From a virus: a stretch of 30,224 bases of DNA. Below the pieces are notes generated by a model. It searched no databases. It saw only the letters and a list, made by a program, of their open reading frames with translations, and was not told the origin of the DNA. The stretch covers positions 1 through 30,224 of IMG/VR virus record IMGVR_UViG_3300020385_000041; one strand, 5' to 3'. Positions 1 through 30,224 of this stretch are shown piece after piece. How positions within the stretch are numbered: position 1 is the stretch's first letter; each line of letters begins with the position of its first letter. Position numbers and translations under genes: made by a program.

Positions 1-95
1 TCAGGATAAAGCGATAGCCCAGCGTATCGGAACGGGGCCGCCGCGCCGGTCTTTTTCAATTTGGGGTTTGATCCCCGCGTATCTAATAGTTTCAA
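1..95 (-). CDS. Conserved phage protein of unknown function, N-terminal 31 residues (partial)
   Basis: An open frame begins at a TTG at 93-95 and runs off the left edge without a stop. The start is chosen because the shared leader (box, hairpin, CTTTGGGAG) lies directly upstream and places GGGAG about 6 nt before this TTG. The same leader precedes the two neighbouring real genes. The visible protein begins MKLLDTRGSNPKL and continues with AAPFRYAGLSLYP. From memory this N-terminus matches a family of phage proteins of unknown function that carry several conserved cysteines further on, but those cysteines would lie outside the window. It is the last cassette of the left array. Family recognition rests on recall of the N-terminal motif only. 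Confidence 0.6.
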   Translation of the reverse strand, partial: MKLLDTRGSNPKLKKTGAAAPFRYAGLSLYP

Positions 96-148
96 AGCAC
101 TCTCCCAAAGTGTCACCGCCAATCGCGGCCCGATAAGGGTATCGCATA
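96..148 (-). promoter_or_regulatory. Shared leader, copy C (TATGCGATA box, hairpin, CTTTGGGAG)
   Basis: On the minus strand the order is TATGCGATA (140-148), 10 nt, a short stem GCCGC/GCGGT (115-129, with one G-U pair), 8 nt to GGGAG, and then the TTG start of the partial gene. The order matches copies A and B. TGCGATA resembles an extended -10 element. If it is one, the RNA would begin just before the hairpin. Confidence 0.6.
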
Positions 149-156
149 CGCGAGAC

Positions 157-181
157 AAAAAAAAGCCCGCTCGGGGCGGGC
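157..181 (-). terminator. Intrinsic terminator after the 118-aa gene
   Basis: On the minus strand GCCCGC pairs with GCGGGC around a 5-nt loop and is followed by eight T. The half-sequence GGGGCGGGCTATC recurs 20 bp away (173-185 and 193-205), so part of the terminator looks duplicated. Confidence 0.85.
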
Positions 182-199
182 TATCGGATCGGGGGCGGG

Positions 200-556
200 C
201 TATCCCGCTTCAACGGTTTCCAATGGAGCGCCATATTCGAGGTCCCGCACCGCTCTCGCCGCCCTTTGTTTCTCACCAATAATTTGCAGTTTTAAACACC
301 GAACGCAATTTATAATAAACCGGTCTAAATCGTCTGGCTCCCAACCGCCGCCCGCAATTAACTCCGCAATTTTGTCCGCGTTTAAATCGGGCTCGCATTG
401 TTCGCGAATGTAACGATCCAGCGCGGGCCATTCGGCGTGCAACTCTTCAGGGTCAATATCGTTTGCGTCCAGCACCGCGCCAATTTCATAAGAGGAAAGC
501 GAAATTTCATTCGGCTCAATATCATAATCGCGAAGGTCTAAATTTAGTGTGGCCAT
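200..556 (-). CDS. Acidic phage protein, unknown function (118 aa)
   Basis: I do not recognise a family. The start is the ATG at 554-556, placed by the strong GGGAG of leader copy A. A longer upstream reading frame would run through the terminator and leader and is rejected. The protein is acidic and probably helical. The N-terminal half has many D/E residues (LNLDLRDYDIEPNE) and the middle reads ELHAEWPALDRYIREQCEPD, while the C-terminal third is more basic (GEKQRAARAVRDLEYG). There is no signal peptide or membrane segment. It sits as a single-gene unit with its own leader upstream and an intrinsic terminator downstream. Confidence 0.75.
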   Translation of the reverse strand: MATLNLDLRDYDIEPNEISLSSYEIGAVLDANDIDPEELHAEWPALDRYIREQCEPDLNADKIAELIAGGGWEPDDLDRFIINCVRCLKLQIIGEKQRAARAVRDLEYGAPLETVEAG

Positions 557-609
557 AAAACTTTCTCCCAAAGTTAGCCGCGACATTGCGGCAATCGGAC
601 TATCGCATA
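557..609 (-). promoter_or_regulatory. Shared leader, copy A (TATGCGATA box, hairpin, CTTTGGGAG)
   Basis: On the minus strand the order is TATGCGATA (601-609), 8 nt, stem GCCGC (588-592 on the plus strand), loop AATGTC, stem GCGGC (577-581), 7 nt, GGGAG, 8 nt, ATG. The loop sequence, spacing and SD region match copy B, while the stem carries a compensated base-pair change. Box-to-hairpin spacing suggests that the hairpin lies at the 5' end of the mRNA. Confidence 0.7.
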
Positions 610-619
610 TCCCGCAGAC

Positions 620-645
620 AAAAAAAAGCCCCGCCGAAGCGGGGC
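620..645 (-). terminator. Intrinsic terminator with UUCG tetraloop after the DUF932 gene
   Basis: On the minus strand GCCCCGC and GCGGGGC form a 7-bp stem closed by a C(UUCG)G tetraloop, followed by eight T. It lies 20 bp after the DUF932 stop. The box of leader copy A begins only about 10 bp past the T-run. Confidence 0.9.
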
Positions 646-664
646 ACACTTTGGGAAGTGTAGG

Positions 665-1801
665 TTATGCGGCCATCGCCACGCGTTGCCAATCGGATCG
701 GGGCAGATCCAACACGCGCCCGCCCAGCTTCTGCCAATCGTCAACACTATCCGCATCCGCCTGATGCGCTACCGCCGTCACAGCGTTTACCATAGTGGCG
801 CGGGTTACTGGCTGACCGGCGTAACCTGCCTGCCCGATAGTGGCGAGCAAGCCGTCCATTAAGCTGGCGGTGTCCTTTTTGGTCAGCGCCAACACTTTAC
901 CCATAGCCTCGACGGCAGACTGTGGCGAGCCCTCGACTTTGTCATCATGCGCGGTTTTCATTTTTTCCAGCACTTCATCGAATGATTCACGGCTGGCATA
1001 GGCGGCAGTGACATCCCGCATTTGAAGCGCCAGCGCGTGATTGTCCGCATCCTTCGCTTCATCAGTCAGCAAGCCCCACGTATCGGCATCGCCACGCGCC
1101 CCGGTAATATGAGACTTTCGGGTCCGCTTCTCAGTCTGCATACCGTTCAGGCAGGCCAGCGTCCAAAACATTTGGTAAACGTTGACGCTACCGCAGCCGA
1201 CTTCACTGTTGCTCATACCAATGCCCAGCGCCATGATGTCGCCAACTGCCGCGCCCTCGCCAGTGATCACCGCCGACTTGAGCCGCAGGTATAGGCGCTT
1301 GTCGGTCACCGTCCCGTTAACCACTTGCCACTGGGCATCGCTTTCCAGCAGTTCGGGCAGTGCGGACTGCAACAGGTGAACGTTATCGAACGTTTTAAAT
1401 TTGTCGCTGACAAATGCGCGGGCAGTGCTGGCGTCGGGGGCAGAGTGCTGGAACGAACGGATCATCCGCACCGCCGGTTCTTTCTGCCAGATAGCATTGA
1501 TCAGTCCATCGAATTCAGTGGAGTAATCCTGTTGAAGGCGGCGCGCAGTACGGACATCGATCCCGGCCCGCTGGCTGATTTGGTCAAACGCCACATCATT
1601 GGCGGTCAGGATCTGAGTCGGTGCCCCGCCGGATTGCTCCATGATGATCTGGCTGACCTTGCTACCGTCACCCCAGTCACAGGTCAGGAGTTGAAGTTGG
1701 TTAGTGGGTGCCAGAAAGTCCTGCGATCTAGCGGCTTGGTCCTGCACCTGTTGAAGCAGGCGGGTCAGGGTGTTATCTGAATTTTCAATCGTATGTTGCA
1801 T
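665..1801 (-). CDS. DUF932 phage/plasmid-like protein (378 aa)
   Basis: The sequence matches the DUF932 family (phage/plasmid-like protein), which is common in phages and conjugative plasmids and has no settled biochemical function. The signature is in the middle, where GIGMSNSEVGCGSVNVYQMF is followed by TLACLNGM. The N-terminal part (about residues 1-100) is Gln-rich and helical, and a helical C-terminal region with Ala/Asp-rich stretches follows. The start is the ATG at 1799-1801, set by the GGGAG of leader copy B. The longer frame upstream (45 extra codons) crosses the leader and is unlikely. The gene is monocistronic, with its own leader and a UUCG terminator. In other phages DUF932 genes are often expressed early, near replication or recombination functions. 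A role in DNA metabolism is only an inference. Confidence 0.85.
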   Translation of the reverse strand: MQHTIENSDNTLTRLLQQVQDQAARSQDFLAPTNQLQLLTCDWGDGSKVSQIIMEQSGGAPTQILTANDVAFDQISQRAGIDVRTARRLQQDYSTEFDGLINAIWQKEPAVRMIRSFQHSAPDASTARAFVSDKFKTFDNVHLLQSALPELLESDAQWQVVNGTVTDKRLYLRLKSAVITGEGAAVGDIMALGIGMSNSEVGCGSVNVYQMFWTLACLNGMQTEKRTRKSHITGARGDADTWGLLTDEAKDADNHALALQMRDVTAAYASRESFDEVLEKMKTAHDDKVEGSPQSAVEAMGKVLALTKKDTASLMDGLLATIGQAGYAGQPVTRATMVNAVTAVAHQADADSVDDWQKLGGRVLDLPRSDWQRVAMAA

Positions 1802-1854
1802 GGTTACTTCTCCCAAAGCACGCGGCGACATTGCCGCAACCGAACTATCGCATA
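1802..1854 (-). promoter_or_regulatory. Shared leader, copy B (TATGCGATA box, hairpin, CTTTGGGAG)
   Basis: On the minus strand the order is TATGCGATA (1846-1854), 8 nt, stem GCGGC, loop AATGTC, stem GCCGC (1822-1837), 7 nt, GGGAG, 7 nt, ATG. Compared with copy A, the central pair of the stem is changed from C-G to G-C on both sides while the loop is identical. That is what selection on an RNA stem would produce. Confidence 0.7.
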
Positions 1855-1898
1855 CCGGGGCCCACGCCGCAATGCTCTTTTTAAAATTTCTCCGGGCA

Positions 1899-1922
1899 TA
1901 AAAAACCCCGCCGAAGCGGGGT
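1899..1922 (-). terminator. Intrinsic terminator with UUCG tetraloop after the 135-aa gene
   Basis: On the minus strand ACCCCGC and GCGGGGT form a stem closed by the same C(UUCG)G loop as at 620-645, followed by a run of T. It lies about 10 bp after the stop at 1933. The core stem is almost identical to the one after the DUF932 gene, so the two may be copies of one element. Confidence 0.85.
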
Positions 1923-1932
1923 TGGTTTGGAT

Positions 1933-2340
1933 TCACTTGAGGGGTTTTAGTACCCCGTTATCGAACAGCGCCCTGATCTGAATTTCAGCCAGTTTTTTGC
2001 TGGCCTCCGCGCCGGTCATCTCAGGATCAAGAGGCTCGGCACTTATCCCACCCGATATGTCGCAGATCCGGTAGCTTTTCCAGACCTCGCAATCTAACCG
2101 GTAGATTAGGCACTCGGTTGGCTTTTCATCAGAGAACTCAATCTCTTCCCGCCAATCCTGCTCGCCGTATTTTTTCCAGCTATCCCACCGTTCCTGTAAC
2201 TCCTCTTGATCAAACACCCAATCAAAATGACTCAGACGGGTTTGCTCTCTCAAGTGAGCGTTGCTTAGTGCCTCGGTTAAAGACTCTGCCACACCCCAAC
2301 AGTGATTAGCCGCGATTACAACGTAAAGTGAATTTTCCAT
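1933..2340 (-). CDS. Phage protein of unknown function (135 aa)
   Basis: I do not recognise a family. The start is the ATG at 2338-2340, 7 nt after the GGGAG of a leader whose 15-base SD region recurs exactly at 7744-7758. The longer upstream frame (32 codons) runs into the long 5' leader and is rejected. The protein begins MENSLYVVIAANHCWGVAES. A Trp-rich, acidic middle follows (DWVFDQEELQERWDSWKKYG), then a short strand-rich region with three Cys and a helical C-terminus (GAEASKKLAEIQIRALFDNG). There is no membrane segment. It is a single-gene unit with its own leader, promoter-like sequence and terminator. Confidence 0.75.
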   Translation of the reverse strand: MENSLYVVIAANHCWGVAESLTEALSNAHLREQTRLSHFDWVFDQEELQERWDSWKKYGEQDWREEIEFSDEKPTECLIYRLDCEVWKSYRICDISGGISAEPLDPEMTGAEASKKLAEIQIRALFDNGVLKPLK

Positions 2341-2497
2341 TGCTTTTCTCCCAAAGTGAAAATGAATGTTTTTGAGAAGGTGCCATCCGATAGCGGACTC
2401 GCGTCTCGGTGCTAGGCCAGCGTTGTTAAAGAACATCGAAGTCGCTTGGACTTGATGAACACATTATCGCATATCGATTTTTGTCAACTCGACAAAA
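2341..2497 (-). promoter_or_regulatory. Promoter, candidate operator and long leader of the 135-aa gene (leader copy D)
   Basis: On the minus strand a TTGACA -35-like hexamer lies inside a perfect 7-bp inverted repeat, TTTTGTC-N5-GACAAAA (2479-2497). The box TATGCGATAATG follows (TATGCGATA at 2465-2473). GATAAT preceded by TGC reads as an extended -10. TAATGT, 15 bp from TTGACA, is the alternative. About 105 nt of leader then precede CACTTTGGGAG (SD at 2348-2352). The GC hairpin of copies A-C is replaced by an AT-only stem (AAAA/TTTT) at the same place. An inverted repeat over the -35 suggests repressor control. Confidence 0.55.
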
Positions 2498-2590
2498 CCT
2501 CCGAAATCTCGGCTCGGCCCCAGCAACCATGCGGCTTGGCGGCCCGATAAAAAAAAGCTTGACACTATAAACGTAGATTCAAACGCCCAT

Positions 2591-2614
2591 AAAAAAGCCG
2601 CCCCGGAGGGCGGC
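2591..2614 (-). terminator. Intrinsic terminator after the 101-aa gene
   Basis: On the minus strand GCCGCCC and GGGCGGC form a 7-bp stem with loop TCCG, followed by six T. It ends the operon that starts with the terminase-like gene. Between here and the inverted repeat at 2497 (about 95 bp) I see no gene. Confidence 0.85.
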
Positions 2615-2633
2615 TCGGCGTAGGCTCGCGAAC

Positions 2634-2939
2634 CTACGGGTCACGGGCAAGTAGGGACACCATACGGTCCCCATCGCCAGTGATGGGAGCAGGCCGCCCG
2701 ACGTAATCATCGTACAGCCAAACGAAATGACCTCGCGGATCAAGGCCCTTCTCACAACACGCGTCCACCCAACCCTGCGGCAACGCATGGTCATACGTCT
2801 GCCCAGCATATCTAGCCTCTGCGGCTTCACCTCTTGTTTGCATTTGCTCTCCCCTCTTTTCAAAAAAACCGTGGTAAGGATCGGGCACCGGATATCGAAA
2901 ATAAGGTTGTTGCTGTTCTTCCAAATCCGGCGTCCGCAT
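2634..2939 (-). CDS. Small phage protein, unknown function (101 aa)
   Basis: I do not recognise the family. The frame has three possible starts. A TTG at 2972 overlaps the upstream gene. An ATG at 2939 lies 7 nt after the upstream stop and begins MRTPDLEEQQQPYF. An ATG at 2843 has the best SD (GGGGAG, 5-6 nt away) and begins MQTRGEAAEARYAGQTYDHA. I give 2939 because the frame stays open and protein-like between the two ATGs, but a 69-aa product from 2843 is equally defensible. The C-terminal half (PQGWVDACCEKGLDPRGHFV, then WLYDDYVGRPAPI) looks like a compact domain. It is the last gene before an intrinsic terminator. Confidence 0.6.
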   Translation of the reverse strand: MRTPDLEEQQQPYFRYPVPDPYHGFFEKRGEQMQTRGEAAEARYAGQTYDHALPQGWVDACCEKGLDPRGHFVWLYDDYVGRPAPITGDGDRMVSLLARDP

Positions 2940-2946
2940 CCGTTTT

Positions 2947-3198
2947 TCAAGCCATCCGATTAGAAAAAACAACTAATTCTCCAGACACTGGCGCACCGTC
3001 GGCATAGGTTTCAATATTGTTCAAAATTTCGCACATCTCCGCGACATCCCAAATGGTTTTAGAATTAATCCACGGCACCCCGTCAAGATTGTTGTCCCAC
3101 TCATTACGTGCAAATTCTCGGGCCGATCCGCTGTCCGGGAACCACCGGCACTTCTCTCCACTCTCCACGGTCCATACTGCTAATCTTAGTTCGCTCAT
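2947..3198 (-). CDS. Small phage protein, unknown function (83 aa)
   Basis: It starts at an ATG with a GGAG Shine-Dalgarno 8 nt upstream. The protein begins MSELRLAVWTVESGEKCRWF and contains SAREFARNEWDNNLDG and INSKTIWDVAEMCEILNNIE. It is a small soluble alpha/beta-looking protein with no recognised motif and no membrane segment. A 53-bp gap with two palindromes separates it from the upstream nuclease gene, so it may have its own control. The next gene starts 7 nt after its stop. Confidence 0.65.
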   Translation of the reverse strand: MSELRLAVWTVESGEKCRWFPDSGSAREFARNEWDNNLDGVPWINSKTIWDVAEMCEILNNIETYADGAPVSGELVVFSNRMA

Positions 3199-3218
3199 GT
3201 TTCGTTCTCCGTTGGTCA

Positions 3219-3245
3219 GGGCATATGCCCATCACCATAGTATGG
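3219..3245. promoter_or_regulatory. Pair of palindromes in the gap between the VRR-NUC and 83-aa genes
   Basis: A perfect 12-bp palindrome, GGGCATATGCCC (3219-3230), is followed by CCATA-G-TATGG (3235-3245). Both lie in a 53-bp intergenic gap, just upstream of the SD of the 83-aa gene. They could be operator half-sites or RNA hairpins. No T-run follows, so a terminator is unlikely. Confidence 0.4.
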
Positions 3246-3251
3246 GATAAC

Positions 3252-3683
3252 TCACATAGTGGCAATAGCGTGGAGAACACTTCTGTAAGAGACAGGGTGA
3301 CTGAAATGTTTAGTGGGAGTGGCGCTCAACCCGTCCATTTTTAAATCCACAGCACGGTCGCCGTGATACAAAAAAATCTCACTGCCCGTAGCAGTACAAA
3401 GCTTTACCGCAATCCAGCAGCTTCCTCGCGCGTGTTTGGTAGCGAAGGCCACTTGATGCGGAGAGATATCCACCGACATATTCTGCGTGGTCTTTAACTC
3501 CACCATATGCCACTTGCCCTTACCGTCCATAATCAAAACATCCGGCACACCCAACGTGGCTCTAGATTCTAACCGCGTGGCAGTCCAATCCGGGCAGTTG
3601 GCTTGAATGGCTTTTTTTAACGCCTGCCAAAAACCGGCTTCACGCTGTTTCTTGGGCTTCGCCTTCGTTTCCAGTATGTCCAT
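3252..3683 (-). CDS. VRR-NUC-type PD-(D/E)XK nuclease (143 aa)
   Basis: This is a predicted stand-alone virus-type replication-repair nuclease. The catalytic core is visible: LGVPDVLIMDG supplies the D of the PD motif, WHMVELKTT supplies the E-x-K, and a following HQVAFA supplies the conserved Q. The N-terminus is basic (KAKPKKQREAGFWQALKKAI). The size fits the short phage members of the family. Such enzymes cut branched or nicked DNA and may act in recombination, packaging or host DNA degradation; which one applies here is unknown. The start is the ATG at 3681-3683, with GGAGG 9 nt upstream. It overlaps the terminase-like gene by 44 nt, so the two are probably co-translated. Confidence 0.85.
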   Translation of the reverse strand: MDILETKAKPKKQREAGFWQALKKAIQANCPDWTATRLESRATLGVPDVLIMDGKGKWHMVELKTTQNMSVDISPHQVAFATKHARGSCWIAVKLCTATGSEIFLYHGDRAVDLKMDGLSATPTKHFSHPVSYRSVLHAIATM

Positions 3684-4287
3684 CAAGCATATCCTCCGCC
3701 AACCGCTCACGGGCCTTCGCCCGATTACCACCTTCCTCGGCCCCCGCGTCATGAGTTAAAGGAGCGTAGGTTTGTTTAAGTTCATCTAGGGCTTTCATGA
3801 CCTCTTCTTTGCTCATCTGCTCTATGGTTCCGTGCCGGATCTCCGTCTTATTGACGTAGATGTCCCCCTGTGCCTGCCCACGGCGATATTCCGCCTGCAC
3901 TGCGGCACTGTATGCCCCCTGCTCTAAAGCGGCGTCACGGATGATCTGGAGGTCCCTCAGATGCCTTTGGTATTCCACGCCATACTTTTCATCTAGTTCT
4001 TGGCGATATTCTCGGATAGCTCGGCAAACGTGCGGGCTAATACGGGGGTTGGTTAGTTCAGACGCCCGGACATGAGCAGACCGTTCCGGATACCCGGCGT
4101 TGATAGCCGCCTCCCGCATGGTTATCTGGCCGTCCTTTGAAACCAGTTCCCTTACAAAAAGTTCTTGCTTACGCGTTAAGCGTTTCTGGGCTAACGGTGG
4201 TCGGGTTCTTTTCTGGCGCTTTGCTTCAGGGAGTGCCGCCGCCTTGGTGTCCAGTACTTTGGCGTACCGGCTTTTTTGCTTTGCCAT
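3640..4287 (-). CDS. terS: Terminase small subunit-like protein (215 aa)
   Basis: It resembles phage small terminase subunits, which bind the packaging site and recruit the large subunit. After a basic N-terminus (about 1-35, with KRQKRTRPPLAQKR), a helix-turn-helix region reads LTRKQELFVRELV, then MREAAINAGYPERSAHVRAS, and ends with NPRI (about residues 37-85). This is the usual arrangement of LTxKQ, AAINAGY and NP in the Terminase_2 type. Long helices for oligomerisation follow (REYRQELDEKYGVEYQRHLR), then an acidic C-terminus. It is the first gene after the 398-bp non-coding block. The large terminase is not next to it; a nuclease gene overlaps its end instead. It could also be a related HTH protein, but TerS is the best reading. 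Confidence 0.75.
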   Translation of the reverse strand: MAKQKSRYAKVLDTKAAALPEAKRQKRTRPPLAQKRLTRKQELFVRELVSKDGQITMREAAINAGYPERSAHVRASELTNPRISPHVCRAIREYRQELDEKYGVEYQRHLRDLQIIRDAALEQGAYSAAVQAEYRRGQAQGDIYVNKTEIRHGTIEQMSKEEVMKALDELKQTYAPLTHDAGAEEGGNRAKARERLAEDMLDGHTGNEGEAQETA

Positions 4288-4446
4288 CAGAGGGCCTTGT
4301 ATATGAGTAAGTCAGGATAACCTTACCTTATTTTTGCCCCCTATATATATATTCTAGAGAATTAAAAATAATTTTTTTTCAAAACCGGAAAACCTCTAAG
4401 TGGATAGCTTGATTAACAAGCTTGGAACAAAGTGGTGTATACCCGT

Positions 4447-4520
4447 GTAACTGACTGTAACCACAAAAACCCAACGTTTATGCGGTCTGTAGGCCAAGGT
4501 TACGCGGTTACGCCGGTTAC
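4447..4520. repeat. GGTTAC iterons: two inverted and three direct copies
   Basis: GTAAC occurs at 4447-4451 and GTAACC at 4457-4462 (10 bp apart). In the opposite orientation GGTTAC occurs at 4498-4503, 4506-4511 and 4515-4520 (8 and 9 bp apart). The direct group is followed at once by an almost pure A/T stretch. Confidence 0.65.
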
Positions 4521-4591
4521 GGCTATTTTTAATTTATTTTTTTATTTTTTTATTTCTCTGAGAAACACTATATAGATAGGGGAATTAAGCA

Positions 4592-4608
4592 CCGTGGTCC
4601 GTGGTCCG
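4592..4608 (+). repeat. CCGTGGT heptamer repeat
   Basis: CCGTGGT occurs twice in tandem plus a partial third copy. The same 7-base-period unit, CCGTGNN, recurs inside several genes: 6727-6742, 6899-6917, 7089-7101 (opposite strand), 9113-9129, 12411-12425 and 13803-13822. Confidence 0.6.
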
Positions 4609-4685
4609 AGAAACTACCGTCGTGAGACAGCAGACAAGCTCGTTGCGTGACGCGCAACAAAGCACGGACCCCGGATCATGTTCGA

Positions 4686-4880
4686 TTACTCCTCTGTCGC
4701 GCCCTTAATCTTTAACCACGTGACGCTTTGTTGTTTGACGAGGCCTTGTATGTCCTCGGGGAGGCTGTCGAGGTCGAGGATGCGGTAGCCAGCGGAGTTA
4801 TAGCAATCCACGCGGCCATCGTCCCTGAGAACCAAAGTGCTCTTCGTGATTTCCACCCTGCCTTTGTTTAGGTCGCTCAT
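4686..4880 (-). CDS. Small phage protein, unknown function (64 aa)
   Basis: The start is the ATG at 4878-4880 with a near-perfect GGAGGG Shine-Dalgarno, 17 nt after the stop of the upstream 56-aa gene. The protein begins MSDLNKGRVEITKSTLVL, continues with RDDGRVDCYNSAGYRILDLD, and ends in a short amphipathic stretch. It looks like a small beta-rich domain with a helical tail. I do not recognise the family. It is the last gene before the 398-bp non-coding block. Confidence 0.65.
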   Translation of the reverse strand: MSDLNKGRVEITKSTLVLRDDGRVDCYNSAGYRILDLDSLPEDIQGLVKQQSVTWLKIKGATEE

Positions 4881-4898
4881 GCGCCCTCCGTTAAGTGT

Positions 4899-5069
4899 TT
4901 ACATGTAAAAGTAGACGTAGGCCGTGAGGACGGAGACGACGAAGAGGGCGATGAAGTGTTCAGCGAGTTCCACTTTGATGGGTTTCTCCTTGCGGTTTTG
5001 GTGGCACTGTTCGCACAGTGCGTTGGTGATGGGTATTCCACAGCGGTTGCAGACGTAGCAGTGTCTCAT
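4899..5069 (-). CDS. Small zinc-ribbon membrane protein (56 aa)
   Basis: A 57-codon frame opens with ATG 2 nt after the stop of the gene at 5072. The N-terminus has two CxxC pairs: CYVC and CNRC form one cluster at residues 4-10, and CEQC at 19-22 forms the second. A Lys-rich link follows, then a hydrophobic helix (about residues 38-56, FIALFVVSVLTAYVYFY). The predicted topology is a cytoplasmic zinc knuckle with a C-terminal membrane anchor. The start has no strong SD of its own, which fits translational coupling. I do not recognise a named family. The Cys spacing and the anchor argue that it is real rather than a chance frame. Confidence 0.65.
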   Translation of the reverse strand: MRHCYVCNRCGIPITNALCEQCHQNRKEKPIKVELAEHFIALFVVSVLTAYVYFYM

Positions 5070-5071
5070 TT

Positions 5072-5332
5072 TTAGTGCAGCTTTTGTTTGTTGTAGTTGG
5101 CTTTGGTTGTGATGAGGTAGTCAGTGTATACAATGAATCCTATGTGGCACAAGGATAAGATGAATTCGTGTTCATCTTCGGCCATTAGCGTTTCGATAAA
5201 GTGCTTGGAATTTTCGTCGCCCCGGAGCATTTGTAGTTCCATTGCTTGAATAACGTATTCTCGGAAATCTTCGTTATCTTCCAACAACTTAGCTACGAAA
5301 CTTCGTTCTTCTGCGTCGATTGGTAATCCCAT
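5072..5332 (-). CDS. Phage protein of unknown function (86 aa, start uncertain)
   Basis: The C-terminal 86 residues (MGLPIDAEERSFVAKLLEDN onward) look like an acidic helical protein with a hydrophobic patch near the end (FILSLCHIGFIVYTDYLI). The start is uncertain. The frame is open back to a GTG at 5416, which would give 114 aa. That would put a large inverted repeat (5375-5415) into the coding region and leave only 13 bp to the divergent gene. I prefer the ATG at 5330-5332, which has GGGAG 10 nt upstream; the ATG at 5341 is the third option. The next small gene starts 2 nt after its stop. Family not recognised. Confidence 0.55.
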   Translation of the reverse strand: MGLPIDAEERSFVAKLLEDNEDFREYVIQAMELQMLRGDENSKHFIETLMAEDEHEFILSLCHIGFIVYTDYLITTKANYNKQKLH

Positions 5333-5374
5333 GCGGACCATTCTCCCAGAACGTTGTTCATTTTTGTAGTAGGC

Positions 5375-5415
5375 TGATAGAAATTGGCGAAAAGACCCTT
5401 TGCTAATTTCTATCA
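5375..5415. promoter_or_regulatory. Large inverted repeat in the divergent start region
   Basis: TGATAGAAATT (5375-5385) and AATTTCTATCA (5405-5415) form a perfect 11-bp inverted repeat. With two G-U pairs the stem extends four more positions (GGCG against TGCT), leaving an 11-nt loop. It lies between the minus-strand 86-aa gene and the plus-strand 87-aa gene, and ends 2 bp before the GGGGAGG Shine-Dalgarno of the latter. It could be an operator shared by both directions or an mRNA hairpin controlling translation of the plus-strand pair. Confidence 0.6.
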
Positions 5416-5429
5416 CTTGGGGAGGTTAT

Positions 5430-5693
5430 ATGGAGCCCAAATTATTTTTAGTCCGGTGGCGTGACGCGTGTGGCGGGGGCCGTGTGGGTTGGCGTTCGGT
5501 TGAGGAGATGAAGGACACGAAGGAAGCGACGGTCATGTCGTGTGGCGTGATTCTTCATCGGGACGAACAGCGTATTTTGATATGCCCGCACGTTTTGTTA
5601 GATGGCAAGGGGCTGGTAGAAGAGGGGGACGCGGAATTGGCGATACCTATGGAGTGGGTGACTAGTGTTCAGGAGTTGCGAAGCCATGAATAG
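5430..5693 (+). CDS. Small conserved phage protein on the opposite strand (87 aa)
   Basis: This is one of three plus-strand genes in the window. The start is the ATG at 5430 with GGGGAGG 6 nt upstream; an earlier in-frame start at 5400 lies inside the inverted repeat. The protein begins MEPKLFLVRWRDACGGGRVG. The middle reads VMSCGVILHRDEQRILICPH and the end AIPMEWVTSVQELRS. From memory this is a small phage family with a VRWRDA start and an ICPH-type middle, function unknown. It looks like a compact beta-barrel-like domain. The next plus-strand gene overlaps its last 8 nt. Its upstream region holds a large inverted repeat. Confidence 0.75.
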   Translation: MEPKLFLVRWRDACGGGRVGWRSVEEMKDTKEATVMSCGVILHRDEQRILICPHVLLDGKGLVEEGDAELAIPMEWVTSVQELRSHE

Positions 5694-5841
5694 GGAAGGG
5701 GAGGGGTGGGAAGAGTTGCTGGATGATCTGGAAGAAGAGAGTGAGTTGGAATTTGATGAAGATAAAAAAGACAGCCCGTCGTTTTATGCAAGTCGCCTGC
5801 AATTGATAGAAGAGGCGGCAAAACGCCTTAAAGGCCGCTAA
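5686..5841 (+). CDS. Small acidic protein (51 aa), second gene of the plus-strand pair
   Basis: A 52-codon frame begins with ATG inside the last codons of the 87-aa gene and ends 14 bp into the 3' end of the convergent HNH gene. The protein begins MNREGEGWEELLDDLEEESE, and its N-terminal half is strongly acidic. The C-terminal half is a basic amphipathic helix (SFYASRLQLIEEAAKRLKGR). I do not recognise it. The overlap with the upstream gene and the purine-rich sequence before the ATG support translation. It is too short for standard gene finders, so it may be missing from related annotations. Confidence 0.55.
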   Translation: MNREGEGWEELLDDLEEESELEFDEDKKDSPSFYASRLQLIEEAAKRLKGR

Positions 5842-6334
5842 AGGCTTTGGTCAATATGGCGCACCAAAAATATAGGTCGCCGTCCAGCATATTAGACTTC
5901 AACTTATTGACTCGGTCACAGACTAACCGGACGTTTCCGGGTTGATAACCCTCGCTCGGATTAACCCTGTCAACCGACACGTTGGTGCCGCGCCGTGAGC
6001 CGTGGTTCGAGGCCAGTCCCTCATGTATCCACGTCATGGGTAAGTTAGAGAGGGCGCACCGTCCGTCTTGTTGTTTAAACAAATCGACAAGGAAGTCCGT
6101 GTCTATAGCTTCGTCTAGAGATATGTCGTATTTTTTTGCGCGTTGGCACATGTCATGGTGGCGGGAGGCGATGTAATTTCTGGGGTTTTTATAGATGTTT
6201 TTTATTTGGCGAGCGCGTTCGCACTCGTTACAAACGGCTTTACCGCCCAGATATTTACCGGTTTCATGAAAGCGTTTAGCGAACTCGTTTTTAGATTTTC
6301 TTTTCTTGCATAGCTTGCAAGTCAGCCGATCCAA
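5828..6334 (-). CDS. HNH endonuclease with N-terminal zinc site (168 aa)
   Basis: It has two parts. An N-terminal zinc-binding region has C6xxC9 (CKLC) and C35xxC38 (CNEC). A C-terminal HNH core has the RCALSNLPM strand, NVSVDRVNPSEGYQPGNVRL and then NKLKSN. The D-R form of the central motif is common in phage HNH enzymes. The layout recalls endonuclease VII-type recombination nucleases, but a free-standing homing endonuclease is equally possible. The start is a TTG at 6334 with AGGCGG directly before it, since no ATG occurs for the next 60 codons. Its 3' end overlaps the plus-strand 51-aa gene by 14 bp, tail to tail. An HNH gene beside a small inverted island hints that it may have moved in with its neighbours. 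Confidence 0.8.
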   Translation of the reverse strand: MDRLTCKLCKKRKSKNEFAKRFHETGKYLGGKAVCNECERARQIKNIYKNPRNYIASRHHDMCQRAKKYDISLDEAIDTDFLVDLFKQQDGRCALSNLPMTWIHEGLASNHGSRRGTNVSVDRVNPSEGYQPGNVRLVCDRVNKLKSNMLDGDLYFWCAILTKAFSGL

Positions 6335-6387
6335 CCGCCTACCCCTAGTTGCGATTAATCTTAGTGACTACCTATACTAGATAAGGG

Positions 6388-6492
6388 TTAAGCAAGCAAG
6401 GCTATAATTAAGAACACCACAAACATCAGGGCGTATTGTTTCCACCCGGCTAACTCTTTTTTGGGCTCACTAATCTTCCAAAGCTTCTTCAT
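6388..6492 (-). CDS. Single-span membrane protein (34 aa)
   Basis: This short frame opens with ATG inside the last codons of the upstream 56-aa gene and continues out of frame past its stop. The protein is MKKLWKISEPKKELAGWKQY followed by a hydrophobic helix (ALMFVVFLIIALLA) to the C-terminus. The positive N-terminus and terminal helix predict an N-in inner-membrane peptide, in the size range of phage membrane peptides such as holin-like or superinfection-related proteins, but no function can be assigned. The overlap with the previous gene and the clean amphipathic/hydrophobic split support it. No strong SD is visible. Confidence 0.5.
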   Translation of the reverse strand: MKKLWKISEPKKELAGWKQYALMFVVFLIIALLA

Positions 6493-6640
6493 CTTTTGGC
6501 CTATAGTAAACGACGTGGGCCTGACACTGCGCGCAGGTCAGGTTTGAGGACATGTCAAAATGGTCGTCTTCTTCGGACAGGTCGTGGTCGCCGCCCCAAA
6601 TTAAGCGGCCCCCGCAATACCAGCACGTGTCCCGGCTCAT
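6470..6640 (-). CDS. Small zinc-ribbon protein (56 aa)
   Basis: It starts at the ATG at 6638-6640, which overlaps the previous stop as ATGA. A longer frame upstream lies inside that gene and is rejected. The protein begins MSRDTCWYCGGRLIWGGDHD, with one CxxC pair at residues 6-9. A second pair (CAQC) lies near residues 36-39, followed by VVYYRP and an acidic tail (KDEEALED). This is a classic two-pair zinc ribbon of a kind common in phages. It may bind nucleic acid or a host protein. It is third in a run of tightly overlapping genes. Confidence 0.75.
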   Translation of the reverse strand: MSRDTCWYCGGRLIWGGDHDLSEEDDHFDMSSNLTCAQCQAHVVYYRPKDEEALED

Positions 6641-6864
6641 TCTATATCTACCTCCGCAGTCGTCTCGATCCAGACTCGGGCTCCGCATGAGAGGGGCTTG
6701 TCGGGGGAGTACACAACTTTACTTGGCCCGTGAACCGTGACGCCATGTCCGTAAGTATTTTTCTTCCCTTCCTTTACGGCGATTGCGGGCTCATGCGGCC
6801 CTTCTTTAACCTTTAAATTACGGCGGATGACGTGTTGATTAACGTGGATTCGTTTAATAGTCAT
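6637..6864 (-). CDS. Conserved small phage protein, unknown function (75 aa)
   Basis: The start is the ATG at 6862-6864, forming ATGA with the stop of the Cas4-like gene. An in-frame extension further upstream (to 6933) lies within that gene and is rejected. The protein begins MTIKRIHVNQHVIRRNLKVK. It continues with a GHGVTVHGPSKVVYSPDKPL block, then SCGARVWIETTAEV. From memory the RIHVNQH start and the KPLSCGARVW end are shared by many short phage and plasmid proteins of unknown function. It looks like a small beta-barrel. Tight coupling to the nuclease gene suggests a joint role, but no experiment is known to me. Confidence 0.8.
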   Translation of the reverse strand: MTIKRIHVNQHVIRRNLKVKEGPHEPAIAVKEGKKNTYGHGVTVHGPSKVVYSPDKPLSCGARVWIETTAEVDIE

Positions 6865-7667
6865 TTTGGTTGCAGCTTGCTCCACTGTGAACAGGGTTCC
6901 GTGGCCCGTGACCCGTGTAACGTACAGTGCCACTTACGTTTGCCTGTCGGCTTACTGTGGCGACAAGTTATACACTCAACGGCAATCGGGGGTGGTTGAA
7001 TGCCGTTGGGCCAGCAGTGTGGTCTGTAGTTACAGTACCTGCATTCAAAACAGTCAGGGGTATCTGTTATGCGAGCGGTTGACAAGTCACGGACCACGGA
7101 AAGGGATTTACGCAGAAGGTCTTTGTAGCGTGGTGCGTTAAACGCGACGTGTTCTGCGTGATACGAGGAAGTGTTTTTATTGTAGGCAACCATCCATGCT
7201 GTAGATAAATCAGCGAGTCCCATGAGCAGTTGCACTTGGTCGTAGTAGATTGGGTGACTACGGGCGATTCCTTGGTTTTTAAACATCCTCCATTTTTTGT
7301 CGTTCATGGATTTTATCTCAAGGATCTGAGGATCATTGCCTTCTCCGTTATGGATTATGCCGTCAGCATGGCCTCGGACATGGCCGCCGAGAGCGGTAAA
7401 TGTCCATTGCTTCCCGGTTTTAGGATTTATTTCGGAAACGCTTATGCCCGCTGCTTTAAGGTCCTCAACTACAATTTCTTCTAAGTGATGGCCGAGGTTA
7501 AAAATTCGTATGACGGCGGGCGGGGGGCCGATCTGAGAATAACCCCGGAGGCTGTACTGAAGAAACGCGTGGCAGGGATTGCCTACATTACTGGCTCCGA
7601 TATAGCAGCGGCGCTCATTTTTGTAGGTTTTGGATGTTGCAAGATCAATCGCGTTTATAAGATTCAT
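6861..7667 (-). CDS. Cas4/RecB-like PD-(D/E)XK exonuclease with Fe-S cysteines and an extra zinc site (268 aa)
   Basis: This is a predicted DNA exonuclease of the RecB/Cas4 type. Nuclease residues are H100 and D102 (GHADG), E117 and K119 (LEIKS) and Q144/Q146 (DQVQLL). Cysteines C32, C206, C209, C212 and C218 fit an iron-sulphur cluster as in Cas4 and AddB, one N-terminal Cys plus a C-terminal trio. A further C-terminal module has C232xxC235, C248 and C259, an additional zinc-binding site not present in typical Cas4. It probably makes 3' or 5' tails for phage recombination or degrades host DNA; no CRISPR array is nearby. The start ATG has no SD. A -10-like TATATA ends 6 nt upstream, so the mRNA may be leaderless. 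The next gene overlaps by 4 bp (ATGA). Confidence 0.85.
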   Translation of the reverse strand: MNLINAIDLATSKTYKNERRCYIGASNVGNPCHAFLQYSLRGYSQIGPPPAVIRIFNLGHHLEEIVVEDLKAAGISVSEINPKTGKQWTFTALGGHVRGHADGIIHNGEGNDPQILEIKSMNDKKWRMFKNQGIARSHPIYYDQVQLLMGLADLSTAWMVAYNKNTSSYHAEHVAFNAPRYKDLLRKSLSVVRDLSTARITDTPDCFECRYCNYRPHCWPNGIQPPPIAVECITCRHSKPTGKRKWHCTLHGSRATEPCSQWSKLQPK

Positions 7668-7673
7668 ATGTGA

Positions 7674-7702
7674 TATATAACATACATAAAAAACATACGC
7701 AA
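7674..7702 (-). promoter_or_regulatory. Promoter of the Cas4-like operon
   Basis: On the minus strand TTGCGT (7697-7702), a 17-bp spacer and TATATA (7674-7679) match sigma-70 hexamers, and only 6 nt separate the -10 from the ATG. The -35 overlaps the T-run of the upstream terminator. Confidence 0.55.
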
Positions 7703-7725
7703 AAAAAACCCCGCGTTGCGCGGGG
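7701..7725 (-). terminator. Intrinsic terminator after the 71-aa gene
   Basis: On the minus strand CCCCGCG and CGCGGGG form a 7-bp stem (loop CAA), followed by eight T. It closes the transcript that contains the replication module and the small genes behind it. Confidence 0.9.
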
Positions 7726-7743
7726 CTCGGGTTAAATGTTGTT

Positions 7744-7758
7744 CACTTTGGGAGAAAA
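7744..7758 (+). repeat. Orphan copy of the leader SD motif, opposite strand
   Basis: CACTTTGGGAGAAAA on the plus strand is a 15-base exact match to the SD region of the 135-aa gene's leader (2344-2358, minus strand). No start codon follows at a usable distance. A similar ACTTTAGGAG follows at 7773-7782 inside a small hairpin, AACACT-N5-AGTGTT. It lies between a gene and its terminator. Confidence 0.5.
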
Positions 7759-7798
7759 CTACCAACCCTAAACACTTTAGGAGTGTTGCATGAGCCAT

Positions 7799-8014
7799 TC
7801 ATGCATCTCTATGATATCCCACGGGGGTTATCACTTCAAGAATTTCCATCGTGGCCTGTTCTTCTGGAACAACCGAAAGATCTATCTGTAACGCAACCGG
7901 TTTATTTAGACGGTCGGCGGTTTGATGGGCGGCCTGTATTGCTATTTTTACGTCGTCGGCCTCTAATCCAAACCACCATTTACTAGCTCGTCTATCAAAC
8001 GGCCCAGAAACCAT
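7799..8014 (-). CDS. Small phage protein, unknown function (71 aa)
   Basis: The start is an ATG with AGGA 8-9 nt upstream, overlapping the end of the DUF3310 gene by 52 nt. The protein begins MVSGPFDRRASKWWFGLEAD, followed by a helix (VKIAIQAAHQTADRLNKPVA) and two strands (LQIDLSVVP, MEILEVITP). It looks like a small alpha/beta domain. I do not recognise it. It is the last gene before the terminator at 7701-7725. Confidence 0.6.
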   Translation of the reverse strand: MVSGPFDRRASKWWFGLEADDVKIAIQAAHQTADRLNKPVALQIDLSVVPEEQATMEILEVITPVGYHRDA

Positions 8015-8202
8015 TTAGCTTTCCTCAAGTCTTCCACGGGCGCATTCTTATATTCATGTCGCCAAAGATATTTCATCGAAGACGCTTTAAGATATGCTTG
8101 AAACCCCTCCGGGGTTAAGCTTGCTTTTATCGCTTCAATGCACTCAATCTCACCTTGGTTGTAATGGGCGGGGCAAGTAACGTTATCTGACTTCTTTGGC
8201 AT
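7963..8202 (-). CDS. DUF3310 protein (79 aa)
   Basis: The family is clear from HYNQGEIECIEAIKA near the N-terminus and KYLWRHEYKNAPVEDLRKAK towards the end, the usual DUF3310 signature. In phage T7 the related domain is part of the gene 1.7 nucleotide kinase; most other members are uncharacterised. A role in the nucleotide pool or in nucleotide phosphorylation is therefore possible but not shown. The start is taken at the ATG at 8202 (MPKKSDNVTCPAHYN); an in-frame ATG at 8220 would add six residues. It overlaps the upstream 58-aa gene by 20 nt. Confidence 0.8.
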   Translation of the reverse strand: MPKKSDNVTCPAHYNQGEIECIEAIKASLTPEGFQAYLKASSMKYLWRHEYKNAPVEDLRKAKWFLGRLIDELVNGGLD

Positions 8203-8359
8203 CTTTTTCTCTATCCGCATTTATTTTGGATTTGAGGAATTCGTGCCAAACATGCAGCTTGTCAAAATCAGAACGATCAACTTTCCCGTTTTTGTAGCCT
8301 TCTTCCAGCTTCTTCAACGCTTTGTTGAATTCGTTCTGCATTGTTGTAAATTGACTCAT
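8183..8359 (-). CDS. Small helical protein (58 aa)
   Basis: A 59-codon frame opens with an ATG that overlaps the stop of the ribbon-helix-helix gene (ATGA) and ends inside the start of DUF3310. The protein begins MSQFTTMQNEFNKALKKLEE and continues GYKNGKVDRSDFDKLHVWHE. It is highly charged and predicted all-helical, probably a coiled coil or a small adaptor. There are no membrane or metal motifs. It is unrecognised, but the 4-bp overlap and the continuous operon make it very likely to be translated. Confidence 0.65.
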   Translation of the reverse strand: MSQFTTMQNEFNKALKKLEEGYKNGKVDRSDFDKLHVWHEFLKSKINADREKDAKEVR

Positions 8360-8586
8360 ATTGAAAAGCTTTTTGACGTAAGGTCTACGCCGTTCTCCTT
8401 TTTAAATGAATCTACTTGTTCGGCAATATACTCTTGATCACGGTCGGAAAGATGTTCTTGTTTCCAGCCTTCATGTATATACCGAAGCTGTCCACTAATT
8501 GTACGCCCTTCTACTCTTGCAATCACCACCAACTCTTCATAAACATCCCGAGGAAGCAGTACTGATTTCCATTTAGTCGTGTCCAT
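8356..8586 (-). CDS. Ribbon-helix-helix (Arc/CopG-like) DNA-binding protein (76 aa)
   Basis: The N-terminal half has the RHH pattern: a strand (KWKSVLLPR), then helix A (DVYEELVVIARVEGR) and helix B (TISGQLRYIHEGWKQE). A charged C-terminal tail follows. Arc-type dimers bind operators through the paired strand. It is the only obvious DNA-binding transcription factor in the window and so the best candidate to act on the palindromes and inverted repeats seen at 2479-2497, 3219-3245 and 5375-5415; that link is inference. The start is the ATG at 8584-8586 with GGAG 8 nt upstream. A GTG just before it is less likely. A 49-bp gap precedes it, enough for a promoter. Confidence 0.75.
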   Translation of the reverse strand: MDTTKWKSVLLPRDVYEELVVIARVEGRTISGQLRYIHEGWKQEHLSDRDQEYIAEQVDSFKKENGVDLTSKSFSI

Positions 8587-8635
8587 CACACGTCTCCTAC
8601 ATTAGGTATGGGAAAGTATACGCAACGTCGTAGCT

Positions 8636-8839
8636 TCAATCAACCTCTTGAAAAACCACGGAATGTCGGTCTTCATATAGCTCAGTCATGTCCGAAATGA
8701 CATCTTGAATTACATCAAGCTCACAAACATCTTCCAAAAGACAATACCAACGCTCATTTAACACAACAAAACCCTGTCCGTTATGCAAGTCGTAATAAAT
8801 GTGGCCCACTTTGGCCGCAGTCTTCACCTCTTCACTCAT
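8636..8839 (-). CDS. Small acidic phage protein (67 aa)
   Basis: The start overlaps the stop of the DNA polymerase gene as ATGA. The protein begins MSEEVKTAAKVGHIYYDLHN. It continues GQGFVVLNERWYCLLEDVCE and ends with an acidic helix (DVIQDVISDMTELYED). The family is not recognised. Coupling to the polymerase suggests replication-related expression. No catalytic motif is visible. Confidence 0.65.
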   Translation of the reverse strand: MSEEVKTAAKVGHIYYDLHNGQGFVVLNERWYCLLEDVCELDVIQDVISDMTELYEDRHSVVFQEVD

Positions 8840-10743
8840 GATTGTTCCTCACATTCGCCCCAACTGGGACCTATTTCTACGTCGCACTTGTTAGGAACTT
8901 GTAACGGCACCGCTTGTTCCATAATTTCAGCAAGATGCTTTGCTTTTTCCGGGCTTTCTACAGAAAAAGCTAATTCATCATGCACTTGAAGCATGGGAAT
9001 AAAACCAGCCTCACAAACGTCTACCATAGACTGCTTAGTCATGTCCGCCGCAGAAGCCTGTATCAACCTGTTTAAAGCCTTGTACGTGTACGCCCGACGT
9101 AGTCTGGTCGTTGGCCCGTGAGCCGCGAGTGCTTCTTCGCGAGCCATGGCTTTGTGCATTTCAAACGTGTCGGGCTCCCAAAGATCGAATCGGCATTTAC
9201 GTCCCCGGAGAGATCGTAAACTGCCGGAGGACCGTGGATCGTCCAACTTGCGCTGTACGCCTTTCATCAGTCCTTTTACAAAGGGGACGCGCTTGTGATA
9301 CTGCTGAGTCAAAGCTTTTGCTTCCTCCACGGTCAAGTCCAACTGTTCGGATAGCTTGTTGACGCCCATACCGTACATCATGCCGAGGTTAATCACCTTA
9401 GCTTGTTTACGGGGAATCTTTGCCATCTCACTGACCATGCTATGAAAGTCCATATCCGGGTTGTTGCAATACCCGTCCACGAAGCTTTCTACGCCCTCCA
9501 TGGGCATGTTCCTGTAGTCCCCGTAGTTCTTGGCGTAGTGAACCAAGATCCGTGGTTCTTGCTGCGAGAAGTCGATGGCCGCCCACTGCTGACCCTCTTC
9601 TGGTAGGAATAGCGAGCGGATCATGGGGCCTAACACCGGGTCACGAGCGGGGATCTGCTGTAGGTTGGGCGAGTTCATGGAGATCCGGCCCGACACAGTA
9701 CCGCCGTCATCGGAGCGTAGCTGATTGATGTGGCTGTGAATGCGTCCGTTATGGACGTACTTGAGGATACCGTCGATGAAAGAGCCGCTGGTTTTGTTGA
9801 GGTTACGGGCTTTGACGATCCATTTAGCCAGATCATGCGGGTGTTCGGAAAGGAAAGACTTGGTGAAGCTGGGTGCTCCTTTTTCCGTTTTGGTGTAAGG
9901 GATGTTTAGTTTGTCGAACGCTTTGGCGATGGACTGAGCGGCCCATATCTCGACGTTCATACCTGTTATCGCCTTAATTTGTTTGAGCGCATCCTTTTCT
10001 TGTTTAATCAGAGTCTGCTTGGTCCGTTCAGCGCGGTCGATATCTACCCGTATGCCGCGCATGGTCATGTCCACAAGGTGCGGTAAAAGCGCAATCTCTA
10101 GTCGCCAAACATCCCAAAGCTCTTCACGGTTCAGTAACGTCTTAAAGTGTCCCCAAAGCTCCAGTGTAATCTCGGCGTCTGTCTCGGCATAAGGTCCGAC
10201 ATACATGGCGGGTAGTTTCCACATCTCGCCTTTGGGATCTACGCCAAATTCTTTTGCAGCCTGTACTAAAGTCTTTTCAGATTTGGTCTTTCCTAAATGG
10301 TCGTAGCAAAGCGCGTTGAGGCTATAGCTAAACCGATTTTCATCGATCAAGCTGGCCGTAATCATGGTGTCAATCACACGGCCTTTAATCTCAAAGCCCT
10401 CTGCGCGTATCCAGCCCAGATCATACTGAGCGTTGTGCATGATCTTGTCGGCGGGGCATTCAAATACTTTTTTGAGCCACTTACTAACGATACGTTTATC
10501 AAGATTGCCCCCGCCCGCATGGCCGACGGGGATGTAACACTTCCAACCCGGCACTGCTATGGCATATCCCACCACTTCGCCGTCTTTTGTGGGCCAGCCG
10601 GGTCCTTTCTGCTTGAGGTTCGGGTCCCGTGTTTCCACATCGATGGCGATTTCTTCCGCGTCAAAGATGTCGGGAAGTTCCATTGGAGGAACCCAATCAC
10701 TCTTTGGTGGGAACATTGCCATTTGCAGTTTGCCGGTAGTCAT
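8836..10743 (-). CDS. polA: Family A DNA polymerase with 3'-5' exonuclease (635 aa)
   Basis: This is the replicative polymerase of the phage. The exonuclease domain is complete: D35/E37 (AIDVETRD), N104/D108 (HNAQYDLGW) and Y185/D189 (YAETDAE). Polymerase motif A is D391 in AAIDFSQQEPR, motif B spans R445, K449 and Y457 (RKQAKVINLGMMYG) and motif C is H588-D589-E590 (QVHDELAF). The residue equivalent to E. coli Pol I Phe762 is Leu453. In viral polymerases this variant has been linked to slower, more accurate synthesis and to temperate or slow life cycles. There is no 5'-3' exonuclease domain, as usual for phage PolA. The start ATG overlaps the previous stop as TAATG. It lies in one operon with the helicase and primase. 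Confidence 0.97.
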   Translation of the reverse strand: MTTGKLQMAMFPPKSDWVPPMELPDIFDAEEIAIDVETRDPNLKQKGPGWPTKDGEVVGYAIAVPGWKCYIPVGHAGGGNLDKRIVSKWLKKVFECPADKIMHNAQYDLGWIRAEGFEIKGRVIDTMITASLIDENRFSYSLNALCYDHLGKTKSEKTLVQAAKEFGVDPKGEMWKLPAMYVGPYAETDAEITLELWGHFKTLLNREELWDVWRLEIALLPHLVDMTMRGIRVDIDRAERTKQTLIKQEKDALKQIKAITGMNVEIWAAQSIAKAFDKLNIPYTKTEKGAPSFTKSFLSEHPHDLAKWIVKARNLNKTSGSFIDGILKYVHNGRIHSHINQLRSDDGGTVSGRISMNSPNLQQIPARDPVLGPMIRSLFLPEEGQQWAAIDFSQQEPRILVHYAKNYGDYRNMPMEGVESFVDGYCNNPDMDFHSMVSEMAKIPRKQAKVINLGMMYGMGVNKLSEQLDLTVEEAKALTQQYHKRVPFVKGLMKGVQRKLDDPRSSGSLRSLRGRKCRFDLWEPDTFEMHKAMAREEALAAHGPTTRLRRAYTYKALNRLIQASAADMTKQSMVDVCEAGFIPMLQVHDELAFSVESPEKAKHLAEIMEQAVPLQVPNKCDVEIGPSWGECEEQS

Positions 10744-10901
10744 TAGGCTACCTTACGCTCACGTAGAATAGCTTTCTCAAAATGGTCGCAAGCCCGGCAC
10801 CACCACCCCACACGCTTTTTTTCCTGCGCGTGGATAATTTCTTCTGCGTGATTCTCGCATTTAGGACATTGTATCCGACTCATTTCAGTTTTTTCTTTCA
10901 T
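10743..10901 (-). CDS. Small zinc-ribbon protein between helicase and polymerase (52 aa)
   Basis: A 53-codon frame fits exactly between two real genes. Its ATG overlaps the helicase stop as ATGA, and its TAA overlaps the polymerase ATG as TAATG. Two cysteine pairs are present, CPKC at residues 12-15 and CRAC at 34-37 (GWWCRACDHFEKA), a standard zinc ribbon. The C-terminus is basic (ILRERKVA). A role as a small nucleic-acid or replisome-binding adaptor is inferred from position only. The overlap on both sides makes it a secure gene despite its size. Confidence 0.8.
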   Translation of the reverse strand: MKEKTEMSRIQCPKCENHAEEIIHAQEKKRVGWWCRACDHFEKAILRERKVA

Positions 10902-12400
10902 AAAGCGTAAGCCCTCAAATAATCTTCTGGTTCTAGAATGTATAGGTTTTGAGATGACCGCGTCACCCCCACGTAAAACACGCGGTGAAGATCGTCCCCC
11001 TCCGACGCCATTGCTGCCGCAGTAAGGTCGGTAAGAATTACAACGTTTTCGGCTTCGCCCCCTTTTGTCCCGTGGATCGTGGACAGTCGGATGCGGGGCT
11101 TGGCATTAAACTTCTCGCCACGTCGGAGGAGGGCCGTAATGTACGCCCGATCCCCATCGGGTATTTTATCCATAGCCTCATTCCAGATCATCTCATCTGT
11201 GGCCAATAGACCAAAACGTTCTTGTAAATCGTTTAGTTCAAACATTTCGTTATCGTCGGCGTTAATGGTTTTGTGACCGCGTTTTATGCGAACACCGTTT
11301 CCCGACATATACGAGTAGATTGCTTGCACCGTGCCCGTTGTAACTGGCCGCCCCTTGCGTAAGCTTTCCCAACCATTAATAGCTAGTGACATTTTTTGAG
11401 GTATGGATCTAGAGCCGTCTTGCCGTTCAAACAAATAACCGCCATTTTTTAACTCCTGCTCTATCGAATAAAGCATGTACCGAGCTTGTGCCATGACAAG
11501 CCATTGACCTTGAGTCATATCAATTGACCGGATATCCGGCACACGTACTATTTGACCCTGCTCTCTCCTTGGCCGATAAACTTTTGGAAAACGATTTTGA
11601 ATGCGGGATGCAATTTTTTCCGCCAAAGAATGGATTGCAGCGGGGACACGATAACTCTGTTCCAACACTTCGGCACCGCCGGGGAGGTTGATAAAGTGAT
11701 CAACGTCTGCACCCGCCCAACGATAAATCGCCTGATCATCATCTCCCGCCACAAACATTCTTTCAGACTTCAAATCTAGATTATGAGCAATGTCCCATTG
11801 AAGCGGAGACAGGTCTTGAGCCTCATCCAAAAAACACACTTTTAGGGAAGGCATGATCGTGTCGGCTTGTTCTACAAACCTAGTCAATAAGTCTGTAAAG
11901 TCAATTAAACCAAACGCTTTTTTATAGTTCTCATAAGAATCAGCAACATACTTTACTTCTATCCACGTAAAATTAATGTCGCTGTGGTTATACTCGCTAC
12001 GAAGGTTCGTCTTTTTTGTTTTTGCAAGATTTATTAACTGAAGGATTGGATGATCTGTCGCTTTAAACGACACATCTTCTTCGTCGCTTGAAGAACTGCG
12101 TAGGTTAAAACCTATTTTTTGAGACAACTCTTTGTAATTTTGTGCCCCCATCATCTGGCTTTCTCTAACGCTCATTAAACGATAAGCCAAAGAGTGAATT
12201 GTACGAAAATACGGAAGGTCTTCTTCCGATTCTAAATCAAAACGTTTTGCTGCGCGTTCTCGCGCCTCATTGGCCGCTTTTTTAGTAAAGGCAAAAAACC
12301 CTACTTGTGATGGGGTTATTCCGCTGTCTAAAGACTTCTCCACCATGTTTAGCAACGTGGTAGTCTTCCCCGTGCCGGGTGGCCCAAAGATACGAAACAT
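10898..12400 (-). CDS. UvrD/PcrA-like superfamily 1 helicase (500 aa)
   Basis: An SF1A helicase that opens DNA during replication or repair. Walker A is right at the N-terminus (GPPGTGKTT, residues 6-14). Motif Ia reads FFAFTKKAANEA, Walker B is D192-E193 (FLDEAQDLSP), motif III AGDDDQAIYRWAG (218-230), motif IV EQSYRVP, motif V RLSTIHGTKGGEAE and motif VI VFYVGVTRS. At 500 aa it is shorter than cellular UvrD (about 720 aa), so the 1B/2B insertions are reduced. It starts at an ATG overlapping the primase stop (TAATG). Placed between primase and polymerase, it may be the replicative helicase, since no DnaB-type gene is visible. Confidence 0.93.
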   Translation of the reverse strand: MFRIFGPPGTGKTTTLLNMVEKSLDSGITPSQVGFFAFTKKAANEARERAAKRFDLESEEDLPYFRTIHSLAYRLMSVRESQMMGAQNYKELSQKIGFNLRSSSSDEEDVSFKATDHPILQLINLAKTKKTNLRSEYNHSDINFTWIEVKYVADSYENYKKAFGLIDFTDLLTRFVEQADTIMPSLKVCFLDEAQDLSPLQWDIAHNLDLKSERMFVAGDDDQAIYRWAGADVDHFINLPGGAEVLEQSYRVPAAIHSLAEKIASRIQNRFPKVYRPRREQGQIVRVPDIRSIDMTQGQWLVMAQARYMLYSIEQELKNGGYLFERQDGSRSIPQKMSLAINGWESLRKGRPVTTGTVQAIYSYMSGNGVRIKRGHKTINADDNEMFELNDLQERFGLLATDEMIWNEAMDKIPDGDRAYITALLRRGEKFNAKPRIRLSTIHGTKGGEAENVVILTDLTAAAMASEGDDLHRVFYVGVTRSSQNLYILEPEDYLRAYAL

Positions 12401-13938
12401 TAGAAGGGGTCCGTGGCCCGTGTTTCAAACGACTTGGACTCTAGCTGGTCGTGCGGGATGTCATTAACAGGAACCCGCCAAACTCGGAGGGGCTTACCTT
12501 TGACTTTTAACACAACGGACTCGCCATTAATGTCCCGTAAGCGTTGAGCCACTTTGTGTGTTTTAAACTCACTGAAGCGGTTTTTCCGCAAGAATCCCTC
12601 AAAGTCTTTGAGGCGGAAATGCACGGCGTTAGTTTCCTCATCTGTCCACGGACGACGTAACAATATCTCTTCCCGGTCTTCCGCCTTTTGAGTGGACGTG
12701 CAGAACTCATCCAGATATTCGTAGAACTGGCCGTTAATGCTGGCATCTTCTGACACCTCCATTATGGATCCGTCTGTTTCCGACATCTCTTTCATTAGTT
12801 GGTTAATTCGTGCTTCCCAACCCCGCCGAGGCATTGTCTGCGGCATAAAGTTAAGCTGCTCTATGCAAGATTTTTGAAACACCGTCTGATTTTGAAGAGC
12901 TTCAGTATCTAGCTCCAAAGGGATACCGTTCACGTCAAGAAACCAAACGGGAGGAAGTGAGTTGTATTTGCGTAAGTTAGCCACGGCCATGTCGCTCACT
13001 GCCGCGCCTATTCCAAACTTGCGCGTCTGGCATAGCTCGCGGTTGCAATAAGGTTGAATAGGCGCATCACTGCACCGGTACGCGTAGTCCTTTTTTTCGA
13101 GTTGTTTGACTACGAGGTTGACCTCACTCAAGGGTAACGGCGGATCAATGTAAGACATGTTGTGGTGCAAAACTTCGTCTTGCCACGTGTCGGGGTATGC
13201 CTTGCGTAAGTACACACCTATTGAGAAGAGTCCGTTGTTTCGCCCTCCCTCGCTGATTTTTTGAGCACATAAGGTTTGGAGACAGGGCGGACCGTCCACA
13301 ATGGCTGTGCTTTCAACTTGGGCTTGCGTAAGTGCTTCCAGTTGCTCTGGCGTTTGGACGTGCGCCTCATACAGCCCGAAAAATTCCTCAAGCGTTGCGG
13401 CCGTGCCGTCATCATTGAACGCGTACCGCAAACCGTCTTCTGCGTCGAAGTACGGCATGTTCAAGAAGTTTCCGATATCCCCCCGATCTAAAAACAGCTT
13501 TATCTGCTTGGGAAAAATTTCACTACCGCCGTAGCCTAAGCCACTGGACAAATGTTGTAGCGTGGACTGCATTTTCTTTGCAGTAACCCACTCCTTGCTG
13601 AATAAAAAGCAATGAGCGCCCCCCGATTTGGATCGACATATTACCAGAGGGATCTTTCCCCGGCGTATTTTTTCGACCAATTTACCGTGATCCAACGGAT
13701 ATTCATCAATGTCAATACACCCCCACTTACAGGAGTCATCTTCATTAATTGGAATAATCCCTATGCCTGCCCCGTCCCCGGCTAGGTGTTGCTCAAAGTG
13801 TTCCGTGGTCCGTGGTTCGCGGACGACGCGAGCTTTGCCGGTGTTCTTGCCGTTTGATTTGGTGCTGTCAATCTCAAACGTACCGTAGGCTTGCTTTAGA
13901 CCATCAAAAATGGCCGCAAATCTTTTTGCATCTGACAT
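12400..13938 (-). CDS. Archaeo-eukaryotic-type primase, TOTE/PrimPol-like (512 aa)
   Basis: The N-terminal half is an AEP primase-polymerase domain of the kind annotated as TOTE conflict-system primase. Catalytic D76/D78 lie in GCIDIDEY, motif II is S105/H109 (SKSGGAHCFLF), and a EIFPKQ then GNFLNMPYF block follows (140-164). Residues about 215-310 form a PriCT-like helical region with cysteines C219, C224, C289, C298 and C303 (YCNRELCQTRKFGIG), which may bind zinc or an Fe-S cluster. The C-terminal 200 residues are less clear and may hold a winged-helix DNA-binding part. It would make primers for PolA. No helicase domain is fused; the UvrD-like gene follows with a 1-nt overlap. No clear SD precedes the ATG, and a terminator separates it from the upstream SSB-like gene. 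Confidence 0.88.
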   Translation of the reverse strand: MSDAKRFAAIFDGLKQAYGTFEIDSTKSNGKNTGKARVVREPRTTEHFEQHLAGDGAGIGIIPINEDDSCKWGCIDIDEYPLDHGKLVEKIRRGKIPLVICRSKSGGAHCFLFSKEWVTAKKMQSTLQHLSSGLGYGGSEIFPKQIKLFLDRGDIGNFLNMPYFDAEDGLRYAFNDDGTAATLEEFFGLYEAHVQTPEQLEALTQAQVESTAIVDGPPCLQTLCAQKISEGGRNNGLFSIGVYLRKAYPDTWQDEVLHHNMSYIDPPLPLSEVNLVVKQLEKKDYAYRCSDAPIQPYCNRELCQTRKFGIGAAVSDMAVANLRKYNSLPPVWFLDVNGIPLELDTEALQNQTVFQKSCIEQLNFMPQTMPRRGWEARINQLMKEMSETDGSIMEVSEDASINGQFYEYLDEFCTSTQKAEDREEILLRRPWTDEETNAVHFRLKDFEGFLRKNRFSEFKTHKVAQRLRDINGESVVLKVKGKPLRVWRVPVNDIPHDQLESKSFETRATDPF

Positions 13939-13950
13939 TTTTTATAGACC

Positions 13951-13973
13951 AAAAAAGGGGGCGCATGGCCCCC
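13951..13973 (-). terminator. Intrinsic terminator between the SSB-like and primase genes
   Basis: On the minus strand GGGGGC and GCCCCC form a 6-bp stem with loop CATGC, followed by six T. It lies 7 bp after the stop of the 257-aa gene and only 12 bp before the primase ATG. It may reduce expression of primase, helicase and polymerase relative to the abundant SSB-like protein. Confidence 0.8.
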
Positions 13974-13980
13974 GTGACAC

Positions 13981-14754
13981 TTAAAACGGCGCGTCGTTAG
14001 ACGTGTCGTCGCCCTCTGAGGTGTGCTTCGCCTCCACGTCGCCCTTCTGAATCGACTCCGAGAAAGCTTTGGCCTGTGTGTACTGGCTGGGGTCCTCTAC
14101 AACGCCCTCTAGCGTAATATCCCACCCGTGCCATGAGCCTTTAGAATTTTCCTCGCTCACCGTGCGTAACAAGTAGACATGACTAAAACGTGGCGGAGTG
14201 AAGGGGCCGTTTTTACCCATCAAAGTGCGTTGGGCGATTGTGGAGTTCCACTTACGGCTTTTCTTCATCTGGGTTGACTTCATTGCAATAACGGCGGTCG
14301 TGGTGGTGCCGTCCTCGTTCAAAATCAACACGTAGTGCTGGTGCGTCTCTTCAATGTAGCTACCGTTCCCCGTGACGACATAATCTTTATTGTCGTCCCC
14401 GCGCTCTGTACGCGGCCGCTGGTCCTCTGGCGTGTAAATATTTAGAGGAGCGCCGTTACCAGAGCCCCGAGGAGCCCACTCAATATACCTACGCTGATAA
14501 GCGCAAGGTATGACACGAATACCTCCTTTTCCAGCGTACACTTGATTCGATACGGTATTGAGAATATCGCCCGCTTTTGCATCATCAAGGTCGTCCAAAG
14601 TTGGGTCCTGACGGCTAAGAACCTTGAGGAAAGGGATTGCCATGTCGTCTTGACTGAGGTCACCCATCCCCAACCCGGCGTCTTGTTCAAAAAGACTTGA
14701 ATCGAATGCAACAATTTCATTAGTTTCACCTTTTTTTGCTACTGCTTTGCTCAT
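13981..14754 (-). CDS. Putative single-stranded DNA-binding protein (257 aa)
   Basis: I do not recognise a named family with certainty. The C-terminus is acidic and ends SNDAPF, very like the DDDIPF tip by which SSB proteins recruit partners. The core (about 30-200) is strand-rich with many aromatic and basic residues (VIPCAYQRRYIEWAPRGSGN, KKSRKWNSTIAQRTLMG), as in OB-fold DNA binders. It is co-transcribed with the 190-aa gene (start overlaps its stop, TGATG) and precedes the primase, the usual place for a phage SSB. Start: the ATG at 14752-14754; a GTG one codon upstream is possible. The assignment as SSB is inference from tail, composition and position. Confidence 0.65.
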   Translation of the reverse strand: MSKAVAKKGETNEIVAFDSSLFEQDAGLGMGDLSQDDMAIPFLKVLSRQDPTLDDLDDAKAGDILNTVSNQVYAGKGGIRVIPCAYQRRYIEWAPRGSGNGAPLNIYTPEDQRPRTERGDDNKDYVVTGNGSYIEETHQHYVLILNEDGTTTTAVIAMKSTQMKKSRKWNSTIAQRTLMGKNGPFTPPRFSHVYLLRTVSEENSKGSWHGWDITLEGVVEDPSQYTQAKAFSESIQKGDVEAKHTSEGDDTSNDAPF

Positions 14755-15326
14755 CACTTTTTCCTCACGATGTTAGCACGTTGGCCGACGTAGGCCCCGA
14801 AAAGTTCCATGGGAAAAGTTTCCCCGTTTTGTACCCGCTCTTTTACCCAAGCTTTTAAGGTGCTGGAATGCACCTCGGTTTTTTGCTCCGCCGCATAACC
14901 AAGACCCTGCGCGTAATCAATAAACTCGGCAGCTTCTCGGTCTTCGCCGCGCCCGAAACCACAGCTAACGGTGTTTTTGATGATGTCATCAAAGCCGTTT
15001 TGCCGGAGCCAATCGAATGCGGTTTCGCGGTTTTCCGCCTTTATATGTGCCCCGTAGGTAGGACGCACGGTCACTTTCGACCCGTCCTCAAGTTCAAACG
15101 AACTGAGGCCAAGCTCAAGTAACATGGCGGGTAGGTCTTCGTCGGTAAGTCGTAGCAGTTCTCGCTTCGCATCCTTGAGGTGATCTTCAAGTTTGTTGAC
15201 CATATCCTCTTGGTTACGAACAGCGCGAGCAATTTCTGCGATGCTTTTTAAGCCGGCGTTTTCCATTGTTTCAATGGCGGAGGCATTGGCTTGATCAGCC
15301 TCCATATCAAAGAGCAACTCGCTCAT
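14754..15326 (-). CDS. Replication-module protein of unknown function (190 aa)
   Basis: The start is an ATG with AAAGGAG 7 nt upstream. The N-terminal half (about 25-75) is a predicted coiled coil (RAVRNQEDMVNKLEDHLKDA, KRELLRLTDEDLPAMLLELG). A strand pair (SSFELEDGSKVTVRPTYGAH) follows. The C-terminal part has a DWLRQNGFDDIIKNTVSCGF block and a conserved-looking HSSTLKAWVKERV ending. Similar proteins sit next to SSB-like genes in other phages from memory, with no known function. It is the first gene of the replication operon and faces the SNF2 helicase gene across a 91-bp divergent region. Confidence 0.75.
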   Translation of the reverse strand: MSELLFDMEADQANASAIETMENAGLKSIAEIARAVRNQEDMVNKLEDHLKDAKRELLRLTDEDLPAMLLELGLSSFELEDGSKVTVRPTYGAHIKAENRETAFDWLRQNGFDDIIKNTVSCGFGRGEDREAAEFIDYAQGLGYAAEQKTEVHSSTLKAWVKERVQNGETFPMELFGAYVGQRANIVRKK

Positions 15327-15417
15327 CTATTTCTCCTTTCGTGGTTAAGCCCTTTGTTGGGGCTGGACGGGCAGTCTCTCATCCTATATCCTCCTATGTC
15401 AAGCAATGGGGGAAAAG
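15327..15417. promoter_or_regulatory. Divergent promoter region of the replication operon and SNF2 gene
   Basis: These 91 bp separate two genes transcribed away from each other, so both promoters should lie here. A short inverted repeat AGCCC-N7-GGGCT (15348-15364) is present. Candidate -10 hexamers for the plus strand are TATATC and TATGTC near 15384-15399. I cannot assign -35 boxes with confidence. Confidence 0.45.
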
Positions 15418-16869
15418 ATGTACGAATTCAAAACGACGCCCTACGATCATCAGCGCATTGCCTTTAATTTTTCGTGGGAAAGACCGTATTTTGGTTTGTT
15501 TATGGAGATGGGCACGGGTAAGTCAAAAGTGGCCATTGACACCATGGGCGCGTTGTACGAGCAAGGTGATATCAACACCGCCTTGATCATTGCCCCCAAG
15601 GGCGTCTTTGATAACTGGGTAAAAAAAGAAATACCAATACACTTACCCGACCGAATACAAACCAAGCTGGTCAAATGGCAGCCCAACTTTACTCAGAAGT
15701 TTCGGGACCAAATACAGGAAATAGCTGATCCGCAGAAGCGTGAGCCGGGGTTCCTGCACATATTGGTCATGAACACAGAAGCGTTTTCGACGCAAAAGGG
15801 CGCGTCCGCCGCTCAGAAGTTTGTCAAGCTCAACCCGGACTGCCTGACCATTCTTGACGAAAGCACCAGCATTAAAAATAAAAGCGCACAACGGACCAAG
15901 AACTTGATCAAGGTTGGGCAAGTGTCAAAATTCCGACGCATCTTGACCGGGTCCCCTATCACTAAGAGCCCTATGGATCTGTTTAGCCAGTGCCTGTTCC
16001 TAGATCAAGGGGCGTTAGGGTTCGCTAGTTTTTACTCGTTTCAAGGCCGTTATGCCGTCGTACAGCGCAGAAGCATGGGACCGCACAGTTTCAACGAGGT
16101 GACGGGCTATCGGCGTTTAGATGAACTTGGCGAAAAGCTGGACACGTTTAGCACTCGCGTGTTGAAAGAAGATTGCCTTGACTTACCCGACAAAGTCTAT
16201 CAGCGCCGTGAGGTCAGCCTTACCCGTGAGCAAATGGTTTTATATAAGCAAATGAAGGATTTGGCGTTGGCTCAATTGGAACAGGGCAAGTTGGCCACGA
16301 CGGCGTCGGTTCTGACGCAAATTATGCGGCTACAGCAAATTTGTTGCGGCCACCTTCAACCGGACGAAGGGCCGATACAAGAGATCAAGAACAACCGATT
16401 AGATGAGTTAATGGACGTAGTTGAAGAAGTCCAAGGCAAAGCCATTATCTGGGCCACATATACCTACGACATTCACCGTATCGAAAAGGCGTTAAAGAAA
16501 AAGTGGGGCAGTGGCGTGGTAGCAACCTACTACGGTGATACACACCAAGATGACAGACAAGACATTATCGACCGTTTTCAAGACCCTAACTCCGAGTTAC
16601 GTTTTTTTGTTGGACAACCCCGGACGGGTGGCTACGGAATTACATTAACTGAAGCAAACACAGTAATTTACTTCAGCAATAGCTACGACTTAGAAATACG
16701 TCTGCAATCAGAGGACCGCGCACACAGGATCGGCCAGAAGGCCAACGTAACTTACGTTGATCTGGTCAGTCCGGGAACAATTGATGAGCGCATTCTAACC
16801 GCTTTGCGAGATAAAATAAATATCGCAGGTAATGTTTTAGGCGAATCCACCAAGGATTGGCTGATTTAA
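15418..16869 (+). CDS. SNF2-like superfamily 2 DNA helicase/translocase (483 aa)
   Basis: A complete SF2/SNF2 ATPase. YDHQRIAF gives the Q-like motif, Walker A is MGTGKS (31-36), motif II D147-E148-S149-T150, motif III LTGSPI (176-181). The second RecA domain follows with IIWATYTYDIHRI, a GYGITLTEANTVIYF block and motif VI QSEDRAHRIGQ. Phage members of this family are thought to remodel DNA or remove bound proteins during replication. The start at 15418 (MYEFKTTPYDH) is chosen over 15406, since GGGGG lies 5 nt before it. It is the only large plus-strand gene. Its stop and the stop of the convergent 1324-aa gene share the palindrome TTAA, and no terminator lies between them. Confidence 0.92.
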   Translation: MYEFKTTPYDHQRIAFNFSWERPYFGLFMEMGTGKSKVAIDTMGALYEQGDINTALIIAPKGVFDNWVKKEIPIHLPDRIQTKLVKWQPNFTQKFRDQIQEIADPQKREPGFLHILVMNTEAFSTQKGASAAQKFVKLNPDCLTILDESTSIKNKSAQRTKNLIKVGQVSKFRRILTGSPITKSPMDLFSQCLFLDQGALGFASFYSFQGRYAVVQRRSMGPHSFNEVTGYRRLDELGEKLDTFSTRVLKEDCLDLPDKVYQRREVSLTREQMVLYKQMKDLALAQLEQGKLATTASVLTQIMRLQQICCGHLQPDEGPIQEIKNNRLDELMDVVEEVQGKAIIWATYTYDIHRIEKALKKKWGSGVVATYYGDTHQDDRQDIIDRFQDPNSELRFFVGQPRTGGYGITLTEANTVIYFSNSYDLEIRLQSEDRAHRIGQKANVTYVDLVSPGTIDERILTALRDKINIAGNVLGESTKDWLI

Positions 16870-19800
16870 GACGGCCTTTGCCTCATCAACATTTCAGCGG
16901 CCAGTGCGCCAATCTCATCCTGTGGCCCCAACACTTGCGCCGCTCTCTGCAACATCATCGGATTGATGGGCGCAGGAGCCGCTGCTTGCGGGGGTGCAAC
17001 CGGAGGGGGCGTGGGTTGAGGCGTGGGTTGTTGTGCCTGCCTTTCTGCCTCAAGTCGGCGTTGAGTCCCTACAAACCCTTCAAAAGCAGCCCTAGAGGGG
17101 TCTGTAGTTTGAGGTAACATCGGAGAGGTAACATCGCGGTAAACCTCTTCAACGTAGTCGGTAGGTATCACACCGGTTTCAGTTTGTTTTGCGGATTCCG
17201 TGACGCCACGAACACCCGAGGTGTAAAAAATAGCCGGAATACTTCCAAAGTACCGCCGTGCGGCAGACTCTGTTTTCGGGGGTTTTTGCAAAAGAATTTT
17301 AGTTACTGCCGGGTCCAACATCGCTACTGTGAAGATGTCCTGTATTTTCATGGCAGGCATATTTAAGCCAAGCTCTGCGGTAGCATTTGAAGTTGTTTGT
17401 GCAACCGACATACCTGCTCCGGGAATATTTCCGGTAAAAGACTTTAGTTTATTAAGGGCCATTACGCCTCCAATAGAACCAAAAGCTCGTACTAATATGT
17501 TGGACAACATAGCGCCTTTATCTTTCAAAGGCTCAATAGACTGTGGACCGGATTTTTTCATTACATCAGCAATAGATGCCGCTTGTGTAATTAATGTTTC
17601 ATAATCATTAAAAGCGTCTGATGTAATAAAATTCTTGCGTAATAAAATTCTAGCTACGGACTCTCCTTGTTTGTTATCCAGTGGCTCAAACAAAAACTGC
17701 CTAAATTTTAAAAAGTTAAGGGCTTGTTCGGTGCTTGCGCCGTTTGCATAAATCCATGCCGAGTCCAAAACACCGGACACTAACGCCTTTTTGGCCGCCA
17801 TTTTTTCTTCCGGCTTTCCGGTAGTAGCCCTATTAATCTCGTCCAATAACTGAGAAAAATCGCGTTCCGGGTTGTCGGGTCGTCTTTTTGGAACCCCAAG
17901 TATTGCTTTTATACGTTTAGAAGGGTTGTCATGAACGCCTTTAAACTGAAAAAGAATGCTTTCATCCGCCAAGGTTTTTTCGACTCTTTGTTGCTCGGCC
18001 ACCAAATCGGCAAAACGAATTCTTCCTGCAACAGCGTCATCTATATCTCGGAAAACATCCGGAAAGATTGGCCCCAAAGCCTCTTTGTTTTTATCTAAAA
18101 ATGTCCGAGCTTTTGTGGGGTTAACCATGTTGAACGTCTCAGACTCGGGGTTCGTGTCAATAACATTCCTAAAAAACGTCTTTAGCAAATCGTTTTTTCC
18201 AGCACGATATGTTCCGACTCGCGATACAGCAGACTCAGAAAGTTGATCTAGTTCAACCTGCGTCAAAGCTCGTTTAGGCGCATCAAATCCGCCCGTGTTA
18301 ATCCAGTTAATAGCGTCTTCTACTTGATCTAGCTTAATGGCTACTTCGTCAGCACTGCCCGTGAACAACTTTTGAAATGCAATCTTGGGGTTTATTCGTA
18401 AACCGCCTTTTCTGTCTTTTTGGCGCAAGTCACCGGCAAAACTTCGCGTAAACACGTCATGTTTAGCGCGATTAAATGCGTTAGCCTGCCTTAACAGAAT
18501 TAAGCCTTCTTCAACCCCGGTTCGTCCTTCCTCCGAAATACGATCAAGCAAAGATTCAAATGACTGATAACCTTCCGTTCCGCCCTCTAAAAGAGAGCTT
18601 CCCCCAGACATGCGCTCTAAATCACGCACCATGCCGTCTTCTATACGGCTATAGTAGAAACCAATCTGAGCGTTGTTTGGGTCGGTAACGTTTCTAGCCG
18701 CACGGTTTAAACGACTGCGGTAGTCCAGCAATTCTCCGATAGAAACCTCAGAAGCCTCCATGCCGCCTAAACGCAACCTTTCGTCTGCAATGCGATTGGA
18801 TATTTGAGTTGCTTCATTTTCAGCACGAAGCACGGGCAGGAGCTTACGAATGTAAGCGGCTTCGGATCGAACATCACCGCCTTTAACTGTTGAGGGAGCA
18901 GTCAAGAAATCCAACTGCTCTCGCAATATTGCTACCTTTTGCTCATACGGCACAGATTCAATTCGTGCCATCAACGGTTCTAGCTCGCGCTCTACTCTAG
19001 GGGGCGCAGTAAGCAAGTAATTTGCCGCCTGTGTTCTAGCTCGGGAAACTTCTAACAAGGCCTCATCTTCCAACTTAGTAAGCCGGGTTATGTTGGCCTC
19101 TAACCCTGAAGCATCTGGGCTAAGTACGCGAATAAGTTCTGTAAGCAACGGCGGCAAATTTGTAGCGCCTTCGTCTTGAAGTTGGTTAATCGCGGCAAAT
19201 GTTTGCGTGGGCGCAATGTTTTCTCCGCCCAGACGTTCTTTTGCACGGGTGTATAGTGCATTAGTCGCTGAATCCGCATCTTCCAATGCTTGATTTACAT
19301 AGGTGACCAAAAGCTCGCTTTGATCTGTTTTACGTAGAGGCGTTTGTACTTTGCCCGCGATTTGAATCGCCGCCTCTTTTGCAGATTCCAACTGTTGAGT
19401 CATCATAGAAGAAAAAACAGCTTCTTGAATCTCTGCCGCTTTGGCTAAAGCTTCAGGGTCACCTTGCGCTTGGCTAAGAAGCTCCTCCATTAAACGTGAA
19501 GAAAAAATCTTAAAGTCATCATAAAGTTGTTGCGCGACTTCGCCATATTGGCCGTTCTTTGAATTCATGTTACGAAGGCCACGATCCAAGGCTTCTAGGC
19601 CAATTAAAGGGTTAACCCGTTTAGACTGTCCGCCTACCCCCGGTATTTCCTTCTGGGTTCCCGCAGTTTTTTGTGCCACGGTCAAAGGGGGAATAATTAA
19701 TTCCTGACGGTCTTTTGGCAAATTTTTATTTACGCGTTGAACCAACTCTTCTAAAGGAGAATTTTCAAGGGCTGCTTCAAAATCTTCTAAAAAAGTTTCC

Positions 19801-20840
19801 CGATCAAATTCTATGTCAGCGTATTTCTTGTCTAAACTTTCTAACGCGCTAACGATTTGACGGCCCGCAGAATCTTCTCGACCGGATCGGCTAAACATGT
19901 TTTTTAGCGCCTGAATTAAAGGTCGAGCCGTTTTGTCGGTAATGTAGGAAGCAATTCGTAACGTAGGCACCGCGCTTGCTGTTATCTCTGCGCCAACTCT
20001 TGTTAAAGGGTCGTATGGATCTACGGTTTCGGCAAAATAAGCGCCCGCCGCAGGGGCTCCAGAGGCCACTGCCGCTCGGCCAGAAGTTAAAAGTGCTTCT
20101 GTACGCGTCGTGGGTTTGCCAAAGGGCTTGGCAATGCCTTCTAAAACACGCTCTGCTCCAGAAACAATTTTTTGACCCGCAGTTGTCAAACTACGTTTTA
20201 ATCCGGGGGCCATGTTTTCTATGTTACGGGCTAATTTTTCCGCCGCAAGATCTACTGTTCCTTGTTTTAGCACCCCCGGAAAAAACAACAGCCCCGTTAA
20301 CGCCCCGGTATAAGTTCGGGCGGCTTCTACGGCTGCGCGTTGAGAAGGTAAAGGTTCTGAAGGAAAAATACCTTTAAAGTCGGTAAGACCTGTCGGATCT
20401 CCTCGGGCAATAATTTCCCCCGGAGTATAACCCACTATTGCGCCTACCGTACCACCCACAAGTCCGCCAGCCAGTTTTACCGGAATTGGACCCGGTGTGC
20501 GAAGAAAACCCTCTTGTGCGCCTCGGGCAAAGCCAAGCCCCGAGGGCAGGTCAATTAACATACCTTCGGACACACCACGCTGGGTAGTGCTGTCCACGCG
20601 AGCATACTTGCCCCCGCTCAATTCCGTCAAGATTGTCTCGTTAGCAAAAAGGTTTAGCTCTGAGTCAGAAATGTTTTCTGGGGAAAAACCCCCTTTTACT
20701 ATTTCTCCTCTCCGAGCTTCTTTTATGTCAGCAAACGCCGCGTCATAATCAAACCCCTTTTGCGCGGCTAACTCTCGGTTAATCTCAGAAAGAGGTACTT
20801 GATCCTGAAGTGCTTGAGTAAGGTTAAACTGAGTCGCCAC
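16866..20840 (-). CDS. Very large virion protein, probable ejection/internal protein (1324 aa)
   Basis: No catalytic domain is recognised. The N-terminal 90 residues are charged, followed by Gly-rich hydrophobic segments (PVKLAGGLVGGTVGAIVGYT, near 120-140; GALTGLLFFPGVL) that could insert into a membrane. The long middle (about 280-1100) is helical with many charged heptads (ESALDKKYADIEFDR-like blocks). The C-terminus is Pro/Gln-rich (QQPTPQPTPPPVAPPQ) and ends in a short helix. Size, composition and place after the other virion proteins suit an internal virion or DNA-ejection protein as in podoviruses. The start is GTG at 20840, 3 nt after the previous stop. The C-terminal tail resembles low-complexity linkers in the neighbouring 808-aa protein. 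Confidence 0.75.
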   Translation of the reverse strand: MATQFNLTQALQDQVPLSEINRELAAQKGFDYDAAFADIKEARRGEIVKGGFSPENISDSELNLFANETILTELSGGKYARVDSTTQRGVSEGMLIDLPSGLGFARGAQEGFLRTPGPIPVKLAGGLVGGTVGAIVGYTPGEIIARGDPTGLTDFKGIFPSEPLPSQRAAVEAARTYTGALTGLLFFPGVLKQGTVDLAAEKLARNIENMAPGLKRSLTTAGQKIVSGAERVLEGIAKPFGKPTTRTEALLTSGRAAVASGAPAAGAYFAETVDPYDPLTRVGAEITASAVPTLRIASYITDKTARPLIQALKNMFSRSGREDSAGRQIVSALESLDKKYADIEFDRETFLEDFEAALENSPLEELVQRVNKNLPKDRQELIIPPLTVAQKTAGTQKEIPGVGGQSKRVNPLIGLEALDRGLRNMNSKNGQYGEVAQQLYDDFKIFSSRLMEELLSQAQGDPEALAKAAEIQEAVFSSMMTQQLESAKEAAIQIAGKVQTPLRKTDQSELLVTYVNQALEDADSATNALYTRAKERLGGENIAPTQTFAAINQLQDEGATNLPPLLTELIRVLSPDASGLEANITRLTKLEDEALLEVSRARTQAANYLLTAPPRVERELEPLMARIESVPYEQKVAILREQLDFLTAPSTVKGGDVRSEAAYIRKLLPVLRAENEATQISNRIADERLRLGGMEASEVSIGELLDYRSRLNRAARNVTDPNNAQIGFYYSRIEDGMVRDLERMSGGSSLLEGGTEGYQSFESLLDRISEEGRTGVEEGLILLRQANAFNRAKHDVFTRSFAGDLRQKDRKGGLRINPKIAFQKLFTGSADEVAIKLDQVEDAINWINTGGFDAPKRALTQVELDQLSESAVSRVGTYRAGKNDLLKTFFRNVIDTNPESETFNMVNPTKARTFLDKNKEALGPIFPDVFRDIDDAVAGRIRFADLVAEQQRVEKTLADESILFQFKGVHDNPSKRIKAILGVPKRRPDNPERDFSQLLDEINRATTGKPEEKMAAKKALVSGVLDSAWIYANGASTEQALNFLKFRQFLFEPLDNKQGESVARILLRKNFITSDAFNDYETLITQAASIADVMKKSGPQSIEPLKDKGAMLSNILVRAFGSIGGVMALNKLKSFTGNIPGAGMSVAQTTSNATAELGLNMPAMKIQDIFTVAMLDPAVTKILLQKPPKTESAARRYFGSIPAIFYTSGVRGVTESAKQTETGVIPTDYVEEVYRDVTSPMLPQTTDPSRAAFEGFVGTQRRLEAERQAQQPTPQPTPPPVAPPQAAAPAPINPMMLQRAAQVLGPQDEIGALAAEMLMRQRPS

Positions 20841-20843
20841 GTA

Positions 20844-23270
20844 TTAGCCGCCTGTTTGTTTTGTGTAGTATATACTCATATCACGAATGGGTTTCAATGC
20901 GGGCGTTTCCAACAAAAACTCATCGACATCGGTAGAAGTGTTAATGTTCGTCGGAATATCGCTACCCGACGCCCCTTTGTCGTAGTTTTCATACAGCGCG
21001 TTAAGTAAACTTTTCAAATTGTACGCCTGCATTAATCGCCTTCGCGTCTTATCTAGTGTGCCCGGACGATAAAGTTGAGCTTCTTCGATAGTTGAGGTAA
21101 GCACCGAAATATCTGAATCGACCAAGTCACGATAATTTCGTAAACCTTCTTTAGCGGCAGCATCTGTTTCAAACATGCTTGATTTAGGAAGTTGCTCCAT
21201 AAGGCGCTCATATTGCTGTTGTAGCAATCGACCTTCATCGGGAGCGCCCGCAACATAACGATCTACGCTTTGCATAACAGAATCTAACATGCGTCTGGCT
21301 TGATCAGATTCGCTAAGGCCCTCGCCAATGTTTAGGTTAAACGTATCCGCAAACTGTTGTGCGCTACCTTCTACAAGGGACCAAAATCCGGAAGGCAGAC
21401 CCGTTCCCGCTTCCATGTCTATGTTGGCCGCAGTGGCAATTCTAGCGTCCACGAAGTCATAAAGCTCTGAAGGATCTTTTGAACCATCCGCGATGTCCGT
21501 TGCCATCGCTTCCATGTCCTTCATAAACATTTGCTTTGTTTCAGCATTGTTTTCTTGGAATGTTCTTAGTGCCACAGGGTCGTTAATCAAACGCACAAAC
21601 GGTTGCAAGTGCGTAGGCACCACGGAGGTTGCCTCTCCCGTTTGCTCACTAAACTCTTGTATCTCCGCAAGGTCACTCAATCCCAACATGGCTTCTTGTG
21701 ATCTTTCCCCAAGTAAGCCCAATATTGCGCCTTGAACTCCGTCTGAAGTAGATAAACGCTCTAAGGCTTGTCCGCGAGAGCTACTGCCGTAAGGGCTTTC
21801 TTCTTTTCCTTCTGTAACAAATCCGCCACCTTGGATGGCGGCACGGTATGCTGGCAATTGTCGTTTAAGGTCAAATACTTTTGTATTGCCATCGGGCATT
21901 GTTACAATAACGTCATCTACTGTTGTGGTGCCTCTTAAACTGGCGTCTAACACGGCAAGGTTTAATTTTTGTTGGTAATCCTCATCGGACAGTGCTTGTT
22001 GCATGGCCGTGCCTAACGCACCCTGCTTAATTCCGCGCCGCTCTTGTTCTAGCGCCGCGCCCCGTTCTTGAATACGCCCTGCAACAGGAGCGGCGGCCCC
22101 CGCAACCTGAGAAGCAAATGAACTGCCCGCGCCGGGGACGCCTGCGGCCAACTCCAACCCGCCCCGTGCAACGTCAAACAACATTTGCGCTTTAGTGGCG
22201 TCCTTTGATTCTTGGTCCGCGCCCAGTATTTCCTGATACAGGGGTAAAAGATCTTCGTACCTTCCTTTTACGGCATCCCCAAAGCTCATCACGTTTTCTG
22301 AGGCAAGGGCACTAAATCTGCCGCTTAAAAGTTTTTCAAGATCAACAGGGCTAAAGGAAATGGCGGGGGCGGTATCAACCGGGTTGCTACCGTCTTGCAA
22401 GTGGGCCACCTCCCCGCCTTGTCTAAAATTTTGTGGGGCGGGAGCCTCCTGCGCTCCTGCGGCCATCAAACTACCTACGCCCATTCCCATCTCGGTAGGA
22501 GCGCCGTCAGCCGTGGTCATTTCCACGTCGCCCGTGATTTGTTGAACCAGAGCGCCGATTCCGCTATCCATCATGCCTTCTTCAGTCATCATAATGACGG
22601 GCTGTACCATAGCGAGAACGGACTCTGGGGTTTGGTTGGCGTCTGCCTTACCTACAAGACCCGCAAGTTCGTCGCGGCGAGCATCTAAAGGTTTGTCGTT
22701 GCCGCGCAACGCATTAATCAGGTCTTCGGTGGACTGTGCGCCATCTATTCCCGCCATCATCTGCTCGGCGTAGGCCGCGCCCAACTCTTGCCCTTGGGCC
22801 GTGGCCCCTGCTTCGGCCTGCTCCAGCATTGCCATCTCGGGCGGAGGGGGTGGCGGTGAAGCCGCCATCATTTGTTCAGCCGCCATGGGCGGCATCGGGG
22901 GTGCCATCATTTCTCCTCCATTTGCTCGGTTAACCGGAGAAACAAAGCTTCGATTACCCGGATCCATATTTGGATTAACCATAACGTTAGGGCTTTCAGA
23001 TGCTTTCGCGTCTTGCACAAGTTTTTGGGCGGCTTGAAAAATTTCAGGAGGCGTTGTTTCTGATAGTTTTTGCACGGCCTCCATGATTTGTTTTTTCTCT
23101 CTCATATTGGGCTCAACAGCTATCATCGTACTTAGTTGATTCAGTTGAGTAGCCACACGTTGTATTTCTTGACCAATGTCTTGAGGCATGGGCGGAGGTG
23201 CCATGTCTTGAGGCATGGGCTGTGCAGGCCCGCCCGCTTGTCGGAACAATGGTCTACTAAGTACGCTCAT
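20844..23270 (-). CDS. Large Met/Pro-rich virion protein (808 aa)
   Basis: Unrecognised but clearly a structural-type phage protein. The first 300 residues are of low complexity: Met-Pro repeats (PQDMAPPPMPQDIG), a run of six Pro, Met-rich helices (MAPPMPPMAAEQMMAA) and a short repeated MPQD unit. A helical core (about 310-760) with Gln/Ala-rich stretches follows (RIQERGAALEQERRGIKQGA). It ends with a Tyr/Thr tail (SIYYTKQTGG). The start overlaps the previous stop (TAATG). Genes with this Met/Pro-rich start and helical body are found beside ejection-type proteins in marine phages, from memory. Probably an internal virion protein; no enzyme motif is visible. Confidence 0.75.
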   Translation of the reverse strand: MSVLSRPLFRQAGGPAQPMPQDMAPPPMPQDIGQEIQRVATQLNQLSTMIAVEPNMREKKQIMEAVQKLSETTPPEIFQAAQKLVQDAKASESPNVMVNPNMDPGNRSFVSPVNRANGGEMMAPPMPPMAAEQMMAASPPPPPPEMAMLEQAEAGATAQGQELGAAYAEQMMAGIDGAQSTEDLINALRGNDKPLDARRDELAGLVGKADANQTPESVLAMVQPVIMMTEEGMMDSGIGALVQQITGDVEMTTADGAPTEMGMGVGSLMAAGAQEAPAPQNFRQGGEVAHLQDGSNPVDTAPAISFSPVDLEKLLSGRFSALASENVMSFGDAVKGRYEDLLPLYQEILGADQESKDATKAQMLFDVARGGLELAAGVPGAGSSFASQVAGAAAPVAGRIQERGAALEQERRGIKQGALGTAMQQALSDEDYQQKLNLAVLDASLRGTTTVDDVIVTMPDGNTKVFDLKRQLPAYRAAIQGGGFVTEGKEESPYGSSSRGQALERLSTSDGVQGAILGLLGERSQEAMLGLSDLAEIQEFSEQTGEATSVVPTHLQPFVRLINDPVALRTFQENNAETKQMFMKDMEAMATDIADGSKDPSELYDFVDARIATAANIDMEAGTGLPSGFWSLVEGSAQQFADTFNLNIGEGLSESDQARRMLDSVMQSVDRYVAGAPDEGRLLQQQYERLMEQLPKSSMFETDAAAKEGLRNYRDLVDSDISVLTSTIEEAQLYRPGTLDKTRRRLMQAYNLKSLLNALYENYDKGASGSDIPTNINTSTDVDEFLLETPALKPIRDMSIYYTKQTGG

Positions 23271-24916
23271 TAAAATAATCCCGCTGTCTTCGCGCCACCC
23301 AGTGCGCTTAGGCCCGCTATACCAAGGCCCGCTACTTGCTGGAACGGAGAAGGTGATCCTTGACCCTGTACCGTGATCGATTGTTGCGATCCCGGTACAC
23401 CCTTGTAAATGTCGCTCAAGAAGCTCATTTGCTGATAAGGCATTTGATACATTTGCTGTTGGTTCATGCGGTACGCATCCAATATGGCTTGGTCGTAAGC
23501 TTGATCTCTTCCGCCAAACGCTTCCAGTTGCTTGAGATCGCGACCATACATGTCTTGAACAAGCTGGCCAAGACCCGCTTGTTGAAGCCCCATTTGATTG
23601 AGGTTTTGACCTAATTGTCCGCCCATACCGGCCAAGGTGCCAAGGTTTTGACCAAACTGCCCGGAAGCGCCCGCCATGCCCATCATTTGATTGACGTTTT
23701 GTTGCTCCAGACCACCATAGCCCAACCCAAGTTGACCCATTTGTTGGCCTACGCCTTGCTCAATGCCCGCAGCTTGCATTCCAAGCTGGCCGCCCAGTTG
23801 TGCCCCGGACATCCCTAGTTGCCCGCCCGCCATCGCATTTGAGGCGAGTTGAGCACCTATGTTTTGTTGCAAACCAGCGGTCTGTGAACCCATGCCAAAC
23901 CCGGCTTGAGCGCCAGAAAGACCTAACTGAGCGCCGGACTGTCCTAAACTGCCATACGCTTGAGCTAACTGCTGTTCTCTTTGCTTGGCCTGCTCAAACG
24001 CTTGTTGTGCTTGTTGTGAAGCCTGCCCGTATCCCGCTTGACGTAGCTGCCCCGCCGCTTTGCCTTGCTGATCCAAGACATTACGAGCAAGTTCTTGTTC
24101 AGCAACCGCCTGCCTAGAACCGCCAAAAGCGCCTGCCGAGGCGGCTTGCGCTTGCAACCCTTGTTCTCGTATGTCTCCTTCGCGGCGAATATCTTGAAGA
24201 GTTCGTTGAACCACCTCGTCTTCATAGGGATTCATAAACTCCTGTACACCACGCGGGTCAAATTGTCCGCCTGTTCCGCTAAGTAGCTGTTGCGCCTGTT
24301 GGGTGGACCCATATCCGCGATCCATAGAGACATCTAAGCTACCAAGCCCCCGAGCCATCGCCCCACGGCCTACATCCAGTGCGCCTGTTAAATATTGATT
24401 TGCAACGTTCTGTCCTCGGTTGGCCTGTTGTATCGCGCTTTGAATGTCAGATCTACCGGTCCCCAATGCATCCCGGCCTAAACCACTGGCTCCTTGAAGG
24501 TAGTTAGCCGCGCGTTGTTGATACGCAAACGGCGTGTTTCGGTACTGGTTGGCTCGGGCGGCCGCTTGCCCCAACATGCTCTGACCCTCACGGGTCGCAC
24601 CAAACGCGTCTTGAAGGCCCCCAAAACCATAGGTTTGAACGCCCTCCGCCCCTAATTGACTTAAATCAGACCCTCGTTGTAAGTACGGGGCATACATGCC
24701 AACGCCTGCTTGGGCCATGGCGGCCGCTTTTTGCTGAAGCTGATTTTGTGCGGCTACTTGATAATTGGGAGGCAGTCTTTGAAATTGTCCAGATTCATTT
24801 AAAGTTCTTATTTGATCTTGGATATAGTCATTTACTTGTTTAAGTAAATTCTCCTTGTACGTCTGTATCGCAGGATCTTCTTTAATTATCTGAGTTGTTG
24901 TTGTTGATTCAGCCAC
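23270..24916 (-). CDS. Gly/Gln-rich virion protein with degenerate repeats (548 aa)
   Basis: The N-terminal helix region (to about 80) is followed by a conserved block: EFMNPYEDEVVQRTL, then QAASAGAFGGSRQAVAEQEL. I know this block from many marine phage structural proteins of unknown function. Residues about 300-450 are imperfect repeats of GQLG, GAQLGLSGAQ and GQLGMSGAQLGGQ units with a periodicity of roughly 7-11. The C-terminus has a Tyr/Gln patch (MNQQQMYQMPYQQMSF) and a Gly-rich hydrophobic end. The start is GTG at 24914-24916, 9 nt after AAAGGA. The ATG at 24925 has its SD too close. It overlaps the previous gene by 8 bp. Confidence 0.75.
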   Translation of the reverse strand: MAESTTTTQIIKEDPAIQTYKENLLKQVNDYIQDQIRTLNESGQFQRLPPNYQVAAQNQLQQKAAAMAQAGVGMYAPYLQRGSDLSQLGAEGVQTYGFGGLQDAFGATREGQSMLGQAAARANQYRNTPFAYQQRAANYLQGASGLGRDALGTGRSDIQSAIQQANRGQNVANQYLTGALDVGRGAMARGLGSLDVSMDRGYGSTQQAQQLLSGTGGQFDPRGVQEFMNPYEDEVVQRTLQDIRREGDIREQGLQAQAASAGAFGGSRQAVAEQELARNVLDQQGKAAGQLRQAGYGQASQQAQQAFEQAKQREQQLAQAYGSLGQSGAQLGLSGAQAGFGMGSQTAGLQQNIGAQLASNAMAGGQLGMSGAQLGGQLGMQAAGIEQGVGQQMGQLGLGYGGLEQQNVNQMMGMAGASGQFGQNLGTLAGMGGQLGQNLNQMGLQQAGLGQLVQDMYGRDLKQLEAFGGRDQAYDQAILDAYRMNQQQMYQMPYQQMSFLSDIYKGVPGSQQSITVQGQGSPSPFQQVAGLGIAGLSALGGAKTAGLF

Positions 24917-26579
24917 GGGTAGCATTCCTTTCAAAGGTTCGCATCATGTCGTACATTTTATTCATGCCGTTTTTTCGGCTACCATTTCCTGCTCCGCGCA
25001 CAGCCCGAGCCGTCATTACAAACTCACCGTCTGATAACATCGCCGGGATGTCGTCAGATGTTTCTGTTCCGGGGCCCTGTATGGGGCCGTTTTTACGTGG
25101 GAAATTTGAAATCCCGCCGCCCCCTGCGGCAAGCAAGTTTCCTTGAGAATCTCTACCTATGGGCGTAATGCGATATTGTTCCGGGTACATGCGGCGATAA
25201 TCGTCAGTTGTAAGGCCGCCAAAGAAATCATAAGGCGGTGGCATAGGCCGTTCTTCAAAAGCTCCCGCCGCTCCTGCCACGCCCAACCCTAGCGCCGTCA
25301 TTGGGCCGTATTTTGCCAGCAGTCCGGGAGTAAGTAGTTTTTTGGCCTCCAAGAACGCTTCGTACTTGCTAAGGCCCTGATCCAAAAATTGTTGATATTC
25401 GATGCTTGAAAAAATATCTGCTTGTGTGGGATCAGAAGCTCCCTTAAAAAAATCAATCGTTTTTTGAACAAAGCCTTCTTCTGCGGCATCTTTAGCTACA
25501 GCCTCTGAGGCTCCTTTTGTTGCGGCTTGTGAGGTTGTTTCTGCTCCGGGCGCGGACGGGTCTAAACCCGCCGATTGCCCGGCAGCTACTTTGTCCCCAA
25601 GGCTGGAAAAACCAGTGGGCGGTTGTGCCGCCGCACCGGGCGCGGCTGTATTTAACCCAACGGATTGCCCGGCAGCTACTTTGTCCCCGAGGCTAGAAAA
25701 ACCAGTGGGCGGTTTTACCGCCGCAGGAGAAACAGCCATGCCTTCCTGAAGCGCAGCGCCCGCTTGAGGGGGCATTTCTATCGGCCCCAACGCTTCTGCC
25801 CCCGTAACATCAAAGGCAGGCGCTGCTCCTTCACTAACCCTGCCCGAGGCTTCAAGTGCCGCTGTCTGCGCTTGCTCTGCGGCAGTTAATGCTTTAGGAG
25901 CAAGCGTGAGGTTTTCGCCCCCACCAAGTCCCGTGGGCAAGCCGCTCTTGACGCCTGCCATAAATTCCCCACCCTTCATGACACTACCAATACCAGAAGA
26001 AATACCGCCTACGGCACCACCAATTAACGCGGCTTTAAAGGCGTCTTTTAAGCTACCGCCTTGCACCAAAGTGCCAATACCACTACCTAGCGCACCTGCC
26101 CCAATGGCTCCAAGAGGCGGAAACAGGATGCCTAGACCTATCGAAAGAACAAGCGGCGCAATCTTCTTGAATACTTTGACGACGCCCTTGACGGCTTTCT
26201 TGATGCCTTTAAATATCTTCTTCAGGAAAAACTCAGGCTGGCCCGTAACCGGGTTAATGCTGTTTAGCTCATTGCCCACCACGTATCGCTCTGGATCAAT
26301 CCCCATGTCTCGCATACGGGCAAAAAGGGCCTCTTTAAGGGCCGGATCTTCGTCAAATACAGCCATAGGAACAATAGTTTCGCCCGTCGCAACGTGCGCT
26401 ATGCGATCATCTTCTTCTCGACCAAATGCCGCCAATTGCTCCGCCGTAGGCTTAACAATGTCGTAGTAGTTGTCCGAGTTAAGAGCCTCATCCGACCAAT
26501 CACCTACCGTGGCCGTCAAAAACGAGGCAAGACCCCCTTCGGGGACCTCATAAGGCTGTGGAGTTGCAACTGCGTTCAT
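24909..26579 (-). CDS. Virion protein with cationic helix, hydrophobic segment and 30-residue repeat (556 aa)
   Basis: Start at the ATG at 26577-26579 with GGGA upstream; a start six codons earlier is less likely. Residues 117-141 are a Lys-rich amphipathic helix (LKKIFKGIKKAVKGVVKVFK), followed by a Gly-rich hydrophobic stretch (LVLSIGLGILFPPLGAIGAG, 143-162) that looks like a membrane-active or penetration segment. Two tandem 30-residue repeats lie at about 290-349 (PPTGFSSLGDKVAAGQS in each). Near the N-terminus IAHVATGETIVPMAV, and near the C-terminus SDDIPAMLSDGEFVMTARAV, are conserved in related phage proteins. Probably an internal virion or tail-tip protein that helps DNA pass the envelope. 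No enzyme motif. Confidence 0.75.
   Translation of the reverse strand: MNAVATPQPYEVPEGGLASFLTATVGDWSDEALNSDNYYDIVKPTAEQLAAFGREEDDRIAHVATGETIVPMAVFDEDPALKEALFARMRDMGIDPERYVVGNELNSINPVTGQPEFFLKKIFKGIKKAVKGVVKVFKKIAPLVLSIGLGILFPPLGAIGAGALGSGIGTLVQGGSLKDAFKAALIGGAVGGISSGIGSVMKGGEFMAGVKSGLPTGLGGGENLTLAPKALTAAEQAQTAALEASGRVSEGAAPAFDVTGAEALGPIEMPPQAGAALQEGMAVSPAAVKPPTGFSSLGDKVAAGQSVGLNTAAPGAAAQPPTGFSSLGDKVAAGQSAGLDPSAPGAETTSQAATKGASEAVAKDAAEEGFVQKTIDFFKGASDPTQADIFSSIEYQQFLDQGLSKYEAFLEAKKLLTPGLLAKYGPMTALGLGVAGAAGAFEERPMPPPYDFFGGLTTDDYRRMYPEQYRITPIGRDSQGNLLAAGGGGISNFPRKNGPIQGPGTETSDDIPAMLSDGEFVMTARAVRGAGNGSRKNGMNKMYDMMRTFERNATRG
25573..25723. repeat. 90-bp tandem repeat inside the 556-aa virion gene
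   Basis: Two nearly identical units start at 25573 and 25663, exactly 90 bp apart. They encode two 30-residue copies of a PPTGFSSLGDKVAAGQS-containing unit. About 61 bp per copy are highly conserved, with a few differences, mostly silent. The linker between the conserved parts has diverged. Confidence 0.85.
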
Positions 26580-26633
26580 GTCTTTATCCCATAGCAATGC
26601 ATTATTGTATCAAACCCCTCGTTTTCAGGCTAT

Positions 26634-26930
26634 CTATGGGGTCGAAACTGTCACTGAACCAACCGCTCCAGTGCCAGAAACCCCCGCCGGGTGTGGCTTA
26701 TACAAAACTACAATCTTTAAATCTCCGTCCCGCTGAAAAACAGCGCCCGTTTCTAAGTTGTAATCGTTTTCCTGCAAATTCGTCAAAGTAAGGGCCGTGT
26801 GCCGTGTATCGCCGGGGTTGTTAAATTGACGAAGAAAAATAGAAAACGAACGTACAATTTCCGACATATAACGAGAGTTGTATGCATCCGGAGCAACCGG
26901 AAACTCAGGCAGAACAAGACGACGGCTCAT
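26634..26930 (-). CDS. Conserved small virion-associated protein (98 aa)
   Basis: Start at the ATG at 26928-26930, overlapping the stop of the 625-aa gene (ATGA). The protein begins MSRRLVLPEFPVAPDAYNSR, followed by YMSEIVRSFSIFLRQFNNPG. The second half has GAVFQRDGDLKIVVLYKP. From memory this is a widespread phage family that always accompanies the tail or neck protein encoded just upstream; its function is unknown. A helical N-terminal half and a beta-rich C-terminal half would suit an adaptor or assembly factor. Confidence 0.75.
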   Translation of the reverse strand: MSRRLVLPEFPVAPDAYNSRYMSEIVRSFSIFLRQFNNPGDTRHTALTLTNLQENDYNLETGAVFQRDGDLKIVVLYKPHPAGVSGTGAVGSVTVSTP

Positions 26931-28804
26931 CGCCTGCCGTCCTGACGAATGTCCACTCTCGGCGCACCTAAGCGCCACTGCACATCTACCGCATCACTCT
27001 CTAACTTGAGCGCCAAACTACGGCCCCTAAGCCTTACATGTACCTGCTCCGTAAACTGCTCTACAGGCACAGTAGCCGAGCGCGTTACACCGCTTGTACT
27101 CGTAGTATTGTACGCGGCCCCCGGCGCATTTCTGGTCTGTAAAATGAAATTAACCGCAGGGTTATCCGAAGTCGAGCCCGTAAACGTTACATCGGGCAAC
27201 ATCCTACGAATGAAGGAAAACTGCTCCCCGTCTCCAATATCTATCTGACTAGACTCAATGTACGAGTTAATGGCGGTAGCATTTTGACCGTCATTTAAGC
27301 CAAATTCATGCAAATACAAATAGCCATCAGTGCCCGCGACCAACGGATATTCATTAATTCCACGGTCCACCCACGCAGTTCGTGCCATAGATCCATAAAA
27401 CCAAATCTGTTGTTTATGGTTGTACACCACGTAACGATCTATTTCGTCAGAGCTTGCAGACGGATAAAACCACCAAATTTCATCAAAAGACGAATTTAAC
27501 GCCGCAAATACTTTTTCCGCTTGCGCGTCATTAAAATCCCCAAAAACGTAATCTCTCACAGTGCAGGGCAACTTCTGAACTTGACCGGTATACACATAAA
27601 AATCTTGCATACCCATCCAAAACACCATGTCATCCATAGCTTTTGCGCTGTTGGGGGACATAATCGTGATGTTTTCAGATATCAAATTAATGCCAAACGT
27701 GAACGGCGGCCCCAAAAATTGCATTGAATGGAGCGAAACATCTGTAAAAACTAAAACTTGTTGACGTGTTTCAATCGCCGTAACAATTTCAGAACCAGAA
27801 CCTAAACGAAGATCCCCCGCCGTGTTAGTCGGTAAAGATTGCCACGTAGTGGGGTTTTCTTGATCACTAAACCGAATCAACAAGGGGTCTTGCGTCCCAA
27901 TCGCGTTTTCTGGGTCACAGCCAAACGCAATGATGTGCCTGTCTACGTCCGAAACAAGCACTTGTTTAGCAATCGTGGGCGTCGTAGCGTCCGCTCCAGC
28001 TAAAGAAGAAAGAGCAACGGCACGGCCCACCGGACTTACATACTTAACACTCTTATCCCAATAATAAATGCCCGCGTCACGGGCGTTTATTATTAAGTCT
28101 TCACCAAAATTATCACTACTCCACAGCCTAAGCGTAGCGCCCACAGCCAACAAAGAAGAACTCGATCCCCACGTTCCACGGCTCCATTTCCCGGAGCCCC
28201 ACCCGGTTCCTGCGACAGTGGTGTCTAATCCTACGTTTATTTGATAAGCCCCCACCACAGAAGATCCGCCGTTTCCGCTGTCGCTCGCGTTAGCGGTGAC
28301 AACGACTCCGGAAGTGTCTTTCGCAACAACTTTGTAACTGTCATCCGAGACAATTTCCGTTATTTGATACTCTTGGTTAAGAACGTCGGCGGTTACATTT
28401 CCACCTAACGTGGTCGCGCCACTAAACGTTACAAAATCATTTTCAATAGCGCCGTGTGCGGCGTCTGTGATCGTTAACGTAGTAGACCCGTTTGCGGCGG
28501 CAAAAGTAACATCTCCCAACGCACGTATGGGGGTTATATCGTTATATGCCCCGCCCGCTTCAAGGTAATACTTTAAATGTGTTCCAACGCCGTTAAACAG
28601 TGTGCCGTCTAAAGCAACAAAAGGTTTTAAGTTTCGAGCCGTGCCTAAATAAACGGCTCCGGTATACTTTTCCCAACCGCCAATTTTTTCGGGCGTTCCA
28701 AACCTAAAACGAATTTTATCGCAATCAAACCAACCGCCTTCGTTAGCATAGGACGTTGTTTCACGAACAATCCCCGGTTTAAATTGAAGTTTGGTTAAAG
28801 GCAC
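26927..28804 (-). CDS. Tail/neck structural protein, probable nozzle- or stabilisation-type protein (625 aa)
   Basis: It begins MPLTKLQFKPGIVRETTSYA, with EGGWFDCDKIRFRFGTPEKI following, the typical start of a large phage family annotated as tail, nozzle or DNA-stabilisation protein. Residues about 95-185 form an inserted beta domain (TLTITDAAHGAIENDFVTFS), and the rest is rich in beta strands, Trp and Asp (LIRFSDQENPTTWQSLP), as in propeller-like nozzle proteins. It starts at GTG directly after the upstream stop, with AGGGGG 8 nt before. The neighbouring 98-aa gene overlaps its stop. Comparison with P22 gp10 or T7 gp12 is by size, fold type and position, not by a clear sequence match. Confidence 0.7.
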   Translation of the reverse strand: MPLTKLQFKPGIVRETTSYANEGGWFDCDKIRFRFGTPEKIGGWEKYTGAVYLGTARNLKPFVALDGTLFNGVGTHLKYYLEAGGAYNDITPIRALGDVTFAAANGSTTLTITDAAHGAIENDFVTFSGATTLGGNVTADVLNQEYQITEIVSDDSYKVVAKDTSGVVVTANASDSGNGGSSVVGAYQINVGLDTTVAGTGWGSGKWSRGTWGSSSSLLAVGATLRLWSSDNFGEDLIINARDAGIYYWDKSVKYVSPVGRAVALSSLAGADATTPTIAKQVLVSDVDRHIIAFGCDPENAIGTQDPLLIRFSDQENPTTWQSLPTNTAGDLRLGSGSEIVTAIETRQQVLVFTDVSLHSMQFLGPPFTFGINLISENITIMSPNSAKAMDDMVFWMGMQDFYVYTGQVQKLPCTVRDYVFGDFNDAQAEKVFAALNSSFDEIWWFYPSASSDEIDRYVVYNHKQQIWFYGSMARTAWVDRGINEYPLVAGTDGYLYLHEFGLNDGQNATAINSYIESSQIDIGDGEQFSFIRRMLPDVTFTGSTSDNPAVNFILQTRNAPGAAYNTTSTSGVTRSATVPVEQFTEQVHVRLRGRSLALKLESDAVDVQWRLGAPRVDIRQDGRR

Positions 28805-29275
28805 TTAATTAACCCCCTGTATAAGCGATACAGTCCCAAAAATAATTGCGCCGATAATTAAAGCCCCGAAAACGATAACTGTAGAATCCATAATTAACCT
28901 TTGTTTTCTGCGTTGCTTGTAAATTACTTTTTCCCGCCTCGCCTTAATCTCCCTGCGGAGCGCAATCATTTCTTGGTATGTTTCCGTGCCGTAAGCCCAA
29001 ATAATCAATTCCCTAATGGACTTTTCTTGCTCTTGCAGTTTCTTCTTAGCTATGACGCTATTGAGCGCCTGTTGTTCTACTGTCTCGCCTTCAAATAACT
29101 TTTTAAATAACGGCGGGTTTTCTGCTTCTTTTTCAGCCTGCCTAATATCTGAAGCAAAGGAATACCACGCACCCAGCTTCTGAGCTACAGCCTCAATCTC
29201 TGCCCCTCGATTTACTAATGTCTGAATGCCCTTGAAAGTAGTCGAGGCCATCGCAATCAAAGACAGCGGGTCCAT
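28805..29275 (-). CDS. Membrane-anchored phage protein, unknown function (156 aa)
   Basis: The protein begins MDPLSLIAMASTTFKGIQTL. A central PPLFKKLFEGETVEQQALN block and coiled coil (KKLQEQEKSIRELI, LRREIKARREKVIYKQRRKQ) follow, and it ends with one membrane helix (VIVFGALIIGAIIFGTVSLI). From memory this family is very widespread in phages, mostly next to tail genes, and remains uncharacterised. A basic coiled coil followed by a C-terminal helix suits a holin- or spanin-like or membrane-tethering role, but no lysis gene is otherwise visible here. SD: GAGG 5-6 nt before the ATG. Confidence 0.8.
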   Translation of the reverse strand: MDPLSLIAMASTTFKGIQTLVNRGAEIEAVAQKLGAWYSFASDIRQAEKEAENPPLFKKLFEGETVEQQALNSVIAKKKLQEQEKSIRELIIWAYGTETYQEMIALRREIKARREKVIYKQRRKQRLIMDSTVIVFGALIIGAIIFGTVSLIQGVN

Positions 29276-29306
29276 TAGTCCTCACTTTTTTTTAACTCTA
29301 GGCTTA

Positions 29307-29618
29307 TCACCAAGGCACCCCCTCTCCGGTAGTGGGGTTTGCTTCTTCAGCAATCTGCGCATCAATAGCCGCCTCTGTAGCCGCTACTTGATCGTCACCC
29401 AAAGCCGCCTTTGCCCAGCCAACAGCCGTAGCTTCAGTAATGTCGGCCCACTCGACAAATGACCCACTGGGAGCCTCAAGACCCACCGTGCCGTAGGATG
29501 ATCCAGAGTTGTCTCCGACAGTCTTTGAGCAACGCCAGTGTACGGTGTTGACTACGTTGGTTTTTCCGTCTTGTGAAATGGTGTAGTCCATTGCTGATAC
29601 AGTCCATGTGTGTGCCAT
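29307..29618 (-). CDS. Tail-associated protein of a common phage family (103 aa)
   Basis: A compact protein beginning MAHTWTVSAMDYTISQDGKT, followed by NVVNTVHWRCSKTVGD and SSYGTVGLEAPSGSFVEWAD. A helix (TEATAVGWAKAALG) and a C-terminus ending TTGEGVPW follow. From memory this pattern belongs to a frequent phage protein found beside tail fibre genes, function unknown. Its strand-rich N-terminal half suggests a small beta domain that could bind the fibre. Start: ATG with GGGAG 8 nt upstream, 3 nt after the fibre gene's stop. Confidence 0.8.
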   Translation of the reverse strand: MAHTWTVSAMDYTISQDGKTNVVNTVHWRCSKTVGDNSGSSYGTVGLEAPSGSFVEWADITEATAVGWAKAALGDDQVAATEAAIDAQIAEEANPTTGEGVPW

Positions 29619-29621
29619 TGC

Positions 29622-30224
29622 TTATTCTCCCTTTAGTGCCGCTACTTCGGCTTCAAGTGTTTCAATTCGTGTTACTGCTTCTTGTAGGGCTTTAATAAGT
29701 CTTGTCTCAACAGCACCTAAACCCGATACCATTTTATATCCATCTTCACCATCAGACACCAGATCAGACCATGCGGTTTGCTCTAACTCTTGCGCCACAA
29801 AGCCTTCACCTGCACCTTTAGAGCTATCTTTCCAATCCCAGCTAACAGGGCGCAAAGCCATAACATTAGTTAATTCTGATTTATGGTCTGCTACGTTGTC
29901 CTTGAGGCGAATGTCTGAGGGAGCGCCAAAGGCGGGAGTGCCACCCTGTGACACACCAATAGTGCCCGACTGCACATCATTTCTAAAAAACGAAACTACA
30001 ACTTGACTTGTGGTAACGCCCGATGTGGTTCTATTTAAATAAAGAGGGACGTCGCTATCATTAGAAAATATTGCCGTACCATTGTTCCCAAGCTGACAGC
30101 CTTCGGTGCTGATAGAGCCAAATGAATTACAACCAACCAGCAAGTTACCAGCGCTAGTTATTCGGGCGCGCTCCGACGGAGCCGTGTCAGTTACAACATC
30201 CCTTGTTCCAAATACTAAATCACC
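29622..30224 (-). CDS. Tail fibre C-terminus with S74 intramolecular chaperone (partial, 200 aa)
   Basis: The frame is open to the right edge, so the N-terminal and receptor-binding parts lie outside. The visible part begins with a pattern common in fibres (GDLVFGTRDVV, then TAPSERARITSAGNLLV) and short beta repeats. The peptidase S74 chaperone domain follows (SDIRLKDNVADHKSELTNVM, then ALRPVSWDWKD and EGFVAQELEQTA). It ends in a trimeric coiled coil (TRLIKALQEAVTRIETLEAE). S74 domains help the fibre trimer fold and are then cut off by themselves. The cleavage Ser is expected at the SD of the PSDIRLK site (residue S105 counting from 30224). The domain is complete. Confidence 0.93.
   Translation of the reverse strand, partial: GDLVFGTRDVVTDTAPSERARITSAGNLLVGCNSFGSISTEGCQLGNNGTAIFSNDSDVPLYLNRTTSGVTTSQVVVSFFRNDVQSGTIGVSQGGTPAFGAPSDIRLKDNVADHKSELTNVMALRPVSWDWKDSSKGAGEGFVAQELEQTAWSDLVSDGEDGYKMVSGLGAVETRLIKALQEAVTRIETLEAEVAALKGE

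Follow-up and report, generated by a model that had tools for sequence, protein, structure and literature searches.

Among described phage elements, the promoter-early stem-loops (PeSLs; Arbiol 2010, Comeau 2014) of T4-type phages consist of a terminator stem-loop followed by a host-type promoter. As cited in PMC4503421, PeSLs lie between small unrelated genes of the variable region and have been linked to gene shuffling. Several phage antisense RNAs are also known, including c4 of P1/P7, sar of P22, and OOP of lambda. c4 and sar block the translation of ant, and the complementary sequences of c4 are probably displayed in loops (PMC12197685). In addition, VpdS of phage VP882 and PreS of lambda are trans-acting phage sRNAs that pair with mRNAs (PMC12197685).

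The locus analysed here resembles the PeSLs in having composite terminator and promoter units, termed leaders below, which lie between genes and are repeated in a variable region. Unlike the PeSLs, the leaders also have a 5'-terminal mRNA hairpin and a conserved Shine-Dalgarno (SD) tag, to which a candidate antisense RNA corresponds. PeSLs are found in T4-type myoviruses, while the nearest annotated relatives of the present virus, judged by DNA polymerase, are not T4-type. As with c4, sar, and OOP, a phage-encoded RNA is complementary to phage mRNA. Those RNAs are described from temperate phages with one target each, and are encoded opposite or next to it, whereas here one candidate RNA (7804-7701) matches a shared tag on 4-8 unrelated genes, and its four targets in the analysed sequence lie at 93-2473. 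VpdS and PreS involve Hfq, temperate phages, and host targets, and no shared leader module or tag is given for them in PMC12197685. A description of a phage sRNA reading a shared SD tag was not found in the open-licence papers searched.

The window, meaning the whole IMG/VR stretch of 30,224 bases that was analysed, is part of a tailed phage and carries genes for a family A DNA polymerase, a UvrD-like helicase, an AEP-type primase, and a terminase small subunit. It belongs to a group of uncultured marine viruses of bacteria. No near-identical annotated phages were found by megablast. The nearest annotated relatives by DNA polymerase identity are DSL-LC04 (56%), 023Pt_psg01 (55%), and Pelagibacter phage HTVC023P (49%), and the exact leader is absent from all of them. 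DSL-LC04 and HTVC023P have many small genes between the small and large terminase genes (TerS and TerL), and this region corresponds to the cassette region of the window. The text consulted of the HTVC027P transcriptome paper gives no temporal class for the homologous genes.

All of the leaders in the window are on the minus strand. The first-pass annotation had reported three leaders with the same parts in the same order, and all three are found where it had placed them. The box TATGCGATA is located at 148-140, 609-601, and 1854-1846, and the tag CTTTGGGAG at 110-102, 573-565, and 1818-1810. The hairpins between them have the stem GCCGC/GCGGT (129-115) and the sequences GCCGC AATGTC GCGGC (592-577) and GCGGC AATGTC GCCGC (1837-1822). 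Leader 1 (93-148) precedes a KLLDT-type gene that starts with TTG at 95 and extends beyond the window end, and relatives of this gene have the same leader. Leader 2 (556-609) precedes the gene of a 118-aa protein (ATG at 556). Leader 3 (1799-1877) has a -35 element, TTGCGG, with a 17-bp spacer to GATAGT, and precedes the gene of a 378-aa phrog_1362 protein (ATG at 1801). A fourth, long leader at 2473-2340 had been overlooked. It has an exact box at 2473-2465 (TATGCGATAAT), a hairpin at 2453-2439, and, in its 3' part, a conserved structured segment and the tag TCACTTTGGGAGAAAA (~2358-2343, with the exact tag at 2356-2348) before an ATG at 2340, giving a UTR of ~130 nt. The gene family of leader 4 occurs behind the short as well as the long leader. 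With up to one mismatch allowed, the window contains 13 boxes (4.6 expected) and 17 tags (8.3 expected); neither count was equalled in 100 shuffles.

The earlier suggestion that the box is an extended -10 element agrees with the promoter spacing in the relatives. TTG is found at -18 from the box, with a 17-bp spacer to GATAnn, in 36 of the 50 leaders without an upstream T-run. In the leaders with a preceding terminator, the T-run begins at -18 in 37 of 53, thus occupying the place of the -35 element. In L213/L214, a canonical TAATAT stands in place of the box, 17 bp from TTGCAT, and in L216/L217/L220 TACATT or TACCCT takes this position with the spacing of 17 bp unchanged; the hairpin and tag are retained in each case. 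Since replacements occur at this distance and TTG or a T-run is located at -18, the box is assigned as the -10 element, and TATGCGATAnn with a -35 at ~17 bp has the form of a sigma70-type extended -10 promoter.

The first-pass annotation had also placed the mRNA start at the hairpin, and the predicted +1 does fall on the first bases of the hairpin. In 70 of the 78 distinct leaders, at most 2 nt separate the beginning of the stem from the predicted +1. In an alignment of 26 distinct leaders, 95.1% of the cells of the five-pair stem are paired, compared with 80.4% after shuffling, and four of the five pairs show two-sided changes. The stem has a covariation score of 0.42, compared with 0.21 in shuffles, and none of 500 shuffles reached this value; shifting the partner by one column lowers it to ~0.01. 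By this comparison of sequences, the leader hairpin is kept by compensatory changes.

The search for the box and tag in related phages that the first-pass annotation had recommended, in the form box-N15-45-tag, matched 85 IMG/VR stretches, many of them with 2-6 leader copies. The spacing peaks at 26-30 nt, which accounts for 139 of the 166 counted occurrences. As a control, 257 Gb of bacterial and archaeal genomes gave 96 stretches, and all 80 of those examined were single copies with flat spacing. The leader was rejected as a bacterial-genome element because these matches are single, scattered, and chance-like. Dozens of related viral contigs carry the leader, with up to six exact copies per whole record; a contig belonging to the GG clade described below has eight. 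The proteins behind the leaders in the relatives form 35 clusters, a few of them chance hits, and about 30 unrelated gene families sit behind the leader. Multi-copy leaders before so many unrelated genes are what was expected of the proposed modular, copied expression unit. The same annotation had held that conservation of the genes without the box and hairpin would speak against such a unit, and this pattern is present in part: in L221-L230, a DUF932-like gene (82% identical) has no leader directly before it, and in L222 an inserted gene separates it from the leader upstream.

On the leader strand, the window contains a single exact reverse complement of the tag, at 7754-7746 (CTCCCAAAG). This sequence is the core of the seed loop UUUUCUCCCAAAGUGAAC (7741-7758, minus strand), which is antisense to the CACUUUGGGAG of the leaders and belongs to a candidate trans-acting sRNA (7701-7839, minus strand) located 5.4-7.7 kb from the leaders. 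The candidate comprises a predicted promoter of its own, a hairpin at the 5' end, a stem-loop that exposes the seed, and a terminator. The predicted promoter consists of a -35 element, TTGAAG (7839-7834), and a -10 element, TATCAT (7816-7811), separated by 17 bp, and the predicted transcript runs from ~7804 to 7701 (~104 nt). The element lies between the gene of a 71-aa protein and a Cas4-type nuclease gene, with the seed immediately 5' of the strong intrinsic terminator GCCCCGCGCAACGCGGGG and its T8 (7701-7726). Rfam release 15 gave no matches in the window above the gathering score. Membership of the Pseudomon-1/ErsA family (RF01719) was rejected at 28.9 bits, below the gathering score of 50; the likeness is a weak, overall one of stem-loop and terminator, and the present element has a conserved loop with specificity for the tag of the phage.

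The relatives used to assess the conservation of the sRNA were selected by the Cas4-type nuclease protein and not by the seed. The seed and terminator are directly upstream of the nuclease gene in 43 of 43 testable loci (at least 74% identity), while the flanks vary. In a group with 63% nuclease identity, the sRNA is not directly upstream of this gene and is found elsewhere in the contig where checked (L037, L085). Homologues are also present in divergent relatives, again on the leader strand. Three pairs of the outer stem show two-sided changes, and the loop is constant. RNAalifold on a MAFFT alignment recovered the outer stem and terminator only, since the inner stem shifts register. The promoter-like TTGA-17-TAnnnT and the T8 terminator are conserved in the relatives, with the conservation of the -35 partly explained by the protein because this element is within a coding region. 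The homologues also share another conserved stretch, ACTCCTAAA (e.g., ~7786-7772, minus strand), which is able to pair with AGGAG-type SDs; no clear phage target of this segment was found.

Possible starts across the window, 1279 in all, were ranked as targets with the 18-nt loop of the sRNA only. The first four places are taken by the four leader genes, at -26.2, -21.5, -20.7, and -19.8 kcal/mol, while the energies of the 1279 starts have a mean of -5.7 and a standard deviation of 2.7 kcal/mol. The strongest pairing among the leaders is with the tag of leader 4. In L037, the six leader genes are at the top of the ranks, and in L248 leader genes take most of the top ranks. As expected of a trans-acting sRNA, the candidate has a seed that is conserved, exposed, and complementary to the SD region of several mRNAs; the seed also resembles a generic anti-SD (CUCC). 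A ranking of the full sRNA in duplexfold was discarded, as it over-rewards long interior loops and placed the antisense strand itself first.

The seed and the tag have changed together in one group of relatives. The leaders of phages G013-G017 carry CTTTGGAG, with one G fewer. This form is shared by all 19 leaders observed in one nested clade, where the sRNA has CTCCAAAG. Where it is visible, in four of these GG phages, the sRNA reads TTTTCTCCAAAGTG, with one C fewer in a nearly unchanged frame. A TCCC seed is found with GGG tags only in 22 contigs, and a TCC seed with the 19 GG tags and no GGG tag in four contigs of the nested clade. The GG phages form one clade nested among the GGG phages (tree support 0.93), which points to one switch event involving every leader and the sRNA. 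Cognate seed and tag pair better than non-cognate ones by ~3-8 kcal/mol for every leader. The exceptions are L419 (=L225/L228), with a TCC seed and GGG tags, L254, with three GGG tags, one GG tag, and a TTCCC seed, and L223, with one GG tag and a TTCCC seed; all of them come from a more divergent group. L365 may be a separate GG lineage whose sRNA is off the contig. Sequence evolution supports pairing between the sRNA and the tag well.

A 3'UTR hairpin (646-661, minus strand), located directly 5' of the terminator preceding leader 2, holds a further antisense-like version of the tag, ACACTTCCCAAAGTGT. Such antisense-like hairpins before a terminator are also seen in L020, L061, and L246, with the C count varying from C2 to C4. 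The hairpin type fits the shorter tag in the GG clade and shows no strict fit elsewhere. It has been left out of the main evidence because C4 occurs with G3 tags in several contigs.

Based on these observations, we consider it likely that a trans-acting sRNA of the phage prevents ribosomes from binding to the mRNAs of several modular genes, each with a promoter of its own. The proposal builds on the module, its promoter spacing, the conservation of the hairpin and sRNA, the best predicted pairing at the leader genes, and the joint change of seed and tag, all of which are established in the compared sequences. Weighing against it are the restriction of the switch from GGG to GG to essentially one clade, and so to a single event on the tree, albeit one with many sites, the exceptions L419, L254, and L223, the repeated tags of related groups for which no matching sRNA was detected, the overlap of the sRNA's -35 with coding sequence, and the likeness of the seed to a generic anti-SD. 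Each leader would be a copied module made of the intrinsic terminator of the previous gene, a sigma70-type extended -10 promoter, a 5'-terminal hairpin, and the tag ACTTTGGGAG, which contains the SD, and each would drive its own gene. The ~104-nt sRNA would be transcribed from its own promoter, present CUCCCAAAGUG in a stem-loop, and pair in trans with the tags, hiding the SD of all leader genes together. Translation would be lowered as a result, perhaps with cleavage by RNase III or RNase E. Repression is the most likely effect because the SD in the tag is open in the predicted leader fold and would be covered by pairing with the sRNA. We infer that the sRNA is produced and represses its targets; a need for Hfq is conceivable, and the suggested timing, a shut-off of the cassette genes, is a guess. 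Control of the leader genes by one factor had been raised as a possibility, and this factor is most likely a phage sRNA antisense to the tag, which the first-pass annotation had not foreseen.

The leaders could also be a copied promoter and 5'UTR cassette only, spread by recombination like the T4-type PeSLs. In that case, the mRNA would be stabilised by its 5' hairpin and strongly expressed through its SD, and the antisense RNA would arise as a by-product of little consequence for regulation. The fusion of terminator and promoter and the many unrelated downstream genes fit such a cassette, and other phage groups have group-specific tags for which no matching sRNA was found. However, this leaves unexplained the conserved stem-loop with its invariant, exactly antisense loop, the predicted promoter and terminator of the sRNA itself, and the coordinated one-base change, and we regard it as unlikely. 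Alternatively, the pairing is real and works in the other direction, with the sRNA activating or stabilising the leader mRNAs, or with the abundant leader mRNAs and the 3'UTR hairpins (661-646) acting as a sponge for a host-targeting sRNA. A role of this kind would suit the second antisense-like hairpin before some leaders, which is changed in the GG clade, and the segment ACTCCTAAA that lacks a clear phage target. On the other hand, blocking is more natural for an SD that is not hidden in the predicted fold, and the top predicted targets are the four phage leaders, which makes activation or sponging improbable.

A phage or host protein, such as a RegA-like translational repressor, might bind the hairpin and CUUUGGGAG, which would explain their conservation. 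The hairpin loop begins with AAU or GAU in most leaders, and the hairpin is 1-4 nt from the tag, in line with a protein binding site. Yet L027/L055 have no hairpin though the box and tag remain, and the tag differs between groups while the layout is constant. The conserved RNA is not a decoy for such a protein, since it is complementary to the tag and not similar to it. Control by a protein of this kind is very unlikely, and blocking of the SD by the sRNA is the preferred reading.

In DSL-LC04 and its relatives, the same promoter-hairpin-tag layout is found with CATACAGGAGAAA, and in the group L450-L508 the tag is AGAAAGGATAGA. No sRNA matching the repeated other tags was detected in the DSL-LC04, HTVC023P, and L450-L508 groups, suggesting that a shared tag is possible without sRNA control. 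The DSL-LC04 relatives have a single partial 3'UTR antisense, TTCCTGTATGG, before a terminator. Antisense matches in L450-L508 were rejected as sRNAs because they look like the same tag before an opposite-strand gene. The tags are therefore a family-wide habit, and the case for the sRNA is limited to the clade to which the window belongs. As a tentative generalization, which we hold to be possible but doubtful, each phage group may have its own SD "address tag" (ACTTTGGGAG, CTTTGGAG, CATACAGGAGAAA, AGAAAGGATAGA, and others), read by a dedicated sRNA in at least one clade, which would amount to a private RNA-based control channel for modular genes. With reader and tag changing in step, cross-regulation between related phages in the same cell would be avoided. 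If the proposed blocking is correct, one phage sRNA would control many unrelated, exchangeable genes by way of the ribosome-binding tag that they share, and phages may have a route to gain accessory genes already wired into a control circuit. The natural compensatory mutations in seed and tag provide a ready-made test, and the natural sRNA/tag pair could be used as an orthogonal regulator.

Some variants of the leader and tag have also been observed. At L034:11134-11179 and G006:18809-18852, a palindrome, TGTTCCACGTGGAACA / TGTTCCATGTGGAACA, which resembles a parS site, stands in place of the GC hairpin. The leaders of L022 and L073, with 37-nt spacing, have the box, then a full intrinsic terminator, and then the tag, possibly an attenuator form. 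In the cultured SAR11 phage HTVC023P (L091), ACTAACAAAG(C/G)GAG is repeated before some genes of the same region (13057 and 15285) and is possibly another tag.

In the long leader 4, the hairpin is followed by the boxA-like sequence GTTCTTTAACA (2434-2424) and a highly conserved segment with the end CGCGAGTCCGCTATCGGATGGCA, together covering 2453-2348 (minus strand). GTTCTTTAACA is kept in relatives and fully matches GYTCTTTAANA, the gamma-proteobacterial consensus of boxA, a Nus factor site (PMC5725501). The arrangement of hairpin, boxA, and segment is found before several different genes in the relatives, and its function is possibly Nus-factor antitermination or SD occlusion. In two DSL-LC04 relatives, L446 (~11100) and L449 (~11105), a hairpin and TTCTTTAACC are located immediately 5' of the tag of the first cassette; therefore, the boxA-type leader seems to be common to the wider family.
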